From assembly GCA_030834965.1 (NCBI GenBank), contig JAUQWW010000021.1, positions 1 through 64,000 of the forward strand: DNA of 64,000 nucleotides. Reading direction: 5' to 3'. The stretch comes from Gallionellaceae bacterium. GTDB taxonomy: Bacteria > Pseudomonadota > Gammaproteobacteria > Burkholderiales > Gallionellaceae. Positions 1-64,000 of the stretch are shown in pieces. A program made the position numbers and the translations under genes. The notes under the pieces were generated by a model that worked only from the letters and a program-made list of their open reading frames with translations, was not told the origin of the DNA and did not search any database. Within the stretch, counting starts at the first letter, position 1. Each line of letters opens with the position of its first letter.

Positions 1-2
1 CG

Positions 3-863
3 ATGTACCACGCCAAGGGAAGCGGACGCAATAATTACAAATTCTTCGAGCAGGACATGAATGATCGGGCCGTCCACCGGCAATCCATCGAAGCTGGCCT
101 GCGCCGCGCGCTGGAACGGCAGGAATTTATGTTGCACTACCAGCCGAAAATAAATCTTCACAGCGGCAAGATTGTCGGCGTCGAGGCGCTTATCCGTTGG
201 CATCATCCGGAACGAGGGCTGCTGCCGCCAGCGCAGTTCATATCAATTGCCGAAGACTGTGGCCTGATTCTGCCGATTGGCCGTTGGGTGCTGCGCGAAG
301 CCTGTCTCCAGGCCGAGGCTTGGCTGCAGGCTGGGTTGCCGGCGATCACCGTTGCAGTCAACACCTCCGCGCTCGAGTTCCACGCCAAGGATTTTCTCGA
401 CAATATACGCGTGACGCTCGAGGATACGCGCTTGGAACCGCGCTATCTGGAAATCGAACTGACCGAAAGTGTCCTCATGCGGGATGCCGAGTCTGCCGAT
501 TCCGTGCTGCATGCACTCGCAGACTTGGGCGTTAAGCTTGCAGTCGATGACTTCGGCACCGGCTATTCCAGCCTAAGCTATCTGCGGCAGTTTCCGCTCG
601 ATGCCATGAAAATCGACCAGTCGTTCGTGAGCCAGATAACCAGCAACCCGGACGATGCCACCATCGTCAGCGCCGTGATCAACATGGGTAAAAGCCTCAA
701 TCAACGGGTCATTGCGGAAGGCGTGGAAACATCGGAACAGTACGCATTTCTTCTTGCCCAGCATTGCGACGAGGGCCAAGGATACTATTTCTGTCGACCG
801 ATGGTGGCAGAGGCTCTCGCCGCCTTATTGCAAACTGGCGTATTACCTACTCCTCTTCATTGA
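3..863 (+). CDS. EAL-domain c-di-GMP phosphodiesterase, C-terminal part (5' truncated)
   Basis: The frame is open to the left edge, so only the last 286 residues are visible. The first residues (MYHAKGSGRNN) are the usual end of a GGDEF domain, so the whole protein was probably a GGDEF-EAL hybrid. The EAL domain fills the rest: the EAL signature is at residues 61-63, followed by a DDFGTGYSSL loop, a KIDQSFV strand and an EGVET motif. These are the metal- and substrate-binding elements of active phosphodiesterases, so hydrolysis of c-di-GMP to pGpG is likely. Upstream sensor domains cannot be seen. Confidence 0.95.
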   Translation: MYHAKGSGRNNYKFFEQDMNDRAVHRQSIEAGLRRALERQEFMLHYQPKINLHSGKIVGVEALIRWHHPERGLLPPAQFISIAEDCGLILPIGRWVLREACLQAEAWLQAGLPAITVAVNTSALEFHAKDFLDNIRVTLEDTRLEPRYLEIELTESVLMRDAESADSVLHALADLGVKLAVDDFGTGYSSLSYLRQFPLDAMKIDQSFVSQITSNPDDATIVSAVINMGKSLNQRVIAEGVETSEQYAFLLAQHCDEGQGYYFCRPMVAEALAALLQTGVLPTPLH

Positions 864-887
864 CCACCTAAGATTGGGTTTGTTGTA

Positions 888-903
888 TGTGCGTCAGCGC
901 ACA
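888..903. promoter_or_regulatory. Palindromic operator copy 1 (upstream of csbD)
   Basis: TGTGCGTCAGCGCACA has perfect 6-bp arms around a 4-nt core and is flanked by TA and GA as in the other copies. It lies about 120 bp upstream of csbD. It belongs to the ten-member family described in the findings. The regulator assignment to a Crp/Fnr protein is inferred. Confidence 0.75.
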
Positions 904-1025
904 GACGCGACAAGCCACTCCCGATAGTCTTACCATCGTTGAGGGTGGAAATATAGCCGCGCCCCAGTGAAATTCTGTGCAGCGCGGCCAGCCCCGATAA
1001 TCAACTCACAATTAAGGAGACAAAA

Positions 1026-1238
1026 ATGAACTGGGATCGAATCGAAGGCAATTGGAAACAATTGAAAGGCAATATCAAACAGCAGTGGGGCAAGCTTACC
1101 GACGACGAGCTGGACGTGATTGCAGGCAAGCGCGAACAACTTGCCGGAAAGATTCAGGAAGTCTACGGCATCACTAAAGACGAAACCGAAAAACAAATTG
1201 CCGCTTGGCAGGCTCGCCAGAAAGATAAACCTCACTAA
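1026..1238 (+). CDS. CsbD family stress protein
   Basis: This 70-residue hydrophilic protein opens with MNWDRIEGNWKQLKGNIKQQ and contains WGKLTDDELDVIAGKREQL, the hallmark of the CsbD-like family. CsbD proteins are small cytoplasmic proteins induced by general stress; their molecular function is unknown. An AAGGAG ribosome site sits just before the ATG. The palindromic operator at 888-903 lies upstream, so it is probably the first gene of the stress regulon here and may be co-transcribed with the secreted protein that follows. Confidence 0.95.
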   Translation: MNWDRIEGNWKQLKGNIKQQWGKLTDDELDVIAGKREQLAGKIQEVYGITKDETEKQIAAWQARQKDKPH

Positions 1239-1328
1239 CACGTTGCGTATGTGGGCGGGAACACCGCAACCCTTCGCTTTACTGCATCAGAGTTTAACTT
1301 AATCATCATTAAAGGAATCATCATCACC

Positions 1329-1940
1329 ATGAATAAAATCAAAATCAGTGCCATCGCAATGGCAATCAGCCTTGCGTGTAGCGTTAACGCCATGGCGGAA
1401 AGCATGTCCAAGAGCGAATACAAAACTGCCAAGAATAACATCGCGACCGAATACAAATCAGCCAAGGAGAGTTGTGGTTCATTAGCCGCTAACGCTAAAG
1501 ATATCTGCAAGGCCGAAGCAAAAGGCAAGGAAAAGATCGCCAAAGCCGAACTTGAAGCGCGCTACAAGCCTTCTAAAAAGGCGAGCTACGAAGTCAGTGT
1601 TGCCAAGGCTGAAGCGGACTACGCAGTAGCCAAGGAAAAGTGCGATGACGCAGCCGGCAATGTCAAGGACGTTTGTGAGAAAGAAGCAAAAGCCGCCCTG
1701 GTGAGCGCCAAATCCGACGCCAAGGCAGAGTTCAAAACCTCGCAGGCAAATGCTACGGCCAGAGAGGAATCATCTGAGGCGCGCATGAAGGCGCAGGAAA
1801 AAGGCAGCGAAGCACACCAGGACGCCGCGGCCGCCAAGCGTGACGCGGAGTATAAAGTTGCAAAAGAAAAATGCGATGCACTGGCTGGCGCCGCCAAGGA
1901 CAGTTGTGAAACTGCAGCAAAAAAGCTCTACGGCAAATAA
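1329..1940 (+). CDS. Secreted protein with three Cys-pair helical repeats
   Basis: The start is the ATG at 1329, preceded by AAAGGA and followed by a typical signal peptide (MNKIKISAIAMAISLACSVN, cleavage after NAMA); the reading frame runs further upstream but without a ribosome site. The mature protein of about 180 residues is Lys/Ala/Glu-rich and contains three similar units of the form Y-x-x-A-K-x-x-C followed 11-12 residues later by a second Cys (KESCGSLAANAKDIC, KEKCDDAAGNVKDVC, KEKCDALAGAAKDSC). The Cys pairs probably form periplasmic disulfides joining antiparallel helices. No function is recognised; context suggests an envelope-stress role. Confidence 0.85.
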   Translation: MNKIKISAIAMAISLACSVNAMAESMSKSEYKTAKNNIATEYKSAKESCGSLAANAKDICKAEAKGKEKIAKAELEARYKPSKKASYEVSVAKAEADYAVAKEKCDDAAGNVKDVCEKEAKAALVSAKSDAKAEFKTSQANATAREESSEARMKAQEKGSEAHQDAAAAKRDAEYKVAKEKCDALAGAAKDSCETAAKKLYGK

Positions 1941-1994
1941 GTGGCCGGCCAGGAATTTTCCTGGCCACGGATATTTAACACGGAGGTATTCCAA

Positions 1995-2210
1995 ATGAAC
2001 ACGATACAAAAATTAGCAGTGAATGCGGCAGCACTAACCTTGCTGTTTGGTCTGGCAGGGTGCTCCGGAATGACGACGCAGGATAGAAATACCGCGATCG
2101 GTGCCGGAGTCGGCGCTGTGGGCGGCTCTGTCCTGACCGGCGGCAGCACGGCCGGCACGATAGGTGGCGCGGCGGTTGGCGGCGTCATTGGCCACGAGAT
2201 CAAAAAATAA
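1995..2210 (+). CDS. Glycine-zipper lipoprotein (OsmB-like)
   Basis: The ATG at 1995 follows a strong CGGAGG ribosome site. The 71-residue product has a lipoprotein signal ending in LAGC and a Gly-rich hydrophobic zipper (GAGVGAVGGSV..., GGAAVGGVIGHEIKK), as in OsmB and related 2TM glycine-zipper proteins. It is expected to be an outer-membrane-anchored small lipoprotein. It follows the Cys-repeat secreted protein by 54 bp in the same direction, probably in one transcript. Confidence 0.88.
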   Translation: MNTIQKLAVNAAALTLLFGLAGCSGMTTQDRNTAIGAGVGAVGGSVLTGGSTAGTIGGAAVGGVIGHEIKK

Positions 2211-2312
2211 CATCTCAGTCATCTGCGCAACAGATGCGCCTGCACAATGGGTGCGGGCGCGGCTGCATGCATGGGCAGCGAAATAGGAAGAGTCGATATC
2301 ATGCTTTCTCAT

Positions 2313-2332
2313 GCACCGCCTGAAGGCGGTGC
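2313..2332 (+). terminator. Hairpin, possible terminator
   Basis: An 8-bp perfect GC-rich stem with a TGAA tetraloop follows the glycine-zipper gene by about 100 bp. The trailing sequence GATCCTTT is only weakly T-rich, so intrinsic termination is possible but not certain. Confidence 0.45.
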
Positions 2333-2444
2333 GATCCTTTAAGGAGCTTACGATCACCGGACGCAGAGCGTCGGTCGATGGCCAGCCAGGACCTTCATGT
2401 GGGTGCTCTGTAGGCCGACATCTTAATAAAATAGGAGAACCGCG

Positions 2445-2540
2445 ATGATGCACGACGGGAAATCGTATTTTCAGCAACCTCTGTTGCAGTCACACGGCAG
2501 TGCGAAGGTGGCATCGTCGGACATACCGGCACAGCAGTGA
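2445..2540 (+). CDS. Possible 31-residue small protein
   Basis: An ATG preceded at good spacing by TAGGAG opens a 31-codon frame (MMHDGKSYFQQPLLQ...) ending in TGA 47 bp before the FMN reductase gene. It has no transmembrane segment or recognised motif. The ribosome site is the only positive evidence, so this may be a leader peptide or chance. Confidence 0.25.
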   Translation: MMHDGKSYFQQPLLQSHGSAKVASSDIPAQQ

Positions 2541-2587
2541 GGAACGGAACACCTGCAATCCATCTATAGCCTTCACAGGAGATCGTC

Positions 2588-3139
2588 ATGAGCCAATACC
2601 AAATCGCCGTTATCGTCGGCAGCCTTCGCAAGGATTCATTCAACCGCAAGCTGGCTGACGCCATTGTAAAACTGGCACCACCGGAGTTCTCGTTCAAGCA
2701 AGTGCAAATCGGCGACTTGCCCCTCTATAACCAGGACGATGACGCAAACCAGGCCGAGTCCGTCAAGCGTCTGAAGGCCGAAATCGCGGCTGCCCAAGGT
2801 CTTCTGTTCGTCACACCCGAATACAACCGCTCGATTCCCGGCGTACTCAAGAATGCAATCGATCATGCCTCGCGCCCCTATGGTCAGAGCGCGTGGGCGG
2901 GCAAGCCTGCCGGTGTATTGGGTGCATCGGTTGGCACCATTGGCACTGCGATGGCACAGCAACATTTGCGGAATGTGCTGGCTTATCTGGATGTACCGAC
3001 CTTGGGCCAGCCGGAAGCGTTTATTCACGCCAAGGACGGATTGTTCGATAGTTCGGGCAATATCGGCCCTGATAGCAGAGCATTCCTGCAAAGCTGGATG
3101 GATCGGTATGTCGCATGGGTGAAAAAACACGCTGCCTGA
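2588..3139 (+). CDS. NADPH-dependent FMN reductase / quinone reductase (ChrR/YieF type)
   Basis: The 183-residue flavodoxin-like protein has the FMN-phosphate loop [13 protein letters not shown] at residues 12-24 and the second flavin loop [21 protein letters not shown], both diagnostic of the NADPH-dependent FMN reductase family that includes ChrR and azoreductases. These soluble enzymes reduce quinones, chromate or azo compounds by two-electron transfer and limit redox cycling. The ribosome site is AGGAG. The next gene starts 25 bp downstream, so a two-gene oxidative/xenobiotic stress operon is likely. Confidence 0.93.
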
Positions 3140-3164
3140 TGCAGCAAAAAACGGAGGGCGAATA

Positions 3165-3989
3165 ATGAGCACGATCACGACGAAAGACGGGACGCAGCTC
3201 TATTACAAAGACTGGGGGACAGGACAGCCTGTGGTGTTCAGTCACGGCTGGCCCCTCAGTGCGGATAGCTGGGAGGCACAGATGATGTTCCTGGCTTCCA
3301 ACGGCTATCGCTGCATTGCCCATGACCGTCGCGGTCATGGCCGGTCGAGCCAGCCCTGGAATGGCAACGAGATGGACACCTTTGCCGACGATCTCTCGGA
3401 GCTCATCGAAACGCTAGCCCTGAAAGATGTAGTCCTGATCGGCTTCTCCATGGGCGGCGGCGAAGTTGCTCGCTATATCGGCCGCCACGGCACGAAGCGG
3501 GTGGCCAAGGTTGCGCTGGTCGCCGCCGTTCCGCCGCTGATGCTTAAAACGCCAGCCAATCCAGACGGCTTGCCGATTGAGAAATTCGACGAGATACGCC
3601 AGGGCTCCCTCGCCGACCGTTCGCAGTTCTATAAGGATATCGCCAGCGGCCCGTTCTTCGGAGCCAACAGGCCCGGCGCCAAGGTTTCGCAGGGCATGAT
3701 AGCCTCGTTCTGGCTGCAGGGAATGCAGGCCGGTCACAAGAACACTTATGACTGCATCAAGGCGTTCTCCGAAACGGATTTCACCGAAGACCTCAAGAAG
3801 TTTGACGTGCCGACGCTGATCATTCATGGCGACGATGACCAGATCGTGCCGATCGGCGCCTCGGCTCTCCGCTCGGCGAAACTGGTCAAGAATGCGACCC
3901 TGAAGATCTACCCGGGCGCACCCCACGGCCTTGCGGACACGCACAAAGACCAGCTCAACGCCGACCTGCTGGCATTTCTTAAGAGCTGA
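3165..3989 (+). CDS. Alpha/beta hydrolase (non-haem chloroperoxidase/arylesterase type)
   Basis: The 274-residue protein has the oxyanion region [10 protein letters not shown], the nucleophile elbow GFSMGGG with Ser95, an acid in the [11 protein letters not shown] segment and the catalytic His254 in PHGLADTH. This is the layout of cofactor-free haloperoxidases and arylesterases of the alpha/beta hydrolase fold. The physiological substrate cannot be deduced. It is preceded by GGAGGG and follows the FMN reductase closely, suggesting co-expression. Confidence 0.92.
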
Positions 3990-4027
3990 GGTCGATGATG
4001 CAGTCCTATCATCACCGGAAGGATGTC

Positions 4028-4231
4028 ATGAGTGTGCTGCCTATCACCATTCAACCACGCAATCCAGTGGGCCATTTTACGAACGAACGCGTGTGCCCAA
4101 AATGCAACAATCCCGTGGAACGTGTGCGGCGCCATTTTATCGACCGGCTGGTTAGCTTGTTTACGCCGGTGCACCGCTATCGCTGCCGCGAGAAGGGTTG
4201 GAGTTGCGACTGGGAAGGAAACCTGCCCTAA
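4028..4231 (+). CDS. Small Cys-rich (zinc-ribbon-like) protein
   Basis: The ATG at 4028 is preferred over an in-frame ATG at 3995 because GGAAGGA precedes it. The 67-residue product has a CPKC knuckle followed by a basic segment (RVRRHFIDRLVSLFTPVHRYRC) and a second Cys pair ending CDWEGNLP, which could together bind one zinc. Similar short proteins occur in proteobacteria without known function. Its stop overlaps the stop of the convergent HiPIP gene by 4 bp. Confidence 0.7.
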   Translation: MSVLPITIQPRNPVGHFTNERVCPKCNNPVERVRRHFIDRLVSLFTPVHRYRCREKGWSCDWEGNLP

Positions 4232-4575
4232 GCCTTCTTGGTCCACAGCAAGCACCAGCCATTTGGGCTGATCTGGCCCTCGACCCGCTTGCAGGCATTC
4301 GGGGGGATGAAATTCATGCAGGTACTGCACTGCTGCTCCCCCTTCGGGCTAGTCTGGTACTGCACGCTGGCCTGTGACACCTTGGTGGTCGTCGCGGGTG
4401 CGGCAGAATCTGTGCTGGTGGCTGGAGGAGCGGCCGGAGCAGGGGCGGGACTGGTTGGACTCTCGCCTTTCTTTGAATCACACCCTGAAAATACCGTCGG
4501 CAGCAACAAAGTGCAACCAAACGCCAGCGCTCCGCGCAGCACATCCCTGCGCGGCAACGTTTCTACTTTCGTCAT
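4228..4575 (-). CDS. High-potential iron-sulfur protein (HiPIP) with Tat-type signal
   Basis: The start at 4575 follows AAGGTGAG. The 115-residue precursor begins with a twin-arginine signal (LPRRDVLRGALAFG) followed by FSGCDS, which may also be a lipobox. After a Pro/Ala-rich linker, residues 83-115 carry the HiPIP cysteine set: C83-x2-C86-x8-C95-x12-C108 in a GWC context. HiPIPs are periplasmic one-electron carriers exported with their 4Fe-4S cluster folded, which fits the Tat signal. In a suspected iron oxidiser this could shuttle electrons between cytochromes. The promoter region contains two palindromic operators. Confidence 0.9.
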   Translation of the reverse strand: MTKVETLPRRDVLRGALAFGCTLLLPTVFSGCDSKKGESPTSPAPAPAAPPATSTDSAAPATTTKVSQASVQYQTSPKGEQQCSTCMNFIPPNACKRVEGQISPNGWCLLWTKKA

Positions 4576-4779
4576 GCACTCACCTTTTGGTGATGCCTCT
4601 CGATCCCATTTCATATCAACCTCCCTTTGTCAGGAATCTGACTGACGGAATTGCCGATCAAGCATCCTTCGTCGCAGCGGGTCTCTCGCTACGTGTGTAC
4701 CTCGCGCCGCAATAAGCCGAATTAATTTATAAAAACGACGAATGGATTTGAAAATATAGTCGCAACATCAAGCGAAATC

Positions 4780-4795
4780 TGTGCGTTGGCGCACA
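4780..4795. promoter_or_regulatory. Palindromic operator copy 2
   Basis: TGTGCGTTGGCGCACA has perfect TGTGCG/CGCACA arms. It sits between divergent genes (HiPIP on minus, glycine-zipper on plus) and could serve either. Confidence 0.75.
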
Positions 4796-4873
4796 TTAGG
4801 CCAGGCATCGTTGATGCAAAACTCAATAGAAACAATTCCGCGCATTAGCATATTGTCTAAGTGCGCCTTGATA

Positions 4874-4889
4874 TGTTCGCTAACGAACA
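4874..4889. promoter_or_regulatory. Palindromic operator copy 3 (TGTTCG variant)
   Basis: TGTTCGCTAACGAACA has perfect arms in which the fourth base and its partner are changed together (G to T and C to A) relative to the main family. The compensated change keeps the dyad and argues for selection on symmetry. It is flanked by TA and GA, like the other copies. Confidence 0.7.
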
Positions 4890-5032
4890 GACTAGATACG
4901 GGAGCAAGGCTAAGCTGCACTTAATGGTTTCGACCGCGGTGGGTAAATCGCACCCCACTAGACGTGAATTGCGGCGGCCATGACAATGCAGCAAGCATCG
5001 TTCGAGACAGTACAAACTAAAAGGAAAATATC

Positions 5033-5584
5033 ATGTCAACACAGATCAATAAATCCCCGTCACCCCTGATGTGGATCGCAGGCATCTCCATCATTCTATT
5101 CTCCATCGTAGGCATCGGCGCTTTCATGGGATGGATACCCAGCTCCATCAGCACCCCAGGTGACAAGGCGGTGCCTGGCAGCCAGGCTGGCGCAAAAGCA
5201 AGTAAGACGCAATCGAATGTGGCGAGCAACACGCGCTCCAAAACGGCTTGCGCGGAATGTGGCGTGATTCAGTCGACACGCGAGATCGTCCAGCGCGGCG
5301 AAGGCGGTGCCGTCGGTATCGTCGGTGGCGCAGTGGTGGGCGGCTTGATCGGCAATCAGGTCGGTGACGGCCGCGGCAAAGACCTGGCGACCGTGGCCGG
5401 TGCGGTGGGTGGTGCGATGGCGGGAAACGAGATTCAGAAACGCGTGGACACGACCAAGCGCTATGAAGTCGTGGTGCGGTTTGACGATGGATCGAGCCGC
5501 GTATTCACCGAGGCTAATCCAACTGCTTGGCGAACAGGCGACCGCGTCAGGGTCACTAACGGTGTAATCCGCTCAAACAACTAA
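5033..5584 (+). CDS. Glycine-zipper 2TM-domain envelope protein
   Basis: The 183-residue protein has an N-terminal membrane anchor (about residues 12-33), a linker with a CAECG motif, and a glycine-zipper 2TM domain (GGAVGIVGGAVVGGLIGNQVG..., GAVGGAMAGNEIQ) followed by a short beta-rich tail (YEVVVRFDDGSSRVFTEANP). This is the arrangement of SlyB/17-kDa-antigen-like envelope proteins. The Cys pair is unusual and may form a disulfide. An AAGGA ribosome site precedes the ATG, and two palindromic operators lie upstream. Confidence 0.9.
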   Translation: MSTQINKSPSPLMWIAGISIILFSIVGIGAFMGWIPSSISTPGDKAVPGSQAGAKASKTQSNVASNTRSKTACAECGVIQSTREIVQRGEGGAVGIVGGAVVGGLIGNQVGDGRGKDLATVAGAVGGAMAGNEIQKRVDTTKRYEVVVRFDDGSSRVFTEANPTAWRTGDRVRVTNGVIRSNN

Positions 5585-5657
5585 ATGCTGTTCGCCAGAG
5601 CGTGACAAGCCACGTTCATCAGCTATCAACACCGTAATCGGTAGAAGGAGTTAAAGA

Positions 5658-5879
5658 ATGAACGCTATGAAAGTTGCTGCAATCGCGCTGATTCTCGCCG
5701 GCGTACTGGGTCTGGTGTACGGTGGGTTTAGCTATACCAAGGAAACGCACGAGGCCAATGTGGGCCCGATCAAACTGTCAGTAACAGACACGGAGAGAGT
5801 GAATGTCCCGGTATGGGCGGGAATAGGGGCCATCGTTATTGGCGTCGCGCTGCTGGGTTTTGGCGGCACCAAACGCTAA
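5658..5879 (+). CDS. Small two-helix membrane protein
   Basis: The 73-residue product has two hydrophobic helices (about residues 5-25 and 51-70) joined by a polar loop containing YGGFSYTKETHEANVGPI. Homologous short proteins are common beside BON and glycine-zipper genes in environmental proteobacteria, but I do not recognise an assigned function. AAGGAG precedes the ATG. It follows the glycine-zipper gene by 73 bp and is likely co-transcribed. Confidence 0.82.
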   Translation: MNAMKVAAIALILAGVLGLVYGGFSYTKETHEANVGPIKLSVTDTERVNVPVWAGIGAIVIGVALLGFGGTKR

Positions 5880-5928
5880 TCGCCGCATCCGCTGCGGTCA
5901 TTCTGTGCTTCGCGGCTGGCGGCATCCC

Positions 5929-7131
5929 ATGATTTCCACTCCCATTCCAACAGCAACATCCGGGAACCCTGCATCCGAACCTGCGCCGGAAAATGGCCTC
6001 GCTCCTGACAAGATTGCCGATACCACCCAGCTCACTGTCCATTTGCCCGTCGACGCACGCGGCGTTGCGCTCGGCATTCTGGCAACAGTTTCGTTGCTAT
6101 TCGCACTGGACTGGGCGCAGCCGTTTCTGATCACACTGCTGCTGGGGATACTCTTTGCGTACACTTTGAATCCTCTCGTGGTGTGGCTGGAGCGTATAAA
6201 GATACCGCGCCTCGTGGGCTCCAGCATCGTAATGTTGGCCGTGACAGGCGCGCTCGTGTTCGGCACTTATGCGCTGCGCGGGCAGGTGCAAAGAATATTC
6301 GAGCAGTTGCCCGAAGCGGCCAGCAAATTGTCGGCCGGGATCGACAAGATACGGAGCGGCCCGCTCAGCAACATGAAAAATGTGCAAACCGCCGCGAACA
6401 CGATCGAAAAAGCGGCCAGCCAGGCCGACACATCGGCACTTCCCAAGCAGCGCACCACGCACATCGTTATCGACCAACCCACCTTCAAGCTCAGCAACTT
6501 CCTGTGGGTCGGCTCCAGGGGGGTGCTCGCCTTCATCGGCCAAGCGGCAATGGTGCTTTTTCTGGTGTTCTTTTTTCTGATTGGCGGCGATATGTTCAAG
6601 CGCAAGCTGGTGCGGCTCGCGGGGCCGACACTGTCGAGAAGGAAAGTCACTGTGCATATCCTGGATGACATCAACCATTCCATCCAGAAATATATGTTCA
6701 TGCTGTTGGTGACCAATATCCTGGTCGGGCTGCTTACCTGGTTCGCGCTGCACTGGTTCGGTTTGGAAAACGCCGGAGCCTGGGCCGTCGCCGCCGGATT
6801 GCTGCATGTCATCCCATATGCGGGCCCAGGCCTCACCGCGGCCGTTCTCGGCATGGCCGTTTTCATGCAATTCAATTCGCTTTCCATGGGGTTGTTGGCC
6901 GCGGGCGCGTCGCTGGCGATTGCGACTTTTGTTGGAACATTTGTCACCACCTGGATGACCGGGAAATTTGCCAAGATGAATACCGCAGCCGTATTTGTCT
7001 CGCTGCTGTTCTGGTCATGGCTGTGGGGAGTGTGGGGCCTGCTGCTGGGGATTCCGATCATCGTCATCGTTAAAGTTGTTTCGCAGCATGTGGAGCAACT
7101 GCATCCAGTAGCGGAGTTGCTGGGAGAATGA
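5929..7131 (+). CDS. AI-2E family transporter (PerM/YdiK-like permease)
   Basis: The ATG at 5929 was chosen because the longer frame runs back into the preceding gene; it lacks a clear ribosome site. The 400-residue protein has about eight hydrophobic helices, an initial double helix (ALGILATVSLLFALDWAQPF...), a soluble middle segment, and the family's C-terminal block with VIPYAGPGLTA and WSWLWGVWGLLLGIPIIV. Members export autoinducer-2 or act as Na+/H+ antiporters; the real substrate here is unknown. The next plus-strand gene is an antiporter, so ion homeostasis is plausible. Confidence 0.9.
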   Translation: MISTPIPTATSGNPASEPAPENGLAPDKIADTTQLTVHLPVDARGVALGILATVSLLFALDWAQPFLITLLLGILFAYTLNPLVVWLERIKIPRLVGSSIVMLAVTGALVFGTYALRGQVQRIFEQLPEAASKLSAGIDKIRSGPLSNMKNVQTAANTIEKAASQADTSALPKQRTTHIVIDQPTFKLSNFLWVGSRGVLAFIGQAAMVLFLVFFFLIGGDMFKRKLVRLAGPTLSRRKVTVHILDDINHSIQKYMFMLLVTNILVGLLTWFALHWFGLENAGAWAVAAGLLHVIPYAGPGLTAAVLGMAVFMQFNSLSMGLLAAGASLAIATFVGTFVTTWMTGKFAKMNTAAVFVSLLFWSWLWGVWGLLLGIPIIVIVKVVSQHVEQLHPVAELLGE

Positions 7132-7345
7132 GGCTGGCACTGTCATCTTGAGAAATCAGTTTCATAGCAGTGAATGGACGCCTGCAGGTCATATGGCGCT
7201 CGCGTTTTTCTATACATAGCGACAGAAATCGTAGCGAGCGGCGCTGGGGTGGGGGAGGCCGGAGCGCAGCGCCCGGAGCATACCCAGCAGTATGTGAGGA
7301 GCGCGACAACGAAGTTGCGGTGTAGGCTCACATGCACAGCATGTT

Positions 7346-8782
7346 ATGCCGGAACCAACACCGCCCGACACCGCCCCAGAGTCGCGCAGTAGATTTATGT
7401 CGCTATGTACAGAACTGCTTATGGGTGCCGATGTGGATAATATGGGTTTGCCGATTCAAGAAGCACATGTGTTGACGGACGCGCAATGGTTCTTGCTCAT
7501 CGGTGGCCTATTGCTCGTCATGGGCCTTACGTCGGCGGCGCTTAAGCGCCTGCCCATCACTTCTGCCATTGTTTATTTGGCGGTGGGCTTGCTGCTCGGC
7601 CCAACCGTCCTCAATGTCTTTCACTTCAATCCGCTGAAACAATCGGCGCTGTTGCAGGTGCTCACCGAAGTGGCTGTGCTGATTTCCCTATTTTCCGCCG
7701 GCGTCAAAATGCCGGTGCCGGTAAACCTCGCCCGCTGGCGTGCGCCGATGCTGCTGGCAACGGTCTCGATGACGATCACAGTTGGCTTGGTTGCCGCCTT
7801 TGCATATTACCTTTTAGACCTGCCGCTGGGAGCCTGTGTCCTGCTGGGGGCTATCCTCGCGCCCACCGATCCGGTACTGGCAACCGATGTGCAGATTCGC
7901 CATCCCGATGACCGCGACCAACTCCGCTTTACCTTAACCTGCGAGGCTGGCATGAACGACGGCAGCGCTTTTCCCTTCGTGATGCTGGGTATGGGCATAC
8001 TGGGCCTGCATGAGCTCGGCGAGTTCGGACTTCAATGGGTGTTGGTGGATGTACTGTGGGCTACCGTCGCAGGTGTTGTGATTGGCATCGCGTCGGGTGT
8101 CGCGTTGGCCCATTTCAGTTGGAAGCTGCGCGGCGCATCGCCCAGGAGCGAACTGATCTATGACTTCCTCGGCTTGGGGGTCATCGGTGTGGTGTACGGT
8201 GTCAGCGTCATCGCTCACGCCTGGGGTTTCCTGGCCGTATTCTTCGCGGCTGTTGCGTTACGTCAGACAGAGTTCAAGCTTGCCAGTGCGGAAGCTGCGC
8301 CTGCTCCGTTACCGGAAAAGGGCATTTCGCTGAATGAAGTTGGGGATTGCGCTGACAGCGAAACGCCACCAACAGTCAGCGAAGGTTCATTGGTATTTAA
8401 AGAGCATCTTGAACGGCTGTCCGAAGTCGTGCTGATACTCCTGATTGGCGGCATGCTCTTTATCGATTCCTGGAGTTGGCGGGCAATCGCGCTGGCGCTA
8501 TTTTTGTTTTTGGTTGCGCGTCCGATCAGCGTTCTGGTCGGTTTATCGAGCACCCGCCCGATCTGGCGAATGCGCGGCTTGGTGGCATGGTTTGGCGTGC
8601 GTGGCATCGGTTCGCTGTACTACCTGATGTATGCCATACAGCATGGCCTCCCCGAAAATCTGGCTTTGGAGTTGATTCAATTGACGCTCATCGTGGTGAC
8701 GCTCTCCATTCTCGCCCACGGCATCAGCGTCAAGCCGCTGATGTACCTGTTCTGGCGCGATCGCAAACGGCCGCCCGCCTAA
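7346..8782 (+). CDS. CPA1-type Na+(K+)/H+ antiporter
   Basis: The protein has 12 or so membrane helices and the NhaP/CPA1 signatures APTDPVLATDVQ (ion-binding Asp), EAGMNDGSAFP (the ND motif) and a late GVRGIGSLYYLMYA helix. A polar insert (about residues 312-350) precedes the last helices. The frame is open from 7346, but in-frame ATGs at 7397 and 7442 are equally possible starts since no strong ribosome site distinguishes them. It exchanges monovalent cations for protons across the inner membrane, matching the salt/pH-stress theme of this island. Confidence 0.9.
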   Translation: MPEPTPPDTAPESRSRFMSLCTELLMGADVDNMGLPIQEAHVLTDAQWFLLIGGLLLVMGLTSAALKRLPITSAIVYLAVGLLLGPTVLNVFHFNPLKQSALLQVLTEVAVLISLFSAGVKMPVPVNLARWRAPMLLATVSMTITVGLVAAFAYYLLDLPLGACVLLGAILAPTDPVLATDVQIRHPDDRDQLRFTLTCEAGMNDGSAFPFVMLGMGILGLHELGEFGLQWVLVDVLWATVAGVVIGIASGVALAHFSWKLRGASPRSELIYDFLGLGVIGVVYGVSVIAHAWGFLAVFFAAVALRQTEFKLASAEAAPAPLPEKGISLNEVGDCADSETPPTVSEGSLVFKEHLERLSEVVLILLIGGMLFIDSWSWRAIALALFLFLVARPISVLVGLSSTRPIWRMRGLVAWFGVRGIGSLYYLMYAIQHGLPENLALELIQLTLIVVTLSILAHGISVKPLMYLFWRDRKRPPA

Positions 8783-8835
8783 CGGTCATGGCGAACCGCC
8801 GCCCCAGATGATGAAACAGCGCTTCGCCATGACCG
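8783..8835 (+). terminator. 13-bp inverted repeat after the antiporter gene
   Basis: Perfect 13-bp arms (CGGTCATGGCGAA at 8783-8795 and TTCGCCATGACCG at 8823-8835) flank a 27-nt loop and begin right after the antiporter stop codon. There is no long T-tract, so this may be an mRNA 3' end stabiliser or a factor-dependent terminator. Confidence 0.5.
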
Positions 8836-8849
8836 TTTCCCTCCCCCCG

Positions 8850-8872
8850 CCCCTCTCCCCGAGGGAGAGGGG
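8850..8872. repeat. C/G-tract hairpin repeat
   Basis: CCCCTCTCCC and GGGAGAGGGG form a 10-bp stem around a 3-nt loop. This is a common intergenic dyad type in beta/gammaproteobacteria and may be a REP-like unit. Confidence 0.5.
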
Positions 8873-8970
8873 GACAGGGACTCGCTGAGCGAGTTTCACG
8901 TTATCTGCCGCTGGCCGACAGGCGAAGCCCGGATAAAGCTGGCTCCGTTGATTGATCGATTCCCGTTTTA

Positions 8971-8986
8971 TGTGCGCTAGCGCACA
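8971..8986. promoter_or_regulatory. Palindromic operator copy 4 (perfect)
   Basis: TGTGCGCTAGCGCACA is a fully self-complementary 16-mer, the best-symmetric member of the family. It lies about 105 bp before the porin gene. Confidence 0.8.
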
Positions 8987-9089
8987 GCGCAATCTGAAGC
9001 GCAGGCGGATACTGTTCATGCTGGGTGGGTTTAGTAAATTCATCTCATGAACGCAACAATACAAAAAGTCATAATCGAGGAGTAGTTAC

Positions 9090-10229
9090 ATGTTGCTTAA
9101 AGAAATGGCAAGTCCCGTGCTCTCAGTCCTGTGCCTGACTTTGGCCGGCTCGGCTGCGGCCGTTGAATTTACGGTGAACGGCGATGTGCGTACGGGCTTT
9201 TTTTCGCTGCACCGTGAGGATCGCAACGGTCAAAAAGATACAACCGACGAATTTCGCGTGCGCCTGCGTCCCGGGGTCAGCGCGAAATTTAACGAGCAGT
9301 GGCTGGCGCAGGTTCGTTTCGCCGGGCGTTATTCCACGGATGAACGCAACGACCCGCACTTCAAGATATTCAAGAGCATCCCTGCAGCTGATGGTTTGCG
9401 CCTTGGCGATTCCACGCTGGACGAGATCTATGTCGAGCACCGCCCGAACAATTCCTGGCAGGTGCGCGTGGGTCGCTTTCAGAGCAAGGCCGAGCTCGAT
9501 GGCGTGGCCAAGAAATCACTGGATCGTAATGACAGCGCGAACACAGACATCACCTGGACCGATGGTGTGCAAGTCAAAAACGATGCTGCGAACGGCTGGA
9601 GCACGACAGCGATTGCGCAATATAACGACAGTGAGGGTGCGACTCAGGTGCGCCGTACGCCCCTTGATTTCAGAGAAGGAGGCAGTCGCCTGTCCTATTT
9701 TGTCGGCTTTGAAAACACCCAAAAGGCCGGACCGTTCGTGCAACGCGCGGTGGATATCACCTGGCTGCCGGATGCCCTGCACAGCAGCGGTGTCGGCGCC
9801 GGGACGGTCAATGACTACTGGGGTATGGTAGGCAGACTTGCTGCGCAGTGGCCGATGCGAGGCGGCATGAAATTCATGCTGGCGGGTGAGGTGGGTTACG
9901 CGCCGAACACACCGAAACGCAGCGTGCTACAGACCGGCGCGTCAGGGGATGCCGACGGGCTCGCGGCACAGATCACCTTCAATTTTATTGACATTATTCC
10001 ACGACACAGCGCAGGGCTCGTGCTCGGCCGGGTCGGCGATGGCTGGCTGTTGTCACCGGATTTCGATTCCAATGCCAACACGGTCGAGATGCGCTACAAG
10101 TGGGCCCTCGATAAAAAGCAGACCTTGGAGGCGCGCGCGCGCAAACATGAAGACATAAAACAGCGCGTCGGCAGTGCGTTCAAGCGCGAGGATGTCGATT
10201 ACTATCTGCGTTATACGTATAAATTCTAG
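9090..10229 (+). CDS. Outer-membrane beta-barrel porin
   Basis: The 379-residue protein has a short signal peptide (cleavage near GSAAAVEF), alternating amphipathic strands throughout and a C-terminal Phe (YYLRYTYKF), the sequence recognised by the Bam machinery. Phrases such as VRVGRFQSKAELDG are typical of porin-like OM proteins aligned along their substrate path. The substrate is not predictable. A GAGGAG ribosome site precedes the ATG, and the perfect palindrome at 8971 suggests regulation with the stress genes. Confidence 0.85.
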   Translation: MLLKEMASPVLSVLCLTLAGSAAAVEFTVNGDVRTGFFSLHREDRNGQKDTTDEFRVRLRPGVSAKFNEQWLAQVRFAGRYSTDERNDPHFKIFKSIPAADGLRLGDSTLDEIYVEHRPNNSWQVRVGRFQSKAELDGVAKKSLDRNDSANTDITWTDGVQVKNDAANGWSTTAIAQYNDSEGATQVRRTPLDFREGGSRLSYFVGFENTQKAGPFVQRAVDITWLPDALHSSGVGAGTVNDYWGMVGRLAAQWPMRGGMKFMLAGEVGYAPNTPKRSVLQTGASGDADGLAAQITFNFIDIIPRHSAGLVLGRVGDGWLLSPDFDSNANTVEMRYKWALDKKQTLEARARKHEDIKQRVGSAFKREDVDYYLRYTYKF

Positions 10230-10429
10230 TCTTGCTGGCATTGCAATTGTTGAGGTTTCCATAATTTGCGACAACTGGCCCGTTCGGGCTGAGATCGGCC
10301 CCAACTTGTCAAAAGTCGGGAATGCCAAACGTTTTGCCTCGTGGCTGGGTTACGAAGATTTCTGGAGGGAAGAAGCTGTCAAGCGCGTCGAAACGCATCC
10401 CGCTGCTCACCTGATCGGCCCCCGCCTTA

Positions 10430-10445
10430 TGTACGCTAGCGCACA
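10430..10445. promoter_or_regulatory. Palindromic operator copy 5
   Basis: TGTACGCTAGCGCACA has one arm mismatch (A for G at the fourth base) and the flanks TA and GC. It lies about 70 bp before the PPK2 gene. Confidence 0.75.
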
Positions 10446-10513
10446 GCGCAAACTGAAATGAAGGCGGATACTGCCATCCTGAGCTTTTCTAAATAACAAC
10501 CGTGGGGCAAGCG

Positions 10514-11320
10514 ATGAAAAAGCAAGCCAAAGAAAAAGCAGCAAGTGCACCCGTGCCTGAGATGAGCAACCAGGCGTACAAGCACAGCCTGCGCCAACTC
10601 CAGATCGAACTGGTCAAGTTGCAGCGCGACTTCATTCGGTGCGACGACAAAATCCTGATCATCTTCGAAGGCCGGGATGCAGCGGGGAAAGACGGCACAA
10701 TCAAGCGCATCGTCCAACATTTGAGTCCGCGCGAAACCCGTGTCGTTGCGCTCGGCAAGCCCTCCGACCGCGACCGTAGCTCGTGGTACTTTCAGCGTTA
10801 TGTCCCCTATCTCCCGGCCGCCCAGGAACTCGTACTGTTTAACCGCAGCTGGTACAACCGCGCAGGGGTCGAGCGCGTCATGGGTTTTTGCAGCGAGGCG
10901 GAGCACGAAGAATTCATGAGTTCGGTCCTCGAGTTCGAGCATATGTTGGTGCGCTCGGGGATCAAACTCATTAAGTACTACCTCGATATCAGCAAAGCCG
11001 AACAGAAGCGACGCTTGAATGAGCGCAAGACCGATCCGCTGGCACAGTGGAAAACCAGTGCGCTTGACGATCAGGCACTCAAGAAGTGGAAGCAATATAG
11101 CCTGGCGCGCAATGAGATGCTGGCGCGCACGCACAACCCGGTGTCACCGTGGACCATCGTGCGCGCTGACGACAAACAATTGACGCGGATCAACATCATC
11201 AAGGATATGCTCAGCCGGCTGCACTACGCGGATAAAAACAAGCAACTCGTTCTGCCTGATCCGCAGATTGTCTTAACCTACGATGCCGCCTATCTCGAAA
11301 ACGGCGTGCTTGCGCCGTAG
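10514..11320 (+). CDS. ppk2: Polyphosphate kinase 2 family protein (single-domain PPK2)
   Basis: The ATG at 10514 lies just inside a possible GTG start at 10502. The 268-residue protein has the P-loop GRDAAGKDGTIKR at residues 53-65 and the lid/Walker B region FNRSWYNRAGVERVMGF, diagnostic of PPK2 enzymes, which transfer phosphate between polyphosphate and nucleoside di- or monophosphates. The single-domain length fits class I or III. In stress the enzyme would regenerate ATP or GTP from polyphosphate. A palindromic operator lies directly upstream. Confidence 0.93.
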   Translation: MKKQAKEKAASAPVPEMSNQAYKHSLRQLQIELVKLQRDFIRCDDKILIIFEGRDAAGKDGTIKRIVQHLSPRETRVVALGKPSDRDRSSWYFQRYVPYLPAAQELVLFNRSWYNRAGVERVMGFCSEAEHEEFMSSVLEFEHMLVRSGIKLIKYYLDISKAEQKRRLNERKTDPLAQWKTSALDDQALKKWKQYSLARNEMLARTHNPVSPWTIVRADDKQLTRINIIKDMLSRLHYADKNKQLVLPDPQIVLTYDAAYLENGVLAP

Positions 11321-11372
11321 CCCGCCCAACAGAGATGCCTGGCAAACCGCGCTCGAAAATGTCTGTTCCATA

Positions 11373-11388
11373 AGTGCGCTAGCGCACA
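11373..11388. promoter_or_regulatory. Palindromic operator copy 6
   Basis: AGTGCGCTAGCGCACA has a perfect 14-bp core palindrome (GTGCGCTAGCGCAC). It lies about 67 bp upstream of the 48-residue membrane peptide gene and may also drive the DUF883 and BON genes. Confidence 0.78.
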
Positions 11389-11454
11389 GAAGGTTCTTAA
11401 AAAGAAGAAGATCATCTCAGACAGCTCATTACATTCTATATAGGAGTAACAAAG

Positions 11455-11601
11455 ATGCTCGAAACCATTGTAGTTATCTTGATTATCCTCTGGCTACTGG
11501 GCTTGGTCACCTCGTACACCATGGGTGGACTCATTCACATTCTCCTGGTCATCGCGATCGTGGTGATTTTGCTGCGTGTTATTCAAGGTCGACGCCTGTG
11601 A
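11455..11601 (+). CDS. lmo0937-type small membrane protein
   Basis: This 48-residue gene has a TAGGAG ribosome site and encodes MLETIVVILIILWLLGLVTS followed by a second hydrophobic stretch ending VVILLRVIQGRRL. Two short helices with a Gly-rich turn and a basic tail are the hallmark of the lmo0937 family of stress-induced membrane peptides. It lies directly behind operator copy 6 and 141 bp before the DUF883 gene. Confidence 0.88.
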   Translation: MLETIVVILIILWLLGLVTSYTMGGLIHILLVIAIVVILLRVIQGRRL

Positions 11602-11742
11602 CGGCTTTGGAGATGAAGGATGAACCAGTGGATTCCGGGCAGCTACACACCGGACATCTTCCCGTTTCTGGAGGTTAAACTGCAGAATAAAGTTACCAGA
11701 AATACACTTTAAAACACGACATAACTAACAAAGGAGAAAACC

Positions 11743-12069
11743 ATGTATAGCTTATCGGATGCAGCGACCAAAGATCAGTTGATCACCGATTTCAAGGCAG
11801 TGGTACACGATGCGGAAGAGCTGCTGAATGCGGCCGCCAGCCAAGGCGGTGTGAAGCTGGGCGAGGTACGCGCCAAGACGGAAGAATCTCTCAGGATTGC
11901 GAAAGCCAGGATGAATGAGGCGCAGGGGGCGCTGCGTGTCAAAACCAAAGCGGCAGCCCGAGCCACCGATGCTTATGCCCACGAAAACCCATGGAAGGTT
12001 GTCGGCATCTCCGCCGGAGTGGCTGCAGCTGTTGGCTTGGTGGTCGGTTTGCTACTCGAGCGCCGCTAG
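11743..12069 (+). CDS. DUF883 (ElaB/YqjD/YgaM) family protein
   Basis: The 108-residue protein has a long amphipathic helix (about residues 5-80) and a C-terminal glycine-rich membrane helix (VVGISAGVAAAVGLVVGLLLERR) preceded by the family signature AHENPWK. E. coli YqjD and ElaB tether ribosomes to the inner membrane in stationary phase. The AAAGGAG ribosome site is strong. It belongs to the run of stress genes from lmo0937 to DUF1840. Confidence 0.93.
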   Translation: MYSLSDAATKDQLITDFKAVVHDAEELLNAAASQGGVKLGEVRAKTEESLRIAKARMNEAQGALRVKTKAAARATDAYAHENPWKVVGISAGVAAAVGLVVGLLLERR

Positions 12070-12147
12070 CCGAATCGCGTGAGATGTCTAGCACCAAGTG
12101 CGGATTTATTGTTCGGCGATATAAACAAAATTATGAAAGGAACCAAA

Positions 12148-12570
12148 ATGAGAGCCTTAGGGAATTTCAAATTAATCGGTATTTCGATCCTGTTTGTTGT
12201 TGGGCTAGCCGCTTGCGAAAAGCCAGGCCCTGCACAGACTGCAGGTGAAAAGATCGATCAGACGGTTGATAAAGCCGGCACGAAAATGGGTGAAGCAGTC
12301 GATAAAGTTGGTGAAAAAATGGGCGAGCAAAGCGAGAAAGCGGTCGCAGCCATCGATGATGCTGAGATTACGGCCAAGGTCAAAGCAGCCATATTTGCCG
12401 AGCAGGGTCTGAAGACGCTGCAAATCGATGTTGATACCGCGAAAAGTGTGGTGACATTAAACGGAACGGTTGATTCGCAGGAAAGCAGCGATAAGGCCAA
12501 AGCACTGGCGAGTGCAGTAACCGGCGTAAAGGACGTTGAAAACCGTCTGGTAGTAAAGCCAGCCAAGTGA
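12148..12570 (+). CDS. BON-domain lipoprotein (OsmY-like)
   Basis: The ATG at 12148 follows AAAGGA. The 140-residue precursor has a lipobox (VVGLAAC), an amphipathic repeat segment (GEKIDQTVDKAGTKMGEAVD...) and one BON domain (DAEITAKVKAAIF... to ...VENRLVVKPAK). BON domains bind phospholipid and are found in OsmY, a periplasmic stress protein. The apolipoprotein-like repeat before the domain may bind membrane. The next gene starts 35 bp downstream. Confidence 0.93.
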   Translation: MRALGNFKLIGISILFVVGLAACEKPGPAQTAGEKIDQTVDKAGTKMGEAVDKVGEKMGEQSEKAVAAIDDAEITAKVKAAIFAEQGLKTLQIDVDTAKSVVTLNGTVDSQESSDKAKALASAVTGVKDVENRLVVKPAK

Positions 12571-12605
12571 GATTGAGTTGTCGCCAACCAGAAGGGGAGC
12601 AGGCC

Positions 12606-12893
12606 ATGGGGATTAAAGACGCATATAAACAAAAAATGGCGGCGCAACTGAAAGAATGGGGCGCCCAAATTGATCTATTGGAAGCCAAGCTGGAAAACGC
12701 AGGGGCTGACATGAATATCAAGCGCACCGAGCTGCTGAATGAGTTGCGTGCCAAACAGCGTGCTGCGTCTGAAAAAATGAAGGAGCTGGAGAAGGCCAGT
12801 GAGGAAGCGTGGGAGCATGCCAAGGAAACAGCTGACAAAATTTGGGATGACCTTAAGGCGGCCCTGGCTGACGCCCGCTCCAAATTCAAGTGA
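12606..12893 (+). CDS. Coiled-coil stress protein
   Basis: The ATG at 12606 is preceded by AGGGGAGC; an in-frame start overlapping the previous gene is less likely. The 95-residue product is almost entirely a charged heptad helix (KMAAQLKEWGAQIDLLEAKL, then NELRAKQRAASEKMKELEKA), with no membrane segment. Similar coiled-coil proteins occur in cyanobacteria and proteobacteria beside BON and CsbD genes. No biochemical function is known to me. Confidence 0.8.
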   Translation: MGIKDAYKQKMAAQLKEWGAQIDLLEAKLENAGADMNIKRTELLNELRAKQRAASEKMKELEKASEEAWEHAKETADKIWDDLKAALADARSKFK

Positions 12894-13004
12894 AACATTG
12901 GCAAGTGACACTGCGCGGAACTTCTGCGAACACGGATTGCAGGCACACTTGAACGCGACTCAGTGTTGTCTTGACTGAGGTGTTCACCTTGGTGAGGAAC
13001 AAAA

Positions 13005-13628
13005 ATGATACGGCCTGTGCAGATCCAATTTTCCTTCTTGATGCTCGTGGCGCTGCTTGTCGCGGCATGCTCTACAACAAGGCTCAATTCTGCCTGGAAA
13101 GACCCGTCGTATCAGACGCGCCCCTCCAAGATTATGGTCATCGGGATGGCCAAGAATCCGGCAAAAAGAAGAATTTTTGAGGATGAGTTCGTCATGCAAC
13201 TCCAGGCGCAAGGAACGGAAGCCATCCCAAGCTATAGCGTACTTCCTGACAAACAACAGGGTGACCAGAAGGCCATTGCGGCAAAGGTGGCACAGCTTGG
13301 GGCCGATGCGGTGCTCATTTCAAGGCTGGTGAGCAAAAAGACCGTGCATGTTTATGTGCCGGGGACGGTCTATTACCCTCCGCCCTATTACAGAACATGG
13401 CCGGACTTCTACGGATATGGTTATCAGGCGATGTACACCCCGGGATATGTGGCCGAGGACAAATACGCAGTTATTGAAACCAACCTGTATGAAGCGACCG
13501 ATAACAAACTGATCTGGGCTGCTTCATCCGAAACTGAAATGCGTGGCTCAGACCAGAAACTCATCAAGTCCTACATCGGTGTCATGGTGAAAACCATGGT
13601 TGATCAGGGATTGCTGGGCAAAAAATAA
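13005..13628 (+). CDS. Putative lipoprotein of unknown function
   Basis: The 207-residue product has a lipoprotein signal ending VAAC, then a globular domain with motifs NSAWKDPSY and KIMVIGMAKNPAKRRIFEDEF reminiscent of the DUF4136-like fold in which a small envelope protein has a Rossmann-like start. A Tyr/Pro-rich insertion (VYYPPPYYRTWPDFYGYGY) is distinctive. The last part (VIETNLYEATDNKLIWAASS) is also typical of these lipoproteins. No function can be assigned. Confidence 0.8.
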   Translation: MIRPVQIQFSFLMLVALLVAACSTTRLNSAWKDPSYQTRPSKIMVIGMAKNPAKRRIFEDEFVMQLQAQGTEAIPSYSVLPDKQQGDQKAIAAKVAQLGADAVLISRLVSKKTVHVYVPGTVYYPPPYYRTWPDFYGYGYQAMYTPGYVAEDKYAVIETNLYEATDNKLIWAASSETEMRGSDQKLIKSYIGVMVKTMVDQGLLGKK

Positions 13629-13648
13629 ACATTTGGCTGGGAGACTTC

Positions 13649-13963
13649 ATGCTGGTGACTTTCACATGCAAGGCATACGCCGATATAACCATGTTTGGTG
13701 ATGTCGCGAAACGCCTGCTGACAATGATGGGGCAAAGTGGAACAGTGCCCGGCGCCATTATGGCCGAAGATGTCCCGGCAGCACTTGATCGCTTGACGCG
13801 GGCAATCGAGTCGGAGAAAGTGGTACCGACTCCTGACCGACCCATGAATGCCCAGGACGACGAAGCGAATCAGCAAGCTGTGAGTCTGAAGACTCGGGCT
13901 TTGCCTCTAATTGAATTGCTTACTGCTGCCGTGAAAGAAAACTACAATGTGATGTGGAAATAA
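13649..13963 (+). CDS. DUF1840 family protein
   Basis: The 104-residue protein opens with MLVTFTCKAYADITMFGDVA and contains GTVPGAIMAEDVPAALDRL, the signature of DUF1840, a small cytoplasmic family largely restricted to beta/gammaproteobacteria. Function is unknown. GGGAG precedes the ATG by a good distance. It closes the run of plus-strand genes and converges on the Crp/Fnr gene. Confidence 0.92.
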   Translation: MLVTFTCKAYADITMFGDVAKRLLTMMGQSGTVPGAIMAEDVPAALDRLTRAIESEKVVPTPDRPMNAQDDEANQQAVSLKTRALPLIELLTAAVKENYNVMWK

Positions 13964-13988
13964 TACCGGGTGATGTGCCTTTACAAGA

Positions 13989-14714
13989 TCAAGCCGGTGA
14001 GGCTCCTGGATGCAAGATGCGGTCGTACGTTTCCATGTCGGCCCGATAACACCTGCAGGACGCGGCTTCCAGGCCTTCGATGTCGTGAATCTTGACATCC
14101 CCCCGGGTATAGCTGATCAGTTTTTTCTTCTGCAGCGAACCCGCAGCCTTGGTGACACCAACGCGACGCACGCCCAGCACCTGGGCAAGTAATTCGTGGG
14201 TGATATGGAATTCCTCTGAGTGTGCCCTGTCTCGAATCATCAGGAGCCAACGGGCAAGGCGCTCTTCTACAACATGGAAGCGGGTGCAAGCGGCTGTCTG
14301 CGCCAGTTGGCTAAGCAACACATAGAGGTAGCGATTCAGCTCCTGTTGCAGCGCGACGCTGCGTTCGAGTTCGCTGTGGAAACGCTCGTCATCCATTCGC
14401 CATGCAGTGCCTGAGCCCTGCACCACGGCATGCAACGGTGAGACATTCACCCCAAGCATGAGGGGAATGCCGTACATGCCTTCGCTGCCGATCAGGGCCA
14501 CCTCAAGGCTGCTGTGACCATTGATTGGATTCATCAATGCAATGAAACAATCGGCGGGAAAATAAACGTGGCGAATTGCGTCTCCGGGCTCGCAGAGAAT
14601 ATTTCCAAAAGCCAACTCGACCTGCTCACAGCCTGACAGCAAATGTTGACGATCCTTGCGGGGGAGGGCGGCAATCAGACGGTTTTCCACAGGGACATGT
14701 TCCGTGGATGGCAC
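13989..14714 (-). CDS. Crp/Fnr family transcriptional regulator 1
   Basis: The GTG at 14714 is chosen because GAAGGAG lies six bases upstream; the longer frame (to 14987) would absorb the promoter palindrome and add 91 residues unlike the family. The 241-residue protein has a cyclic-nucleotide-binding-like beta barrel (HVYFPADCFIALM..., ALIGSEGMYGIPLMLG), a dimer helix, and a winged helix at about 171-215 with recognition helix GVRRVGVTKAAGSLQ. No Fe-S cysteine set is present, so it is not an FNR oxygen sensor. Copy 7 of the palindrome sits 107 bp upstream, suggesting autoregulation. Confidence 0.9.
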   Translation of the reverse strand: MPSTEHVPVENRLIAALPRKDRQHLLSGCEQVELAFGNILCEPGDAIRHVYFPADCFIALMNPINGHSSLEVALIGSEGMYGIPLMLGVNVSPLHAVVQGSGTAWRMDDERFHSELERSVALQQELNRYLYVLLSQLAQTAACTRFHVVEERLARWLLMIRDRAHSEEFHITHELLAQVLGVRRVGVTKAAGSLQKKKLISYTRGDVKIHDIEGLEAASCRCYRADMETYDRILHPGASPA

Positions 14715-14820
14715 TCGATTCTCCTTCGCGTTGGGAATAGTTGAAGCGTCCGGGCGCAGGCTGTTATTGCTTCCACAGCACAACGCTTTGCCGATAATAG
14801 ATTGAAGCGCTAGCCATTTC

Positions 14821-14836
14821 TGTACGCTGGCGAACA
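14821..14836. promoter_or_regulatory. Palindromic operator copy 7 (before Crp/Fnr gene 1)
   Basis: TGTACGCTGGCGAACA matches the family with one changed base per arm. It sits between the Crp/Fnr gene on the minus strand and the cardiolipin synthase-like gene on plus and could control either or both. Confidence 0.6.
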
Positions 14837-15005
14837 TAGCGCGTAATTTTTCATGTATACCAACAATACTCACCTTGGTGAACACGGTGCCGATGTTCAC
14901 CTGGGCTGCAGCAGAAGTTATCTGCTGAAGGTTTATGCTGATTTGCCTTTCCTTCATGGTGTAGACGGCATGGTGTAGACGGGGCATGATAATTGTCAGG
15001 AGAGG

Positions 15006-16406
15006 ATGCTTATGTATATAAAGAAAATCGAGTATGTGAGCATCGCAAGACTTGCAACGGCGCTTTGCCTGGCGCTGCTTGCAGGTTGTAGATCAATACC
15101 CACGATGGTGCCCGACATGGCGATGCGGCCACCGCATCCTGTGCAGCTCGAAGGTGCGCGTGGCCCCCTGACTGCCAAGCAGAGCAAGGCAGTTCTCGCC
15201 AGGCTTGAAAAAAATGGTGAAGATACCAATATCTTCGACAGGCATCTGGCACTGGAAGCGGAGATTGTCGGCACCCCGCTGGTGGTGGGTAACAAAGTGG
15301 AACTGCTGGTCGATGGGCCGATAACTTACAACTCCATGTTCGTCGCCATCGAGAATGCGAAGGACCATATCAATATGGAGACCTACATCATCGAAGATGA
15401 TGAGATCGGGCAGCATTTCGCTGAGCTATTAATCGGCAAGCAGCGCAGCGGTGTGCAGGTAAACCTTATTTACGATAGCGTGGGCTCAATCAGCACGCCC
15501 AGAGAGTTTTTCAAGCCGCTGAAAGAAAGCGGTGTGAATGTTCTGGAATTCAATCCGATCAACCCGCTCAATGCGCGCAAAGACTGGCAAGTCAACCGGC
15601 GCGATCACCGCAAGCTGTTGATCGTGGATGGGCAGGTCGCCTTTGTTGGCGGCATCAATATCAGCAGCGTTTACTCCAGCGGGTCATTCGGAAGATCCAG
15701 ATCGGCCACAGACAATTCGCCATGGCGTGATACCCATTTGCGTATGGCGGGACCCGTTGTCAGCGAATTCCAGAAACTGTTCATGGCGACATGGGGCGAG
15801 CAGAAAGGCGAGCCATTGGCATCCAGAGATTATTTCCCCGAGCCTGCCAGGATGGGCAATGAAGTCGTGCGTGCCATCGGCAGTTCGCCCGAGGAGCCTT
15901 ACAGCCAGATCTATGCAACCTTGCTCTCTGCCATCAATAGTGCGGAAACCCAGGTTCTTCTGACCAATGCCTATTTTGTCCCTGATCCGCAACTGCTTGC
16001 CGCACTGAAGGAGGCAGTTCAGCGCGGAGTAGACGTGAGGTTGTTGTTACCCGGAAAAACAGATTCGGCATTGGTGTTTTATGCATCGCGCTCTTATTAC
16101 GATGAGCTGCTGAGCGCAGGCATAAAAATTTATGAGCGGCAAGACGCATTGCTGCACGCCAAGACCGCGCTCATAGACGGTGTGTGGTCAACCGTAGGCT
16201 CAACCAATCTCGACTGGCGCAGTTTCCTCAGCAACCAGGAAATCAATGCAGTCATGCTGGGGCAGGATTTCGGCGCGCAAATGCAGGTCCTGTTCGAGCA
16301 AGACCTGCACTCGTCCCAGCTCGTTACGCTTGAAGCATGGAGAAAACGTTCATTCGGCGCCCGCATCAAGGAAAAGGCGGCGCGTTTGTGGGCGCGCTGG
16401 TTATGA
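15006..16406 (+). CDS. Phospholipase D-family cardiolipin synthase-like lipoprotein
   Basis: The 466-residue protein starts with a lipoprotein signal (LLAGC at about residues 24-28) and has two PLD half-sites: HRKLLIVDG with H201 and HAKTALIDG with H384, both complete HKD motifs. The overall layout matches ClsA/ClsB-type cardiolipin synthases, which join two phospholipids. The lipobox is unlike ClsA, which has membrane helices, so it may act from the periplasmic face. AGGAGAGG precedes the ATG. It is translationally coupled to the next gene by an ATGATGA overlap. Confidence 0.9.
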   Translation: MLMYIKKIEYVSIARLATALCLALLAGCRSIPTMVPDMAMRPPHPVQLEGARGPLTAKQSKAVLARLEKNGEDTNIFDRHLALEAEIVGTPLVVGNKVELLVDGPITYNSMFVAIENAKDHINMETYIIEDDEIGQHFAELLIGKQRSGVQVNLIYDSVGSISTPREFFKPLKESGVNVLEFNPINPLNARKDWQVNRRDHRKLLIVDGQVAFVGGINISSVYSSGSFGRSRSATDNSPWRDTHLRMAGPVVSEFQKLFMATWGEQKGEPLASRDYFPEPARMGNEVVRAIGSSPEEPYSQIYATLLSAINSAETQVLLTNAYFVPDPQLLAALKEAVQRGVDVRLLLPGKTDSALVFYASRSYYDELLSAGIKIYERQDALLHAKTALIDGVWSTVGSTNLDWRSFLSNQEINAVMLGQDFGAQMQVLFEQDLHSSQLVTLEAWRKRSFGARIKEKAARLWARWL

Positions 16407-17323
16407 TGAGTACTAGCCAGTCATTCAAGGCAAGGTTGTTGCGATGGATGCCAGTTATTGTGCTTATCTGCGCAGTATGGTTATCAACCGGAAAGTCTTT
16501 TGCCGCCGACCCGCAGGTGTCTGCGGCACCCCTACGCGCCAAGTACACGGAATTAAACAAGCACCTGCTCAACAATCAATTTCAACGCGCGCTCTATCTT
16601 GATTCTGCGGAATCCTCGACCGATCTGAAGGGAGAAATCTATGCCGTGGTCGATTACCCGTTTGCCACCGTCAACGACGCGCTCAACAACCCGGCGCATT
16701 GGTGTGATGTGCTGATACTGCACATTAATATCAAATACTGTCACACTTCAAGCAATCAGTCCGGGACTGTCCTCACGGTGAGCCTCGGCAGGAAACACGA
16801 TCAGCCGCTGGAGGATGCCTATCGTGCAGAGTTCAACTATCGTGGCGTAATCACGACGCCAGATTATTTCGCAGTGGAACTCAATGCCGAAAGCGGCCCC
16901 TTGAGCACCCATGACTACCGCATCTGGATTGAAGCCACATCGGTCAATGACGGGCGCACCTTTCTGCATTTCACCTATGCCTATGCCTTTGGTTTGACTG
17001 GCCGCCTTGCCATGCAAGCCTATCTGGCAACAATCGGCAGGGATAAGGTCGGGTTTACCGTAACGGATAAACTGCCCAACGGCCAGCCCAGCTATATTCA
17101 GGGAGTACGCGGAGTGGTGGAACGCAATACCATGCGCTATTACCTGGCTATCGATGCCTATCTTGCCGCATTGACCGCACCACCCAAGGATCAGTTAGAG
17201 AAACGCTTGCGACATTGGCATAACGCCACTGAGCAGTATGCCCGCCAGCTGCATGAAGTAGAGCGGGGTGATTATCTTGAAATGAAACGCAGGGAATATC
17301 AGCGTCAGCAGGTAGCACAGTAG
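16403..17323 (+). CDS. Exported protein coupled to the PLD gene, unknown function
   Basis: The start at 16403 overlaps the TGA of the PLD gene. The 306-residue protein has a signal peptide with cleavage near KSFAAD, a Cys pair (WCDVLILHINIKYC) and several beta strands (YDYPFATVNDALN-like start, TTPDYFAVELNAESGPLSTH, then FLHFTYAYAFGLTGRLAMQ). No family is recognised. Coupling to a phospholipase D-family lipoprotein suggests that it binds or senses lipid or helps that enzyme in the periplasm. Confidence 0.8.
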   Translation: MMSTSQSFKARLLRWMPVIVLICAVWLSTGKSFAADPQVSAAPLRAKYTELNKHLLNNQFQRALYLDSAESSTDLKGEIYAVVDYPFATVNDALNNPAHWCDVLILHINIKYCHTSSNQSGTVLTVSLGRKHDQPLEDAYRAEFNYRGVITTPDYFAVELNAESGPLSTHDYRIWIEATSVNDGRTFLHFTYAYAFGLTGRLAMQAYLATIGRDKVGFTVTDKLPNGQPSYIQGVRGVVERNTMRYYLAIDAYLAALTAPPKDQLEKRLRHWHNATEQYARQLHEVERGDYLEMKRREYQRQQVAQ

Positions 17324-17404
17324 GTTGCGTAAACTTCTCAGCTGTTGCTTGCACCTTGTGTTTCGCTTCCCGCAACCCCCGTCGCACACTGTCCGTTAGC
17401 CATA

Positions 17405-17420
17405 TGTACGCCAACGCACA
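17405..17420. promoter_or_regulatory. Palindromic operator copy 8
   Basis: TGTACGCCAACGCACA has one arm mismatch and the standard TA/GA flanks. It lies about 50 bp upstream of the glycine-zipper lipoprotein. Confidence 0.75.
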
Positions 17421-17469
17421 GACGGCATTCTGATTTTTATCTAACCTTGGAATACCTTCAGGAGATTTT

Positions 17470-17913
17470 ATGAAAACACCCAAAATAGTGATCGCAACAT
17501 TTCTTGCTGTGGCAGCCCTGATGAGCGGTTGCTCGAATACCGGTTCCACCACCGCATCGTCTTCGGGTACTGCTTATGGCGTGGTTGAAGCGATCGACAT
17601 GACAAGTGGGAGCAGCGGCGGGATGGGCGGCTCCGGTATAGGCGCTGGCGCCGTTATCGGCGGTGTCGTGGGCGGAGTACTCGGACATCAGGTTGGTGGT
17701 GGCAAGGGCCAGGATATTGCGACCGTGGCCGGTGTGGTGGGGGGTGCCGTGGCGGGCCACCAGATCGAAAAGAGCAGGACGCAGCAAAATACATACCGTG
17801 TACGTGTGCGACTTGACAACGGAGGGTCACAAACCGTGACTCAGCAAAGCATTTCCGACTTGCGCGTCGGAGACCGTGTCCGTATCGATAACGACCGCGT
17901 GACTCGCTACTGA
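17470..17913 (+). CDS. Glycine-zipper 2TM lipoprotein (SlyB-like)
   Basis: The 147-residue precursor has a lipobox (ALMSGC), a Ser/Thr-rich linker and a 2TM glycine zipper (GAGAVIGGVVGGVLGHQVGG, GVVGGAVAGHQIE), then a beta-rich tail ending GDRVRIDNDRVTRY, as in SlyB/Pcp-like envelope lipoproteins. It is a paralogue of the 5033 gene, sharing the same domain and tail. CAGGAG precedes the ATG. A strong terminator follows. Confidence 0.92.
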   Translation: MKTPKIVIATFLAVAALMSGCSNTGSTTASSSGTAYGVVEAIDMTSGSSGGMGGSGIGAGAVIGGVVGGVLGHQVGGGKGQDIATVAGVVGGAVAGHQIEKSRTQQNTYRVRVRLDNGGSQTVTQQSISDLRVGDRVRIDNDRVTRY

Positions 17914-17941
17914 TCAGTAATTTAATTTACTGCAATAACAT

Positions 17942-17978
17942 CGGCCAGCCAGTTAATTTGTGGTTGGCCGTTTTTTTT
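17942..17978 (+). terminator. Rho-independent terminator
   Basis: A GC-rich stem (CGGCCAGCCA pairing with TGGTTGGCCG) closes over a short AT loop and is followed by eight Ts. It ends the glycine-zipper lipoprotein transcript. Confidence 0.9.
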
Positions 17979-18056
17979 GGGGGCGTGGATTGAGCTCAGT
18001 TGCACTATCCGCGTACCACTCAACGTGGAATTCACAGCCTGGGGTCTGCGGATTTA

Positions 18057-18072
18057 TGTGCGGTACCACACA
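18057..18072. promoter_or_regulatory. Palindromic operator copy 9 (GGTACC core)
   Basis: TGTGCGGTACCACACA keeps TGTG/CACA ends and the TA/GA flanks but has a changed core with one arm mismatch. It is about 121 bp upstream of the BON gene. Confidence 0.65.
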
Positions 18073-18193
18073 GACGGTACCCGAATTCAGGGTCAGAATT
18101 GTCTTGCCTGGATGTGTGTATTTGCAGGAATAGCCTCTCGATCGCAAGCAGTGCCGAGAGCTTTGTTTTCAAATTATTCTGGAGAATTTAATC

Positions 18194-18505
18194 ATGAAAC
18201 AACTCAAGTATTTTTCTACATTTTTCCTGACTCTTATGTTGGTGTCATTCCTCGGTTGCGCGTCTACGGGGAAGCAGGAAGGGACAGGCGAGTATATCGA
18301 CGATAGCGTCATCACCACCAAGGTCAAGGCTGCCATATTCAATGAGCCTTCCTTGAAATCGACCGAGATCAACGTCGAGACGTTCAAGGGCGTCGTTCAA
18401 CTGAGCGGCTTCGTCAGTTCCGCTATGGATAAAAACAAAGCGGTTGAAGTTGCACGCAGCATCAAGGGAGTGACGTCCGTCAAGGATGACATGCGGATCA
18501 AATGA
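18194..18505 (+). CDS. BON-domain lipoprotein
   Basis: The 103-residue precursor has a lipobox (VSFLGC) and a single BON domain (DDSVITTKVKAAIFNEP... to ...GVTSVKDDMRIK), making it a shorter paralogue of the 12148 gene without its amphipathic repeat. It should sit on the periplasmic side of the envelope and bind phospholipid. CTGGAG precedes the ATG. Operator copy 9 lies upstream and a bulged hairpin follows. Confidence 0.92.
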   Translation: MKQLKYFSTFFLTLMLVSFLGCASTGKQEGTGEYIDDSVITTKVKAAIFNEPSLKSTEINVETFKGVVQLSGFVSSAMDKNKAVEVARSIKGVTSVKDDMRIK

Positions 18506-18569
18506 GGTAGTGTTGGCAGATAAGGCTGCAACTCATGCGTGATCATGAGACGAGCACCGAAATGAGGAA

Positions 18570-18599
18570 GGGGGATGTAATTCTTGTTGCATCTCCCCC
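18570..18599 (+). terminator. Bulged hairpin terminator
   Basis: GGGGGATGTAA pairs with TTGCATCTCCCCC around a short loop, with a two-base bulge, followed by ATTTAT. It is the likely end of the BON transcript. Confidence 0.55.
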
Positions 18600-18637
18600 A
18601 TTTATCGATGTCGAAATTATTTATTCCTGAGGCTGTC

Positions 18638-18738
18638 ATGAGCAAAAATCTCTATTGACCGATGCACAGACTTTGCGCAAACAAGCACGCAAGAATATCG
18701 ACGAAGGCGCCGTTACATCCGGCTATGCCGCAGGACGC
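18638..18738 (+). pseudogene. Remnant of a bacterioferritin-like gene (N-terminal fragment)
   Basis: An ATG opens MSKN, then a one-base frame change gives LLTDAQTLRKQARKNIDEGA and VTSGYAAGR. This closely resembles the N-terminus of beta-proteobacterial ferritin-like/bacterioferritin-domain proteins (L-R-x-x-A-R-x-x-I-x-E-G-A-V-T-x-G-Y). The rest of the gene, including the iron-binding helices, is gone. The assignment rests on my memory of the family motif. Confidence 0.55.
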
Positions 18739-18996
18739 CTAAAATGTGGCGATCCGGGATATCGTAAGCACCGCTCGCCTCTATAGCATTGACCCTGCAG
18801 CGCGCAAGCAATTGGCCGCCACAGTTGTCAGTGACTGCCCATCCCTTCACCCTTCATGTTTCACAGAACGTCCCTGGCAGTATCCGGATAGGGATATTCC
18901 TTATTTTTCAATCCAGGTGCGTCAATCCCCGGGGGCAAGTCGTGTATGCTGTTCGATGATGATCATGCCACTTAAGCGATCAATCGGAGACCGTAA

Positions 18997-19785
18997 TTGA
19001 CTATCCCGCACAGCCCCAATCAAAACTATCTTCTTGCCGCCCTGCCCGAGGCTGAATTCGAGCGCATCGTCCCCAATCTGGAGTTGGTCGCGATGCCGCT
19101 GGGCGAAGTTCTTTATGAATCCGGCGGGCAGTTGCAGCACGTCTATTTTCCGACGACTGCCATCGTGTCCCTGCACTACGTGACGGAAAACGGCGCATCC
19201 TCTGAAATCGCGGGGGTGGGCAATGAGGGCGCACTGGGCATTTCGCTTTTCATGGGCGGGAACACCACCCCTAGCCGGGCCGTCGTGCAGACCGCGGGCC
19301 ACGGTTACCGTATGAAATCGCGGTTGCTGATGCAGGAATTCAATCGCTCCGGAGGGCGCCGTGCCGGGATGTTGCAACAAGTGCTGCTGCGCTACACCCA
19401 GGCGTTGATTACACAGATATCCCAAACGGCGATATGTAATCGCCACCATTCGGTGGAGCAGCAACTATGCCGCTGGCTGTTGCTGACCCTCGACCGCTTG
19501 CCCTCGAATGAGTTGATCATGACCCAGGAACTGATTGCCAGCATGCTCGGCGTGCGGCGCGAAGGCATCACCGAGGCCGCCGGGAAATTGCAGCAAGCGG
19601 GAGTCATTCGCTACCGCCGTGGCCACATCACCGTGCTTGACCGGTCGGGCCTGGAGTCCCGCGTATGTGAATGCTATACGGTGGTCAAACAAGAATATGA
19701 TCGTTTGCTGCACGATGTATGCAAAGGCCAGGAAATTCCCTTTGTCGGCCACACTCTGCAAAAACCTCCGGTTTATGTGCGTTAA
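18997..19785 (+). CDS. Crp/Fnr family transcriptional regulator 2
   Basis: A TTG start at 18997 with CGGAGA upstream gives 262 residues. The protein has the sensor barrel (HVYFPTTAIVSLHYV, AGVGNEGALGISLFMG), a dimer helix and a winged helix at about 175-215 with recognition helix GVRREGITEAAGKLQ, a paralogue of the 13989 gene. It has no FNR-type Fe-S cysteines. Its last codons and stop overlap operator copy 10. It and regulator 1 are the obvious candidates to read the palindromes of this island. Confidence 0.92.
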   Translation: MTIPHSPNQNYLLAALPEAEFERIVPNLELVAMPLGEVLYESGGQLQHVYFPTTAIVSLHYVTENGASSEIAGVGNEGALGISLFMGGNTTPSRAVVQTAGHGYRMKSRLLMQEFNRSGGRRAGMLQQVLLRYTQALITQISQTAICNRHHSVEQQLCRWLLLTLDRLPSNELIMTQELIASMLGVRREGITEAAGKLQQAGVIRYRRGHITVLDRSGLESRVCECYTVVKQEYDRLLHDVCKGQEIPFVGHTLQKPPVYVR

Positions 19786-19791
19786 CGCACG
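19776..19791. promoter_or_regulatory. Palindromic operator copy 10 (overlaps a stop codon)
   Basis: TGTGCGTTAACGCACG matches the family except for the last base. It overlaps the final codons and TAA of Crp/Fnr gene 2 and lies about 190 bp before the hybrid histidine kinase gene. Confidence 0.65.
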
Positions 19792-19980
19792 GAGAGCGGC
19801 GGGTTTCATTGTTATAGTAATCTGACTGTTCATAATTCATCCTCAGACCCACTACCACACGGCGCCTGCAAGCAAAAGCACGCATTCTTTTGCAGATGAG
19901 CGTATAAGTACGTGAGGTGCTGCTTGTACCTTCGGCCTCGCGATCCGCCTGACTCATTCGCGCATTAACAGAGGTCGGCC

Positions 19981-21693
19981 ATGTCCCACAAAATCCGTGA
20001 TTCCGCAAGTTTCAACCCCGCCGCTGGCACGGCGGAAGGCATCACCGAGATCCGGCGCCAGGAGGCCTTGCTTAAAACAGGTGCCTTGCAGAACGCAATT
20101 CTCAATAGCTCCAATTTCTCGATTATTGCCACCGACGAGAAGGGCATCATTCAATTATTCAATATCGGCGCCGAGCGCATGCTGGGCTATATGGCTGCCG
20201 AAGTCGTGAACAAGATCAACCCCAGCGACATTCATGATCCGCAGGAGGTCATGGCGCGCGCGCAAGCTTTGAGCGAGGAACTGGCTACCCCGATTACGCC
20301 GGGCTTCGAGGCGCTGGCCTACAAGGCTTCGCGCGGGATCGAGGACAGCTATGATTTGACCTACATCTGCAAGGACGGCAGCCGCTTTCCAGCGATCGTG
20401 TCGATCACGGCGTTGCGCGATGATTATGATGACATCATCGGCTATCTGCTGATCGGTGCCGACAATTCCGTGCGCAAGCAGATTGAAGTGGAACTGACCA
20501 ACGCCAAGGCAGCGGCAGAAAAAGCCAATCTCGCCAAATCGGATTTCCTTTCCAGCATGAGCCATGAGTTGCGCTCCCCGCTCAATGCGATCCTCGGTTT
20601 TGCCCAATTAATGGAGTCTGGTTCCTCGCTTCCAACACCTACCCAAAGGGCCAGCATCGAACAGATTCTTCAGGCAGGATGGTATCTGCTGGAGTTGATC
20701 AACGAAATCCTCGATCTCGCGTTGATCGAATCCGGCAAGCTGTCGCTGTCGCTGGAACCCATATATCTGCCCGAAGTGCTGCTCGATTGCCAAGCCATGA
20801 TCGAACCGCAGGCACAAAAAAGCGGCATCCATATGAGTTTTCCTCAGAACGATTGCCCTTTCTTTGTCAAAGCCGACCGGACCCGGGTGAAGCAGGTTCT
20901 CATCAATCTGCTTTCCAACGCGATCAAATACAACCGCGCGGGGGGAACGGTCGAAGTGACGTGCAGCACGAACAGAGCGGAGCGCATACGTATCAGCGTG
21001 CAGGATACCGGCGAAGGATTGTCCCCGGAAAAACTCGCACAACTGTTCCAGCCGTTCAATCGCCTCGGACAAGAAGCCAGCGCCGAGGAGGGCACAGGCA
21101 TCGGCCTGGTGGTGAGCAAGCGACTGGTAGAATTGATGGGGGGCGAAATCGGTGCGGAAAGCATCGTCGGGGTGGGCAGTGTGTTCTGGATCGAACTGAA
21201 CCTGGCGGATGCGCTACAACTTGCCGGCAGCACAGACGAGCCGCTTGCGCTGACTCAAACACAGGCTCAGCAAGGCGCAGCGCTGCGCACCCTGCTGTAT
21301 GTTGAGGACAACCGGGCGAACATGCAGCTGGTCGAGCAACTCATTGCGCGTCGCCCCGACATGCGCTTGCTGAGTGCGGAGGATGGCACGCGCGGCATCG
21401 CGCTGGCACGCACCTATCAGCCGGAGGTGATCCTGATGGACATCAATCTGCCTGGCATCAACGGTATCCAGGCGCTGAAAATCCTGCGTGAAGGTCCGGT
21501 AACGGCGCACATCCCGGTGATTGCCATCAGTGCCAATGCCATGCCACGGGATATCGAGAAAGGTCTGGCGGCAGGATTCTTTCGCTATCTCACCAAGCCG
21601 ATCAAGGTCAACGAGTTCATGGAGGCGCTGGACACGGCGCTGCAGATTGCGGAAACAGGGTCAGACGGCGCACTTAACCCGGTATCCCCGTAA
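19981..21693 (+). CDS. Hybrid sensor histidine kinase (PAS-HisKA-HATPase-REC)
   Basis: The 570-residue cytoplasmic protein has a PAS domain (about 35-165), a coiled linker, the H-box SHELRSPLNAILGFAQLM with phospho-acceptor H195, the N-box INLLSNAIKYN, G-boxes DTGEGLS and GTGIGLVVSK, and a C-terminal receiver with phospho-acceptor D487 (LMDINLPG) and the conserved Lys in YLTKPI. No membrane helix is present, so it senses an internal signal. Its stop overlaps the start of the REC-GGDEF gene by one base, implying a phosphorelay operon. Confidence 0.95.
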   Translation: MSHKIRDSASFNPAAGTAEGITEIRRQEALLKTGALQNAILNSSNFSIIATDEKGIIQLFNIGAERMLGYMAAEVVNKINPSDIHDPQEVMARAQALSEELATPITPGFEALAYKASRGIEDSYDLTYICKDGSRFPAIVSITALRDDYDDIIGYLLIGADNSVRKQIEVELTNAKAAAEKANLAKSDFLSSMSHELRSPLNAILGFAQLMESGSSLPTPTQRASIEQILQAGWYLLELINEILDLALIESGKLSLSLEPIYLPEVLLDCQAMIEPQAQKSGIHMSFPQNDCPFFVKADRTRVKQVLINLLSNAIKYNRAGGTVEVTCSTNRAERIRISVQDTGEGLSPEKLAQLFQPFNRLGQEASAEEGTGIGLVVSKRLVELMGGEIGAESIVGVGSVFWIELNLADALQLAGSTDEPLALTQTQAQQGAALRTLLYVEDNRANMQLVEQLIARRPDMRLLSAEDGTRGIALARTYQPEVILMDINLPGINGIQALKILREGPVTAHIPVIAISANAMPRDIEKGLAAGFFRYLTKPIKVNEFMEALDTALQIAETGSDGALNPVSP

Positions 21694-22679
21694 TGGTGAG
21701 TGCTGCCGATATTCTTGATGCCAATATTCTGATCGTGGATGATCAGGAAGCCAACGTGCAACTGCTGGAGCAATTGCTGCGTGAGGCCGGCTATCGGTGC
21801 ATTACGCCGACGACGGATCCGCAAGCCGTTTGTGCACTGCATCGCGACAACCACTATGACCTGATTCTGCTCGATCTGCAGATGCCCGGCATGGATGGTT
21901 TCCAGGTGATGGAAGGCCTGAAGGAAATCGAAACGGATGGCTACCTTCCCGTACTCGTAATCACCGCGCAACCGGGTCACAAGCTGCGTGCGCTTGCCTC
22001 CGGAGCGAAAGACTTCATCAGCAAACCGTTTGACCTGGTCGAAGTCAAGACGCGCATACACAACATGCTGGAAGTGCGACTGTTGTACAAACAACTCGAG
22101 CATTACAGCCGTGAGATGGAATCCCTGGCACTGCATGACGAGCTGACCGGGCTGCCGAATAGACGTCTTTTGATGGACAGACTTTCGTTGGCCATCGCCC
22201 ATGCGCGCAGAAACAAGCGCACCATGGCGGTGATGTATCTGGATTTGGACGGGTTCAAGCAGATTAATGACACCTTGGGCCACGATGCGGGAGACGCGCT
22301 GTTGAGCCTGGTCGCCGCTCGCCTGGTGGCCGCAGTGCGTCAAGAGGACACGGTGGCGCGCCTGGGTGGCGACGAATTTGTGATCGCGTTGTGGGAATTA
22401 AATCATGCCGACGCTGTGTCCAAACTTGTGTCAAAAGTGATACAGGCCGTATCACAACTCTATATCATTCAAGGTCGCAACGTGAGCATGACTGTCAGCA
22501 TCGGTGTCGCTATTTATCCCTCGCATGGCGAGGATGTGGAGACGCTGTTAAAAAGCGCGGACCTGGCCTTGCATGAGGCAAAGCGCACCGGCAAAAATGA
22601 CTATCGCATCGCAACGCGCACCAACCTGCGTGTAGTTGACGTAGCCTGTCCTCATAGGGCTGAGTCTCTGCTCAATTAA
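21693..22679 (+). CDS. Response regulator with GGDEF output (diguanylate cyclase)
   Basis: The 328-residue protein has a receiver (about 10-125) with phospho-acceptor D61 in LILLDLQMPG, a coiled linker and a GGDEF domain with intact active site (RLGGDEFVIAL, GGDEF at 225-229) and the LTGLPNRR motif. Phosphorylation by the upstream kinase should stimulate c-di-GMP synthesis. The gene starts on the last base of the kinase stop (TAATG). Its receiver is almost identical to that of the next gene. Confidence 0.95.
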   Translation: MVSAADILDANILIVDDQEANVQLLEQLLREAGYRCITPTTDPQAVCALHRDNHYDLILLDLQMPGMDGFQVMEGLKEIETDGYLPVLVITAQPGHKLRALASGAKDFISKPFDLVEVKTRIHNMLEVRLLYKQLEHYSREMESLALHDELTGLPNRRLLMDRLSLAIAHARRNKRTMAVMYLDLDGFKQINDTLGHDAGDALLSLVAARLVAAVRQEDTVARLGGDEFVIALWELNHADAVSKLVSKVIQAVSQLYIIQGRNVSMTVSIGVAIYPSHGEDVETLLKSADLALHEAKRTGKNDYRIATRTNLRVVDVACPHRAESLLN

Positions 22680-22694
22680 AAGAAAGCGAATAGT

Positions 22695-23567
22695 ATGTTG
22701 AGCACCGCCGATATTCTTAACGCCAGTATTCTGATCGTGGACGATCAGGCAGCCAACGTGCAGTTGCTGGAGCAAATGCTGCAAGAAGCCGGCTATACGA
22801 GCATTACCTCGACGATGGACCCGCATGTCGTCTGCGCACTACATCGCGACAACCACTATGACCTGATTCTGCTCGATCTGCAGATGCCCGGCATGGATGG
22901 TTTCCAGGTGATGGAAGGCCTGAAGGAAATCGAAACAAATAGCTATGTCCCGATACTCGTCATTACGGCTCAGCCAGGCCACAAGCTGAGGGCGCTGGCC
23001 TCCGGCGCGAAAGACTTCATCAGCAAACCGTTTGACCTGGTGGAAGTCAAGACGCGCATACACAACATGCTGGAAGTACGATTGCTGTACAAGCAACTCG
23101 AACATTACAACCTGGAGCTGGAGCAAACGGTGCTGGAACGCACGGCCGAACTGCGTAAAAGCGAAGTGCGCTTTCGCCGTTTGACGGAATTGGCTTCCGA
23201 CTGGTACTGGGAGCAGGACGAGAACGGGCATTTCACCAAGATTTACGGTCCGGTGCTGGAAATGCTCGGCATCCCGGCTGACAAATTGCTCGGCGATATC
23301 AAGGAAGTGCAGGTGGCACGCTGGAATGAAAGCGAGCGCGCGGCGCTCGAAGCGAACATGGCGGCGCGGCGGCCGTTCCTGGATTTCGTCTACAGCCGGA
23401 TCAATCCCGATGGCGCGCACCAATATTTTCAGGTGAGCGGGGAACCGATGTTCGACATAACCGGCCGCTTTACCGGTTATCGCGGCGTGGGCAGGGACGT
23501 TACCGAGATGGTGAGTGATATCGCCCGCCCGCATGCGGTGCAAATGGACGCGACGATCGCCCCCTGA
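22695..23567 (+). CDS. Receiver-PAS protein without output domain
   Basis: The 290-residue protein has a receiver nearly identical to that of the preceding gene (D61-equivalent in LILLDLQMPG, KPFDLVEVKTRIHNMLEVRL), a coiled coil (YNLELEQTVLERTAELRKSE) and a PAS domain (about 160-275, FRRLTELASDWYWEQDENGHF). It ends without a GGDEF, kinase or DNA-binding module. Either the PAS domain signals by protein contact or an output domain was lost after duplication. It lies 15 bp after the REC-GGDEF gene. Confidence 0.9.
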   Translation: MLSTADILNASILIVDDQAANVQLLEQMLQEAGYTSITSTMDPHVVCALHRDNHYDLILLDLQMPGMDGFQVMEGLKEIETNSYVPILVITAQPGHKLRALASGAKDFISKPFDLVEVKTRIHNMLEVRLLYKQLEHYNLELEQTVLERTAELRKSEVRFRRLTELASDWYWEQDENGHFTKIYGPVLEMLGIPADKLLGDIKEVQVARWNESERAALEANMAARRPFLDFVYSRINPDGAHQYFQVSGEPMFDITGRFTGYRGVGRDVTEMVSDIARPHAVQMDATIAP

Positions 23568-23602
23568 CGATCATGGTAAACCGCTAACCCAGCGGTGTGA
23601 AC

Positions 23603-26401
23603 TCACCAGCAACGTGTAAATCGGCTCTCTGCCATGTTTTGTGCGTACTTCGCGGCGATCTGTCTAGCACGCTCGGTTTGGCCTGCCCGGCATGCGCTGA
23701 ACAGCAGAGGCCCGAGCGCACGCCGATCACCACCGATGAGGGCCGTTTCAAAATAGCGCGCTGCCAGGCCGGCATCCCGCTCCGCGAGCGCATCGGCACC
23801 GAGCACATACGCCACGCCCGGATCACTGCTGCCGGACGCACTGCGGGCCAGCTCGGCTTCCCGGACGCTGGTTCCGAGAAGCCAGTAGATTGGCGTCTTC
23901 AACGCGGATTTGTCGATGATTGCCGCGATCATTTCCAGGCCGCGTCCCGCGCCTGCAATCTCCTCCGGCAGGGTGATTCCCTGGTGCAAAACAAAGTATT
24001 CGGCACTGGCCTCGCGTAACGTCGCCGGCCAGAAATTTGACACCCATCGCGAATTCCGGAAGCGCCCGGATGTTTTCCGTATATCCATCCACTCGCCATA
24101 GAAACGAAAATCCGCGTCATCGGGGAAACCCTGGGAATAGCGTTTAGGATGGTTGTCGGTGAGTGGCAGCGTATTGCCGAGCAGTGCAGCCAGTTGGTCT
24201 GCATCCGCCATGAACGTGGTGCCCAGCAATTCTGGACGCTCCAGGCCGATTTCGGCGAGCACAGGCGCGAGCGCCGGGTCGCGCCACTGCGCAGTGAAAT
24301 GATCGAGCGACGCTGCTTTTTTCGCGTGCCGGCTGCCGGTCAGCATCCAGTTGAGCCCGTAGCCTTCCCACAGGCCGCAGTCGTCGAACGCACTGCAGAA
24401 ACCCTTGATGATCGCGCGGGCGTCGGCCCCCGTCATGTTATGGACCGGCAACCAGTAGGTTGCGATGCCGCCGTCGTTTAGCCGGTCACGAATCAGTTCG
24501 AAGTATTCCTGGGTGTAAAGGCTGATGACACCGGGCGCGCGCGGCGGAGGTGGCTCGGAGGTGATCAGATCGAAGCGCTGCGCGGTTGCCTGCAGGTAGT
24601 AGCGGCCGTCGTCGATGTGCACGCGCACCCTTGGATCATTCAGCGGGCTGGTGGAACCGGGGTAGGGGACGTTAGCCAGATTGATGATGTCGCGTGAAAT
24701 ATCGACGACGTGAATTTCCTGCAGCGAGGGGATTTGTGTGAGACTTTTTGCAGTATTGCCAACGCCGTAACTGATCAGCAGTGCGGATTGCAGCGACGGA
24801 TGCACGGCTGCCGGCCAGAAGGCATACAGCCCCATGTAGCGGCGGCTGCCTGCCTGGGTATCGGACATCGAGAACCCGTTGGTCATCAAACGATAGACAA
24901 CGGGCTGTCCGAGCCAGTCGCGCCGGAGATACTGGATGGTCTCTGTCAGGCCTTCGCGCACGGCAACCGTGTGCGATGATTCCGTCACTCGGAATTTCTC
25001 GGTGGCGGTATCCAGATGAGCCTGCATCTTTCCGAATGGAAACAGCGCGACGGTAGCCACCAATGCGGCCGCCGCCCCCAAGTGCCCGATTCGCAGGGGG
25101 CGCGCATGCGCAAAGATCAGGCAGGCGGTGACTGCGCAGTAGACCAGCGCAATCGCCCATAACGAGCCCTCAATCCCGGCGCCCGGCAGGAATACAAATG
25201 CCGCAAGCAGTGCGCCAAGCATTGCTCCCGCGGTATTGGCCGTGGTCAGCGCAGCCGCCGCCTCAACGTCGGTGCGTGTCGCGGTGTGGATGGCCTGACC
25301 GAGAATGATGAATAGCGCGCCGGATGCAAACGACGTCGGAAACATCAGCAGCAGGGAGAGTTTTGTGATCGAAATGCTGTCCACATACCAGATATCGCCC
25401 GCCAGGCGCGCATCGAACACGCTGTAGGATGCAACGAATGCAAGCGCACAAATCGCGGCAAATATTCCACCGAGGTCGTGCCGGTGCGGCCAGCGGCTGA
25501 GCAGCGCCCCGGCGACCAAGCCGCCGAGCGCGATACCCGCCAGGACAACGGCCAGCATGACAACAAAAGTTGCATCGGTATCGAGGAAAAAAAGCCGCAA
25601 AAAGCGAAACCAGACAACTTCCGCGCCAAGAAGCGCGGCGCCTGAAAGACAGCCGGCGAGCAGCATGGCTTTGACCCGCCATGTGAAGGGACCGGCAGCG
25701 CGCTCCGGTACACCGCCCGCAGTGCCTGCGCTTGTGGGTTGCGATAATTGGCCGAGCAAGGTGAAGCTCAGCAGCGCGGCAAGTACATCGAGCAGTGCCG
25801 CAGTAACGCCGGTACCGAGGATTCCCAGGTACTCGATCAGGAATATCTCGCCAGCGACCGCGCCGGCCATTGCGCCGAGGGTATTGAAGCCATAGAGATA
25901 GCCGAGTGCCTTGCCAAAGGAGGTGTTTGCGCGGCAGAGCGCCATCACCAGAAGGGGAAGAGTGACTCCCATTGCGGTGGTGGGAATCATCAGGAACCCG
26001 AAGACAAGGAGCAGGCGGAACGGCGAAGACCACCAGGGGCTATCGTCCACCGAACCAAGCAGCGGGGGCAAAACGTTCGCCATTGCAGGCAACAGGGGGA
26101 CAAGAAGCAAACCGGCAACTGCAATGATCAGTTCGAGAATGGCATAGGTGCGAACTGGGTTAAGAATGCGGCGTCCGAAGCGCCATGCGAGAATATTGCC
26201 GAGCGCAAGGCCGCCCATATAAGCTGCGAGGGTAATCGCGCTGGCCCAGACGCTATTGCCGAAAGTCAGGCCGGCGCCACGAAACCACAGGGTTTCAAAC
26301 AGCAGGCCAGCCGCACCGGAGAACAGGAAGATTATGCAGAGGATCGGCAAGCGCATGGAGTAAGCAAACAATTTTTTATCGATTATATAGTGGATTAGCA
26401 T
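23603..26401 (-). CDS. Fused MFS-like membrane domain / spermidine-synthase-like protein
   Basis: The start at 26401 has AGGA close upstream; an extra 23 codons are open further up. The 932-residue protein has 12 or more hydrophobic helices (about 1-480; LCIIFLFSGAAGLLFETLWF at the start) fused to a spermidine-synthase-like methyltransferase-fold domain with nucleotide loop ISYGVGNTAKSL, acidic strand HVVDISRDII and a DDGRYYL motif, then a helical tail. Many genomes encode such fusions; a real aminopropyltransferase activity is unproven. Two 20-bp direct repeats lie just upstream. Confidence 0.88.
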   Translation of the reverse strand: MLIHYIIDKKLFAYSMRLPILCIIFLFSGAAGLLFETLWFRGAGLTFGNSVWASAITLAAYMGGLALGNILAWRFGRRILNPVRTYAILELIIAVAGLLLVPLLPAMANVLPPLLGSVDDSPWWSSPFRLLLVFGFLMIPTTAMGVTLPLLVMALCRANTSFGKALGYLYGFNTLGAMAGAVAGEIFLIEYLGILGTGVTAALLDVLAALLSFTLLGQLSQPTSAGTAGGVPERAAGPFTWRVKAMLLAGCLSGAALLGAEVVWFRFLRLFFLDTDATFVVMLAVVLAGIALGGLVAGALLSRWPHRHDLGGIFAAICALAFVASYSVFDARLAGDIWYVDSISITKLSLLLMFPTSFASGALFIILGQAIHTATRTDVEAAAALTTANTAGAMLGALLAAFVFLPGAGIEGSLWAIALVYCAVTACLIFAHARPLRIGHLGAAAALVATVALFPFGKMQAHLDTATEKFRVTESSHTVAVREGLTETIQYLRRDWLGQPVVYRLMTNGFSMSDTQAGSRRYMGLYAFWPAAVHPSLQSALLISYGVGNTAKSLTQIPSLQEIHVVDISRDIINLANVPYPGSTSPLNDPRVRVHIDDGRYYLQATAQRFDLITSEPPPPRAPGVISLYTQEYFELIRDRLNDGGIATYWLPVHNMTGADARAIIKGFCSAFDDCGLWEGYGLNWMLTGSRHAKKAASLDHFTAQWRDPALAPVLAEIGLERPELLGTTFMADADQLAALLGNTLPLTDNHPKRYSQGFPDDADFRFYGEWMDIRKTSGRFRNSRWVSNFWPATLREASAEYFVLHQGITLPEEIAGAGRGLEMIAAIIDKSALKTPIYWLLGTSVREAELARSASGSSDPGVAYVLGADALAERDAGLAARYFETALIGGDRRALGPLLFSACRAGQTERARQIAAKYAQNMAESRFTRCW

Positions 26402-26415
26402 CTTCCTGAGGCCGT

Positions 26416-26451
26416 AGATCGTGATTAAATCCCGCAGATCGTGATTAAATC
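26416..26451 (-). repeat. Two tandem 20-bp direct repeats in the 5' region
   Basis: The 16-mer AGATCGTGATTAAATC occurs twice at a 20-bp period, 15-50 bp before the start of the minus-strand fusion gene. Two-turn spacing on the same face of the helix would suit a regulator bound in tandem, but a simple duplication is equally possible. Confidence 0.5.
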
Positions 26452-26535
26452 TAAAGACAAAACCTGGCAAGACTGTCGTTCGGGGAGGCCAACCGTTTTG
26501 TGAAACGTTCCGGGGTTTCTGCCTTACGTCCTTCG

Positions 26536-26551
26536 CATAATGTATATTATG
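26536..26551. promoter_or_regulatory. AT-rich palindrome between divergent genes
   Basis: CATAATGTATATTATG has 6-bp arms around GTAT and lies between the divergent fusion-protein and surface-protein genes. It may be a promoter element or an operator; nothing ties it to a known factor. Confidence 0.35.
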
Positions 26552-26620
26552 TCAAATTGCAGACAGGTAAGATACTCAGAAATCGCGCCAAACCGGTTTC
26601 CGCCTTAGTCAAGCAACAAT

Positions 26621-26636
26621 CCTGACGTGCGTCAGG
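26621..26636. promoter_or_regulatory. FNR-like palindrome or attenuator hairpin
   Basis: CCTGACGTGCGTCAGG has 6-bp arms around a 4-nt centre and is followed by GTTTTTTT. It has the 5-4-5 geometry of an FNR site and also resembles a short terminator. It is 117 bp before the surface-protein ATG. Confidence 0.4.
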
Positions 26637-26752
26637 GTTTTTTTGTGTCATCCCCACTATTCTTCGCCGCTACTTTTTACGGCCCCCTGTGCCTTCACGC
26701 GGAGACATTGAGGGATTTACGGGTCATAACGTTTCTGAGGGATATCAAATAC

Positions 26753-29700
26753 ATGGCTTTTACTGTTTATACCGGTTCTAACAATTCCACGCTCACCAAT
26801 GCGCTTCTGGCGCTCAACTCAGGCATCGTGATTGATCCCAACTCCATTACCCTGCAGGCATCAGGCCAGGATGCAGTCAATTTCTACGATGGATCCCTTT
26901 CACCATTGGGCATCGGCGCGGGATTGCTGCTCACTTCGGGGACCACGCCGGGAACGTCCAATACCATGCCTTGGTTTGGCACGGACAACAGCACCGCCAA
27001 TACTTTCTATAACGGCGACGCCGACATCAACGCCGTCGTCAATTCTGTTTTTCAGACCCAGTCTTACGACGCGACTACGCTCTCGTTCGACTTTACCGTT
27101 GCCGACCCCAATGCCACATCGGTAAGCTTTGATGTCGTTTTTGGTTCGGACGAGTTTCCCGAATGGGTTGATCAATTCGTGGACTGTGCGGTTGTCATGG
27201 TCAACGGCGTGAACTACGCGCTGTTCAACCACGATCCGTTGCATCCTCTGAGTGTGGTGAGTTCCAACCTCGCCGCCGGCTACTTTCAGGACAATGCCGG
27301 CAATGTATTGCCGATCGAATACGACGGCGTCAGTCATGTGCTGAAAATCGTCGCACCGATCATTCCCGGTGGCGCAACCAACCACATCAAGATCGGCATT
27401 GCCGACACTGGCGACCACATATACGACAGTGGCATTTTCATATCCAACCTTTCGGCCGGAAATATCCCGGGATCAGGCGTCGTCAGCCAAACAACCGGCA
27501 CGTGCACCGACGGCAACGACACCGTAACAGGATCGTCACAAGCCGAGTATTTCAATCTGAAAGGCGGCGACGATACGGTGTATGCCGGCGCCGGGGACGA
27601 CATCGTGGTTGCCGGAAGCGGTAATGACAACGTGTACGGTGGCAGCGGCGCGGACGAAATGAAGGGTGACGCGGGAGACGATTACCTTGATGGGGGCGCT
27701 GACAGCGACACCGCGGTCTATGCGGGCAACAAGGCGGATTTCGCCATTGCCTTTGACAGCGCCAGCGGCAAATACACGGTCGCAGGCCCGTCGTCGGAGG
27801 GTGCGGACATTTTGACGGGCGTCGAATTCGTTAAATTCAGTGATAGTCTGTGGAGCCTGGATGCCACCGGAACCGTTTCGCTGGTCGTTCCACCCTCTCC
27901 GGTAGTGATTCCAGCCAACCAGCCCGGTACGGTATTCATCAGCGGCATCGCTGGCCAAGGGCAGATGCTGACTGCGACGGTATCTGACGTCGATGGTGTT
28001 CCCGCCAGTGGCGTCACCTTTGCATGGCAGGCCAATGGTGTGGACCTGGGCGTAAGCGGCAACACCTTCGTGGTGGGTGCGGCTCAGGTGGGCCAGAACA
28101 TCACCGCCACTGCCGACTATACCGATCTGGCGGGTTATTCCGAGTCGCTGATCAGCACCGCCAAATATATTTCCGCACCAGGCAACGGCGACTTCACGAT
28201 CACGCTGCTGAACCTCAGCGCGCCCATCGGCGCGAGCGTGATGAACCCGCTGACCACGCTGATCAAGAATGCCATCGACCTCGGCGCATCGCCAAACGAG
28301 GCTGCCCTCATCGTCAAGAGCGCGCTGGGCCTTGATCCGACCATTAATCTCCAGCACTACGACTCCTGGGCGGCCTTGCAGGCCAATCCTGGCGATGCAG
28401 CTGCGCTGGCGGTTGAAAAGAAGGCCGTGCAGGTCGCCGTGATGACCTCGCTGGGCAGCGATGAGACAGGCATGGCGCTGACGCAGGCAATTCTGCTGGC
28501 CCACAGCAACAACACCACCCTCAATCTGGCGGATACAACAGTCATTGCCAATCTGCTGGGGCTGGATCCGGCCAGTCTGCTGGTGCATGAAATCTGGGAT
28601 CGGAATGACACCATCGGCTCGGCAAAAACGGTTGATGGCATCAACACCATCTGGCTTGATATGCAGAGTGGCCTGGATGTCGTTCTTTCGGATTCCATCG
28701 GAACGTTGAGCATGCACATCAACCAGGCCCCGACAGGAACTGCAACAGCGAGCCTGGTCAGTGGGCTGGAAAATACGGATTACATCATCAATGCGACTGA
28801 TCTGCTGCAAGGCTTCAGTGATGCCGACGGTGACGCGCTGAGCGTATCAGGGTTGAGCGCCGACAATGGCACCGTGACTGACAACGGCGACGGCACGTTT
28901 ACGATCACCCCGACGCTGGACTATACCGGCCCGGTGGAACTGACCTATACGGTTGACGATGGACTGGGCGGAAGCGCACCGGCCAGCCAGTTGTTCGTGT
29001 TCGCGCCGAACCCGACAGCTCCGGTCAACACTGCGCCCACCGGCGCGGCCACGGCCACACTGGCAGCGGGCACCGAAGACACTGCCTATACCGTCAACGC
29101 CAGCGACCTGCTGGCAGGTTTCAGTGATATCGACGGCGACACGCTGAACGTGGCAGACCTGGTCGCGTCCAACGGCACCGTGGTCGACAACGGTAATGGC
29201 ACCTTTACCATCACCCCTGCTCTGAACTTCAACGGTGCGGTCAGCCTCAGCTACAACGTGATCGACGGTAACGGCGGCAGCGTTGGCGCAACCCAGAGCT
29301 ACATCCTGGCAGCCGTTAATGACGCTCCCACCGGTGCGGCCGCCGCAGTCCTGGCCTCTGGCATGGAAGACACTGCGTACACCGTCAGTGCCAGCAATTT
29401 GTTGGCAGGCTTCAGTGATGTCGATGGCGACACACTGAGCGTATCGGCCTTGAGCGCTTCCAATGGCACCGTGGTCGATAATGGCGATGGCACCTTCACC
29501 ATCACCCCTGCCCTGAACTTCAACGGTGCGGTCAGCCTCAGCTACAACGTGATCGACGGCAACGGCGGCAGCGTTGGCGCAACACAGAACTACACGCTGG
29601 CAGCCGTCAACGATGCGCCCACCGGCGGCGTCGCCATTACGGGCACCGCCAGCCTCGGCCAGACCCTCACCGCTGCGAACACGCTGGCCGATGCAGACGG

Positions 29701-31288
29701 CCTGGGCACCATCGGCTACCAGTGGCAAGCCAGCGGCACCAATATCAGTGGCGCAACCGGCAGCAGCTACACATTGACCTCAGGGGAAGTTGGCAAGGCC
29801 ATTACGGTGGTAGCCAGCTATACCGACGGCTCCGGCACGGCAGAAGCCATAAGCAGCGCCGCCACAGATGCGGTCGCCAACGTCACGGCATCGATCGGCA
29901 ACCGCGTATGGAGCGATACCAACTTCAACGGCATCCAGGATGCCGGCGAGGCGGGCATCAGCGGCGTCACGGTCAATCTGCTCAATGCCGGGGGTACGGT
30001 CTTGGGCACGACCACTACGGATGCCAATGGCAACTACCTGTTCGCCAACCTGAATACAGGCGACTACAAGGTGCAAGTGGTCAAGCCCTCCGGCTATTAC
30101 TACACCAAGTCAAATATCGGGGCAGATGACAGTATCGACTCCGATGTTGACTCGAACGGCATGACTGCTGTTGCCAATCTGGCAGCGGGTACAAATGACC
30201 TTACCTGGGATGCTGGCTTGTACCAGAAGGCATCGATCGGCGACCGAGTGTGGAATGATAAGGATGGCGACGGCATCCAGGACTTGAAAGAGACTGGCAT
30301 CGGTAACATCAAGGTCAGTTTGCAGGACGCCAGCGGGACGACCATTGCGACAACCACCACCAGCAAATCCGGCAATTACAGTTTTGCCAACCTGGATCCG
30401 GGCTCCTATCGCCTCGTGTTCGACAAGACCAGCACAACTTATAACACCAAAAAATGGTCTGCCCAGGATATCGGCGCCAATGATGCCATCGACTCGGATG
30501 CGTACAGCACTGGCAGTGTGGCCACCACGGCCTACACCACGCTGACATCGGGCGAGAACGACATGACCTGGGACGCCGGCATCACCCCGATCGTCATCGA
30601 CCTGAACGGCGACGGCATCCACACCGTGTCGCGCAGCAGTTCGACAGGCAGTTTTGATCTGCTGGGCAATGGCAACCCCATCCAGTCCGGCTGGCTGTCA
30701 GGCAATGATGGCTTCCTGGTTGTGGATCGCAACGGCAATGGCCGCATCGACGACATCTCCGAGATGTTTGGCGGCACCGCCAAGGGCGCGGGTTTCGCCA
30801 AGCTTGCCGCCTATGACAGCAACGGCGATGGCGTGGTGAATGCCGATGATGCCGGTTTTGCCGATCTGCGTATCTGGCAGGATGCCAATGGCAACCACCA
30901 GACCGACGCCGGGGAGCTGATGACGCTGGCGCAGGCTGGCGTGTCTGGCCTGAAGGTGGGTTATGACGAACTGCCCTTCCTGGATGCCAACGGCAACCTG
31001 CACCTCGAGCGCAGCAGCGCAACGCTGGCAGACGGCACAGCGGTGGACATGACCGACGTGTACTTCAACGTCTCCGCCGCCGATGCTGCCGCTGCAGGAG
31101 TGGAGTTGCCCAGCATGGCCAACCTGCTGTCAGGCAGCAGCAGTCTGGATGGATTGCTGGCCGGCTCGACCAGCCCTGCCGCGCCGGCAAGCTCGGCCGG
31201 AAATTCCGGCATGGACTTTGATACGTCTGTGCTGGATGCCATGAAGCAGTTGGCTCACCTGTACGATCAGGCAGTAGTTCACGCTTGA
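26753..31288 (+). CDS. Large choice-of-anchor-L / RTX / cadherin-like / SdrD-B-like surface protein
   Basis: I place the start at ATG 26753 (GAGGG upstream); a GTG frame extends 42 codons further but reads through a hairpin. The 1511 residues contain an N-terminal choice-of-anchor-L-like domain (about 1-238, VVFGSDEFPEWVDQFVDC), RTX-type Gly/Asp repeats (about 253-320, GGDDTVYAGAGDD), cadherin-like repeats (NDAPTG...DGDTLSVS), two SdrD-B-like domains (about 1045-1280, ASIGNRVWSDTNFNGIQDAG), then EF-hand-like DLNGDGI and DRNGNGRIDD motifs. No Sec signal is visible, so export by a type I system is likely. It is a probable calcium-binding adhesin or matrix protein. Confidence 0.9.
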   Translation: MAFTVYTGSNNSTLTNALLALNSGIVIDPNSITLQASGQDAVNFYDGSLSPLGIGAGLLLTSGTTPGTSNTMPWFGTDNSTANTFYNGDADINAVVNSVFQTQSYDATTLSFDFTVADPNATSVSFDVVFGSDEFPEWVDQFVDCAVVMVNGVNYALFNHDPLHPLSVVSSNLAAGYFQDNAGNVLPIEYDGVSHVLKIVAPIIPGGATNHIKIGIADTGDHIYDSGIFISNLSAGNIPGSGVVSQTTGTCTDGNDTVTGSSQAEYFNLKGGDDTVYAGAGDDIVVAGSGNDNVYGGSGADEMKGDAGDDYLDGGADSDTAVYAGNKADFAIAFDSASGKYTVAGPSSEGADILTGVEFVKFSDSLWSLDATGTVSLVVPPSPVVIPANQPGTVFISGIAGQGQMLTATVSDVDGVPASGVTFAWQANGVDLGVSGNTFVVGAAQVGQNITATADYTDLAGYSESLISTAKYISAPGNGDFTITLLNLSAPIGASVMNPLTTLIKNAIDLGASPNEAALIVKSALGLDPTINLQHYDSWAALQANPGDAAALAVEKKAVQVAVMTSLGSDETGMALTQAILLAHSNNTTLNLADTTVIANLLGLDPASLLVHEIWDRNDTIGSAKTVDGINTIWLDMQSGLDVVLSDSIGTLSMHINQAPTGTATASLVSGLENTDYIINATDLLQGFSDADGDALSVSGLSADNGTVTDNGDGTFTITPTLDYTGPVELTYTVDDGLGGSAPASQLFVFAPNPTAPVNTAPTGAATATLAAGTEDTAYTVNASDLLAGFSDIDGDTLNVADLVASNGTVVDNGNGTFTITPALNFNGAVSLSYNVIDGNGGSVGATQSYILAAVNDAPTGAAAAVLASGMEDTAYTVSASNLLAGFSDVDGDTLSVSALSASNGTVVDNGDGTFTITPALNFNGAVSLSYNVIDGNGGSVGATQNYTLAAVNDAPTGGVAITGTASLGQTLTAANTLADADGLGTIGYQWQASGTNISGATGSSYTLTSGEVGKAITVVASYTDGSGTAEAISSAATDAVANVTASIGNRVWSDTNFNGIQDAGEAGISGVTVNLLNAGGTVLGTTTTDANGNYLFANLNTGDYKVQVVKPSGYYYTKSNIGADDSIDSDVDSNGMTAVANLAAGTNDLTWDAGLYQKASIGDRVWNDKDGDGIQDLKETGIGNIKVSLQDASGTTIATTTTSKSGNYSFANLDPGSYRLVFDKTSTTYNTKKWSAQDIGANDAIDSDAYSTGSVATTAYTTLTSGENDMTWDAGITPIVIDLNGDGIHTVSRSSSTGSFDLLGNGNPIQSGWLSGNDGFLVVDRNGNGRIDDISEMFGGTAKGAGFAKLAAYDSNGDGVVNADDAGFADLRIWQDANGNHQTDAGELMTLAQAGVSGLKVGYDELPFLDANGNLHLERSSATLADGTAVDMTDVYFNVSAADAAAAGVELPSMANLLSGSSSLDGLLAGSTSPAAPASSAGNSGMDFDTSVLDAMKQLAHLYDQAVVHA

Positions 31289-31315
31289 TTGGGTCTGGTG
31301 TCACGACAAGGGGGG

Positions 31316-31345
31316 CTGCCCACTAAAAATGTGGGCGGTTTCCCT
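31316..31345. terminator. Hairpin between convergent genes
   Basis: CTGCCCAC and GTGGGCGG pair around TAAAAAT, followed by TTTCCCTTAA. It sits after the surface-protein stop and may terminate that transcript. Confidence 0.6.
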
Positions 31346-31384
31346 TAATTTTTGAGTCGGAAGGGTGCGGTTGCGCCTGCTCGC

Positions 31385-32601
<1,217 letters not shown>

Positions 32602-32605
<4 letters not shown>

Positions 32606-33330
32606 GAGGTTGTCTCCAGATGGGCCGGGGCCGCTTGTTCGACGGGCCCATCGTACACTACGCGCCCATCGGACAGACGCACCAGTCGTTGGGCGCAAGC
32701 AGCGATGTCCGACTCATGTGTAACTAGCACGATCGTAATCCCATCGCGTTGGTTGAGCTCGGTGAACAATGCCATGATTTCCTGGCTGGTGTGGGTATCA
32801 AGATTACCCGTGGGTTCGTCAGCAAGAATCAGCTTGGGCTGATTGACCAAGGCGCGCGCAATGGCGACACGCTGCTGCTGACCGCCGGAAATCTGGTTGG
32901 GGCGCGAGCGGCTGTACTTGCCGAGCCCGACCTTCTCCAGCATTTCATTGGCGCGCGCATTGCGTTCTGTACGAGGCGTACCGCGATAGATCAGCGGCAA
33001 CGCGACGTTATCCTCCAGGCTGGCGCGCGGCAGCAGGTTGAAGCCCTGGAACACGAAACCGATCACCTGATTGCGCAGATGCGCCAGCTCATCCCGGGAC
33101 AGGCTGTTCACGTCGCGGTCATTGAGCATATAGGTGCCGCTGGTCGCCACATCGAGGCAGCCGAGAATGTTCATCAACGTGGATTTGCCCGAGCCCGATG
33201 GCCCCATGATGGCGACGAATTCGCCGGGCATCACCGTGACCGCCACGTCTTTTAGCACCGGCACCGGGCCGGCATCGGTCACGTATTCCTTGTATAGCCG
33301 CTCGATGCGGATAATGGGGTCGACGTTCAT
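32602..33330 (-). CDS. ABC transporter ATP-binding protein (MacB/LolD-like)
   Basis: The 242-residue ATPase has Walker A GPSGSGKST (43-51), signature ISGGQQQRVAIARAL (about 147-161), Walker B LILADEPTGNLD (167-178) and the H-loop THES. The sequence groups with the MacB/LolD/FtsE family that powers FtsX-fold permeases. Its stop overlaps the permease start, and its start lies 13 bp after the adaptor stop, so it forms one operon with the adaptor and outer-membrane genes. Confidence 0.95.
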
Positions 33331-33343
33331 CTGAAAAGCGCGA

Positions 33344-34588
33344 TCAGAACAGTCTCATGCCGGGGCCTGTAGAGCCCTTGGCCGGAGGCTGAAGGTCTTC
33401 GACGATCACCGCTGATCCTTCCTTGATATCGCCAGCCAGCACTTCGGTAACGCGATTGTCGGTGATGCCGATCGTGACCCGCACCGGCTTGAGCTGCCCG
33501 TTTTCCATGGTGTATACCGTACCCATCATGGGGCTGGCTTCGCCTTTGCCGCTGCCACGCATATCTTTGCGGGCGGCCTGTGATTTTGAATCGTGGGATT
33601 TTGAATCGGGGGATTTCGCCCCATTTTGCCTGTTTTCGGCGCGCGTCTTGTTCGTGCCCGATCCGGATTCGCTGGGACGGAAACGCAGTGCAGCATTAGG
33701 CACCAGCAGCACATCCTTGCGCTCGTCAACCGTGATGCTCACATAAGCCGTCATGCCGGGCATGAGAATCTTGTCCGAGTTGTCCACGGAGATGACCACA
33801 TTGTAGGTCACCACGTTCTGCTGCGTGGTGGGGTTAAGCCGCACCTGGCGCACCTCGCCGCGGAAGCTGCGACTTGGGAAAGCGTCCACACGGAAAGTGG
33901 CGGGCTGACCCTCATGGATATGGCCCACGTCCGCCTCGGCATAGCTCGAGTCGATCTGCATCTTGCTCAGGTCCTGGGCAATCTTGAACAGGTTGGGCGT
34001 CTGAAAGCTGGCTGCCACCGTCTGGCCAAGGTCCACCTCGCGCGACACCACCACACCCGTGACGGGTGAACGAATCACGGTATAAGCCAGGTTGGTACGG
34101 TCGCGCACGGCCTGTGCCTGCGCCAGCGCGACTTGCGCCTGTGCCGTTTTGAGTGCCTGCACTGCCTGATCCAATTCCTGGCGCGATACGTATTCCTGTT
34201 CGTACAGCTTGCGCATCCGCGCTTCGTTTGCCAGCGCCAGTTCCAGCGCGGCATTCGCACTCGACACGTTCGCCATGCTTTGCTGCAATTGCGCCTGCGT
34301 GAGCGCAGGGTCAAGCTCCAGCAAAACCTGCCCGGCCTCTACGTGATCATTAAAGTCGGCATAGAGTTTTTTCACAATGCCGGAGACCTGGCTGCCGACA
34401 TTGACCAGCTTCACCGGGTTCAGCGTGCCATTCGCCGATACGGTTTGCGTGATGTCGCCCCGTTCCAGCGTTGCGGTTGCATAGCGTTTTTCGGGCGCAG
34501 TTTTTTTCGGCGTCAGCCACCATGCGGTGGCCCCCAGCGCTCCCAGCACCAGCAAAATCAGCAGAATTCGTACAGCAATTTTATTCAT
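33344..34588 (-). CDS. Periplasmic adaptor (MacA-like membrane fusion protein)
   Basis: The 414-residue protein has one N-terminal membrane helix, a lipoyl-like barrel split by a long coiled hairpin (about 95-170, LLELDPALTQAQLQQSMANV), a beta-barrel domain and a membrane-proximal domain, as in MacA. A Ser/Lys-rich insert (about 300-350) is unusual. It would link the ABC exporter to the TolC-type protein. It lies between the two operon partners, 12 bp after the TolC-type stop. Confidence 0.93.
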   Translation of the reverse strand: MNKIAVRILLILLVLGALGATAWWLTPKKTAPEKRYATATLERGDITQTVSANGTLNPVKLVNVGSQVSGIVKKLYADFNDHVEAGQVLLELDPALTQAQLQQSMANVSSANAALELALANEARMRKLYEQEYVSRQELDQAVQALKTAQAQVALAQAQAVRDRTNLAYTVIRSPVTGVVVSREVDLGQTVAASFQTPNLFKIAQDLSKMQIDSSYAEADVGHIHEGQPATFRVDAFPSRSFRGEVRQVRLNPTTQQNVVTYNVVISVDNSDKILMPGMTAYVSITVDERKDVLLVPNAALRFRPSESGSGTNKTRAENRQNGAKSPDSKSHDSKSQAARKDMRGSGKGEASPMMGTVYTMENGQLKPVRVTIGITDNRVTEVLAGDIKEGSAVIVEDLQPPAKGSTGPGMRLF

Positions 34589-34600
34589 GGCACGCCTTTT

Positions 34601-36022
34601 TTATTCATTCCGAACTGGGTTATTCGTCCCGATCAGGGTGAGGTCAAGCTGTCCTATCGACTGGGCAAGGGTGAATTTGCTTGCCTGGAAGGTGTATAGA
34701 GCAGCGACGCGTTGCTGGCGCGCGCTGGCCAATGCACTCTGCGCGGTAAGCGCATCGAGTATGCTGCCCACCCCGGCCTGATAACGGCCCGACGCCACTT
34801 TCTCGGACTGCTCTGCCGAAGCCATGAGGTCATCCGCGGCACGCAGCGCCTGACTATTTGTCAACAACCCCTGATAGGCTTTCCAGACATCCAGTGCAAT
34901 CTGGTTCGCTACCCGGTCGCGTTCTGCCACCTTGCCTTCCAGCTGCGCCTGCGCGACGCGGTTCTGGTAGGTATCCCTGTAACCGCTGAACCACGGTACG
35001 CGCACCGTCACACCCACGTTGCCGTTGCGGGTGGTTCCATCTACGCCAGAGCCCCGAGATTGGGCGAGCGACACTCCTCCATCCAGGGTAATTGTCGGCA
35101 AGCCGCTGGACTTGGTGGCGGCCAGTTGCGCCTCGGCCGCCTTGATCTGCGCATCGGCCGCGAGCAGGTCGGGGCGGCTCTGCCGCGCATCGGCGATCAG
35201 CTTGCCGATATCGCGCTCTGCCACGGAATCGAGCCTGGGTTCCTGTGCGGGAGCGAGTTCGAAAGGCTGGTTCGCATCAAACCCCATGATGTTGGCCAGC
35301 GTGCCTTGCGCGGTTGCGACGTCTCCCATCGCGCGAATGTGATTGAGCACAGCCTGGGACAGCGCGGTTTGTGCCTGCAAGCGGTCAGCCAGTGTAGCCG
35401 TGCCGGCTTTGTAGCGCGCCTGCGCGGCGTCCAGGCTTTTTTTTGCAGCATCCTCTGCCGCCTGGAAGGACTGCACGCTGGCACGTGCCGATAACAGTGC
35501 GTAGTAAGACTGAACCGCAGCCAGGAAGTTGCCCTGCAACGTTTCATCGCGCGTGGCATTGACCGCCATCAGCAGCTGTTTCGCATTCTCCACACTGGCA
35601 TCACGCCCACCGAAGTCATACAGCAGATAGCTGGCCGTGACTCCTATATTTCCCTGAGTGCTGTCCGTGGTGGTTCCGCCAATTTTGTTGCTGCTGCCTG
35701 AAATGGAGACGGGGCCGGACAGCGTGGGCAGGTATGACGACATGCTTGACCCCAACTGTGCGGCCTGGGCACGTGCACTTGCCCATAAGGAGCGAGTCTG
35801 CGGGTTGTTGCACAATGTCAGGTCGACGACATCTGCCAGGGCCAGCGGCTTTTGTATTCGGTCCTTTGGGCAGAGCGCAGCATCACTGCTGCGCGCAAAT
35901 TGCCCGGTGACAACATATTTTTCGGTGCCGAATGGATCGTTGCTTCCCGCCGCATTGAGCGGCCAGGCAAGCCATAGACACTCAAGCAACAAGGCAGCCA
36001 GCGCTGAGTAATATCGCCACAT
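34601..36022 (-). CDS. TolC-family outer-membrane efflux protein
   Basis: The ATG at 36022 begins a signal peptide (MWRYYSALAALLLECLWLAW, cleavage near LNAAGS); the frame is open for 75 more codons without a ribosome site. The 473-residue protein has two copies of the outer-membrane efflux repeat with long helices (ALADVVDLTLCNNPQTRSLW, then RQSRPDLLAADAQIKAAEAQ). It forms the outer-membrane channel and is first in the operon with adaptor, ATPase and permease. Confidence 0.9.
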   Translation of the reverse strand: MWRYYSALAALLLECLWLAWPLNAAGSNDPFGTEKYVVTGQFARSSDAALCPKDRIQKPLALADVVDLTLCNNPQTRSLWASARAQAAQLGSSMSSYLPTLSGPVSISGSSNKIGGTTTDSTQGNIGVTASYLLYDFGGRDASVENAKQLLMAVNATRDETLQGNFLAAVQSYYALLSARASVQSFQAAEDAAKKSLDAAQARYKAGTATLADRLQAQTALSQAVLNHIRAMGDVATAQGTLANIMGFDANQPFELAPAQEPRLDSVAERDIGKLIADARQSRPDLLAADAQIKAAEAQLAATKSSGLPTITLDGGVSLAQSRGSGVDGTTRNGNVGVTVRVPWFSGYRDTYQNRVAQAQLEGKVAERDRVANQIALDVWKAYQGLLTNSQALRAADDLMASAEQSEKVASGRYQAGVGSILDALTAQSALASARQQRVAALYTFQASKFTLAQSIGQLDLTLIGTNNPVRNE

Positions 36023-36249
36023 AAAGTCCGGTATGTTTTTTTTGATATTAAGGGACGCAGTATACAAGATCGCAAAAACCTCCCTGCATGCAATCAATTC
36101 CGCAGCAGATGGCCTCAAATTCCCCGCCGCGTGCAAAGTCGACGCGGGAATATGACAACGGCGGCTGGATAAGTTCGATGCACGGAAATAACCGGCCTTG
36201 CGCGGCGGCCGGATTGTTGCGATGAAAGCAAAGGATGGGGCAAACAAAA

Positions 36250-36274
36250 GGGAGGCTTTCGCCTCCCTTTTTTC
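36250..36274 (-). terminator. Terminator of the cytochrome c gene
   Basis: GGGAGGC and GCCTCCC form a 7-bp stem around a 4-nt loop. Read on the minus strand it is followed by TTTTGTTT, right after the cytochrome gene; the plus strand also has a T-run, so it could work in both directions. Confidence 0.85.
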
Positions 36275-36288
36275 ATGCGTTGAAACGC

Positions 36289-36858
36289 TTATTTCGCCGT
36301 GCTGACCATGTAATCGACCGCAGCCTTGACTTGATCATCTTTGAGTCTGGTGTTGCCGCCACGCGGGGGCATCATGCCTTTCTGGCCCTTGAATCCTTCC
36401 AGGGCATGCTTGTACAGAACGTCCATGCCCTGCTTGAGGCGCGGCTCCCAGTCTGTCTTGTCGCCAGTCTTGGGCGCACCACCGACGCCCATCTTGTGGC
36501 ACATCATGCAACTGCCATTGAATACTTCTTCGCCTTCAGCATTTGCAGCGGATGGGGCTGCTACGGCGGGTGCGGGTTCGGCAGTCTTGGTTTCGGCAGC
36601 AGGGGCGGCGGGAGCTTCCGATCGCATGGCTTCCATGGCCTGCTTCGGCGCTTCAGCAGCCATCGGTTGTTCGGGTGCGGCAGCCGGGGGCGCGGGTGCG
36701 ACGGCTTGGGGCTGCGCGACGGGTTGTGCGGGTTCTTCCTCAGTCTTGCTGGAGCACCCCCACATCAGGGACAGCGCGAGCGCCGCGATCAATTTCCTGG
36801 TGTGCGTGGCAAATGCAAATACAGCCGCGATTGAATCGATCGATTTATTTTTATTCAT
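36289..36858 (-). CDS. Lipoprotein class I cytochrome c (c5-like)
   Basis: The 189-residue precursor has a lipobox (LMWGC at about 31-35), a long Ala/Pro-rich linker and a C-terminal cytochrome domain with CMMCH at 117-121 and a probable axial Met at MMPPRGGN (about 162-163). The linker gives reach from the membrane surface, as in small electron shuttles to terminal oxidases or reductases. A terminator follows directly. The gene is isolated and divergent from the YidB gene. Confidence 0.92.
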   Translation of the reverse strand: MNKNKSIDSIAAVFAFATHTRKLIAALALSLMWGCSSKTEEEPAQPVAQPQAVAPAPPAAAPEQPMAAEAPKQAMEAMRSEAPAAPAAETKTAEPAPAVAAPSAANAEGEEVFNGSCMMCHKMGVGGAPKTGDKTDWEPRLKQGMDVLYKHALEGFKGQKGMMPPRGGNTRLKDDQVKAAVDYMVSTAK

Positions 36859-37302
36859 GTCAGTGCCCCTCCAGAAATTGTATAAGCAATCAGGCGATAC
36901 CCAGCTTCTTGATGAATGATGCGCGAGTTAAAGATAAAACCATATGCTGCCTGCCGGGGCAAGTAAATAAGCAAAATTCCTGTTTTTTGAGCGGCTAAAC
37001 GGCCAGCTGCGAAAGCAAGTGGGTTAGCGCAACCTGCTGCTGAGGAACTAAAGTCCTCTACCCGCGCCAGGCTAACGCACAAAACCAACAAGAAGGAACG
37101 GACTAATGTTTGGTCCACGCTTGCTGAATCTGCAAGGCTAACGCCGGTGATTTAATTCTTGTGACCGACCATCAATCAGAACAGGGATTTTGCTTATTTA
37201 CTTAGCCCGGCAGGCGGCATATCGTTCGAAATTCAATTTGGTTTTCTCAATCTGGTGCACTGAGTTCAACTCACGCACCATTCATCATGAAAGGAAAATA
37301 TC
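36859..37302. other. Intergenic region occupied largely by an inverted-repeat element
   Basis: The 444 bp between the divergent cytochrome and YidB genes contain the 282-bp inverted-repeat element described separately. No protein-coding gene is supported. Confidence 0.6.
36941..37222. mobile_element. MITE-like element with 41-bp inverted ends
   Basis: The left end (36941-36982) and right end (37182-37222) are inverted copies of each other with about 4-5 mismatches; both contain AAGTAAATAAGCAAAAT or its complement. The interior of about 200 bp has no coding capacity and contains small dyads such as GAGGAACTAAAGTCCTC. A related, more divergent pair of ends occurs at 57666-57871, which supports a dispersed element. 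No transposase is visible in the window. Confidence 0.65.
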
Positions 37303-37716
37303 ATGGGACTCTTAGATACGCTCACAGAGCAAGCAAGCAATGTGCTTTCCAAGTCCGGCGGACAGAGTGGGCTAATGGAAGCAGCCATCGGTTTGATCAG
37401 CAACCCGCAAATAGGCGGCATCCAGGGCCTGATTAAACTCTTTCAGGACAAGGGTATGGGCGACATCATTACATCATGGATCAGCACCAAACCCAATCTG
37501 CCCATATCGGCGGAACAAATTCAAAGCGTATTTGGCGCGGAGCAAATCCAGGCCGTTGCGCAAAAACTCGGCGTGGACTCGCAAGCCGCGTCCAGCGGCC
37601 TGGCCAGCGTGTTGCCTAGCGTCGTGGATAAGCTCACGCCGGACGGCGCAGTACCGGAGGGAGGCATGCTGGAAAAGGGATTGGCAATGCTGAAAGGACT
37701 GATCAGCAAGACCTGA
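37303..37716 (+). CDS. YidB-like DUF937 protein
   Basis: The 137-residue protein begins MGLLDTLTEQASNVLSKSGG and has the YidB family pattern of repeated small helices with GGIQGLIKLFQDKGMGDIIT and PISAEQIQSVFGAEQI. Function is unknown; E. coli YidB is a cytoplasmic protein of unclear role. AAAGGAAA precedes the ATG, and a long hairpin follows the stop. Confidence 0.92.
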   Translation: MGLLDTLTEQASNVLSKSGGQSGLMEAAIGLISNPQIGGIQGLIKLFQDKGMGDIITSWISTKPNLPISAEQIQSVFGAEQIQAVAQKLGVDSQAASSGLASVLPSVVDKLTPDGAVPEGGMLEKGLAMLKGLISKT

Positions 37717-37732
37717 ACCCCTGGTTGAAGAA

Positions 37733-37769
37733 GCGCTTTTGGTCTGTTCACGCAACAGGCCAAAAGCGC
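37733..37769 (+). terminator. Long hairpin terminator
   Basis: GCGCTTTTGGTCTGTT pairs with AACAGGCCAAAAGCGC (one mismatch) around CACGC, 17 bp after the YidB stop. T-run is weak, but the stem is strong. Confidence 0.75.
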
Positions 37770-37796
37770 CATTCCACTCCCATTCCATCGCCTAGC

Positions 37797-38789
37797 TCAG
37801 CTTCGTTCCCAGACCAGCCGGTCCTTGCGGCGTACAAGCGCCGTACCCAGTTCACTGCAAAGTTTGATCATGCGCATGCAGATGGCCTCGAATTCCTCCC
37901 CACGTGCAAGATCGACGCGGGCGAATGACAACGTCAGTGGGACTAGTTCGATGCGCTGCAGGCAATTCCCCCCAAAGCTGATCCTGTACAGGCACGAGCG
38001 GTCATTGCGCAACACAGGATCGACAGCGTAGTCATCTATAAGGTTACCGGTGTCATAGAGTATGGGCTTGCCCCGATGAAGCTCAATACCCTGGCAGATA
38101 TGCGCGCTGTGGCCGTAGTAGATATCCGCTCCGAGTTCGATCACGCGTTTTGCAAAATCGCGGAAGCGATGTGAAGGGCGCTGGATGAAGTTGCCTCCCC
38201 AGTGGTTGGAGAACACCACCAGGTCGGCGCCCATGGCGCGCGCCTCTCCGATGGCGGTCGAAACACGCGCAAGTGAAGTCTGGTCGAGCGATGCTTCCAT
38301 GAAATTGGTGCCCGGACGGGCGGATTGGGCGGCGAAATCCGGTTCGTTATCGGTGAAGGCTATCAGCGCCACACGATATGTATTTATCCCTTGCACTTCA
38401 ACCAATGTTGGCTGTGCCGCTTCGCTGGCATTGGCGCCGGCTCCGGCATAACTGATACCGGCTGCCTTCAGTGTGTGCAAGGTGTCGATCAGGCCGCGCT
38501 CGCCGTAGTCTAAAGTATGGTTGTTGGCCAACGAACAGGCATCGATGCGTGCAGCCTGCAATGCCTTTACCGCAGACGGATCGGCGCGGAAGTGGAACAT
38601 CTTCCGGGTGCGCGTCCATTGATGCGTATGCGTGGTGAGTGCGCATTCCAGATTGGCGATGCGCAAATCTGCCTGTACCAGGTGCGGCAATACACCCCCC
38701 CACAATTCAGCCGGCCGCATTGCCACAAGCGCCTCGTTGACGCCGCGGCCGAGCATGACATCTCCCATCAACGCAAGGGTCAGCACCAC
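37797..38789 (-). CDS. CapA-family metallophosphatase-like protein
   Basis: A GTG start with AAAGGA upstream gives 330 residues. The motifs GDVMLGR, NLECALT, ANNH, SNHWG and GHSAH are the metal and phosphate ligands of the CapA/PgsA branch of calcineurin-like phosphoesterases. In Bacillus, CapA takes part in poly-gamma-glutamate synthesis, but lone CapA homologues in proteobacteria have no confirmed role. The gene lies 21 bp downstream of the MITE. Confidence 0.9.
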   Translation of the reverse strand: MVLTLALMGDVMLGRGVNEALVAMRPAELWGGVLPHLVQADLRIANLECALTTHTHQWTRTRKMFHFRADPSAVKALQAARIDACSLANNHTLDYGERGLIDTLHTLKAAGISYAGAGANASEAAQPTLVEVQGINTYRVALIAFTDNEPDFAAQSARPGTNFMEASLDQTSLARVSTAIGEARAMGADLVVFSNHWGGNFIQRPSHRFRDFAKRVIELGADIYYGHSAHICQGIELHRGKPILYDTGNLIDDYAVDPVLRNDRSCLYRISFGGNCLQRIELVPLTLSFARVDLARGEEFEAICMRMIKLCSELGTALVRRKDRLVWERS

Positions 38790-38810
38790 GAATTCCTTTC
38801 TAACCGTCCG

Positions 38811-38975
38811 CTAGTGTCGCGAATCGGAAATAACGGAACAAATGAAACGGATGGATTTTTTTGCCAGGCAAGGCGCAGACCCTTGCCGTATGGGGTATAC
38901 GGCAAGGGGTTGCAACGCCGCATGGCGAAAAAAGACGCCGTTTCATGTTTTGTTATTTCCGATTCGCGACACTAG
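38811..38975. mobile_element. 165-bp palindromic MITE
   Basis: The element begins CTAGTGTCGCGAATCGG and ends with the exact inverse; the terminal 24 bp are perfectly complementary. It folds into a nearly complete hairpin, with inner arms CCCTTGCCGTAT and ATACGGCAAGGG around GGGGT. The terminal CTAG provides the stop codon of the SDR gene. It has no coding capacity and the ends look like a target-duplication or CTAG-preferring insertion. No relative was found elsewhere in the window. Confidence 0.8.
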
Positions 38976-39856
38976 GCCAGATACTGCGGGGCAATATCTT
39001 CCAGGCGTGCGGGCGTAATACCAAATGGAAAAGCGCAATGGCACACATTGTCCTGCTGCATGGAATGGAAATTGTCGCGCGTCATCAACTTGACCGGCAA
39101 CCTCTCCATTACGCTGGCCTGGAGATAGGCCACGGCATCGGGCAACGGCACAATCAACGGATGCCGACCAAGGCAAGCTGCGGCGAACCTGACCAGTTCG
39201 CGCAGACGATACACCTGCGGCCCGCACAGGCCATAGCGCTGGCCGATGCTGGCCGCATCGTTCAAGCTGCGTACATAAGCCTGCGCCACATCTTCCACCC
39301 ACACCGGCTGGAACTTTGCATCGGCACACGCAAGTGGCAGCACCGGCACCCATCTTGCCAGTCTGGCAAACAAGGTCAGAAAACTGTCGCCCCTGCCGAA
39401 AATGACCGACGGGCGGAATACGGTGGTTTGCAGGCCGCTGGCCTGTACCGCCATCTCTGCCTCGCCTTTGGAACGCAGATAGGCACTCGGCCCGGCCGGT
39501 GCGGCATTCAGCGCACTCATGTGCAGCAATCGTTTTACGCCGACGACCCCTGCCGCCTCAATCACCTTGTGCGACAACTCGACATGCACGCGCTGAAACG
39601 TCTGCCCACCGTGCTCATGCAAAATGCCCACCAGATTGATGACCGCATCCACTCCCTCAAAGACTCTGGCGAGTTGTGCCGCATCATGCACATCGGCCGG
39701 CACAATTTCCACCGGCAAGGAGGTCAATGCCTGACGCGCCTTATCGGCACTGCGTGTTGGTGTGCGCACCGCCACTCCTTGCGCGCATAGCAAACGGGCA
39801 ATGTGGCGACCGACAAAACCTGTACCTCCCAAAACACAAACCGATTGGATATGCAT
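38972..39856 (-). CDS. NAD(P)-binding SDR (NDUFA9-like atypical SDR)
   Basis: The 294-residue protein has the Rossmann loop GGTGFVGRH (10-18), DAVINLVGILHEHG and a central VFRPSVIFGRGD region. This resembles complex I NDUFA9-like subunits and atypical SDRs, usually sugar or quinone-related and of unclear role in bacteria. Its TAG stop is formed by the terminal CTAG of the MITE, so the C-terminus may have been altered by insertion. Confidence 0.88.
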   Translation of the reverse strand: MHIQSVCVLGGTGFVGRHIARLLCAQGVAVRTPTRSADKARQALTSLPVEIVPADVHDAAQLARVFEGVDAVINLVGILHEHGGQTFQRVHVELSHKVIEAAGVVGVKRLLHMSALNAAPAGPSAYLRSKGEAEMAVQASGLQTTVFRPSVIFGRGDSFLTLFARLARWVPVLPLACADAKFQPVWVEDVAQAYVRSLNDAASIGQRYGLCGPQVYRLRELVRFAAACLGRHPLIVPLPDAVAYLQASVMERLPVKLMTRDNFHSMQQDNVCHCAFPFGITPARLEDIAPQYLA

Positions 39857-39955
39857 ATCTGAACTCCATACAGGGTTATTCTTGATATTCCATCTGGTTC
39901 ACGGCACGATGCGGATACTTTTTCCACTGCCTCGTCAGGGTCGCGGAGGGTTGCC

Positions 39956-40351
39956 GTGTATCAGCTTCTTGCAGACGCAGTGCTTGCAGTTCACCTCGCG
40001 TTTATCACTTTTGTTATTGGCGGGGGACTGCTGGCGTTTTGGCGCCCGCGAATTGCCTGGCTCCACCTCCCCGCAGCCGCCTGGGGCGCGCTGATCGAGA
40101 TCATGAATTGGACGTGCCCCCTCACCCCGCTGGAAAACCACTTCCTGAAACTTGCAGGCGACAGCCCATACCACGGCGATTTCATCGCGCGTTACCTCTT
40201 GCCAATCATCTATCCGGCAGGCCTGACGCCTGCAATTCAGAGCCTGCTGGGCGCTTTCGTCATCGTACTGAACGGCATCATCTATACAGCGGTGGTTATC
40301 AAAGCCAGACAGCATCGGCACGGCTCCCCGGCCAAAATGAATACTCGATGA
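39956..40351 (+). CDS. DUF2784 membrane protein
   Basis: A GTG start with GGAGG upstream gives 131 residues with about four helices, including the family signature LADAVLAVHLAFITFVIGGG and NWTCPLTPLEN. The function of DUF2784 is unknown. It converges on rtcB, with only 3 bp between stops. Confidence 0.9.
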   Translation: MYQLLADAVLAVHLAFITFVIGGGLLAFWRPRIAWLHLPAAAWGALIEIMNWTCPLTPLENHFLKLAGDSPYHGDFIARYLLPIIYPAGLTPAIQSLLGAFVIVLNGIIYTAVVIKARQHRHGSPAKMNTR

Positions 40352-40354
40352 AGC

Positions 40355-41788
40355 TCAGCCCTTGATGCAGGCGCAGGGCCGCAAAAATGCGACGCGGCGC
40401 GCAAGGCCGGCCATTTCCGTCGCCTCCGCGACGAGATCGACATCCTTGTACGCTCCCGGCGCTTCTTCGGCTGCACCGCGCATGGAGCGTGTGCGGATCA
40501 GGATGCCTTTTCTCTTCAGGCCATCGAGCAGATCGCGCCCGTTCCAGTGTTTCAGCGCCTGCTTTCTGCTCATCGCGCGTCCGGCGCCGTGGCTGGCCGA
40601 CGCGTAGGCACTGTTTTCACTTTCCGGATTGCCTGCCAGGATATAGGAGCCGGTGCCCATGCTGCCACCGATGATCACCGGCTGACCGGACTGCTGATAA
40701 CGCTGCGGCAGCGCGGGATGACCGGGGCCAAAAGCGCGCGTCGCTCCCTTGCGGTGCACGTACAGCAGACGCAACTGCCCGTCCACCACATGCTGCTCCG
40801 CCTTGCAGGTGTTGTGTGAAACATCGAACAGCGTTTCCAGCATGGCTTGCGGAAATACACGCGCGAAAGCACTGCGCGTCAGATGCGTCAGAATCTGGCG
40901 GTTGGCCAGCGCGCAGTTGATGCCCGCGTTCATCGCGCCCAGGTATTGCTGGCCCTCGCGCGACTTGATCGGCGCGCATGCCAGCTCGCGATCCGGCAGG
41001 GTTACCCCGAGGCGGCTTGCCGCCTTGGCCAGCGTCACCAGATAATCGGTGCCGATCTGGTGGCCCAGGCCGCGCGACCCGCAATGGATCGATACCACGA
41101 TCTGCCCCTCGGCCAGGCCGAATGCCTGCGCTGCGCTTGTATCGTAGATGCGCTCCACTATTTGCACTTCCAGGTAATGATTGCCCGAGCCCAGCGTACC
41201 CATTTCACCGCGCTGGCGCTTCTTGGCCAGATCGGAAACCGCCTCCGGCACCGCACCGGGAACCCGCCCGTGCTCCTCGATGAATTCCAGGTCTTGCGCA
41301 ACGCCATAGCCCGCCTGCACTGCCCATTCCGCGCCGCGCTGCAAAACCACGTCCAGTTCACGGGGAGACAATCTGAGTTCTCCCTCCTCCCCCATTCCTG
41401 CCGGAATGTCGCGGAACAGCACATCGGCCAGGTGCTCCAGATGTGGCAACAATGCCTTGCTATCAAGGTTGCTGCGCAGACAGCGGATGCCGCACGAAAT
41501 GTCGAATCCCACGCCGCCGGCGGAGATAATGCCGCCCTGCTCCGCATCAAATGCCGCCACGCCGCCGATGGGAAAGCCGTAACCCCAATGCGCATCCGGC
41601 ATCGTCATCGCTGCTCCCACCAAGCCAGGCAGGCACGCCACATTGACGATCTGTTCCAGCACCTTGTCGTCCATCGTCGCGAGCAGCGGAGCGCTGCCGA
41701 ACAGCCGCACCGGCGCGCGCTTTTCCCCCGCATGCAACGGTACGCTCCACGAATAGGGGTCGATCTGCTGCAACTTGCTCAGGTCCAT
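40355..41788 (-). CDS. rtcB: RNA-splicing ligase RtcB
   Basis: The ATG at 41788 is preferred over a TTG two codons upstream. The 477-residue protein has GGVGFDISCGIR (D96 and C99, metal ligands), GSGNHYLEVQ, SIHCGSRGLGHQ, SHNTCKAEQH and HGAGRAMSR, whose His is the guanylylated residue of the family. It joins RNA 2',3'-cyclic phosphate or 3'-phosphate ends to 5'-OH ends using GTP and Mn. The length matches the archaeal-type enzymes that need archease, which is encoded upstream in the same direction. Confidence 0.96.
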   Translation of the reverse strand: MDLSKLQQIDPYSWSVPLHAGEKRAPVRLFGSAPLLATMDDKVLEQIVNVACLPGLVGAAMTMPDAHWGYGFPIGGVAAFDAEQGGIISAGGVGFDISCGIRCLRSNLDSKALLPHLEHLADVLFRDIPAGMGEEGELRLSPRELDVVLQRGAEWAVQAGYGVAQDLEFIEEHGRVPGAVPEAVSDLAKKRQRGEMGTLGSGNHYLEVQIVERIYDTSAAQAFGLAEGQIVVSIHCGSRGLGHQIGTDYLVTLAKAASRLGVTLPDRELACAPIKSREGQQYLGAMNAGINCALANRQILTHLTRSAFARVFPQAMLETLFDVSHNTCKAEQHVVDGQLRLLYVHRKGATRAFGPGHPALPQRYQQSGQPVIIGGSMGTGSYILAGNPESENSAYASASHGAGRAMSRKQALKHWNGRDLLDGLKRKGILIRTRSMRGAAEEAPGAYKDVDLVAEATEMAGLARRVAFLRPCACIKG

Positions 41789-41811
41789 GATCAATGTCTC
41801 TTAATTAGCCT

Positions 41812-41935
41812 GTCATTCCCGCACAGGCGGGAATCCAGATTTTTAGAAAATTCCCGCAACGCGGGACAACAGCACGGTTTTGTTCGCTTCGCGGGATGTT
41901 TATCCTTGCTGGATTCCCGCCTGCGCGGGAATGAC
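41812..41935. repeat. REP-like inverted repeat within the pnc-archease-rtcB array
   Basis: Two inverted copies of a 27-bp unit (41812-41838 and 41909-41935, containing ATTCCCGC and GGCGGGAATCCAG) flank about 70 bp. This is the classic beta-proteobacterial extragenic palindrome form and may tune mRNA levels between archease and rtcB. Confidence 0.7.
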
Positions 41936-41963
41936 GCAGTTTTGTGCTAATGACCGATTTGGT

Positions 41964-42380
41964 TTAAACATCCACGATGCAGCGCGCCTCCCAGCCAGCA
42001 GGCGTTTGCTCCACCGCCAGCATGGTCAGCGTTGCGCCCTTGACCTCTACTCCCCGCTCCATGTCGCGCTGCCAGCGCTGTCCGCTGGCCTCGCCGTGCC
42101 AGCGATTCCCTTCCCGGCGCAAGCCAAAATGGCTGAACACCGTCTGCTGTTCCCGCGCATGCGCCAGCAGCAGATTGAGCCAGCTGACCAGCGCCAGCTC
42201 CACGTCAGATTCTTCAAAGGTGAAGCGCACGGTGATCTCCGGCCGCAGCGCAGCAATGTCGATCATGATCGCAAACATCGCCTGTGCTGCGCCCTCGAAT
42301 GCGTGTTCCAGCGTATCGCCGCGCCCGATGATGCCGATGTCGGCATCATGATCGAAATAGCCGCAGGTATCAGTTCCCAT
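41964..42380 (-). CDS. Archease
   Basis: The 138-residue protein has the archease signature DHDADIGIIGRG and ends CIVDV with the conserved acidic residue. Archease promotes multiple-turnover guanylylation of RtcB. The gene overlaps the end of the nicotinate phosphoribosyltransferase gene by 11 bp and precedes rtcB by 175 bp, so co-expression is likely. Confidence 0.93.
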   Translation of the reverse strand: MGTDTCGYFDHDADIGIIGRGDTLEHAFEGAAQAMFAIMIDIAALRPEITVRFTFEESDVELALVSWLNLLLAHAREQQTVFSHFGLRREGNRWHGEASGQRWQRDMERGVEVKGATLTMLAVEQTPAGWEARCIVDV

Positions 42381-43710
42381 TGGTCTTGCTGTCTATTGTC
42401 TTCGCTAGTTCCTGCAATGCCTCGGAGATGTTGACCGGATAGGCAGGTGCAGCGGCGGCTCCCGTCATCGCTTCAGGCAGCCTTGCATACCCCGCCAACG
42501 TTTGCTCGCGCAATTCGGCCAGCGGCACAAGAGCGTTGACGCGAATGCCATTGCGCATGACAGGCTGGATGAGTGCTTCTCCGTCATGCGCGTCGCCGTC
42601 TTCCAGCGCCACCACATCTCCGGACATGCGGCCCGCAGCGTCGTAACTGCGATACACCTGCTTCCTGCCCGGCCACGTGGCCTTGCCCTCGGAACGCTTG
42701 CGGCGCGGCTGGCCGGCGTATTCCTGCAGCTTGTAGGCGCAGTCCAGCGCGGGCGCATCGCTGGAAGTGTCCATTGCCGTCCCGACGCCGAAGCCGTCAA
42801 TCGGCGCGCCGGATGAAAGCAGATCATGCAAACGGTATTCATCCAGATTGCCGCTCGCAAAAATGGTGACCTGCTGCAACCCGCCCTCGTCCAGAATGCG
42901 CCGGACATTGCGCGCATGTGCGGCGAGGTCGCCGCTATCCAGGCGCACGCCTTTGATGTGGATGCCTTCGTGTTGAAGTTCTTTGGCAAGGCTGACCACT
43001 TTGCCTGCGGCAGCCTCGGTGTCATAGGTGTCGATCAGCAGGATCGCGTTGGCCGGATGGGAACGCGCAAAATGTTCGAAGGCGGTTGTTTCATCCGTGT
43101 GCGCCTGGATGAACGAGTGCGCCATCGTGCCGAACAGCGGCACGTCATACAGTGCCCCGGCCAGCACGGTGGACGTGCCGGAAAATCCCGCCAGATAGCT
43201 GGCGCGCGCTGCAAGCAGGCCCGCCTCGGCGCCGTGCGCGCGGCGCAGGCCAAAGTCCACCAGCAGCTTGTCCGGCGCGACCAGCACCGAGCGCGCAGCC
43301 TTGGAGGCAATCAGGGTCTCAAAATGCAGCAGGTTGATGATGCGCGACTCGACGAGCTGCGCCTGGGGAATGGGCGCGGTGACGCGCAGGATGGGCTGAC
43401 CGGGAAAGAACGGAGTTCCTTCCGGCATCGCGTGGACATCGCCGCTGAAGCGGAATTGTTCGAGATAGGCAATGACGTGAGGAGGAAAGCGTGAGGAAAG
43501 CCACGTCAGCTCTTCCGGCGAAAACTGCAAGTTCTCGAGAAAATCCAGCACCTGTTCCAATCCGGCTGCGACCAGAAAATTTCTCCCGGGCGGAAGTTTG
43601 CGCACAAAGAATTCAAATACCGCCGTCTCTTCCATCTCATGCTCGAGATAGCTCTGCAGCATCGTGAACTGGTAGAGGTCGCTCAGCAGCGGGCTCGACA
43701 GCGGATTCAT
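42370..43710 (-). CDS. pncB: Nicotinate phosphoribosyltransferase
   Basis: The ATG at 43710 overlaps the stop of the nicotinamidase gene (ATGA); a longer frame of 55 codons is unlikely. The 446-residue protein has SDLYQFTMLQSY, FFVRKLPPGRNFLVAAGL, the catalytic region ASYLAGFSGTSTVLAG, LIDTYDTEAAAGK and IKGVRLDSGDLA, all typical of PncB. It converts nicotinate plus PRPP to nicotinate mononucleotide in NAD salvage. Its end overlaps archease. Confidence 0.95.
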   Translation of the reverse strand: MNPLSSPLLSDLYQFTMLQSYLEHEMEETAVFEFFVRKLPPGRNFLVAAGLEQVLDFLENLQFSPEELTWLSSRFPPHVIAYLEQFRFSGDVHAMPEGTPFFPGQPILRVTAPIPQAQLVESRIINLLHFETLIASKAARSVLVAPDKLLVDFGLRRAHGAEAGLLAARASYLAGFSGTSTVLAGALYDVPLFGTMAHSFIQAHTDETTAFEHFARSHPANAILLIDTYDTEAAAGKVVSLAKELQHEGIHIKGVRLDSGDLAAHARNVRRILDEGGLQQVTIFASGNLDEYRLHDLLSSGAPIDGFGVGTAMDTSSDAPALDCAYKLQEYAGQPRRKRSEGKATWPGRKQVYRSYDAAGRMSGDVVALEDGDAHDGEALIQPVMRNGIRVNALVPLAELREQTLAGYARLPEAMTGAAAAPAYPVNISEALQELAKTIDSKTNGN

Positions 43711-44291
43711 GCAATAATCGCTTCGAATTGAATGGGAGCTGCGCCCAGGCGCACCATTTCCTCCAGCGCACGCACACCGTCTCCCGCTTGCACATCCACC
43801 GCACGCACCGCATCTTCGAGCAGAAATGTCGGGTAATTGTGCAACAAGGCATCCCTCACGGTATTGAGCACGCAATAGTCGGTTGCAAGGCCCCCGACAA
43901 AGACGCGACGGATGCCGGCATTGTGCAGCAGTTCGTTGAGGCCGGTACCCTCAAAGCCGGAATAGGCGTCTTTCATCCATGTGGTGGCCTTGGAAATGAT
44001 GCGTGCATCAGCGGGGAGTTCGAGCGCGGCAGCAAATGCGGCGCCCGGCGTATCAGCAACACAATGCGGCGGCCATGGGCCGCCTTGTTGCAGGAAGGAG
44101 CAATGATCCGGGGAGTGCCAGTCGCGGGTGGCAAAGATCGGCAGCTTCCGGGCATGAAAGGCGGCGATATAGTTGTTGAGCACCGGGATCACTTCATCGC
44201 CCAGCGGCACGGCAAGACTGCCACCGGGCAGAAAATCATTTTGAACATCGACAACGATCAATGCATCACCGGCATTCAGATGAACTTTCAT
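43707..44291 (-). CDS. pncA: Nicotinamidase
   Basis: The ATG at 44291 follows GGAAGG. The 194-residue cysteine hydrolase has the catalytic triad D15 (VVDVQNDF), K101 and C140 (ATDYCVLNTVRDA), and metal ligands D57-x-H59 plus H63 in RDWHSPDH, as in PncA. It deamidates nicotinamide to nicotinate, the substrate of the next gene, with which it overlaps by 4 bp. Confidence 0.95.
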   Translation of the reverse strand: MKVHLNAGDALIVVDVQNDFLPGGSLAVPLGDEVIPVLNNYIAAFHARKLPIFATRDWHSPDHCSFLQQGGPWPPHCVADTPGAAFAAALELPADARIISKATTWMKDAYSGFEGTGLNELLHNAGIRRVFVGGLATDYCVLNTVRDALLHNYPTFLLEDAVRAVDVQAGDGVRALEEMVRLGAAPIQFEAIIA

Positions 44292-44616
44292 GGTGGGCCA
44301 GCCTTCCCTGTGGATCAAGTTTTCCGGGGTGGATCAAGTTTTCAGGGTTCAATGGGCGCTGCACAGGGCGCAGCAACCGCAAACCATTCTACATGCCGCA
44401 ATGATTGGCAAAACATGCTTTCAGATAAGGCGAATCCTTATTTTTCGCCCTGACTCGGAGGATGGCTTCTGCTTCGGAAATTTCAGCAGAATTGCGGCGA
44501 AAAAATTGTTAAACTGAGCTGGAGCCAACAGCCCGATCAAGACTCGGTAACTGAAAGTGAAGCCCGTGTCATTGCAGGTAAGCCGCCTGCAAAACTAACC
44601 TGCTGAACTGCGCATC
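44292..44616. other. Divergent intergenic region with two direct repeats
   Basis: The 325 bp hold two direct copies of a 15-mer (44310-44324 and 44329-44343). No further gene is visible, and no clear promoter could be assigned. Confidence 0.5.
44310..44343 (-). repeat. Two direct repeats upstream of pncA
   Basis: GTGGATCAAGTTTTC is repeated at a 19-bp period, 19-52 bp upstream of pncA. The position and period resemble the repeats at 26416-26451, but the sequences differ. Confidence 0.5.
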
Positions 44617-47600
44617 ATGACCCTAGCTGACTCCTCGAATTCACAGATTTCCGGCAGGCTCTCTCCGACAGGCATTGCGCTGTCCTACGGGATATTTGCC
44701 GCACTGTGGATCGTCATCTCCGGTTACCTGCTGATGCTTACCGTCAGCGATCCACTGCTGCAGAACCGCATCGAGCTGACCAAAGGCCTGGCTTTCGTCG
44801 TCACGACCAGTGCATTGCTGTATCTGCTGCTCAGTCGCTGGCATGCGGCTGTGGAGAACACTGTCGCGCAATCCAACCGCGCTCTTGATGAGTTGAGGCG
44901 GAAAGAGAAAGAGCTGTTCACGCTGTTAAAAGTGAGCCGGGAACTTACCTCCACGCTGGATCTTCATGGCGTGCTGCAAATAACCACTGATCGTGTAACC
45001 GAACTCTCTGAATTGCAGAGCGCCGCGATCTATCTGCTCGACGGAGACGCATTGCGCCTGTGGGCGGCCACGCCTCCGCTGCCGCCTCAGTTTCCCGAGG
45101 CGTTGCGCAATGCGCCGCTTGCCGATCATCCGCATATCCGCAAGGCAATCAGCACGGGCATGCCTGTCTTCGTCCCGGACACGACAAGTACCGATCTCAC
45201 TCCCGCGGAGCGAGCTGTTACCGAACTGCGCGACTTGCGTTCGGTGCTCTACCTTCCACTTCTGGCCGAGACGAAAGTGACGGGCACGCTCATCGTCGCG
45301 TCTGTCTCAGAGACAAAAGCACTCTCCGAGACACAGACCGATCTGTGCCGCACCCTTGCCAACATGGCAGCGCTTGCTGTTGAAAATGCCTGCCTTTACG
45401 AATCCAGCTGCCGCTATGCGGTCGAGCTGGAACAACGGGTTGCCGACTGCGAGGGAGCAGAGAAGGTATTGCGCGCAAGCGAAGATGAACTGAAGAAAAC
45501 TAAGGGGAGATACGACTATGCTACATCCGTCGGCAAAGTTGGAACCTGGGATTGGAACCTTGTTACTGACGACCTCATCTGGAACGATGAAGGATTCCGA
45601 TTTATAGGTCTCATGCCGGGCGCAGTCTCGCCTTCCTATGAATTGTTTATGGAGAAGGTCCATCAGGAGGACAGAAAACTCGTTGATAGCGCCGTGCAAT
45701 CCACCCTGCGCGAAAACAAGCCGTATAGCATTGATTTCAGAATTGTTCTTGAAGGCGGAGTGGAGCGTACATACCATGCGGTCGGGAAAGTTGAATTTGA
45801 TGAAAATGATCAACCCGTCCGGATGCTGGGAACGATGCAGGACATCACCGAACGCAAGCAGATGGAAAATGCCATCCGCCAGGAAAATAATTTCCGCAAG
45901 GATCTGATCAATTCGCTGCCGGGGGCTTTTTACATGCTGGACGCATCGGGACGTTATTTGATGTGGAACAAGCATCTTGAGGATGTACTTCAGCGCAGCG
46001 GCGAAGAGATTTTACATGGCCGTCCCCTGGATTTTTTTGAAGAACCTGATCGCAGCCTGATAAAGGAAAATATCCGTAAGGTGTTTGAAGCCGGCGAGTC
46101 CGCTCTGGAAGCTGCGGTGGTGGCAAAAGACGGCACAAAAACCCCCTATTACCTTACCGGACGACGCATAGAGCGCAATGGCGAACCGGTATTGATCGGC
46201 CTGGGCATCGACATCACCGAACGCAAGCGGGTGGAAGATGCATTGCGGGACAGCGAGACGCTTTATCGCTATATGTTCCAGTCCAATCCTCATCCGATGT
46301 GGGTCTTCGACTTGGAGACCCTGCGCTTTCTGGCGGTTAATGATGCCGCCATTGCTCATTATGGATATAGCCGGGAGCTGTTCCTGAACATGACCATTGA
46401 GGATATTCGGCCGTTGGAGGATATACCGCGGCTAATGCAAAATCTCAACCACCCAGTCGAGGCGGGCATCGACGAAGCCGGAGTCTGGCGGCACCGCAAG
46501 CAGGACGGCACACTCATTGATGTTGAGATCACCTCGCATAGAATGAATTTCGGCGGACGCAATGCAGAATTGGTTCTTGCCCATGATGTCACAGAGCGCA
46601 AGCAGGCAGAGGAACGGGTCCGCAAGCTGGCGCATTTCGATTCGCTCACCGGGCTGCCGAACCGCACTCTGCTCACTGACCGTGTGAGCCAAACCATCAG
46701 CATGGCGCAGCGTAGCCACGGTAAATTGGCCATACTATTTGTTGATCTGGACCACTTCAAGAACATCAACGATACGCTGGGCCACCGCATCGGCGACGGA
46801 TTGCTCGTAGAGGTCGCAAAACGCCTGCAATCCGTGGTGCGCGACGAGGACACCGTTTCACGTTTGGGCGGAGATGAATTCATACTGTTGTTGCCGGGCA
46901 CAGACACCGACGGTGTCGTGCATGTAGCCAGGAAATTGCTGCAGGCAGTCTCTCAGCACTACCTGATTGAACAGCATGAACTGGTCATTACGCCTTCGAT
47001 TGGCATTGCCATGTATCCCAGCGACGGCGAAAATTTCGAGGCGTTGTCCAGGTGTGCAGATATTGCCATGTATCGCGCCAAGCGGGATGGCCGCAACAAT
47101 TTCCGCTTTTTCACCCCGGAAATGCAGGCACGTTCGGCTCGCAATTTGCGGCTTGAGAATGCGCTCCGCCGCGCGCTGGAACGCGGCCAATTGCAACTAC
47201 ATTATCAGCCCCAGATGTCATTGCAGAACGGCCGCATTATCGGCGCTGAAGCATTGTTGCGCTGGCAGCATCCCGATCTGGGCATGGTATCGCCGGCCGA
47301 ATTCATCCCGGTAGCGGAGGATAGCGGCTTGATACTGACCATCGGGGAATGGGTGCTGCGCACTGCCATCCGCCAGTTAAAAACCTGGATGGACAGCGGC
47401 ATCGCGCCGATGATCATTTCCGTCAACCTGTCAGCGGTGCAGTTCCGCGAACCCAGGCTGCTCAAGCTGGTCACGCAGATGCTCAAGGAAGAGGGATTGC
47501 CGCCGCAGTATCTTGAATTGGAACTGACTGAAGGCGTCACCATGAATGACCCGGTCACAGCGGTCAGGGTGATGGATAGGCTGCATGAGCGCGGCATTCG

Positions 47601-47913
47601 CATGTCGATTGACGATTTCGGCACCGGCTACTCGTCGCTGAGCCAGCTCAAGCGCTTCCAGGTCTACAAGCTCAAAATCGACCAATCATTTGTGCGCGAT
47701 GTTGTCGACGACCCGGATGACAAAGCCATCGTCAAAGCCATCATCAACGTGGCCAAGGGACTTGGCCTGCGAACGATAGCCGAAGGCGTGGAAACGCAAG
47801 AGCAGCTGGAATTCCTGCAGGAAAACGGCTGTGACGAAATTCAGGGTTTTCACTACAGCAGACCCATAACCGCGGACCAGTTTGAAACTTTTGTGCGGGG
47901 AATGACTCAATAG
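44617..47913 (+). CDS. Membrane-anchored GAF-PAS-PAS-PAS-GGDEF-EAL protein
   Basis: The 1098-residue protein has two N-terminal helices (about 20-75), a GAF domain (about 105-260), three PAS/PAC units (about 300-415, 425-545, 550-670; each ends with an ITERK-like motif), then a GGDEF domain with intact GGDEF at 751-755 and an EAL domain with EAL at 878-880, plus DDFGTGYSSL. Both catalytic sets are present, so it could make or break c-di-GMP, with direction set by the sensors. It is the second EAL protein here and stands alone. Confidence 0.95.
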   Translation: MTLADSSNSQISGRLSPTGIALSYGIFAALWIVISGYLLMLTVSDPLLQNRIELTKGLAFVVTTSALLYLLLSRWHAAVENTVAQSNRALDELRRKEKELFTLLKVSRELTSTLDLHGVLQITTDRVTELSELQSAAIYLLDGDALRLWAATPPLPPQFPEALRNAPLADHPHIRKAISTGMPVFVPDTTSTDLTPAERAVTELRDLRSVLYLPLLAETKVTGTLIVASVSETKALSETQTDLCRTLANMAALAVENACLYESSCRYAVELEQRVADCEGAEKVLRASEDELKKTKGRYDYATSVGKVGTWDWNLVTDDLIWNDEGFRFIGLMPGAVSPSYELFMEKVHQEDRKLVDSAVQSTLRENKPYSIDFRIVLEGGVERTYHAVGKVEFDENDQPVRMLGTMQDITERKQMENAIRQENNFRKDLINSLPGAFYMLDASGRYLMWNKHLEDVLQRSGEEILHGRPLDFFEEPDRSLIKENIRKVFEAGESALEAAVVAKDGTKTPYYLTGRRIERNGEPVLIGLGIDITERKRVEDALRDSETLYRYMFQSNPHPMWVFDLETLRFLAVNDAAIAHYGYSRELFLNMTIEDIRPLEDIPRLMQNLNHPVEAGIDEAGVWRHRKQDGTLIDVEITSHRMNFGGRNAELVLAHDVTERKQAEERVRKLAHFDSLTGLPNRTLLTDRVSQTISMAQRSHGKLAILFVDLDHFKNINDTLGHRIGDGLLVEVAKRLQSVVRDEDTVSRLGGDEFILLLPGTDTDGVVHVARKLLQAVSQHYLIEQHELVITPSIGIAMYPSDGENFEALSRCADIAMYRAKRDGRNNFRFFTPEMQARSARNLRLENALRRALERGQLQLHYQPQMSLQNGRIIGAEALLRWQHPDLGMVSPAEFIPVAEDSGLILTIGEWVLRTAIRQLKTWMDSGIAPMIISVNLSAVQFREPRLLKLVTQMLKEEGLPPQYLELELTEGVTMNDPVTAVRVMDRLHERGIRMSIDDFGTGYSSLSQLKRFQVYKLKIDQSFVRDVVDDPDDKAIVKAIINVAKGLGLRTIAEGVETQEQLEFLQENGCDEIQGFHYSRPITADQFETFVRGMTQ

Positions 47914-48034
47914 ACCTGTTTAAGGTATTCTTCTGCATGTGCGGCGCTAAACCATGATTCCAACGGCTGTTGCACTCCGAACTTCAATGCGCCGGGGCAT
48001 GCAGCATAAATTTTTCCTGGCCAAATAGAAAATT

Positions 48035-48817
48035 ATGGTAAGTCCATCTGTTCAAGAATCGGGCTGCGCGGCGATAGCCTGCAATAATTGCGGCCTGTAT
48101 CAGCTTTGTTTGCCCATGGGGTTGAACAGCGCAGACACAAGGCTGCTCGACCATTACGTGAAGAGGAAGCGCACCATCAAGCGCGGCCAGGTGCTTTACC
48201 ATGCTGGTGAAGAATTTTCTTACGCATATGCCATTCGCAGCGGTTCAGTCAAAACCAGCATTTCAACCGACGACGGTCGCCTGCAAATTACCGGCTTTCA
48301 CATTCCAGGCGAATTGCTCGGGCTGAACGCAATAGACGAGGGTCGCCACAACTGCGAGGCGGTGGCGCTGGAAACCACCTCGGTATGCGAAATTTCGGTA
48401 AATTGTTTTGAAGAACTGGCGCAGCAAATTCCTTCTGTGCATTATGAAATGCTCAGGATGATGAGCAAAGAGATCAAGCACAATCAGGAGTTGATGCTGC
48501 TGCTCGGGAAAAAGAATGCCGAAGAGCGTCTGGCGACTTACTTGCTATCCCTGTCGCGGCGCTTCGCCATGCGCAATTACTCGTCAACCCAGTTCAATTT
48601 AAGCATGTCGCGCCGCGATATCGGCAGTTATCTGGGTATCGCGGAGGAAACCGTCTGTCGCCTCTTTTCCCGCTTCCAGGAAGAAGGCATGATTACCACC
48701 GAACGCAGGCTGATTACCTTGAAAGATATTAAACGCTTGAGCCGCATTGCACGCGAATTCCATCCTGCTGCCGCTGCGCGGGTCATTCCCTTGACACTGC
48801 CTTCGCATTCCCGCTGA
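48035..48817 (+). CDS. fnr: FNR-type oxygen-sensing transcriptional regulator
   Basis: The 260-residue protein has the 4Fe-4S cysteines C16-x2-C19-x5-C25 plus C118 (ALETTSVCEI), aligning with C20, C23, C29 and C122 of E. coli FNR. The sensor barrel, dimer helix (LLLGKKNAEERLATYLLSLS) and HTH follow. The recognition helix reads EETVCRLFSRF, so the Ser of the usual E-x2-S-R is Cys, which could alter the third base contact. It switches anaerobic genes; the nearby ompW has an FNR-like palindrome. Confidence 0.95.
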   Translation: MVSPSVQESGCAAIACNNCGLYQLCLPMGLNSADTRLLDHYVKRKRTIKRGQVLYHAGEEFSYAYAIRSGSVKTSISTDDGRLQITGFHIPGELLGLNAIDEGRHNCEAVALETTSVCEISVNCFEELAQQIPSVHYEMLRMMSKEIKHNQELMLLLGKKNAEERLATYLLSLSRRFAMRNYSSTQFNLSMSRRDIGSYLGIAEETVCRLFSRFQEEGMITTERRLITLKDIKRLSRIAREFHPAAAARVIPLTLPSHSR

Positions 48818-48916
48818 TTTTTTCCTGAACGCAGTTTCACAAAGCCTCACTGGGGCCGTTCCGCCCGCCCGCTTCCCTCGCATTGATTTTCACTTGTTAC
48901 AAACCAGACAAGAAGA

Positions 48917-48930
48917 TTGACGCGCGTCAG
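48917..48930. promoter_or_regulatory. FNR-like palindrome upstream of ompW
   Basis: TTGACGCGCGTCAG has 5-4-5 geometry (TTGAC, GCGC, GTCAG), close to the FNR consensus TTGAT-N4-ATCAA. It lies about 180 bp before ompW, which is FNR-controlled in E. coli, and 100 bp after fnr. The identical 14-mer GCGTCAGGGTTTTT also occurs at the 26621 palindrome. Confidence 0.6.
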
Positions 48931-49108
48931 GGTTTTTCTGACTAAGACCACATATTCTGTGTGGGAATTAAGGGCGCCTTGGATATCTGCCTTCATCAGG
49001 CATCCCGTCAAATCGACATCAGGAGTGCCAGTTACGTCTGGCCAGTTTGAGGCAAACTGGTCAGAAATATTTTCTATAAACGGCGGCAATTAACTTTCAG
49101 GGGAAATC

Positions 49109-49759
49109 ATGCATAAAAAGGTATTGATGGCTGTGGCAGCAAGTGCGTTGTTTGTTTCATCCAATGTGTTTGCCGAAACTGGCGATTGGATGGTGCGCAT
49201 CCGGGCAGTTCATGTGGATTGGGCAAACGAATCGGATCCAGTGAACGCGCTCGCCGTTCCCGCAAATGGCATTCATCTCGAGAACAAGACGATCCCGGAA
49301 GTGGATATTTCTTATTTCTTCACCAGGAACCTCGCGGCTGAGCTTATCCTGACTGACCCGCAAAAGCACAAGATAAATATAACTCAGAGTGCAGCCGGGG
49401 CTTTCGAAGCGGGTTCCCTGAGGGAGTTGCCGCCTACCCTGACCCTACAATACCACTTCCTGCCGGATGCACAGTTCCGCCCCTATGTCGGCGCCGGCTT
49501 CAATTACACCACTTTTTCGAAAGTGGATCTTGCTCCGCTCAATGCCGTTTCGGGTGGGAACAATACGATAGACAGAGCCAGCTTCGGCGGCGCCCTGCAG
49601 TTGGGATTCGACGTGAAGGTGGGTGCAAATTCCTACATCAACCTTGACGTGAAGAAGCTCTATATCAAGACTGACCTCACCAATAGTGCGCTGGGCAAAC
49701 TCAGCACCATCACGGGCGACCCGGTGCTGATCGGCATCGGTTACGGTTTAAAGTTCTGA
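49109..49759 (+). CDS. ompW: OmpW family outer-membrane protein
   Basis: The 216-residue precursor has a signal peptide (cleavage after NVFA-ET), GDWMVRIRAVHVDW, the LPPTLTLQYHFLPDAQFRPYVG block and a C-terminal Phe (GIGYGLKF), all typical of the eight-stranded OmpW barrel. OmpW forms a small hydrophobic channel and responds to oxygen and iron. CAGGGG precedes the ATG. Confidence 0.95.
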   Translation: MHKKVLMAVAASALFVSSNVFAETGDWMVRIRAVHVDWANESDPVNALAVPANGIHLENKTIPEVDISYFFTRNLAAELILTDPQKHKINITQSAAGAFEAGSLRELPPTLTLQYHFLPDAQFRPYVGAGFNYTTFSKVDLAPLNAVSGGNNTIDRASFGGALQLGFDVKVGANSYINLDVKKLYIKTDLTNSALGKLSTITGDPVLIGIGYGLKF

Positions 49760-49907
49760 TCGCGGATCTGAATGAAGCAAAATGGAAAATGGGGTTGCTC
49801 TCTTGAGCTCATGCGCATTGTCTGATTAGAAATGCGCCCGGTTTATCAAGTCGGGTAACCCCGCCCTTTGGCAAGACAGAATTGTCAGTCCGCAACTGCT
49901 GCAACGC

Positions 49908-50903
49908 TCAATAGCTTTGAATTCTGCTCCTCGTTCTGAGCCATCTGATTAACATAAAAAGCGCTGCCGAAGCCAGCATCAGGCTGATCAGGATAAGCGG
50001 AATAGCCGGATTGTGCCGGACGATCGCAACAATAAATGGTGATTCAATGACATCCTTGAATTGATAGCGCTCACCGTTAATATCGATTTGCGAATGAGGC
50101 GTCTGGCCGGGAGCCAGCAACATCAGGTGCTGCTGTAGACCGCCTTCGGCTGATTGCGACACGAATTGCGCATAGGGCACTCCTGACTGGGTTTTACTTA
50201 ACCCCTGCAACAGCAAACTACCGTTCCCCAAGGATTGGGGCCTGTTTGGCTCCATGCGGAATTCCTGATTATCCGTACCTCGGGTGATAACCACACCGGC
50301 CGGCATCGTTTGGCCGCTCAGCATGACCACCTGGCGACGCCCTGCGTCAAAGATCGCAGGCTCGTTGAAGGCGATTTCCTTGTTGATCTGCCGCCCATCG
50401 GGCTTGGTGAACGACAGTTTTACCTCAGTATCCTGAAGGGAGTTGTCCGGGTAGTAGATGTTTTTCAACGATTCGACCTGTGCCCTGCCCAGCAAGGGCA
50501 GCTCGGTGCCCTGCGCCGTGATCATGGTCCGGCTGGTGCTGGCATAAAAGCCTTCGACCAGGTGCGCAATCATCGTAAACACCAGCGCGATATGGAACAG
50601 CAGTGCTGCACTGGCCTTGAGCCTGCCTGTCTTGATCTCAATCAACCGAATGGCTGTGTCTATAGTGCAGGCAAGCAGGTTGATGCCAAACAGCGAAAAG
50701 GTCACCAGCAGCGCATAGAGCCAGAAATGTTCTCCCCTGACCGGCTGAAAAAAATAATTCAGGTCAAGATGAAAAAAGCTGGGATACAGCTCTGGGTGAC
50801 TGTTCATCACCAGGCTGCCCACGATAAGGTTTACTACCACGATCAGGCACAGTATGAATCCCGCCTGCCGATCGCCCAGTGTACGAATCACGTTAAGTAA
50901 CAT
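49908..50903 (-). CDS. ResB-like cytochrome c biogenesis protein (short form)
   Basis: The ATG at 50903 begins 2 bp after the CcsA stop, and the longer frame overlaps CcsA. The 331-residue protein has three N-terminal helices, a periplasmic beta domain and a final helix, like a ResB/Ccs1 protein, but it is shorter than the usual 450-700 residues. It would work with CcsA to pass haem and reduce cysteines during holocytochrome c assembly (System II). Confidence 0.8.
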   Translation of the reverse strand: MLLNVIRTLGDRQAGFILCLIVVVNLIVGSLVMNSHPELYPSFFHLDLNYFFQPVRGEHFWLYALLVTFSLFGINLLACTIDTAIRLIEIKTGRLKASAALLFHIALVFTMIAHLVEGFYASTSRTMITAQGTELPLLGRAQVESLKNIYYPDNSLQDTEVKLSFTKPDGRQINKEIAFNEPAIFDAGRRQVVMLSGQTMPAGVVITRGTDNQEFRMEPNRPQSLGNGSLLLQGLSKTQSGVPYAQFVSQSAEGGLQQHLMLLAPGQTPHSQIDINGERYQFKDVIESPFIVAIVRHNPAIPLILISLMLASAALFMLIRWLRTRSRIQSY

Positions 50904-50905
50904 AA

Positions 50906-51673
50906 TCAAAACCGGTGTATGGATTGAGAGAAGAAACTGGTGCCGATGAACGCGACCAGGATCATGGCCATGCCGGCGATATACATGGGGATTTTCCAGT
51001 TCCGCAATTTCGGCAATCTGTCGATGTGCAGCAAATTGCCGTAATACAGCCACAGTATTACTGACCAGTGCAATTTCGGGTCCCACATGAAATAGGCGCC
51101 CCACGCAAAATAGCCCCATATCCCGCCGAACAGCATGGCAAGCGTAAAGAAGATAAAGCCGATGCGGTTGATGTCCGTCATTAACAATGAGCGCTCCATC
51201 AGCACAGCATCGTTCCTACGCCACGCCGGAATGGCATAGATCGCGATGACGCCGGCCACGAACCAGAAGGCATAAGCCGCGAAGGATACCGGTATGTGCA
51301 AGGGATACCAGATGGTGTGCAAAAACATCGGCGGAAAACGAATGACATCCACGAAGATAAAAATGACGGATGCAGCTGCCAGCGACAGCACCTGCAGCGT
51401 GATGAATTCCTTGTTGGATAGCTTCTTGCGGTAGATCAGCGCACACACCGCCAGCAATACCGACAATGCGACGAACGACTCGATCTTGTCGGTGAAAGGA
51501 AAAAACTGCTTCATGTACGCACGCGTGGCATAAAAAACCAGGCATGAAATCAGATACAGCTGCAGCGTAATTCTTGCGGCCCTGTGTTGACCAGTAATAG
51601 ACGCTGCGATACTTAAGCCAAGCAGACAGAATGCGATGTAAATGCTTATGGATACGATTAATTGTGATGTCAT
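50906..51673 (-). CDS. ccsA: CcsA-like haem-handling protein (cytochrome c assembly)
   Basis: The start at 51673 gives 255 residues with about eight helices and the tryptophan-rich haem-binding motif WGYFAWGAYFMWDPKLHW (WWD domain) flanked by conserved His. CcsA carries haem across the membrane. The Trp pattern departs slightly from the WGxxWxWDPKETW form, with Lys-Leu-His in place of Lys-Glu-Thr. The ResB-like gene follows at once, forming a minimal System II. Confidence 0.85.
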   Translation of the reverse strand: MTSQLIVSISIYIAFCLLGLSIAASITGQHRAARITLQLYLISCLVFYATRAYMKQFFPFTDKIESFVALSVLLAVCALIYRKKLSNKEFITLQVLSLAAASVIFIFVDVIRFPPMFLHTIWYPLHIPVSFAAYAFWFVAGVIAIYAIPAWRRNDAVLMERSLLMTDINRIGFIFFTLAMLFGGIWGYFAWGAYFMWDPKLHWSVILWLYYGNLLHIDRLPKLRNWKIPMYIAGMAMILVAFIGTSFFSQSIHRF

Positions 51674-51741
51674 GTAATAAGAAATGATGTTGCCATGTTG
51701 TAAGTACTGGAAGCTCGGATATTGCCGGAAAAGCCTGTTTG

Positions 51742-52173
51742 TCAGCGTGCGTTTTTCTCTCCCTTGCAGCCCGGTTTGTTGCACTCGCCATACAGCGTCA
51801 GAGTGTGGTCGCGCAGGTTGAAGCCAAGCTTTTCGGCAATTGCACGCTGGCGCTTTTCAATCGACTCGTCATAGAACTCCTCGACCCGCCCGCAATGGAC
51901 ACAAACGATGTGGTCATGATGCGGACCGCGCTCCAGCTCAAAAACCGCATGGCCGCCCTCGAAATGGTGGCGGGTGACCAGCCCCGCAGCCTCGAACTGC
52001 GTGAGAACACGATACACGGTCGCCAGCCCGATTTCCTCACCTGCATCCAGTAGTTGCCGGTAAATGGCTTCGGCGGTCAGATGCCGACCCTGAGTATTCT
52101 CGAGAAGCTCGAGCATCTTGAGGCGCGGGCCGGTGACCTTGAGGCCGGCACTGCGCAGGTCTTGGCTTTCCAT
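51742..52173 (-). CDS. fur: Ferric uptake regulator Fur
   Basis: The ATG at 52173 follows CTGGAG; the in-frame extension has no ribosome site. The 143-residue protein has the Fur winged helix (VTGPRLKMLELLE to ATVYRVLTQFEAAGLV), metal site residues GGHAVFELERGPHHDHIVC and two C-x2-C pairs (VCVHC and, near the end, CNKPGC). It represses iron genes when Fe is bound. A pair of Fur boxes lies in its divergent promoter. Confidence 0.97.
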   Translation of the reverse strand: MESQDLRSAGLKVTGPRLKMLELLENTQGRHLTAEAIYRQLLDAGEEIGLATVYRVLTQFEAAGLVTRHHFEGGHAVFELERGPHHDHIVCVHCGRVEEFYDESIEKRQRAIAEKLGFNLRDHTLTLYGECNKPGCKGEKNAR

Positions 52174-52514
52174 ATTTACTACTCCAGTAATTTGCGGGCC
52201 GATGCAGGGCAACAGAAGCGAAACTGTTCTAGCCATGCCGATTTCGCCGCGCAGTGTCCCAGCATTGCTGCCTGTGGTCAATATGTCCCAACGTCACCCC
52301 GCCAATGCACAGGCCAATCGCGGCGGAATGCTTACGCTTTTCTAATCGCCCCAATTTCTGCTTTTGCCAAAAAGAACTCTTGCGCATGATAATCATTCTC
52401 ATATATGATGAAAACCATTCTCACTTCAATCGCCAAAACCAGAATAGTTTTAATTAACCCGCAGCCGGCCGAGAGAAATCCACAGTCTGCCGCATAACAA
52501 AAGGAGCCACACAA
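52174..52514. other. Divergent fur/porin promoter region
   Basis: The 341 bp contain the Fur boxes at 52388-52425 near the porin and otherwise no gene. Confidence 0.7.
52388..52425. promoter_or_regulatory. Two Fur boxes
   Basis: GATAATCATTCTCATAT matches the Fur consensus GATAATGATAATCATTATC well, and TGATGAAAACCATTCTCA nearby is a second, weaker match. They lie about 90-130 bp upstream of the porin gene, which would make that operon iron-repressed. Confidence 0.8.
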
Positions 52515-53771
52515 ATGCCACATCGATTGAACCGCATGACTCGCACCGCCATCGCAGCATCCCTGCTGACGTGTTTCGCCGCACCGGCATGGGCCGACAC
52601 CAGCCTGGAGGAGCGCTTCAAGGCAATGGAGGCGCGCATGGACACATTGGAACGCGAAAATCGCACACTGAAAGGCCAGTTGAAACAAACGGAACAGAAA
52701 GTGGAAGCAACCGGCACTCAGATGGATGTGATCACGAGCCAGGGCAGCTCATCCAAGGCAGGATTGGCAGAAAAAACTTCGTTCGGCGGGTATGGCGAAT
52801 TGCATTTAAACAAACTAGATAACCAGAAGACGGGCGGTGCCGACAAGAATGAAATGGATTTTCACCGTTTCGTGCTGTTCTTGGGACACGAGTTCAATGA
52901 CCGAGTGCGCTTCCAGTCCGAGCTCGAAGTCGAGCATGCGCTGGTCAGGGACAACCCCGGCGCCGGCGCCTCCAACCTCGGAGAAATCGAACTGGAACAG
53001 GCCTATCTGGACTTTGCGCTGAATGACAATCTGTCCGCCAAAGCCGGCCTGTTCCTGATACCGCTTGGCATCACCAACGAAACCCACGAGCCGGCCACCT
53101 TTTACGGTGTGGAGCGCAACCCGGTGGAAACGAATATCATCCCGACCACCTGGTGGGAAGGCGGTGCGGGCATGACTGCACGCCTGGGCAACGGCTTCAC
53201 GCTGGATGGCGCCGTCACCACCGGCCTCAAGGCAACTGCCGCAACGAGCTACAAGCCGCGCGACGCGCGCCAGAAAGTCGCCAAAGCGACAGCCCAGGAT
53301 CCCGCCTACACCGCGCGCCTGAAATGGACCGGCATACCAGGAGTGGAACTGGCCGGGGCTGTCCAATACCAATCCGACATCACGCAGGGAACCGTTGCCG
53401 CGGCAGGCGCCGCCACACTGTATGAGGCTCACGCAGTGGTGAACAAGGGCGCGTTCGGTTTGCGCGCGCTATACGCCGGCTGGTATCTCGACGGGACCGG
53501 CCCGCAGGCCATAGGCGCCGACAAGCAGAACGGCTGGTATATCGAACCCGCCTGGAAATTCTCCGAGCAGTGGGGCGTATTCGCTCGCCAAAGCCGATGG
53601 GACAATAAGGCCGGCGATGCCACAGACAGCAGGTTCAGCCAGACAGATGTGGGCGTCAATTACTGGCCGCATCCCGATGTTGTGGTGAAACTGGATTTCC
53701 AGAACCAGAAATCGCCTACGGGATCGGATGAGTTCGATGGCTTCAATGTTGGCGTGGGCTATCAGTTTTAG
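52515..53771 (+). CDS. Iron-regulated porin (OprO/P-type, coiled-coil N-terminus)
   Basis: The 418-residue precursor has a signal peptide (cleavage near AWADT), a coiled coil (SLEERFKAMEARMDTLEREN) and a 16-18 strand barrel with a terminal Phe (NVGVGYQF). The coiled coil is typical of trimeric porins of the OprO/OprP sort. Fur boxes lie upstream, so it may import iron compounds or a ligand linked to iron supply. AAGGAG precedes the ATG. Confidence 0.85.
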   Translation: MPHRLNRMTRTAIAASLLTCFAAPAWADTSLEERFKAMEARMDTLERENRTLKGQLKQTEQKVEATGTQMDVITSQGSSSKAGLAEKTSFGGYGELHLNKLDNQKTGGADKNEMDFHRFVLFLGHEFNDRVRFQSELEVEHALVRDNPGAGASNLGEIELEQAYLDFALNDNLSAKAGLFLIPLGITNETHEPATFYGVERNPVETNIIPTTWWEGGAGMTARLGNGFTLDGAVTTGLKATAATSYKPRDARQKVAKATAQDPAYTARLKWTGIPGVELAGAVQYQSDITQGTVAAAGAATLYEAHAVVNKGAFGLRALYAGWYLDGTGPQAIGADKQNGWYIEPAWKFSEQWGVFARQSRWDNKAGDATDSRFSQTDVGVNYWPHPDVVVKLDFQNQKSPTGSDEFDGFNVGVGYQF

Positions 53772-53789
53772 CGGCCTGCCGACTTTGAT

Positions 53790-54305
53790 ATGACTCTCCT
53801 CCGATTATTGCTGTTGCTCGCGTTCATCTCCCCTGCGTGGGGAGCCGACCAGGAAGCGGAAACCGTGCGCTTCCTCGGCGAAGTATTCGGCCAGCCGCCC
53901 GCGCCGGAAACACTCTGGCTCAGCGGCGAGCTGCGCCCTGCCGTGCGCAGCCTCCTGGAACACGATTACCCCGCCGCCCGGTTGCGTTATTGGCGTGCGG
54001 GACAGCGCACCGCCTGGGTGCTGGACGAAATTGGCAAGGAAATGCCCATCACTGTCGGCATCGCCGTGAACAACGGCGCGGTGGAGCGCGTGCGGGTGCT
54101 GGTGTATCGGGAAAGCCGCGGCTGGGAAGTGAAAAGCCCGGCGTTCACCGCCCAGTTCTCTGGCGCCCGCCTTGCTCCCGGACATAAACTGGATCGCCAC
54201 ATCGACGGCATCTCCGGTGCCACGCTGTCGGTGCGCGCACTGAACCGGCTGGCGCGGCTCGCCCTGCTGCTCGACCGGCACGTGCTTAACGAGGCGAAGC
54301 CATGA
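53790..54305 (+). CDS. Periplasmic FMN-binding protein
   Basis: The 171-residue precursor has a signal peptide (LLLLAFISPAWG) and a C-terminal FMN-binding domain with IDGISGATLSVRAL, where the SGAT Thr is the usual site of covalent FMN attachment by ApbE (RnfG/NqrC type). It lies 18 bp after the porin and overlaps the next gene by 4 bp. It may move electrons to extracytoplasmic iron. Confidence 0.88.
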   Translation: MTLLRLLLLLAFISPAWGADQEAETVRFLGEVFGQPPAPETLWLSGELRPAVRSLLEHDYPAARLRYWRAGQRTAWVLDEIGKEMPITVGIAVNNGAVERVRVLVYRESRGWEVKSPAFTAQFSGARLAPGHKLDRHIDGISGATLSVRALNRLARLALLLDRHVLNEAKP

Positions 54306-54766
54306 GTGCGTGGGGCGTACGCCTTAGCCCGCTGGCGCGCATGCGGGTGCTGGCAGCCTGCTGGGTCGTCATCCTGAGCGGCATGCTCTGGATTGGCCTG
54401 GGATGGGGGCTGGATCCGGAAGACTTTGCCAACCCGCTGCGCGTCTGGCGCCACCGCCTGCTGGTGCTGCATGGCATCGCGGCCTATATGCTGCTGTGGG
54501 TGACAGGTTGTCTGTTTACACTGCACCAGCAGGGCAACTGGCGCGCCCGGCGCAACCGGGCGAGCGGCGTTGTATTGTCGGGTGCATTGCTGCTGCTCGC
54601 GTTCAGCGGCCTGACGCTGTACTACCCGCCGCACGAAGACTGGCGCAGGGCCTTCAGCCTGTTGCACCAGGTGACGGGCTTCACCTTGGCAATGCTGGTA
54701 CCGCTGCATGTCTGGCTCGGCAGGAGATCTCGACAAAAACGCCAGACCGCGACACAGGCCGGTTAA
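54302..54766 (+). CDS. Four-helix membrane protein, possible b-type cytochrome
   Basis: The 154-residue protein starts inside the FMN-binding gene stop (ATGA). It has four helices and several conserved His (RHRLLVLHG, FTLHQQ, LLHQVTG, PLHVW), which could ligate haem as in DUF4405-type cytochromes. Together with the FMN protein it could form a quinol-to-flavin reductase for ferric reduction at the membrane. Confidence 0.7.
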   Translation: MSAWGVRLSPLARMRVLAACWVVILSGMLWIGLGWGLDPEDFANPLRVWRHRLLVLHGIAAYMLLWVTGCLFTLHQQGNWRARRNRASGVVLSGALLLLAFSGLTLYYPPHEDWRRAFSLLHQVTGFTLAMLVPLHVWLGRRSRQKRQTATQAG

Positions 54767-54912
54767 CGGGTTGCCCGGGGCCAGCGTTTCGTCGCGCACC
54801 CGGTGATCTTCCTCAACCTGCCCAATGCACAAACCAGCCAGACGCACGAAAGCTTCTTATGGATGATTCAACACGTTAGAATCACTACCTCATGTAACCC
54901 TGCGTGTGCCCC

Positions 54913-56139
54913 ATGCTCACCCCGCAACGAGAACGCTATTTGTTGCTGACCCTCGCGGGCATCCAGTTCAGCCACATCCTCGACTTCATGATCATGATGC
55001 CGCTCGGGCCCATCCTGATGGCGGCATTCGGCATCGGCACGCATGAATTCGGCCTGCTGGTCGCATCGTACAGTTTCAGTGCCGCGCTTTCCGGACTGCT
55101 CGCCGCGACCTTCGTCGACAGATTCGAGCGCAAACGATTCCTGCTATCCATGTTTGCGCTGTTCGGTCTGGCCACGCTGGCATGCGGCCTGGCTCCGGGT
55201 TATGCCACGCTGCTCGTCGCACGCGGCCTTGCTGGCGTATTCGGCGGAGTCATGGGCGCGATGGTGCAGACCATGATCGGCGATGTGATCCCTTTTTCAC
55301 GGCGCGCCAAAGCCGGAGGCATTGTGTCTGCGGCATTTTCACTTTCCACGGTTGCCGGCGTGCCGCTGTCGCTGTGGCTGGCGAATCATCTGGGGTGGCG
55401 CGCACCGTTCATCCTGATCGCGGCTTTTACCGTGCTGTTCATCATTGTCGGCCTTCGCGTATTGCCGGAACTGCGTCATCACATCAGCACGGAGAAACGC
55501 GCCCACCCATTCTCGGCGATGTTTGCCGTATTGCGCGATGCCAACCACCTGCGCGCCCTGCTATTCTCCGCCCTGATCATTTTTTCCGGCTTCACGGTGA
55601 TTCCCTACATCACCGTTTATGCGGTAAGAAACGTCGGCATTTCGCAACATGACATCCCTTTCGTCTACCTCGCAGGCGGCGCAGCGACGCTGATTACCGC
55701 GCGACTGATCGGCCATTGGGCAGACTTGCACGGCAAGATCAAAATCTATCGCCTGGTCGCCACAGCGGCGTTGCTGCCATTGCTCGTGATCACCCAGATC
55801 GGAGTCGTGCCGTTGTGGCTGTGGCTCATCTGCACCACCACATTTTTCGTGCTGGTTTCCGGGCGCATGATTCCGGCAATGGCCATCATTACCTCGGCGG
55901 CACAACCAAAATTGCGCGGCACCTTCATGTCGCTCAACGCCACCATACAGTCCCTAGCCATGGGTCTGGCCACCACGCTGGGTGGCTTCATCATCACGCA
56001 AAACAGCATGGGGCAAATCGCAGGCTATGGAACGGCGGGATATATCGCGATCACGGCGAACCTGTTGGCAATTGCATTTGTCGCGCGCATTTTGATGCAT
56101 GACCAGCACGCCAGTGCGCCGGACAGCGCGCTTAAGTGA
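54913..56139 (+). CDS. MFS transporter
   Basis: The ATG at 54913 is favoured over a GTG three codons upstream. The 408-residue protein has 12 helices and the MFS signatures DRFERKRFLL (loop 2-3) and GMIPAMAIITSAAQPKLRG (late half). It looks like a drug/sugar efflux permease of the AraJ group; substrate unknown. It is not clearly part of the iron operon. Confidence 0.9.
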   Translation: MLTPQRERYLLLTLAGIQFSHILDFMIMMPLGPILMAAFGIGTHEFGLLVASYSFSAALSGLLAATFVDRFERKRFLLSMFALFGLATLACGLAPGYATLLVARGLAGVFGGVMGAMVQTMIGDVIPFSRRAKAGGIVSAAFSLSTVAGVPLSLWLANHLGWRAPFILIAAFTVLFIIVGLRVLPELRHHISTEKRAHPFSAMFAVLRDANHLRALLFSALIIFSGFTVIPYITVYAVRNVGISQHDIPFVYLAGGAATLITARLIGHWADLHGKIKIYRLVATAALLPLLVITQIGVVPLWLWLICTTTFFVLVSGRMIPAMAIITSAAQPKLRGTFMSLNATIQSLAMGLATTLGGFIITQNSMGQIAGYGTAGYIAITANLLAIAFVARILMHDQHASAPDSALK

Positions 56140-56757
56140 TGGAAGTATGGCCGACTCAGTGGAGCAGCGGTTGAAGTGAAGCCAGATGCTGAGAGCGATC
56201 GGTGACCGTCCGAGATGCAAGACTGACTACTACTTATTGCAGTGCACAAGAAATCATGCACTCGCATTTCTTGTCGAAGGTTTTGTAACCAACTGACGCT
56301 ACGTGTATTTTCTTCTGCACCAATCCGTTCTCAAGTTCGCACATCCAGAAGTGTCTCAGATTTGATACAGATAGCCCTTGGCAATGTGACTCGATTAATC
56401 AATGCCAAAAGCAGTCTTGTCACACTATTTCAGCAAGTCATTCCGAATTGATTGGGGATGGTGCGCATCTTGCGGATGACCATCTGATGACCATCCAGAA
56501 CGTGGCTTGGCTCCAGGTCAGTGCAGTTATCGAACCGGCCATGAATGTGGCGTGTAATTAGGAGTGATCGTTAAGCCTGCCAGCGAAACTTTTTGGGGCG
56601 GTTATGCGGGTTACTTCCAGGATCCGGTCAACACTTGTGGTAAGTTGTCTGGAACCCGCAATGGCAACGATGGGCGCGCTGAGGCATTGCAGTTCGCTGC
56701 AGGCGCGACGGCTCTGGGCCGCGCCATCCTCTTTTCAATGCGTTGGCGCTCGCTTGC
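56140..56757. other. Intergenic stretch with a pseudogene remnant
   Basis: The 618 bp contain the VOC-family fragment at 56567-56682 and otherwise non-coding sequence. Reading frames in it look like shadow. Confidence 0.6.
56567..56682 (+). pseudogene. Remnant of a VOC-family (glyoxalase-like) gene
   Basis: The frame reads VKPASETFWGGYAGYFQDP, then a frameshift continues QHLW, a stop (in place of the expected Glu) and VVWNPQWQR. The pattern ETFWGG-x-GYFxDPDGHLWEVxWNP is the C-terminal metal-binding motif of VOC-family proteins. The N-terminal part is missing. The assignment is from the motif. Confidence 0.65.
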
Positions 56758-57579
56758 TCATCCCTGCGTGACGATCACGTTCTGGGCCGGCATCGGGGCG
56801 GGGAAACCGGCTTCGGCAAGGGCTTCGCGGATGGTGCGGTTGGTGTCGAAGTACACCTGCCAGTAGTAGTCGTTGTGACAGTAGGGGCGCACGGCGAGAA
56901 CGGGTCCGACAAGATTGAATTCGAGGATTTCGACATCGACGGGTGGTGTCCCCAGCACGTTGGGGATGGCGGCGACCTTCTCGCGCAGCAGTTGCATGGC
57001 GGCGCGGTGATCAGCGGCGCCCGATAGCTGAGCCTTGAGATCGACGCGGCGGTACGGGTTATGCGTGTAGTTCTGGATGGCTTCACTGAAAACTTTGTTA
57101 TTGCCGATGATGGTGAGGATGTTATCGGGCGTGTTTATCGTGGTGGAAAACAGGCCGAGTTCGGTGACGGTGCCGGTAATGCCGCCAACGGTAACGAAAT
57201 CGCCCACCTTCATCGGACGCAGGACGATAATAAAGGCGCCGGCGGCAAAATTGGCGAGCAAACCCGCCCAGGCCAACCCTATCGCCACACCGGCTGCTGC
57301 AATGAGCGCAGCGAATGTGGTGGTCTGAATCCCGAAGTAGCCGAGGATGCCGATGACCAGCAGTATGTTGAGGGTGACGGTGATGATTGAGCCGACATAG
57401 CGCAGCACGGTGGGATCGATTTGCTGTTTTTCCAGCGCGGTGCGCACCATTCTGACAGCGATTCCGATCAGCCAGCGGCCAATCACCCAAAAGGCGACGG
57501 CTGCGAGAATCTTGACGCCGAATTCACTGACGTATTGTATGGCCAGATCCTGCCAACGCGAGAGTTCCTGGGGATTCAT
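56758..57579 (-). CDS. MscS-family mechanosensitive channel
   Basis: The ATG at 57579 follows AAGGAG. The 273-residue protein has three helices, the last being glycine/alanine-rich (GVAIGLAWAGLLANFAAGAF), followed by the MscS beta domain (KVGDFVTVGGITGTVTELGL) and C-terminal domain. It is the short MscS form that releases solutes upon hypo-osmotic shock. Confidence 0.95.
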   Translation of the reverse strand: MNPQELSRWQDLAIQYVSEFGVKILAAVAFWVIGRWLIGIAVRMVRTALEKQQIDPTVLRYVGSIITVTLNILLVIGILGYFGIQTTTFAALIAAAGVAIGLAWAGLLANFAAGAFIIVLRPMKVGDFVTVGGITGTVTELGLFSTTINTPDNILTIIGNNKVFSEAIQNYTHNPYRRVDLKAQLSGAADHRAAMQLLREKVAAIPNVLGTPPVDVEILEFNLVGPVLAVRPYCHNDYYWQVYFDTNRTIREALAEAGFPAPMPAQNVIVTQG

Positions 57580-57936
57580 CTGCTTCTCCTTCACTCGTAT
57601 GTAGTAACGGTTGAGAGCCTGCGGCTTAGTTAAAGTGGCCTGCAGCGCATGCGTGGCGGATTAGAGCATGCCGGTCTCACCAATAGAATAAGCAAAACCC
57701 CTATAATTCCAGCCCCAATAAGTCAGCAGACAGTTTCATCCCCGAATGAACCTCATGGGGCTGAGTCTGGATCACTCCAACAGCCTGTCCGGATGTATCA
57801 ATATCCGGCCTGCCCCTCCTCCGCAACAACAAGAATTTTGCCTGTTTACTTGCCGCAGCGGGCGGCATACCGGCGGCATCGCACGATCTTCGTTAGGGCG
57901 CTGGCTGGCAGTAGCAGGACAAGAAAGTATCAAGCG
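57580..57936. other. Intergenic stretch with a decayed inverted-repeat element
   Basis: The region contains a degenerate relative of the 36941 element (57666-57871). No gene is supported. Confidence 0.55.
57666..57871. mobile_element. Decayed second copy of the inverted-repeat element
   Basis: The right end (57831-57871, AATTTTGCCTGTTTACTTGC then GCGGGCGGCATACC) closely follows the right end of the element at 37182-37222. The left end (57666-57702, with AATAAGCAAAA) is recognisable but divergent. Total length, about 206 bp, is shorter than the first copy. Confidence 0.5.
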
Positions 57937-60612
57937 TCACTTTTCCTTTTTGATCATATTTCTGACCAGCCACTTCCTGCCCTCCTCCAGCGCCAGCATC
58001 CCCAGCATGAAGGGAACAACATAAAGCCATACCTCCACACCGATGGGCGATGTTCCAAAAATCATGTTTCCCCATGAGGTATAGTCAATCAGCACAATCA
58101 GCGCCACTTCAGTGGCCACACCCACGAGCAGCAGTTTGTTCGTGAATATGCGCAAAGAAAATGCCGTCTGCGTGCCGCTTCTGCACAGGAATACGTTCAT
58201 CACCTGCATCATGATGATGGCCGTCAACGTTGCCGTGGTCGCCTGCAGATACAGGGGATCGGTGAATGCAATAGCCTGGCCGTAGTGCCAGCCGCCCATG
58301 TGCAACACATAGAAAAACGCCGCCATTGCCGCGGCCGCTTCCATCAAGCCCAGGAATAGATAGGCGCGCAGCAGCAGCGGCCAGTGCAGCAGGCGTTCGG
58401 TGCGCGGCCGAGGCGGTTTCTGCATCACGTCGCCACCAGGTTTTTCAACGCCGAGCGCCAGTGCCGGCAGGATGTCGGTACCAAGATCCACCGCAAGGAT
58501 TTGCACGATGGTGAGCGGCAGCGGAATCTTGAACAGCACAAAGGCAAGATAGGGAACCAGTTCCGGAACATTCGAAGTCAGAATGTAGGTCATGAACTTG
58601 CGGATGTTCTCGAATACGGCCCGCCCTTCCTCCACCGCGGCGACGATGCTGGCAAAGTTATCATCCAGCAGGATGATGTCGGCGGATTCCTTGGCGACAT
58701 CGGTGCCGGAAATTCCCATGCTGATGCCGATGTGCGCCGCCTTCAATGCCGGCGCATCGTTCACGCCATCGCCAGTGACCGCCACGATTTCGCGTTTTTT
58801 CTTGAGCGCTTTCACGATGCGCATTTTCTGGTCGGCGCGTACTCTGGCAAAAATGATCTCCGGCTCATCGAGTGCCAGCTGCAGCTGAATCTGCGACATG
58901 CGCTGCAAGTCATTGCCGGCTATGACCAGCGGCTTTTGCGCCAGGCCAATTTCACGGGCGATGGCTGCCGCAGTGTGGGGATGGTCGCCGGTCACCATGA
59001 TGACCTTGATCCCTGCCGCGCGGCAGCTTGCGATTGCGGCGGGCACTTCCGGGCGCGGTGGGTCTTCGATCCCCACCAGCCCGCACAGCGTTAATTCCTG
59101 CTCCCAGTCCTGACGCTCGCAGCCGGGCAAGACGCGGCGGCAGGACAGCGCAAGCACGCGCAGTCCCTGCTCCGCCAGTCTTTCCTGGGCCTGCTGCAAG
59201 CTTTGCCGGTGCGCCTCGCCCAAGGCTGTGGTCGCTCCATCCGTATGGATATCCCGGCACAACGGCAACACAGTTTCCAGCGCGCCCTTGCAGTACAGCA
59301 TGTCGCCATCGGGTGTGCGATACAGCACGGACATGCGCTTGCGGTCGGTATCGAACGGAACCTCATCCAGCCGCGTAGCGTCCGGAGGGGATGCAATCAT
59401 GGTGCGCGCCATCTCGACCAGCGCAGTTTCCATGGGGTCGCCCAGCAAGGAAGGCTTGCCGTTCTGGCTGGTTTCTTTCACGTTGTGACAATACAGCGCC
59501 ACCTCAAACAGGGGGTTGCCGCGCAGTTGCGGCTGTTGCACCAGGTCGGCGGGTACATAATATTCCCCGGACACAAACACTTTTTTCACCGTCATGCGGT
59601 TTTGCGTCAGCGTCCCGGTTTTGTCGGTGCAGATGACCGTCGCCGCGCCCAGCGTTTCCACCGCAGGCAGGTGGCGCACCAGCGCGTTTCTTTTTGCCAT
59701 GCGCTGGGTCGCCATGGCCAGCGCCAAGGTGACCGTGGGTAGCAGGCCTTCCGGCACGTTGGCAACGATAATGCCGATGGTAAAAATCAGGTTGGTCCAG
59801 AAAGGCAGGCCCAGCAGATGCCCGACCAGAAAAAATACGGCGCCGATCAACACCGACAATGCGGCAATGATGCGGCTGAGGCGTTTTATCTCGCGCTGTA
59901 GCGGCGAGAGTCCCTCGCCGCTGATCTGGGTCAGATGGGCAATCTGGCCGAACTCGCTGCGCATGCCGGTGGCAAACACCAGCGCTTTGGCTTCTCCCGC
60001 GACCAGCGTGGTGCCGGCCATCAGCACGTTGCGGCTATGCTGCACTTCGCTCTCGGCGGAGATATCCGCGTCACGCGCCTTGGGCAGGGCCTCCCCCGTT
60101 ATCGTGGCATTGTTGACGCGCACGCCGAATGCCTCGAGCAATCGGCAATCGGCGGGAATGGCATCGCCGCCGGCAAGCAAGATCACATCGCCCGGCACCA
60201 GCTCGGCAGCCGGAATCTCCCTGACCGTGCCATCGCGCATGGCCTTCACCTGATTCGGCAGCAGGTTGCGCAGCGCGGACACCGCCTTTTGCGCGCGGTA
60301 TTCCTGCCAGAACGAGAACACGCCGTTGATCACGATCACCGCGATGATGGCATAACCCAATGTGGCCATGCCCTGCCCCGGCTCTTTCCATTCTGCGATG
60401 AATGCCAGCGCCGCCGCTACCCACAGGATCAGTGCAAAAAAATGGGTGAATTCCCGGGCGAACTTTAATACCAGCCGCTCTTCCTGAATTTCCTCAACGC
60501 GGTTCTCACCAAATTCGAGCAGCCGCCTGCGCGCCTCGTTCCCGGGAAGCCCCGTGAACGTGCTGTGCAGGCTGGCACAAGCTTGTTCCGCTGAAAGTTG
60601 CTGGATTTTCAT
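57937..60612 (-). CDS. Na+/K+-ATPase-like P-type (P2) cation ATPase
   Basis: The 891-residue protein has TGE (172-174), NVPEGLLPTV at 285, phosphorylation D330 in DKTGTLTQNR, MVTGDHP and GDGVNDAPALK. The M4 sequence and the M5-M6 region (LTSNVPELVPYLAFVLFKIPLPLTIVQILAVDLGTDILPALALGVEK) resemble animal Na+/K+ and H+/K+ pumps (P2C) more than typical bacterial PacL. It likely moves Na+, K+ or Ca2+; the ion is unproven. Confidence 0.92.
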   Translation of the reverse strand: MKIQQLSAEQACASLHSTFTGLPGNEARRRLLEFGENRVEEIQEERLVLKFAREFTHFFALILWVAAALAFIAEWKEPGQGMATLGYAIIAVIVINGVFSFWQEYRAQKAVSALRNLLPNQVKAMRDGTVREIPAAELVPGDVILLAGGDAIPADCRLLEAFGVRVNNATITGEALPKARDADISAESEVQHSRNVLMAGTTLVAGEAKALVFATGMRSEFGQIAHLTQISGEGLSPLQREIKRLSRIIAALSVLIGAVFFLVGHLLGLPFWTNLIFTIGIIVANVPEGLLPTVTLALAMATQRMAKRNALVRHLPAVETLGAATVICTDKTGTLTQNRMTVKKVFVSGEYYVPADLVQQPQLRGNPLFEVALYCHNVKETSQNGKPSLLGDPMETALVEMARTMIASPPDATRLDEVPFDTDRKRMSVLYRTPDGDMLYCKGALETVLPLCRDIHTDGATTALGEAHRQSLQQAQERLAEQGLRVLALSCRRVLPGCERQDWEQELTLCGLVGIEDPPRPEVPAAIASCRAAGIKVIMVTGDHPHTAAAIAREIGLAQKPLVIAGNDLQRMSQIQLQLALDEPEIIFARVRADQKMRIVKALKKKREIVAVTGDGVNDAPALKAAHIGISMGISGTDVAKESADIILLDDNFASIVAAVEEGRAVFENIRKFMTYILTSNVPELVPYLAFVLFKIPLPLTIVQILAVDLGTDILPALALGVEKPGGDVMQKPPRPRTERLLHWPLLLRAYLFLGLMEAAAAMAAFFYVLHMGGWHYGQAIAFTDPLYLQATTATLTAIIMMQVMNVFLCRSGTQTAFSLRIFTNKLLLVGVATEVALIVLIDYTSWGNMIFGTSPIGVEVWLYVVPFMLGMLALEEGRKWLVRNMIKKEK

Positions 60613-60643
60613 GGTATGCGAGGCGTGCGATCAGCAGTTAATC

Positions 60644-60802
60644 TCAGTGCCTCAGTGCGATACCGATCACTTCTATTGTGACGCCCAGGACCAGCAGCAC
60701 CACGCCAACCCACGCTTCCGTAGCAAAGAACATCATCATCGCGCCCAGGGCCACGAGCAATGTTGCCAGGGGCCGCCTGATGTGTGGATTTTTAAACATC
60801 AT
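60644..60802 (-). CDS. Small membrane protein
   Basis: A 52-residue gene starting at 60802 with AAAGGAG upstream encodes MMFKNPHIRRPLATLLVALG followed by two short hydrophobic helices (MMMFFATEAWVGVVLLVLGV). The gene precedes the P-type ATPase by 31 bp in the same direction, so it may be a partner or regulatory subunit. No family is recognised. Confidence 0.7.
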   Translation of the reverse strand: MMFKNPHIRRPLATLLVALGAMMMFFATEAWVGVVLLVLGVTIEVIGIALRH

Positions 60803-60840
60803 GTTTTCTCCTTTGTACACTCAACTCAATGGCCTGTTCT

Positions 60841-61674
60841 TCAGCGACAGGCTGCATGCATGTGCTCGCCGAGGAAATCCCCCAGCACCTTGACCCACGC
60901 TTCACGCATGAAAATGAAACCGTCGTTATGGCCGCCGGCAAGCTCGAGAAACTGCTTGGGCGGATTCGCCGCCGCAAACAGCGCCTGCCCGTGTTCGAAT
61001 GGAATGATGTCGTCTTCCGGGCTGTGTGCGATCAGCACCGGCGCGGCAACGGAACGCAATCTTTCGCGCGTATCGTAACGGATGCGCGCCAGCCACCGCA
61101 CCGGCAGATACGGATAGAGCTGTTGCCCCAGATCGGGCACGGAAGTGAAGCCGGAAGCGATGACCAGTGCCGCCGGCTTTTGCCGGGCGGCCAGCCATGC
61201 GCCAACTGCGCCACCCAGCGATTCGCCGAACAGCACGATGCGGCAGGACGGAATATGCCGCTGTTCGGCCAGGTGGCGCCAGGCGGCCTCTGCATCCAGA
61301 TAGGTACCCTCTTCGGTTGGTTTGCCGCCGCTGTTTCCATAGCCGCGATAATCGAAAATCAGCGTGCTATAGCCCAGGCGCTGAAACATCTGCACCGAAT
61401 CGAGCCGGTGCGAAATATTCCCTGCGTTGCCATGCAGGAACAGCACCGTGCCGCGCGGCTGCACAGCCGGGATGTGCCAGCCATGCAAGCTGATGCCATC
61501 GGAAGTTTTCAGATGGATGTCTTCGTATGGCAAGCCAATCTGGTCAGGCGTGGCGCTGATCTCGCGCCCGGTTTCCGGATAAAAAACCAGGTTCGACTGA
61601 AAAACAAACAGCCACAGCGACAGCCCCCCGTAGGCTGCAGCCAATACACCCAAGATGTTCCACATCATGCGCAT
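60841..61674 (-). CDS. Alpha/beta hydrolase (ABHD13/Bem46 type)
   Basis: The 277-residue protein has an N-terminal helix, the strand/loop VLFLHGNAGNISHR, the nucleophile elbow FGESLGGAVG, an acid in APVLIAHSPEDDIIPF and the catalytic His in GGHNDGF. This fits membrane-anchored serine hydrolases of the Bem46/YfhR group. Substrate unknown. Confidence 0.9.
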   Translation of the reverse strand: MRMMWNILGVLAAAYGGLSLWLFVFQSNLVFYPETGREISATPDQIGLPYEDIHLKTSDGISLHGWHIPAVQPRGTVLFLHGNAGNISHRLDSVQMFQRLGYSTLIFDYRGYGNSGGKPTEEGTYLDAEAAWRHLAEQRHIPSCRIVLFGESLGGAVGAWLAARQKPAALVIASGFTSVPDLGQQLYPYLPVRWLARIRYDTRERLRSVAAPVLIAHSPEDDIIPFEHGQALFAAANPPKQFLELAGGHNDGFIFMREAWVKVLGDFLGEHMHAACR

Positions 61675-61726
61675 CAGGCTCCTGCAAGTAGCTCACGCCC
61701 AAGGCAATTCAACACTGCCAGAAAGA

Positions 61727-63490
61727 TCACTCCCGATCCGCCCTGTTACTCTTCACTATGGACAGCAACAGCCACACCCCACCACCAGCCGCGCCGAGAA
61801 AGCCGGTCAGGCCAAAAACAGGCAATCCAAGCAGCGTGGGGCCGCCGGGCACGGTCATGACGATTGAAGAACCGATGATGAGCGCAGCAACGACAATGCC
61901 GATCACGAGCCGATTCGCGGCACCGTCGAGCTGGTTGCCGACGTGCTTCAGGTGCGTGACATCGATGTGAATTTCCAGCCGGCCGCGCCGTGCAGCGCGC
62001 AGCAGCCGGGAGAGGTCGTGAGGCAGGTCGGCGATCAGCGCCAGCATCTCTCCGGCAGACCGCCAGCCGCGCTTGATCAGTGCGGCTGGCGTATAACGTG
62101 CGCGCAGCGACTGCTCCAGCATGGGCAATGCCTCGCCAGCCATGTCGAAGTCCGGGTCGAGCTCGCGGCCCATACCTTCGAGTGTGATGAATGCCTTGAT
62201 CAAGAGCGAGAGATCGGGCGGCAGCGCAATCTGGTGTTTGCGCAGGATGGCCGTAAGGTCGGTCAGCATGGCGCCAAGGCTGAGGCGTTTTAATGGTACG
62301 CCGTGGTATTGATCGACGAATGTCTGGATATCCAGTATCAGACCGCCCTCATCCACCGTGCTGTCGCCGGACCAGTCGAGCAGCACATCGGCGACGCACG
62401 CGGATTCCTGCCGGACCAGGCCGAGCATCAGCCGGATCATCTGGTCGCGGCGTTCCTCGGTCAGCCTGCCCACCATGCCGAAGTCGATGAAGGCGATGCG
62501 GTTGCCGGGAAGATAGAACACGTTGCCGGGATGCGGGTCGGCGTGAAAGAAGCCGTCCTCGACGATCATCTTCAGTACGGCGTGCGCACCGCGCCGGGCA
62601 AGCATCTTGCGGTCCAGGCCGGTACGATCGGCGGCGGCAAGATCGCGCCCCGGAATGCCATCGATGAATTCCTGCACGCACACCCGCTCGCCGGTCCACT
62701 GCCAGTAGACACGAGGAATGACGATGCCCGGCGCAGCAGGCAGGCCGCTTGGTGCACTGTCCCGCACCGCGGCAGTGGCGGACCGGGATGCGCTGTCCTG
62801 ATCCGTATAGCCTGCAAAATTTTCTGCGATGCGTTCGGCATTGCGGCATTCCGAGCCAAAATCAAGCTCGCGCCGCAGCGACTGCTCGAACTGCCGAACG
62901 ATTTCCTGCGGATGAAAATTGCGCAGTTCAGGGCTTTCCGACTCAATGAGTGCTGCCAAACGCATCAGCCAGCGCAAGTCGGCCTCGATGACAGGCCGGA
63001 TGCCCGGCCTGCGCACCTTGACCACCACGGCGCTGCCGTCTTCAAGGCGGGCGCGGTGCACCTGCGCGATGGAGGCAGCCGCCAGGGGCTCGGGATCGAA
63101 CGCGGCAAATATTTCCTCGGGCCGTGCGCCCAGGTCTTCGGCTAGCTGTTGCTGGACATCGGCGTAGGGCAAGGGTGGCGCGCTGTCCTGAAGCTTGCCG
63201 AATTCGGCGATCCACTCGGGTTCGAACAGATCTACGCGCGTCGCCAACACCTGACCGAGCTTGATGAAGGTCGGGCCCAGTTCCTCCAGCGCGCGCCGCA
63301 CCCGTGCCGGCGGTTCCAGATGGGCCAGCTCTTCTGCGTGCTTCCATAGCAGCACCCGTCCCGCGCGTTCCAGCACATTCGACATTCCCATCCGCCGCAC
63401 AATGTCGCCGAATCCATAGCGGATCAGGACGGAGGTAATTTCGTGCAGGCGCTCAAGGTCGCGCGCTGCAATCAGCGTCTGCCACAGCAT
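61727..63490 (-). CDS. UbiB/ABC1-family atypical kinase
   Basis: The ATG at 63490 shares its first base with the last base of the stop of the helical protein gene (TGATG). The 587-residue protein has the KxGQ motif (FIKLGQVLATRVDL), the Ala-rich loop AAASIAQVHRA, VKVRRPG, the catalytic DPHPGNV and the metal-binding IDFGMVG; two helices end the protein. UbiB-type proteins support ubiquinone synthesis and lipid distribution, with ATPase rather than protein kinase activity. Confidence 0.93.
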   Translation of the reverse strand: MLWQTLIAARDLERLHEITSVLIRYGFGDIVRRMGMSNVLERAGRVLLWKHAEELAHLEPPARVRRALEELGPTFIKLGQVLATRVDLFEPEWIAEFGKLQDSAPPLPYADVQQQLAEDLGARPEEIFAAFDPEPLAAASIAQVHRARLEDGSAVVVKVRRPGIRPVIEADLRWLMRLAALIESESPELRNFHPQEIVRQFEQSLRRELDFGSECRNAERIAENFAGYTDQDSASRSATAAVRDSAPSGLPAAPGIVIPRVYWQWTGERVCVQEFIDGIPGRDLAAADRTGLDRKMLARRGAHAVLKMIVEDGFFHADPHPGNVFYLPGNRIAFIDFGMVGRLTEERRDQMIRLMLGLVRQESACVADVLLDWSGDSTVDEGGLILDIQTFVDQYHGVPLKRLSLGAMLTDLTAILRKHQIALPPDLSLLIKAFITLEGMGRELDPDFDMAGEALPMLEQSLRARYTPAALIKRGWRSAGEMLALIADLPHDLSRLLRAARRGRLEIHIDVTHLKHVGNQLDGAANRLVIGIVVAALIIGSSIVMTVPGGPTLLGLPVFGLTGFLGAAGGGVWLLLSIVKSNRADRE

Positions 63491-63990
63491 CACTTGTCCT
63501 TTTCTTTGCTTGTGCCGAGGTTGGCGTGTTCGGGCCGGATATGATCTGCCAACCCCGAGAGCACACCCGCTGCAATCTGGCGCATGAGATCGGAAGTGTT
63601 TTTCGCGAGATGCAGTCCAACCCCAACCTGGGTGCGCCCCGCCTCTTTGATATGGCTCGCAAACACGGGCAGCGTTTCCTTCAGCTGCCTGCCGACCGCG
63701 GAACCATAGATGCGTGTGTGCGCCGCCAGGTCATACAATATTTCTCCCGCGGCAGTCCTGGCAACCGAGGCCGAGCTCTGCAAGGTTTCCACGAACATTT
63801 TCTCCAGGCTCGCCAGGTCGGCGCGCGCCAGCTTGAGGTCCTCGCTGGAATATTTCTGCGCCCGGCCTGCCGCTTCCTGCACGGTGAGCTTGGCGGCCTC
63901 GGCAAATTGTGCAAGCGCAACATCCAGGCCCGTGACCGCCTGTTTGAGGTGATCCCGCGCAATGTGCGTTTGTCCGGATGACTGCTCCAA
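63490..63990 (-). CDS. Helical protein of unknown function coupled to UbiB (possibly partial)
   Basis: The 166-residue frame starts at a TTG with AAAGGAG directly abutting, so a start further upstream, past the window edge, is also possible. The product is almost all helix and Ala/Leu-rich (LKQAVTGLDVALAQFAEAAK, LARADLASLEKMFVETLQSS), in the style of a phasin or DUF6781-type protein. It is translationally coupled to the UbiB-like gene. Confidence 0.6.
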   Translation of the reverse strand: MEQSSGQTHIARDHLKQAVTGLDVALAQFAEAAKLTVQEAAGRAQKYSSEDLKLARADLASLEKMFVETLQSSASVARTAAGEILYDLAAHTRIYGSAVGRQLKETLPVFASHIKEAGRTQVGVGLHLAKNTSDLMRQIAAGVLSGLADHIRPEHANLGTSKEKDK

Positions 63991-64000
63991 CTCCTTTTGC

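Follow-up and report, generated by a model that had tools for sequence, protein, structure and literature searches.

An IS630-type MITE in the stop codon of an SDR gene of a Gallionellaceae bacterium and the end classes of its family

The repeat unit of pneumococcus (RUP), a short non-coding repeat of 107 bp from Streptococcus with IS630-like terminal repeats and a TA-containing target, was proposed to be mobilised by IS630-Spn1 and is described with one end type (PMC2229807). That source also presents the Yersinia palindromic sequence (YAPL/RU-2) and the Rickettsia palindromic elements as repeats of 105-168 bp, the model for the latter being a long stem-loop that has terminal inverted repeats; in the passages concerned, no IS630 ends are given for either of them, and the YAPL termini have no TA motif (PMC2229807). 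Also short is MITEPsy1 of Pseudomonas syringae (100 bp), which duplicates CTAG or YTAA and whose ends and partner are of the IS5 type (PMC3189936). IS630 and ISY100, of the Tc1/mariner type, insert at TA, IS630-type enzymes with a 2-bp duplication (PMC2170065).

The element described here lies in a window of 64,000 nucleotides, i.e., positions 1 to 64,000 of contig JAUQWW010000021.1 from a Gallionellaceae bacterium (assembly GCA_030834965.1). While it resembles RUP in the features given above, it is set apart by its length, 165 bp, and by its description, namely palindromic throughout with a core that occurs with three end classes. With IS630 and ISY100, it shares terminal repeats and TA in CTAG as target, NF033545 transposases being encoded in relatives, whereas it encodes no transposase itself and the IS630 elements examined (L188 not counted) lack its core. 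It is a non-autonomous MITE of the IS630 type, and its presence in the window is an ordinary insertion in a native stop codon, the wider family being of more interest than the insertion itself.

Structure and dispersal of the element

The element, an IS630-type MITE of class A, occupies positions 38811-38975, flanking CTAGs included. Its inverted ends are identical over the outer 24 bp (CTAGTGTCGCGAATCGGAAATAAC), i.e., (i) the left terminal inverted repeat at 38811-38834 on the plus strand, and (ii) the right terminal inverted repeat at 38952-38975 on the minus strand, both similar to IS630 ends; the arms differ at several places further inside, and the ends are perfect over these outer 24 bp only. 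Folded end to end, the near-palindrome reaches -109.7 kcal/mol, where shuffles average -44.9 (z = -16), and the 24-bp end occurs twice in the window and never in shuffles, with up to three mismatches allowed. Short and non-coding, it has neither a transposase nor a long ORF of its own, as expected of a MITE. The coordinates, the identical ends and the fold bear out the palindrome first described by a sequence-only reading, which had also taken it for a MITE and called for a search for other copies.

Such copies exist. The own genome holds three, 95-96% identical to each other, and the search for the 24-bp end in this genome and its relatives, as that reading had advised, found it in exact form in 45 further stretches of named genomes, mostly MAGs of Gallionellaceae and Nitrosomonadales. 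Matches are present in 16 of the 199 genomes searched, own genome counted. A Gallionellaceae relative (G040) carries about 63 ends, corresponding to about 32 copies, many at contig breaks, and the core is also present in other families of the same order. The sites seen for the copies in different genomes are unrelated to each other, which is the dispersed multicopy pattern of a MITE. Nothing useful came from plasmids, phages and viral contigs when these were searched for the whole element, the ends or the core.

Among the G040 copies in L118, L125, L137, L145, L149 and L150, several interrupt another repeat at its CTAG, a REP-like one with a variable hairpin and of the form ACTTGCC...hairpin...GGCTTAGTnnnnTGG, for which L149 provides an empty site, i.e., a single CTAG in a repeat matching that of L118. 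Some stretches depart from the standard form. One class A copy (L059:1501-1721, G033:C71) has grown to about 223 bp with an internal insertion that is itself hairpin-like, L048 is a deletion derivative of 45 bp, and an element of 122 bp whose ends are of another type, CTAGTGTGCTGTCCC, is found at L088:2346-2467 (G219:C24), on a contig that also bears a solo class A-like end. Class A ends that stand alone, with no second end, occur at L038:11556-11579, where a 332-aa gene stops in the CTAG, and at L087:2955, L088:205, L090:3852, L092:2783 and L089:3269. The solo ends in G069, G089, G219, G072, G033 and G004 were considered as possible autonomous elements, but the stretches scanned contained no second end to match them.

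Target sites, stop codons and neighbouring genes

On one side of the element, positions 38972-39856 on the minus strand encode an SDR-superfamily NAD(P)-binding protein of 294 aa (Pfam Epimerase/NAD_binding_10), the TAG stop of which, at 38972-38974, lies within the terminal CTAG at 38972-38975. From this position, it had been proposed that the element supplied the stop and may have shortened the protein. The TAG does lie where stated, but it was there beforehand. In three element-free relatives (G004, G109 and G010), SDR orthologs 82-83% identical to that of the window end in ...APQYLA or APQYLS followed by TAG, at the same residue (those of G021 and G013 are longer by 4-6 residues), and the stop is therefore older than the insertion. 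Since CTAG is the insertion target and already held TAG, the TAG belongs to the target, and any frame ending in a CTAG present before the insertion already ended there. The CTAG at 38972-38975 is as such target sequence and not new information, whereas the second one, at 38811-38814, is the duplicate of that target, whether of TA or of the whole CTAG, as judged from the flanks of copies. The insertion shortened nothing and left the SDR protein unchanged.

On the other side, and in the same orientation, lies a CapA/PGA_cap gene (PF09587) at 37797-38789 on the minus strand. The gap of 21 bp given earlier between the element and capA holds for the start at 38789 in the ORF list, but relatives start at the codon matching 38786, making this start, and a gap of 24 bp, more likely. 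Outside the element, the AAAGGAA motif at 38793-38799 on the minus strand is probably the ribosome-binding site native to capA. It had been further suggested that the insertion separated or polarised the two genes. However, the capA orthologs of ten relatives (65-70% identical) are not beside SDR, nor do SDR orthologs stand beside capA, and only two distant paralogs are close together, in G017; the insertion split no conserved SDR-capA pair. Regarding polarity, capA keeps its likely own ribosome-binding site, no promoter was found, no T-run terminator stands at the base of the element's hairpin, and the only terminator-like site is weak, inside the element and within chance; an effect on capA expression or polarity is possible but unsupported. 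The co-orientation of the two genes with the element between them, together with the TAG in its terminal CTAG, fits an element that created the stop, shortened the SDR protein and split an SDR-capA operon, but this is refuted for the stop codon by the element-free relatives and opposed for the operon by the separate orthologs, which leaves the explanation extremely improbable.

Occupation of a stop codon is not particular to the SDR gene. The second copy of the own genome, L005:2628-2793 (G000:C31:59627-59792), sits exactly within the clpB stop codon (...GGVMRFEKG-TAG). In relatives, ClpB ends at that point or at most two residues from it, with various stops and in most cases with FEKG, and the site is CTAG in three of them (L277, L287 and L288), so that the SDR and clpB stops of relatives both represent empty sites of a MITE. 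Over all copies collected, 19 of 106 outward ends coincide with a stop that closes an ORF of 100 aa or more (ORFs rather than annotated genes being counted), whereas for the other CTAG sites of the same loci, used as controls, the figure is 47 of 681 (Fisher p = 5e-4), i.e., landing on a stop is about 2.6 times more common than at other CTAG sites (18% vs 7%). CTAG reads TAG on either strand, so that an insertion may coincide with a gene's own C|TAG stop, and such insertions are over-represented, probably because they are tolerated, the protein remaining intact and the insertion surviving.

Relationship with IS630 elements

The same family and order contain intact IS630 elements, about 1.17 kb long and with ends CTAGTGTAGTG..., that encode NF033545 transposases (281 bits). 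When ends were compared position by position over the 26 positions outside CTAG, without counting CTAG itself, the class A end of the window agreed with that of the IS630 in L248 at 19 positions, the class B end (CTAGTGTAGTGTCTCGCAAATGGCTTGACA) with L162 at 22 and the class C end (CTAGTAGTCCGTTCCACCAAAACGGTGACA) with L200 at 20, the best match of each class being reached by none of 20,000 shuffles over 21 ends; the right arm of the window copy alone matched at 17 of 26, a value reached by 6 of 20,000 shuffles. An IS with the very same ends, which the sequence-only reading had recommended looking for, did not emerge: the nearest end is the one at 19 of 26, in all 45 stretches with the exact end, this end sits on a MITE or a deletion derivative or else stands alone, and a PF13358 search of the genomes with copies found IS630 copies with other ends. 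The own genome has only decayed IS630 copies with class C-type ends, namely two transposase copies with class C-type right ends at L240/L247 (G000:C5:26220-28260). As class A ends were found on none of the intact IS630 elements, the direct transposase partner is placed at the level of the family. In several IS630 elements (L182:1582-2667, L189, L190, L194 and L210), the TAG stop of the transposase gene is completed by the CTAG at the right end of the element and hence depends on the target.

Tenzen and Ohtsubo are said to have found in 1991 that IS630 prefers TA in CTAG. Both ends are present in 42 copies of classes A and B (class C rows being left out as their pattern is too loose and yields chance pairs); of these, 25 are flanked by CTAG/CTAG and six by CTAG/CTAA. 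The third copy of the own genome (C50) has CTAA as its right flank. CTAG is itself palindromic. The CTAG/CTAA flanks fit a TA duplication, while one copy flanked by ATAT/ATAT and one by CTGG/CTGG fit a 4-bp better than a 2-bp duplication. The latter two would suit a MITE of another CTAG-targeting DDE family with a 4-bp duplication, i.e., of IS5/IS427, IS701 or IS481 type, all the more as CTAG is duplicated by other MITEs, e.g., the IS5-like MITEPsy1 (PMC3189936). Such an origin is nonetheless unlikely, with the ends of all three classes matching IS630 ends position by position, six copies fitting a TA duplication, and no IS5/IS427, IS701 or IS481 element with such ends seen, short of a systematic search. 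IS481 targets CTAG; as a source, it was dropped once the ends had matched IS630.

The best explanation, with a probability of about 0.88, is that an IS630-family transposase acted in trans on a non-autonomous MITE, which thereby came to lie in the stop codon that the SDR gene already had. The transposase, of the Tc1/mariner-type DDE kind, would recognise the terminal repeats of about 27-30 bp and, moving the MITE by cut and paste, would insert it at CTAG with duplication of TA (or CTAG), which in the window would have taken place in the SDR stop, upstream of capA.

A common core and its ends

The core common to the three end classes corresponds to positions 38839-38948 (plus strand). For 46 of the 47 aligned copies (L054, read in the wrong orientation, being left out), ends and core are respectively 87% and 89% identical within class A, and 84% and 93% within class C. 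Between classes A and C, the ends are 37% and the core 88% identical, and between class A and the Gallionellaceae copies of class B, 51% and 86%. Unusually, three kinds of unrelated ends, each resembling a different IS630 lineage, occur on a single, nearly constant core. Because copies were gathered by sequence patterns, other end classes may exist and proportions are no census. The arms match at 85-87% within each copy, and the arm-by-arm classification gave matching classes in 46 of 50 copies. One clean chimera was found in G013:C2 (L134, minus strand, from 3454 of the reverse complement; also L091), with a left half of class B and a right half of class A joined in the shared core and CTAG at both ends.

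A core so conserved between classes with unrelated ends, together with changes on both sides in 39 of 61 predicted pairs (L054, with its wrong orientation, still counted), could also point to a structured regulatory RNA or DNA element under selection, i.e., a terminator, an attenuator or a protein-binding palindrome, with mobility secondary. This is very unlikely: the search with the element returned no Rfam match, the hairpin base and the promoter search speak against it as mentioned above, as do the unrelated sites in different genomes, and terminal repeats and template switching would likewise make the arms pair.

Template switching further bears on the age of the insertion, which the perfect ends had been taken to indicate as recent. 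Arms are identical over positions 5-27 in only 2 of 46 aligned copies. The window copy has GAATC in both arms, where two sister copies have GAACC, and its apex at 38880-38887 (plus strand) reads CCCTTGCC instead of the CCCGCAGCC of most copies, the left side now equalling the right (GGCAAGGG); owing to this change, the element is 165 and not 166 bp long. The apex looks like a templated quasipalindrome correction and, taken with GAATC, like a template-switch correction between arms, a process known for quasipalindromes (PMC7202029, PMC8604942). Because arm copying can keep ends perfect without movement, perfect ends do not date an insertion and are weak evidence of recent movement, the more so with own copies differing by 4-5%.

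The same process may account for the end classes. Tentatively, and at somewhat less than even odds, the palindromic core would switch ends and so ride different IS630 lineages. Recombination within the common core would first provide one arm with new ends, in the manner of the A/B chimera of G013, after which hairpin-mediated template switching would copy the new end onto the other arm, giving matched ends and a new class. The alternative to such an exchange of ends is strong selection on the core while the ends diverge.

As a general rule, an element targeting CTAG will often occupy existing TAG stops with the protein unharmed, and coincidences between stop codons and transposons therefore need an empty-site check; this corrects the tempting reading of a transposon supplying a stop codon. 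With a shared core and three IS630 end classes, the switching of non-autonomous elements between transposases becomes testable, as does the question whether a palindromic build assists it through the copying of an end to the opposite side.
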